From: Chloroflexota bacterium
Lineage (GTDB): Bacteria; Chloroflexota; UBA5177; JANWHV01
DNA: 9,842 nt
Direction of reading: 5' to 3'
NCBI GenBank assembly: GCA_025924845.1
Contig: JAICHN010000174.1
Coordinates: forward strand, 1-9,842
The position numbers and the translations under genes are program-made. The notes beneath the pieces were generated by a model, which saw only the letters and a list, made by a program, of their open reading frames with translations, searched no databases and had not been told where the DNA came from. Within the stretch, counting starts at the first letter, position 1, and every line of letters starts with the position of its first letter. Positions 1-9,842 of this stretch are shown here, piece after piece.

Positions 1-1
1 C

Positions 2-304
2 CCCTCCGCCGCGCGGGCTCCCGCCGAAGGTGCGCCGGCGCGGGCCGGGCGCCGGGCGGGCGCCGCTGTCGCGGCCCACGACGTGATTGGGTCACAGCTC
101 TCGCCTGGGGAGAGAGCTCGGTTTGATCGCCTGCTGGCTCCCGCCCGGCAGATGCTGAGTGAGCCTCGCGCCGCGGCGTCATGGGCAGAAGGACGGGCGA
201 TGGGGCTGGACCGTGCCGTGCAGTACGCGCTGGAGGGGCGGTTTGACCTTCCGGCACAGGATGATCATCGTCCTTCGCCGGTTACCTCCACACTATTGGG
301 GTGA
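2..304 (+). CDS. 3' end of a large transcriptional regulator (ATPase/TPR-type C-terminus), partial at left edge
   Basis: The frame is open from the window edge to a TGA at 302-304, so this is most likely the last ~100 codons of a gene that begins outside. It starts with a low-complexity Ala/Pro/Arg stretch with G-biased first codon positions. This leads into a helical tail containing ERARFDRLLAPARQML and then SWAEGRAMGLDRAVQYALEG. From knowledge of the family, an 'R..L..AR..L.....A.WAEGRAM.L..A..YAL' ending closes many long HTH-ATPase-TPR regulators and adenylate-cyclase/ATPase-like regulators of Chloroflexota and Actinobacteria. A GTG at 83 could start an isolated 73-residue ORF, but the open frame upstream and the family-like tail argue against that. 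The effector and DNA-binding parts are outside the window, so the regulon cannot be stated. The gene converges on the secreted peptidase gene. Confidence 0.62.
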   Translation, partial: PSAARAPAEGAPARAGRRAGAAVAAHDVIGSQLSPGERARFDRLLAPARQMLSEPRAAASWAEGRAMGLDRAVQYALEGRFDLPAQDDHRPSPVTSTLLG

Positions 305-325
305 ACCGGAACATGCCGCGCGAGG

Positions 326-363
326 CGAGGGGGATGATTGCCTTTCGGCAACCATCCCCCTCG
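326..363. terminator. 17-bp hairpin between convergent genes, likely bidirectional terminator
   Basis: The left arm at 326-342 and right arm at 347-363 are complementary over 17 bp with a single non-Watson-Crick position, around a 4-nt loop. Read on the minus strand the loop is GAAA (a GNRA tetraloop) and the imperfect pair becomes G-U, so the structure is most stable in the transcript of the peptidase gene, which ends at 417. No clean U-tract follows on either side; the plus strand has only scattered T residues after 363. It could be a non-canonical intrinsic terminator or an mRNA 3'-stabilising hairpin. Nothing else is visible in 305-416. Confidence 0.7.
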
Positions 364-416
364 TCCTGTTTCGATCCTTCTATGCTGAAGGCTAGGTCTT
401 CGTCGCAAGGCGCCCG

Positions 417-3400
417 TCAACTTTGGTGAATGATGATATTCCCTCCACCAAGCGGTGTCGCTGCGTTGCCCGTATTGGATTCGCCCATCTTGTTGTCATA
501 GACGATGGCCCCATTGTTAGCGTTGTCCCAGATCTTAATGCGGAAGGCATCATCGCCCGGGCTTTGCGCTTGGCCGTTCATATCGCCATCGATAGCGGTC
601 AAGAGGAAACCGTAGTTGCCCTGGCCATTGATCGTACCGGTGCCCTTGAATTGCGCACGGCTGCCCGAAATGACCAGCCATTGGTAGGTAGAGCTGTGGA
701 AGTCCAGATTGCCGGCCTGGAACTGGAATTGGGTGTCCCCCGAGGGCACATTGGCGCCCTTCTGATACCTGGCTACGAAGCCGAACGCGGCTTTGCCCGC
801 GGTGCTTCCATCCGCGGAACAGGTGCTCAAGAGGCATGCGCCCGGCGGTGAGGCGATCCACCCTCCACCGCTGACGAAGCCGGCGCTTGGGTCGTAGACC
901 GCCAGCAGTGACGTCGCGGGCGCCGACGTGAAGTACGAGCCGACGACAGTGGCCGAGACGACGTACACACCGGCGCCGAGCGTTCCTGGGAAGGTCGCCG
1001 CGGCGATGCCGTTTGCAGAGACTGAGGTTGTCGTCTTTGCGACGACGGACCCGGTGGAATCGAGAGCGGTAAACTGCACTTGCGCCTGTGATAGATCGTT
1101 CAAGAACGTATCGTCTACCCGCGCCACGGTCGCCGTGAGTTGCACCGTGGTGCCGATCGCATCAATGGCATCACCGGAGTAGGAAATGGTAGCCTGCTCG
1201 GGAGCAATGCTGAGCGCCGTGGGTGACGCAGTGGAGCTCAAGTAGTCGGGGTCCGCCTCCGTGACGGTGCTGCTGTCCTGGACGACCTTCAGCGGATTAT
1301 CAACTCCTCCGAACATCGCGGTCACGGAGTACGATCCGGCTGGAAGCAGGAGGGTGCCCAGCGCCGCGCGGCCGAGGTAATCTGTAATCGCCGCCTTTGT
1401 GTACGTGGTTCCTCCGCCGGTGATCGTGAACACGACGCTTCGCTGAACAAGCCCGTTTCCATTGCTGTCGGTAAGCGTGGCCGTGATTGGAGCCGTGCCG
1501 CTGTAGGATGCCGAGGCCCCCGAGGTTGGCGTGAGCGCCAGTGTGGTGGGCGCGGGCGTTATGGTGAACGAGCCGGCCTGCGACGACGACGCATCGTAGG
1601 TCGTGCCGTTTACCGTGGCCCCGGCAAAGCCGGCGACGACGGCGTAGGTTCCGGGCGGCTGGTTGAGCGGTATTGAAACCGTTGCCTTGCCGGTTGCATC
1701 AGTTACGGCGAGCACTTGCCGGCTGCCGAGCTGCACCGTCACCGGTTGATTCTGCAGGCCGTTGCCGCTCGAATCCTGCAACTGGACCGTGAACGAGCCG
1801 CTTGTCGTTTGGTAGGGGCCCGAGGATGCCGCCTGTTGCACGGATAGAGTGGTCGGCATGGTGGAAGCTGAATTGGCGCCGACAGTGTAGTACGCGCCGG
1901 AATTGGTGGAGAGGCTCACCAGACCGGTGCCGTTGGCGGCCTGGACCATGAATACGATGCTGCTTGGTAGAGGCCGGGTATCGGTCCATAGGCTTGAGTC
2001 CGCGGCATCCTGATGAAGGTCGATTGATTGCCACGTCCCTGGATTGTTTGGATCGGTATACGTGATCCAGACACCCTGCGTGCCGGCCGACTGGTCGCTT
2101 GACACGCGCACCCTGAACGTCACGTTTCCGCCGGCGTCGGAAATGGCCGACACCGTGCCTATCGTCGGCGCCGCGGCCACCGCGGTCTGGCTTGTCGGTG
2201 TCGTGGGCCAATTACTCGGCAGGTAATATAGTCGGAATTTTAGGTCGCTGAACTGGCGAAGGGTGCCGTCGGCGGCGCCGGCGGCGGTCGACCTGTACTG
2301 TGCGGGCGCGGTAGCCAGGAGTTCAGAACCGCCTCCGATCGCGGCGAAGAAGTTGGCGGACCAGACCTGGGAGGGGTAGAAGGCGCTGGAGTAGAAGGCC
2401 GGATGGCCGACCGATGTCTCCGTACCAACTGCTGTGGTGAGCGGCGTTACGTGTGCCGTATCGGTGTAGGTGCCGCCCCGGAAGGCTATGCCGCGCAGGA
2501 CCTGGCCCGCAACGTGTACGTTGTAAAGTTGTGAGGGGAACACGGGTTCACCGGGCCGAGCCACCTCGCCATTGTTGGGCCCGGTCAGATAGGTTGCCGT
2601 GATCGGCGCGTTTGTGGCGTCATTGGTGAGCGTGATGCTGTGTGACGTGAGCGAGGACTGGACGTCGATGTCGGATGACCCACCGGCGGTCTGGCCTATG
2701 GCTAGGCCGAACCCCTGTCCGGGGCCGGAGGATACGGTCGGAGCGGACGCGATAATGGAGGTATTTGGCCCGCTGTTTATGTGGTCACCCTTCATGTTGA
2801 CCTGTAGCATCGGCAACCCGTAAAGAGTGACTTCCAGTAGTGTCTTCTCGTCGACGCCCGACAAGGCCGTGTGGGTTGCGAGGTACTCCTGCTTGGCCGC
2901 CACGTCGGCCTGACCGGTCGTAACGGGGACGTAGCCGGCACCGGAAAAGCTGCGTAGTTGCCGCAAGTAGTTGTCATACAAGTGCTCGCCATACTCTGTG
3001 AGAACAGTGTCGCCGTACGCATATCCGCTCGCGGCCAGCAGCGTCGCACCCTTCTCGGCCATGGCCTCCGGCCAATCGGGAGACGGTGAAAGAGATTGGA
3101 CGGCATCGGCGCTCGGAATGGTATAGCCACTGTGGCAGCCCAGCGCGAGGACCAGAGTATTGGTCATGTAAACCGTGGACGAGGCAACCTCGGCCGCGCT
3201 GAGCGTTGTGGCATAGTCGGCGGCTTCCAGGTTGCCTGCACTGAAGTGACCGGCCAGAAATACCACGTCGTGGCGGCTGCCGAACAGCGCTTGCCGCAGA
3301 TCGTTCGCGGTCCAACTGGTCGATGGTGACTGGCCTTGTGGTGAAATGAGCGTGTCGGGGCTTGCGCTGATCCCCGCCTGTAATTCGTTCTGCGCGTTGG

Positions 3401-5756
3401 TCGCGGCGTCTGCTACGAAGTCATAACCGGTGATCAATGACGAAGACGGTGTGATCAGCCCATTGGCGGCCGTGTACGCGTCGAGCATACGGCTCACTTC
3501 AGACGTGGACCTGACGAGGCGGCCAACCGCCAGGTCGGGGATCGGTAGCGACACGTCGCCCAGCGGCAGAGAGAGTGATGCGCCGTACTCGTCCTGGCCC
3601 AGCACATAGTTGTCGCGCAGGCCGGCATTGGAAGCGCTGGAATCCGCTACCGGCGGATAGTATTGATTCTCAGGCCCCAAGCCCGATTCGTCCGGATAGC
3701 GGAAGAACGGGATGGAGTGGTCGTCGCCGATGAGCACGATGTACTGCAGCCCGGGGTTCTGGGTGCGATAGGCCTGAACGATACTCTTGATGTCCCCGGC
3801 GACCAGATTCTTGGCAGTAGGACAGGCGGGATTGCTGTCGGCCTGCTCCTGCGCCGATCCAGGCCCATCGATTCCGGTTACGGTGCTCAGATCGACCACC
3901 GCGCCATGAACTTCCTGGCGGCCGGCGAATTGGTCGAGCTTGGTACGCAGGGTTGAGATATCGGATGAAGAACCGTCGATGCGCGACGGGTCCCAGAGAA
4001 TGAGCGTCGTCAGCCCGGTGGAAACCACGGTAGGCGGTGTGAAGGGCACGGGCGTGACGCCGGCGCACACGCCGCCGGATTCGGTGACCGTGAGGCTGAA
4101 CGGCGTAGAAGCACTGGGCGGCGCGGCAACGCGCACATACATGTAGCCAAAACTCGTCCAGGTATCGTGATCGATGGTCTGGACGGATGAGTTGGGGGTC
4201 GCTGAGACTGCCAACAGGCCGGCGTAAGGCGCGTCCGAATACGGGCCCGGCAGGAAGCTTTGCGGCAAGAAACTCTGCGGCAGGAAACTCTGCGGCAAGA
4301 AGCTTTGCGGCAGGAAACTCTGCGGTAAGAAGCTCTGGGGCAAGAAGCTTTGCGGCAAGAAACTCTGCGGCAGAAAACTCTGCGGCAAGAAGCTCTGGGG
4401 TAAGAAGCTCTGCGGCAGGAAGCTTTGCGGCAGAAAACTCTGCGGTAAGAAGCCGGAAGCTGCATCCTTGGCACTCTGTAACGCTGCATTCCGCGGATTG
4501 GTGAGCGCACTATATTCACTCTGCAGGTCGGAATGTAGGCTAAGTACTGCTCCGGGAAGCCCGGAGTATTGAACGTGAACCGTGCTGTCCGGCGTGACCA
4601 GGAACTTGTACCAGCGCTCGGTGACGGCGCCGTAAATCGACTGGCTTATGGTCTGATGTACTTCATAGGAGCCTGTGGTCTGGCTCAGCGTCTGCGCGGC
4701 GCCCCAGGTGCTGTTCTGGCAGTAGACGGGAGCACTGTACGACACCGTGCCGCTGCACGCGACCCCCGCCACGGTGATCGTGAACTGTGTACCGGAATCG
4801 AGCGCGCCAGGAGTATGCAGGCCATAAAAGCTGCCCAGGGTGAACTGGATCTGCGAATCGGAGTAGCTGGTGACCAGCAGTCCCAGGTAGTCATAGTGTA
4901 CCTGGCCATCAGTGGGGCATACGTAACCGGTGGATGCAGGTCCTGCTTGCCCAGCTTCCGCTCCTGGATAGGTGAGGGATAGAACGCCGCACGGATAGTC
5001 ATTGCCGGTGAACGTCTGGCCGGCATAGGAACCACTGCCGACCGGTCTCGACACGATAGGTTCGGGCAAGGCTGAGCCGAAGCCGGAACCGTTGATCGTA
5101 ATAGTCGGATTCTCCGCGGGATTCCCAAACCTGATCAGGTTAATAAGCGGTGGCGCGCATGTCGTTGGGGTGGTGAAACTGACGGTACCTGAGCACGGTT
5201 GGCCTCCGACATAGGCCGTGAACGGATCACCGACATTGAGGTAGAACCCGCCGCTAGGAAAGGTAAACTTTGGCCCGTAGCCATCCCCGAAGCTGTAGGC
5301 AATCGAGGTGTCTGAATAGTGGCTGACGACAAGGCCGACATGATTGCCTGCCTGTCCGGCGCTCCAGGGGGCTGGAGCGGTCGAAGCGTTATCGGTGAAC
5401 GCCAGTTCGAGTGCCGAGCCGAAATCCTGCCCGGTGTACCCGTCAAACACGGGCGATCCCCCGGTCCCATCGGGAATCGCCGCCGGTTCACTGCCGAAGT
5501 TCTGGCCGTTGACAATCACTGTAACGTTTCCGTCGAGTCCGGCGGTGCCGGAAAAAGCTACCGTGGTTATAATCGGCATAGCCGCGGCGCGGGCCGGCAG
5601 GGCACCGCTCCCGCCGATGGGCAGCCGAGAGCTGAGAGACGATACCTGTGCCCCAAGTACGAATAACACGATTGCCGCCATGCGCCGGAGCCTGTGGTGG
5701 ACGACGACGCCGCTGACCGAGAGCGGAACGGGAATACGCGACTGCTTTGCACTCAT
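417..5756 (-). CDS. Giant secreted modular cysteine peptidase, gingipain-like family C25, with TIG, PPC-like, Ig-like and post-COAP-1-type domains
   Basis: The start is ATG at 5756, because AGAGG (5764-5768) sits 7 nt upstream; a TTG at 5783 would extend it by 9 residues without a visible ribosome-binding site. The product is 1779 residues. Residues 1-59 form a secretion signal: basic HHRLRR, hydrophobic MAAIVLFVLGA, then an ARAAA cleavage region. Residues ~60-200 and ~205-346 are two homologous TIG-like domains, each closing with a CSGTVS...C motif (C188/C200 and C334/C346). A PPC-like beta domain (~347-560) is interrupted at 436-503 by FLPQS repeats. Residues ~580-985 resemble the C25 caspase-fold peptidase, with His837 in AGHFS and Cys874 in LGCHSG, 37 apart (33 in RgpB). 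An unassigned beta region follows, then Ig-like domains near 1195, 1299, 1404 and 1510. The C-terminal domain (1621-1779, from FVSGGGW to GGGNIIIH) is post-COAP-1-like. No membrane anchor, LPXTG or sorting signal is seen at the end. Substrate is unknown; activity is inferred from the dyad only. Confidence 0.88.
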   Translation of the reverse strand: MSAKQSRIPVPLSVSGVVVHHRLRRMAAIVLFVLGAQVSSLSSRLPIGGSGALPARAAAMPIITTVAFSGTAGLDGNVTVIVNGQNFGSEPAAIPDGTGGSPVFDGYTGQDFGSALELAFTDNASTAPAPWSAGQAGNHVGLVVSHYSDTSIAYSFGDGYGPKFTFPSGGFYLNVGDPFTAYVGGQPCSGTVSFTTPTTCAPPLINLIRFGNPAENPTITINGSGFGSALPEPIVSRPVGSGSYAGQTFTGNDYPCGVLSLTYPGAEAGQAGPASTGYVCPTDGQVHYDYLGLLVTSYSDSQIQFTLGSFYGLHTPGALDSGTQFTITVAGVACSGTVSYSAPVYCQNSTWGAAQTLSQTTGSYEVHQTISQSIYGAVTERWYKFLVTPDSTVHVQYSGLPGAVLSLHSDLQSEYSALTNPRNAALQSAKDAASGFLPQSFLPQSFLPQSFLPQSFLPQSFLPQSFLPQSFLPQSFLPQSFLPQSFLPQSFLPQSFLPQSFLPGPYSDAPYAGLLAVSATPNSSVQTIDHDTWTSFGYMYVRVAAPPSASTPFSLTVTESGGVCAGVTPVPFTPPTVVSTGLTTLILWDPSRIDGSSSDISTLRTKLDQFAGRQEVHGAVVDLSTVTGIDGPGSAQEQADSNPACPTAKNLVAGDIKSIVQAYRTQNPGLQYIVLIGDDHSIPFFRYPDESGLGPENQYYPPVADSSASNAGLRDNYVLGQDEYGASLSLPLGDVSLPIPDLAVGRLVRSTSEVSRMLDAYTAANGLITPSSSLITGYDFVADAATNAQNELQAGISASPDTLISPQGQSPSTSWTANDLRQALFGSRHDVVFLAGHFSAGNLEAADYATTLSAAEVASSTVYMTNTLVLALGCHSGYTIPSADAVQSLSPSPDWPEAMAEKGATLLAASGYAYGDTVLTEYGEHLYDNYLRQLRSFSGAGYVPVTTGQADVAAKQEYLATHTALSGVDEKTLLEVTLYGLPMLQVNMKGDHINSGPNTSIIASAPTVSSGPGQGFGLAIGQTAGGSSDIDVQSSLTSHSITLTNDATNAPITATYLTGPNNGEVARPGEPVFPSQLYNVHVAGQVLRGIAFRGGTYTDTAHVTPLTTAVGTETSVGHPAFYSSAFYPSQVWSANFFAAIGGGSELLATAPAQYRSTAAGAADGTLRQFSDLKFRLYYLPSNWPTTPTSQTAVAAAPTIGTVSAISDAGGNVTFRVRVSSDQSAGTQGVWITYTDPNNPGTWQSIDLHQDAADSSLWTDTRPLPSSIVFMVQAANGTGLVSLSTNSGAYYTVGANSASTMPTTLSVQQAASSGPYQTTSGSFTVQLQDSSGNGLQNQPVTVQLGSRQVLAVTDATGKATVSIPLNQPPGTYAVVAGFAGATVNGTTYDASSSQAGSFTITPAPTTLALTPTSGASASYSGTAPITATLTDSNGNGLVQRSVVFTITGGGTTYTKAAITDYLGRAALGTLLLPAGSYSVTAMFGGVDNPLKVVQDSSTVTEADPDYLSSTASPTALSIAPEQATISYSGDAIDAIGTTVQLTATVARVDDTFLNDLSQAQVQFTALDSTGSVVAKTTTSVSANGIAAATFPGTLGAGVYVVSATVVGSYFTSAPATSLLAVYDPSAGFVSGGGWIASPPGACLLSTCSADGSTAGKAAFGFVARYQKGANVPSGDTQFQFQAGNLDFHSSTYQWLVISGSRAQFKGTGTINGQGNYGFLLTAIDGDMNGQAQSPGDDAFRIKIWDNANNGAIVYDNKMGESNTGNAATPLGGGNIIIHQS
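4257..4451 (-). repeat. 13 tandem 15-bp units encoding the pentapeptide FLPQS
   Basis: Thirteen exact FLPQS pentapeptides (residues 436-500 of the C25 protein) are followed by a truncated FLP before GPYSD. The DNA units differ at Ser (AGT/AGC), Phe (TTC/TTT), Leu (TTG/CTG/CTT-type and TTA choices) and Pro (CCG/CCC), yet every difference I checked is synonymous. The array is a multiple of 3, so unit gain or loss would change length without a frameshift. A proline every five residues suggests an extended or spiral linker rather than a helix; that is an inference. It is not a CRISPR array, as there are no spacers. Confidence 0.97.
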
Positions 5757-5763
5757 GGATAAA

Positions 5764-5768
5764 CCTCT
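5764..5768 (-). promoter_or_regulatory. Ribosome-binding site (AGAGG) deciding the start of the C25 gene
   Basis: AGAGG on the minus strand lies 7 nt before ATG 5756. This favours that start over the TTG at 5783, which has no purine-rich site in front of it. The spacing matches that seen for the other genes of this window. Confidence 0.65.
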
Positions 5769-5793
5769 CGACCGACAACGCAAGATTTTGGTT

Positions 5794-5828
5794 CAGCGGC
5801 CGTGATAGTGGACAGACACCGGCCGCTG
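5794..5828. promoter_or_regulatory. Perfect 9-bp dyad in the leader of the C25 gene
   Basis: CAGCGGCCG at 5794-5802 is repeated in inverted orientation as CGGCCGCTG at 5820-5828, separated by 17 nt. It lies 38-72 nt upstream of the ATG at 5756. No U-tract follows on the minus strand, so a terminator for the preceding deacetylase gene is possible but not typical. An operator or an mRNA leader hairpin is equally compatible. No convincing -35/-10 pair was found in 5757-5921. Confidence 0.5.
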
Positions 5829-5843
5829 CCCACTAGGATAAGC

Positions 5844-5874
5844 CGCTTGTGCTATCTGCGGCCAGATACAAGCG
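5844..5874. other. Imperfect hairpin between the deacetylase and C25 genes
   Basis: CGCTTGT (5844-5850) plus ATCT (5854-5857) pairs with AGAT plus ACAAGCG (5864-5874) around a 6-nt GC loop, with a 3-nt bulge (5851-5853). The 11 paired bases lie 48-78 nt past the deacetylase stop codon. No U-run follows. It may act together with the neighbouring dyad as an intercistronic processing or partial termination element. Confidence 0.4.
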
Positions 5875-5921
5875 AGCCGCGGTAGGGCCGTGAGCAGGCG
5901 CGGCGCGTGTAGGATCCCCGG

Positions 5922-7106
5922 CTATAGCTCCGTCGCGGGCTCCAAGGCAGGATGAGCACGGACAAAATACTCCCTTCCGAACAATTCTTTCATAACACCG
6001 AGCGGCAGCATGTCGGGATCAAAAGCGAACTGGCTGCGATGTGCGGCCATCGCATCGAGTTTCCGACGCACGAAGGGTCCGACATCAATACAGGTTGTGG
6101 CCGCGCCGGCTCCATCCAACCCCACCGCCTCTGGTGCTTGACCTCTGGGGTTAGCGTCGAGGTGAACGTCCTTGCCGCGGCCTTCAAACGCCGTCGGTTT
6201 CGCGGGCGAGAAGACGAGACAGGTCGTGCTCTCGGCCGCTACCACGTGGGCGTTGCGGGGCAGGCCGTGGGCCAGACCCTGCTCGCCGAAGAACATACCC
6301 GGCTCCAGACGGTTCCGCGGCTCCAGCGTGCCATCCGGCTGCTCGACGATCGCCTGCGCACCACCGGACAGGAGCAGGTAAAGCTTGGTCGCAGGCTCAC
6401 CCTGCTCAATAATGTAGAAACCACGTGGATACCAGTTGACTTCGACAAAATCGCTTGCGTAGTGCAGGAGGGCGTTTTCTTCGGCGAGGAGCATTAACGC
6501 CTGTACAAATTCAGGCGATCCCTGGAAGCGCTCTTTGTGCCGCACCAACCACTGCACTAGCCGCTCGAGCAGCAGCAGGCGGCTGGTGGGAAAGTAGCTC
6601 TGATAGTATCGCTCCGGCTGGTGAGGGGCGAGGCCGACGGCAGTCTGCTCCGGGAAGGCAGCGGCGTCGCCGGCGCGGTGTACGGCCTCGGTGGTGGCGA
6701 GGCTCGTCACGATGTGATCAGGATGTCCATATCCGCCGTCGGGCCCGAAGGCCAGCACGATATCCGGCCGGAACTCTCGTATGACCCGCACGACATCGCG
6801 CACCAGCACATGCTGGTCCAGCTGATCGAGCATACCGTCGCCGTAGTCCCAACAGACGGAGTGGCGCGCACCCAGGAGCTGGGAGGAAAGGTGCAGCTCC
6901 TTCTCGCGCACAGCTCCCAGAGTGCGGCGAGTGGCGATAGAGGCGTCGCGGATCTGCCCCGCCTGCCCCTTGGTCGCCGACACAACCATGATCTCCGAAC
7001 CCTCGGCCGCGTATTTGGCGAGCGTGCCGCCGGCGACGAATACCTCGTCATCGGGATGGGCGAACACACCCAGGATGCGCGGCGGTTTGCTCACCGGCTG
7101 ATACAT
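5922..7106 (-). CDS. LmbE/PIG-L family zinc deacetylase with an inserted cyclic-nucleotide-binding domain
   Basis: The 394-residue product begins with the LmbE/PIG-L signature AHPDDE (residues 16-21). It continues through MVVSATKGQAG and FGPDGGYGHPDH (HPDH at 128-131), which supply the zinc ligands and catalytic Asp of N-acetylglucosamine-type deacetylases and amidases such as MshB, Mca and BshB. Residues ~215-300 are instead a cNMP-binding (CRP-like) beta barrel: FYIIEQGEPATKLYLLLSG, then FFGEQGLAHGLPRNAHVVA, retaining the FGE Glu (E275) and phosphate-binding Arg (R284). The usual C-terminal LmbE segment then resumes at ~337 (TTCIDVGPFVRRK, HRSQ at 356-359, LFGREYFVR). The barrel therefore sits inside the hydrolase fold. 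There is no HTH and no signal peptide, so it should be cytoplasmic. The start has GGAG 8 nt upstream. It follows the PLP enzyme by 15 nt and is probably translationally coupled. The substrate (a GlcNAc conjugate or thiol conjugate) is not determinable here. Confidence 0.9.
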   Translation of the reverse strand: MYQPVSKPPRILGVFAHPDDEVFVAGGTLAKYAAEGSEIMVVSATKGQAGQIRDASIATRRTLGAVREKELHLSSQLLGARHSVCWDYGDGMLDQLDQHVLVRDVVRVIREFRPDIVLAFGPDGGYGHPDHIVTSLATTEAVHRAGDAAAFPEQTAVGLAPHQPERYYQSYFPTSRLLLLERLVQWLVRHKERFQGSPEFVQALMLLAEENALLHYASDFVEVNWYPRGFYIIEQGEPATKLYLLLSGGAQAIVEQPDGTLEPRNRLEPGMFFGEQGLAHGLPRNAHVVAAESTTCLVFSPAKPTAFEGRGKDVHLDANPRGQAPEAVGLDGAGAATTCIDVGPFVRRKLDAMAAHRSQFAFDPDMLPLGVMKELFGREYFVRAHPALEPATEL

Positions 7107-7121
7107 AATTGTTACTCCAGT

Positions 7122-8681
7122 TCAGGCCTGATAGTCGACAAAACTCTCGGCAAATTGCATGAAACGGTAGACGTCGGTGAAGTTTGAGGCGATACCAAGG
7201 GAAATGCGTACTGCCCCGCGGCCGTCACCGCCAGGGGTATGCAGTGCGTCCAGGAATTGCTCCAGCGTCATCCGGTCCGTTTGGCGGAAGAAGCTCTCCA
7301 GTTCTTCCGCCCCGAGATCCAGTGCCTTCTCGCGCGCCCCTGGGTTGCAGAAGCAACCTGTTCGCAGCGAGATTGCTTGGCGATTGGCGCACTTCTCGGT
7401 ATAAAGATGCTCGATCAGCCTACCTTCGGGGTCCATAACATTGAAGGTAATCGTGCCGCCGCGCATCTTTGTCGTGGGCGTGCCGTACAAGACCGCCAAC
7501 GGGCGGCCGTTGCTGTGCCGAAGGCCCGTGAGTTGTTTCAGCACCCATCCCGCGAGACAGCGTACGCGTTCGTGTATCGTCTCAATACCGATCTCGTCGA
7601 GATGACGCAGGCCGATCTCCACCGCGGGAATAGCCAGATAATTCAGTGTCCCATCTTCAAAGGCCGCAGGGCCGGGAGCCAGGTTGTGGCCGTAGCCCAA
7701 CACCGACGAAAAGATGATCGTGCCCCCGGCATACCAGGGACGACGCAGCTTGCCGAGTGCTTCTTTGCGGGCGATCAAGGCCCCAACTCCCGTGGGGTAG
7801 CCGATGATCTTGTAGAACGACTGTGAAACAAAATCAGGTTTCACGCGGCTCAGGTCCAACCGATTGGTGGGAGTGAAGGCTGCCGCGTCGAGCAGCACAT
7901 CCCAGCCCAGCCCCTTCGCCTCAGCCACCCAATCAAGAGAGTGCTGCATGCCGGAGAAGTTAGACTGTGCCGGATAGGCGAACAGATTGTGTCTACTCCT
8001 ATCGATACGGGTTAGATTGTCCCGGAGCGCCTGCTCGTCAATACGCAGATCGGGCGGGACCACGGGGCTATAACTTACTGCCGCACCCTTGGCCCCCGCG
8101 AATTCGCGGATGCCGTTCACGGAGTTGTGGTTGTCGAAGGTGAGAAGGTATCGATCGCCGGGCTCGAACGGATACGATTCGCCCACCAGCTTGAGCGCAC
8201 CGCTGGCGTTAAGGGTGAAGATCACCTCGTACTCTTCAGGTGAGGCGTTGAAGAACTTCAGCACATAGGAGCGCGCGCTCTCGACCAACTTGGTCATCTC
8301 GAAAGAGGTTGGGTTGGAAGAATGTGGGTTGCCAAACACGTGAGTGTTCAGCAAATCCATGTATTGACGCAGGAGAGTTTCGTCGTAGAGCCCGCCGCCT
8401 GTGTAGTCGAGGTAGATCTGCTGTTTTCGGTCCAGCCGAGCATAGCCGGTGGCGCGCAACGTATCCAGCTTGACGGTGCGGTCATAGGCCGGGTTGTCTC
8501 TGCGGAAGGAGGCAAACGCGGCGTCTTGTCCTAGGCTCGGGAAGCTCTCCACCTTGTGCCGGCGGTTGGGGTCCGCCACTGGGTCCGGATCTACTATCAC
8601 ACCTGCTTGGAACCGCTGCTCAGTGGCCCGGGAAATCCCGGGGTCTCTTTGCAGTCGATCCTTGACGAAACGGTACAACAT
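7122..8681 (-). CDS. Class-V PLP aminotransferase-fold enzyme, molybdenum-cofactor-sulfurase-like, stand-alone
   Basis: ATG 8681 is chosen because CTGGAG (8689-8694) lies 7 nt upstream; the upstream ATG at 8762 would add 27 residues that do not resemble the family. The product has 519 residues. After a ~95-residue N-terminal extension comes the class-V core: IYLDYTGGGLY, VFGNPHSSNPTS, the cofactor-binding VLLDAAAFTPTN, and the Schiff-base lysine K291 in SFYKIIGYPTGVGAL. RTGCFCNPGA follows with C443 and C445. These motifs follow the N-terminal domain of eukaryotic Moco sulfurase (MOCOS/ABA3), in which a Cys of this loop carries the persulfide. The C-terminal MOSC domain of those proteins is absent: the chain ends right after the fold (ISLGIASNFTDVYRF). 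Cysteine desulfuration or C-S bond chemistry is inferred. It is the first gene of an operon with the LmbE/cNMP gene and is preceded by a structured leader. Confidence 0.88.
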   Translation of the reverse strand: MLYRFVKDRLQRDPGISRATEQRFQAGVIVDPDPVADPNRRHKVESFPSLGQDAAFASFRRDNPAYDRTVKLDTLRATGYARLDRKQQIYLDYTGGGLYDETLLRQYMDLLNTHVFGNPHSSNPTSFEMTKLVESARSYVLKFFNASPEEYEVIFTLNASGALKLVGESYPFEPGDRYLLTFDNHNSVNGIREFAGAKGAAVSYSPVVPPDLRIDEQALRDNLTRIDRSRHNLFAYPAQSNFSGMQHSLDWVAEAKGLGWDVLLDAAAFTPTNRLDLSRVKPDFVSQSFYKIIGYPTGVGALIARKEALGKLRRPWYAGGTIIFSSVLGYGHNLAPGPAAFEDGTLNYLAIPAVEIGLRHLDEIGIETIHERVRCLAGWVLKQLTGLRHSNGRPLAVLYGTPTTKMRGGTITFNVMDPEGRLIEHLYTEKCANRQAISLRTGCFCNPGAREKALDLGAEELESFFRQTDRMTLEQFLDALHTPGGDGRGAVRISLGIASNFTDVYRFMQFAESFVDYQA

Positions 8682-8688
8682 CAAATGT

Positions 8689-8694
8689 CTCCAG
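8689..8694 (-). promoter_or_regulatory. Ribosome-binding site (CTGGAG) deciding the start of the PLP enzyme
   Basis: GGAG lies 7 nt before the ATG at 8681 on the minus strand. The alternative ATG at 8762 has no comparable site at the right distance. Confidence 0.7.
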
Positions 8695-8761
8695 TTTTCC
8701 CACGTTTGCGCTTCGTTTACCTGTCCGGGAGCGGGGAGCGGCGCGCACCGATCTTGGCGCA

Positions 8762-8803
8762 TTTGCCACTTCCACGCTCACGTTTGCCACCTAGGCAAAA
8801 TGC
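8762..8803. promoter_or_regulatory. Three TTTGCC half-sites upstream of the PLP-deacetylase operon
   Basis: TTTGCCAC occurs at 8762-8769 and again at 8783-8790, exactly 21 bp (two helical turns) apart. The second copy forms an inverted repeat with GGCAAA at 8794-8799 (TTTGCC-N5-GGCAAA). GCATTTGCC (8760-8768) can also pair with GGCAAAATGC (8794-8803), with one extra A. The cluster lies ~80-120 nt upstream of the start codon. It could be an operator for a dimeric repressor, or alternative stems in the leader RNA. The regulator is not identifiable. Confidence 0.5.
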
Positions 8804-8811
8804 TCCAGAGA

Positions 8812-8877
8812 CTGTGCCGCTGCTTCGCCATGGCACAGCGGCAACTCCCGTGAGTGCCGGGCCGCGCTCACCTCCTT
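8812..8877 (-). promoter_or_regulatory. Hairpin-rich leader segment with an orphan full-length Shine-Dalgarno sequence
   Basis: On the minus strand AAGGAGGTGA (8868-8877) is a near-ideal match to the 16S rRNA 3' end, but no start codon lies 4-12 nt after it. A hairpin follows (8840-8858, GGCACTC with GAGTTGCC, one bulged T). Next come mutually exclusive stems: CTGTGCC/GGCACAG (8812-8818 with 8832-8838) and TGCCGCTG/CAGCGGCA (8815-8822 with 8836-8843). An ATG at 8831 would encode only 17 residues (stop at 8778-8780). A structured 5' UTR or attenuator for the downstream operon is possible. No known riboswitch class was recognised. Confidence 0.4.
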
Positions 8878-8950
8878 GCTTGCACGTTGCGTCGGATCTC
8901 CTGTCGATCACCTTCCTGCACACCTTCTGACGCGCTCGTGGCTGGAGCGA

Positions 8951-9505
8951 CTACGGTGAGGCTCCTCCTGCCAGCACAACCCCTGCGCGCAGCACCTGCG
9001 CCATAGTCACCGCCTCGGTCAGGCCGAGCGGCGGCATCACTCCCAACTGCTCCAGTAAGCCCAGCAGGTCTGCCTGCACCCACAGGTCCACGAGCCGACC
9101 GGCTGCGAAGCGACTGACCGCCACCCCCGTGAGCGTCGCCGGTCGTCCCGGCGGCGCCAGCCCCACCAGCGTGCCCGAGAAGGTGCCATGCACCTGAAAT
9201 CTGGTCACCACCGTCTCACCCTCTGCCACCAGTTCCAGGATGGTCCAGCGCGCATCGGGCACCGCAGCCTGGAATGCTGCCAGCAGATCGTGTAGGCGCC
9301 CCAATGTCGGCCTGCCAGGCGTAAGTTCAGGCTCCTGACCCGAGGGGTCCTCGGGCCTGTGGAGGGTAGGCCCGGCCAATAGCGCGTCCAGCACCGCCAG
9401 GTCGCCCTGGTTACAGGCCTCTTCCACCACCCGGCGGACCAGGCCTGCGCTCGCGGCGGCGCGTCGTTCCCGCTGCTCCTCCGTCGGATGCTGCATGCTC
9501 GGCAT
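8951..9505 (-). CDS. SnoaL-like / ester-cyclase-family protein
   Basis: ATG 9505 is preferred because AAGGGG (9513-9518) lies 7 nt upstream; longer starts up to 9640 run into the divergent promoter region and add unrelated residues. The product has 184 residues. It has the SnoaL pattern: an amphipathic first helix (VRRVVEEACNQGDLAVLDALLAG), a middle segment with LHDLLAAFQAAVPDARWTI, and a beta sheet VAEGETVVTRFQVHGTFSG. It ends with AVSRFAAGRLVDLWVQADL and LLEQLGVMPP. The family has the NTF2-like alpha+beta barrel fold and includes polyketide cyclases plus many uncharacterised bacterial proteins, usually 130-150 residues. Here a ~30-residue charged N-terminus and a ~25-residue hydrophobic C-terminal tail extend it. 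No signal peptide is seen. It lies 269 nt upstream of the PLP gene, so is probably a separate transcript, and is divergent from the XRE gene. Its substrate is unknown. Confidence 0.82.
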   Translation of the reverse strand: MPSMQHPTEEQRERRAAASAGLVRRVVEEACNQGDLAVLDALLAGPTLHRPEDPSGQEPELTPGRPTLGRLHDLLAAFQAAVPDARWTILELVAEGETVVTRFQVHGTFSGTLVGLAPPGRPATLTGVAVSRFAAGRLVDLWVQADLLGLLEQLGVMPPLGLTEAVTMAQVLRAGVVLAGGASP

Positions 9506-9512
9506 CGGTTGT

Positions 9513-9518
9513 CCCCTT
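9513..9518 (-). promoter_or_regulatory. Ribosome-binding site (AAGGGG) deciding the start of the SnoaL-like gene
   Basis: AAGGGG on the minus strand lies 7 nt before ATG 9505. It supports the 184-residue form over the 229-residue extension. Confidence 0.6.
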
Positions 9519-9596
9519 CTGGGCGGTCCCGGCACGGTGGTCGTGTCCCTTTTCCTCGTTCCTACTCTAAGCAATACCGCCCGGCCCCAACACAAA

Positions 9597-9621
9597 CAGT
9601 GGTCGTACACTGCTCGTACAG
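9597..9621. repeat. 11-bp-phased repeats in the divergent promoter region
   Basis: TCGTACAC (9603-9610) and TCGTACAG (9614-9621) are spaced 11 bp apart. A weaker third unit is visible when read on the minus strand as ACTGTACGAGC, AGTGTACGACC, ACTGTTTGTGT. CAGTG (9597-9601) and CACTG (9608-9612) form an overlapping inverted repeat. The units end directly against the putative -35 box of the XRE gene, the position of a typical activator or autoregulator site. Confidence 0.5.
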
Positions 9622-9650
9622 TTGCGACCACGGTCGGCACGGGCTACACT
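9622..9650 (+). promoter_or_regulatory. Putative sigma-70-type promoter of the XRE regulator
   Basis: TTGCGA (9622-9627) and TACACT (9645-9650) are separated by exactly 17 nt, each matching the consensus at 4 of 6 positions. This would give a leader of ~70 nt before the ATG at 9727. Such partial matches occur by chance, so the call rests mainly on position and spacing. Confidence 0.4.
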
Positions 9651-9726
9651 ACACGTATTCCACCTGGCGGAGATCCGGCCCTGTGACGCGCGTAGGTTAG
9701 CGGCGGCCGGGACGGAAGGGGTGTAC

Positions 9727-9842
9727 ATGGCCGGGGGCGATGCGGGAGCATTTGGCGCATTGCTGCGGCGCTATCGGCAGGCGGCGGCGCTCACTCAGGA
9801 GGGGTTGGCGGAGCGCGCCGGGATCTCGGCGGTAGCGATCAG
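9727..9842 (+). CDS. XRE-family helix-turn-helix regulator, 5' part, truncated by right edge
   Basis: ATG 9727 follows GGAAGGGG (9714-9721), giving a good ribosome-binding site 5-7 nt upstream. The 38 visible residues include AFGALLRRYRQAAALTQEGLAERAGISAVAI. This is a canonical XRE HTH: helix 1 (FGALLRRYRQAA), the LTQEGLAERAGIS turn, and the beginning of the recognition helix. In Chloroflexota and Actinobacteria this exact N-terminal style commonly heads very long proteins with an NB-ARC/AAA ATPase and TPR-like C-terminal repeats. Whether this gene has them cannot be seen. It is transcribed divergently from the SnoaL-like gene, whose expression it may control. Confidence 0.85.
   Translation, partial: MAGGDAGAFGALLRRYRQAAALTQEGLAERAGISAVAI

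Follow-up and report, generated by a model that had tools for sequence, protein, structure and literature searches.

The Locus and Its Genes

The window, by which we mean the whole stretch of 9,842 nucleotides analysed here, encodes on its minus strand a predicted PIG-L/LmbE hydrolase with an internal cyclic-nucleotide-binding (CNB) domain. The gene (5922..7106) is an open reading frame of 394 amino acids that runs from an ATG at 7106 to 5922. Pfam recognises PIG-L at residues 14-142 (E 8.2e-34, above the cut-off) and cNMP_binding (PF00027) at residues 225-301 (E 2e-14; 53.8 bits versus a gathering score of 27.5). The LmbE Rossmann core (residues 10-173; 6588..7079, minus strand, as are all parts of the gene given below) was delimited from the Pfam match, the strands and helices of the predicted structure and an alignment to MshB. 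It is followed by two helices taken from the secondary structure of the model (179-188 and 198-214; 6465..6572), the CNB beta barrel (220-300; 6207..6449), and a linker, mostly of low confidence, that was placed by model and conservation and holds R310 and G311 (301-337; 6096..6206). The C-terminal LmbE lobe (338-385; 5952..6095), placed by the model and by structure alignments, comprises a strand, a helix with K349, HRSQ, a further helix and the strand EYF. The motifs named in a preliminary description of this DNA, which specified no strand, were all seen in the translation: HPDDE at 17-21, HPDH at 128-131, HRSQ at 356-359 and GREYFVR at 377-383, together with the FGE (273-275, with E275) and R284 that it had ascribed to the barrel.

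The upstream neighbour on the same strand is a class V PLP enzyme of cysteine-desulfurase-like type (7122..8762, minus strand), whose stop codon is separated from the ATG of the split enzyme by 15 bases. It matches Pfam Aminotran_5 (E 4.6e-41), its best sequence relative in the PDB is the cysteine desulfurase 8d8s (E 3.7e-24), and its NCBIfam matches are all of cysteine-desulfurase-like kinds. Two genes upstream of the split enzyme lies a SnoaL-like gene (8951-9640, minus strand). A 1788-residue open reading frame with a Big_1 domain occupies 417-5783 of the minus strand; within it the pentapeptide SFLPQ is repeated, the coding DNA being a tandem array in which a 15-base unit recurs in 13.7 copies (4248-4453). 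Its stretches AGHFSAG and GCHSGY are, to our eye, reminiscent of caspase-fold or C25 peptidases; such a peptidase gave no Pfam match in this frame at E 0.1. An Rfam scan of the window returned nothing at gathering score. An encapsulin system was also considered, given that the PLP enzyme resembles encapsulin cargo and that the CNB part weakly matches the NCBIfam model of the family 2B encapsulin shell (E 9.5e-5); it was set aside, as the Pfam scan, which covered four window proteins, showed no shell gene.

A Single LmbE Fold around an Inserted Barrel

The preliminary description had proposed that a CRP-like barrel interrupts an LmbE deacetylase, and had named as a test whether the C-terminal 60 residues pack on the LmbE core. 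In the predicted structure they do, and the fold is split by a barrel of the CRP/PKA type. The LmbE fold of the model appears complete, including a C-terminal beta-alpha-alpha-beta lobe whose elements lie at 338-385, and its top structure matches are MshB and LnmX. The alignment to MshB spans 6..393 (248 residues), and that to LnmX spans 6..385 and covers 210 residues, versus 168 for the N-terminal part alone; alignments to MshB, LnmX and BshB extend to residues 385-394. Computation thus shows, at the level of a predicted structure, a single LmbE fold whose two parts flank a CNB barrel. Several of the CNB structure alignments start at 196-203 and others only at about 220, and the helices 179-188 and 198-214 are read, from the model, as belonging to the inserted domain, at its N-terminal end.

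The insertion is equally apparent from motif spacing. Counting the loci in which both motifs were found (the split locus L015, at a contig end, is omitted, and 21/64 unsplit loci gave no value), HPDH and HRSQ are separated by 199-222 residues in 14/15 split loci and by 64-110 residues in 43/64 unsplit ones. The contrast in spacing that had been described therefore stands; the 110-130 residues given there for ordinary family members were somewhat high, which makes the difference between split and unsplit proteins stronger. In an alignment of four split proteins with 25 unsplit relatives, the loop that leads from the final Rossmann-core strand to the opening strand of the C-terminal lobe is 161-169 residues long in the former and 21-51 in the latter.

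Both domains occur in all of the listed homologs (the best 120 of 6032 proteins above threshold, the window protein included); the architecture is therefore no assembly chimera. Chloroflexia and Roseiflexaceae are among the source names of the nearer relatives, which makes a Chloroflexota origin of the window probable. In a tree built from the catalytic parts of 24 split and 63 unsplit proteins, all 24 split proteins lie on one side of a branch with support of 100/99, recovered in 200/200 checked bootstrap trees, the bootstrap being not fully settled and the root serving for drawing only. The split proteins are thereby computationally shown to form one clade among the sampled sequences, to the extent that the catalytic parts resolve it; reference MshB and Mca sequences are absent from this tree.

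Genome searches at E cut-offs of 1e-60 or 1e-55 recovered the split gene in 9/400 Chloroflexota and 2/396 Actinomycetota genomes, as well as in 11/96 genomes of the family of Geodermatophilus sabuli, 3/119 of the Flexivirga family and 6/47 of the order to which genome G104 belongs. Class-level searches around G012 (1/150) and G380 (1/151), and a search of the order of G173 (1/16), returned the query genome only. With so few positive genomes, the gene is sparse.

The Catalytic Site

The point of comparison is MshB, for which the literature describes the roles of His13, Asp15, Asp16, Tyr142, His144, Asp146 and His147 (PMC4101496). These residues align, in that order, to H17, D19, D20, Y126, H128, D130 and H131 of the window protein. 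The segment H17-P-D19-D20 (7047..7058) would provide the first zinc ligands and the predicted general base, D19, as equivalents of His13, Asp15 and Asp16; the segment Y126-G-H128-P-D130-H131 (6714..6731), with the equivalents of Tyr142, His144 and Asp146, would provide the third zinc ligand, H131. Among the listed homologs, H17, P18, D19 and D20 are conserved in 119/120, the remaining one having a gap, G127, H128, D130 and H131 in 120/120, and Y126 in 119/120. Across the 34 loci compared, HPDH is invariably present, as exact GHPDH in 32, as EHPDH in L105 and as SHPDH in L115. The position of MshB Tyr142 is more variable, being Ser in seven loci (L005, L007, L008, L009, L115, L088 and L107) and Phe in L013, such that catalysis may differ in these.

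All zinc-binding and catalytic residues of MshB are therefore computationally shown to have counterparts in the window protein, as judged from aligned sequence, and the protein is probably an LmbE-superfamily enzyme that uses zinc to act as an N-deacetylase or amidase.

The Nucleotide Pocket and the Linker

In cyclic-nucleotide-binding domains, the Glu and Arg of the phosphate-binding cassette have key roles. The cassette of the insert, G274-E275 ... P283-R284-N285-A286 (6249..6287), was delimited by conservation counts and follows the pattern FGE-x8-R-N-A; R284 stands nine positions after E275, the same spacing as in protein kinase A. Within the homolog listing, E275 is conserved in 120/120, R284 in 113/120, A286 in 119/120 and N285 in 102/120. 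The closest sequence relatives of the insert in the PDB are CNB domains of cGMP- and cAMP-dependent kinases, and N285 does not settle the choice between the two nucleotides. A dinucleotide ligand, which the preliminary description had entertained, finds no support here, as the cassette resembles those of ordinary cyclic mononucleotide domains.

The pocket Arg is kept in 28/34 loci. The six without it (L012, L088, L104, L105, L106 and L107) all come from the order of G104 and account for every member recovered there; L012 carries the name Ktedonobacterales. Three of them (L088, L104 and L107) replace the Glu of FGE as well, and all six keep HPDD and HPDH. We read this, from the aligned sequences, as a probable loss or change of ligand in a single lineage; the persistence of these enzymes with an abnormal pocket is evidence against the pocket being indispensable. 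The six also constitute a natural contrast set for the role of the sensor.

The region beyond the barrel is unusual. In ordinary CNB domains, helices that follow the barrel cap the base and move when nucleotide binds. Residues 301-337 of the ligand-free model hold no helix of four or more residues (DSSP assigns 333-335 only), 307-333 having pLDDT <50. R310 and G311 are nevertheless conserved in 120/120 of the listed homologs, G311 varying in the copies of the Geodermatophilaceae. A conserved yet unordered linker between sensor and lobe would fit a ligand-dependent latch.

Recurrent Neighbours of the Split Enzyme

Partner genes were located by tblastn with defined queries, as long antisense open reading frames mislead in loci of high GC content; flanks are short at L002, L011, L014 (one side) and L088, where neighbours may be missed. 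The most recurrent partner is a gene of the DUF2652 family, identified by Pfam at L115 and L013 and by tblastn elsewhere, which lies within about 2 kb of the split enzyme in 13/34 loci. It is downstream on the same strand in four of these, downstream on the opposite strand in seven, upstream on the opposite strand in one and upstream on the same strand in one. At L121 its stop precedes the start of the enzyme by 66 bases on the same strand, and at L008 and L009 the two genes are 1.7-1.9 kb apart, the gap containing another CNB-coding stretch. Such adjacency was seen in the Geodermatophilaceae, in Microlunatus flavus and in one genome of the Flexivirga family (G1152); DUF2652 was not found by tblastn beside any Chloroflexota copy among the 34 loci, the window included.

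Co-occurrence extends beyond adjacency. Among 96 Geodermatophilaceae genomes, DUF2652 is present in 11/11 with the enzyme versus 10/85 of the others (Fisher p 4e-9, with relatedness ignored). Since 10/21 DUF2652-bearing Geodermatophilaceae have no split enzyme, DUF2652 must have other uses. Across the 30 enzyme-bearing genomes searched, it is present in 16 and absent from 14; in 5/16 genomes that bear it (G1031, G1081, G008, G011 and G380) it was not found near the enzyme, lying on another contig in G1031 and G1081.

DUF2652 proteins have been proposed as class III cyclase-like, and CNB proteins have been reported beside them, in PMC4886424, the main text of which has no mention of PIG-L, LmbE or deacetylase. 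The best model of a DUF2652 protein reached a pLDDT of 85.7, the five models ranging from 52.2, and all 50 of the 50 Foldseek matches listed for it are adenylyl or guanylyl cyclases (best CyaC 1wc5_D, E 1.3e-9, probability 1.00), which indicates a predicted cyclase-like fold. D12, D56 and R142 are conserved in 120/120 proteins, and the usual Asn position is occupied by Ile (I138, 120/120); these metal-Asp, Asn and Arg positions are our own reading, guided by the same paper (PMC4886424). The computation shows that a putative cyclase is recurrently linked to the split enzyme in Actinomycetota; its presence next to the enzyme in some relatives points to direct gating by a small signalling molecule. 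Class III cyclases of the ordinary kind (PF00211) are found in 29/30 enzyme-bearing genomes searched (11/12 and 18/18), the exception being Microlunatus flavus (G010), where DUF2652 adjoins the enzyme; as they also occur in 5/14 control genomes, their presence is weak support.

Also found near the enzyme, in 10/34 loci (L005, L007, L013, L109, L110, L112, L113, L115, L116 and L117; by Pfam at L013 and L113, by tblastn at the others), is an MFS transporter carrying cNMP_binding at its C-terminus; it is on the side opposite DUF2652 in nine and on the same side in L013. Relatives of the window's PLP enzyme adjoin the split enzyme on the same strand at L103 (upstream) and at L004 and L006 (downstream), hence, with the window, in 4/34 loci and in two orders. 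Furthermore, at L010 of Leekyejoonella antrihumi a single open reading frame of 963 residues (7980-10871, plus strand) unites PIG-L, cNMP_binding and Aminotran_5, its PLP domain being remote from the window enzyme (no tblastn match at E 1e-3). The altered gene order and the fusion suggest a functional link between the two enzymes, probably sulfur or amine chemistry on a common compound. Of all neighbours, this PLP enzyme in the window and the DUF2652 and MFS-CNB genes of relatives tell most about function; the preliminary description had dealt with none of them.

The 13 annotated neighbours in Chloroflexota (L001, L012, L079, L102 and L104-L107) have no family in common. The partners that recur in this phylum are the PLP enzyme (window and L103) and a weakly similar SnoaL-like gene (window and L104); the latter, directly upstream of the enzyme at L104 (7386-7811, plus strand), gave no tblastn match to its window counterpart at E 1e-6. 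Genes of the capsule-synthesis type PGA_cap, 27% identical to one another, lie near the enzyme at L011 (975-2081, plus strand) and L106 (8316-9422, plus strand).

Interpretation and Competing Explanations

We favour the reading that this protein is a putative LmbE N-deacetylase or amidase gated by a 3',5'-cyclic mononucleotide, be it cAMP, cGMP or perhaps another, and assign it, catalysis and gating taken together, a probability of roughly 0.6. The cyclic nucleotide would bind at E275 and R284. In the model the chain leaves the barrel by way of the 37-residue linker, with its conserved Arg-Gly, and enters the C-terminal lobe directly at its first strand; since no post-barrel helices are seen in the model and the linker leads into a lobe strand, binding would be expected to order or shift the linker and so re-seat the lobe, by which the active site would open or close. 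As substrate, a thiol conjugate or an amino sugar with an N-acyl group is probable; the product, or a related cysteine conjugate, would then be handled by the adjoining PLP enzyme. The idea in the preliminary description that such a step is regulated with neither a kinase nor a transcription factor would be consistent with this reading.

A chief concern is whether the barrel still senses anything. CNB-type barrels can have structural roles, and this one may have become a structural, oligomerisation or partner-docking module within a constitutively active deacetylase, as might be expected from the loss of the pocket Arg alongside retained zinc motifs in 6/34 loci, from the atypical lid region with no post-barrel helix in the model, and from the 14/30 enzyme-bearing genomes without DUF2652. 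Against this weigh the conservation of E275 (120/120) and R284 (113/120) in listed homologs down to 55-56% identity, the retention of the Arg in 28/34 diverse loci, and the presence of a cyclase-like gene that both adjoins the enzyme and co-occurs with it in a nested manner, as well as of a second CNB protein nearby; we thus regard this explanation as unlikely, though deserving of some weight. More improbable still is that the protein is a deacetylase or amidase of the mycothiol or bacillithiol pathways (MshB, Mca or BshB) with a decorative insert. The nearest NCBIfam models are indeed Mca (106.5 bits) and MshB (103 bits), the top structures are MshB and LnmX, and the neighbouring PLP enzyme is of a sulfur-handling type. 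However, the equivalog cut-offs are missed by a wide distance (106.5 versus 277.15 bits for Mca, 103 versus 224.35 for MshB, 87.2 versus 195.25 for BshB2 and 81.8 versus 182.5 for BshB1), and the split proteins form a clade of their own, albeit in a tree without reference MshB and Mca.

Defence offers a further candidate explanation, in which a nucleotide cyclase and a CNB effector of the Pycsar type would turn the hydrolase on in infected cells. Pycsar systems are defined by a recognised Pycsar cyclase together with a TIR or membrane effector. The CNB part matches several Pycsar effector models of PADLOC, PycTIR among them (E 1.8e-5), the PLP enzyme of the window matches two PADLOC cysteine desulfurases, SspA at E 1.7e-13 and DndA at E 7.7e-13, a cyclase-like gene adjoins a CNB protein, and the distribution is patchy (9/400 Chloroflexota and 2/396 Actinomycetota genomes, at the cut-offs applied). 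In the split enzyme of the window, however, the matches are confined to residues 191-303, namely the CNB part, those of the PLP enzyme to SspA and DndA are expected of any cysteine-desulfurase-like protein, and there was no sign of a TIR or membrane effector component. PADLOC gave no match for either of the two DUF2652 proteins scanned, and the 20 neighbours scanned with Pfam belong to metabolic, transport, DNA-upkeep or unknown families, PADLOC having covered the DUF2652 and MFS-CNB proteins among them. We accordingly consider a defence role very improbable.

Returning to nucleotide gating, the neighbours allow a wider relay to be sketched, tentatively and with the odds somewhat against it. 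The DUF2652 cyclase would make a cyclic nucleotide, possibly not only cAMP because the usual Asn is Ile, that would be read nearby by the split zinc hydrolase and by the CNB-bearing MFS transporter. These might jointly govern how an N-acylated or thiol-conjugated compound is transported and released by hydrolysis, the cysteine-desulfurase-like PLP enzyme providing the next step in some lineages. With the sensor in place of a loop beside the active-site lobe, the ligand could directly remodel the active site.

Relation to Known Systems and Implications

Described LmbE-like enzymes such as MshB (4ewl, 1q74), LnmX (5bmo), BshB (6p2t, 2ixd) and the diacetylchitobiose deacetylase (3wl4) have chains of 231-299 residues and no sensor domain. 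Direct control of an enzyme by a CNB domain within one polypeptide is found in Rv0998/MtPat (PMC4964394); its CNB domain is, however, N-terminal to an intact GNAT acetyltransferase domain, of other chemistry and fold. Bd1971 likewise carries its CNB sensor at the N-terminus rather than as an insert, fused to an EAL phosphodiesterase that hydrolyses c-di-GMP. The family 2B encapsulin shell does hold an internal CNB domain, tethered by a linker of about 60 residues for which disorder is predicted (PMC8346489); its host fold is capsid-like, not that of an enzyme, and its CNB domain sits at the E-loop. Both CNB-enzyme fusions (MtPat and Bd1971) and a CNB domain inside another fold (family 2B encapsulin) are thus known, and databases already list both domains for the split proteins. 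The preliminary description knew of no reported example of the combination; among the titles and abstract openings listed from the open-licence PMC literature, likewise, no described LmbE hydrolase split by a CNB domain was found.

To our knowledge, there are few bacterial enzymes in which a cyclic mononucleotide acts directly as a switch by way of a CNB domain. If our reading is true, such switching would extend to a large hydrolase superfamily, by way of a sensor built into a zinc deacetylase fold, and the DUF2652 cyclase-like proteins would gain a likely enzyme effector. The split enzymes would also offer a natural template for nucleotide-gated hydrolases, and the proposal is testable in proteins of cultured soil actinobacteria, namely Geodermatophilus, Blastococcus, Microlunatus and Flexivirga.
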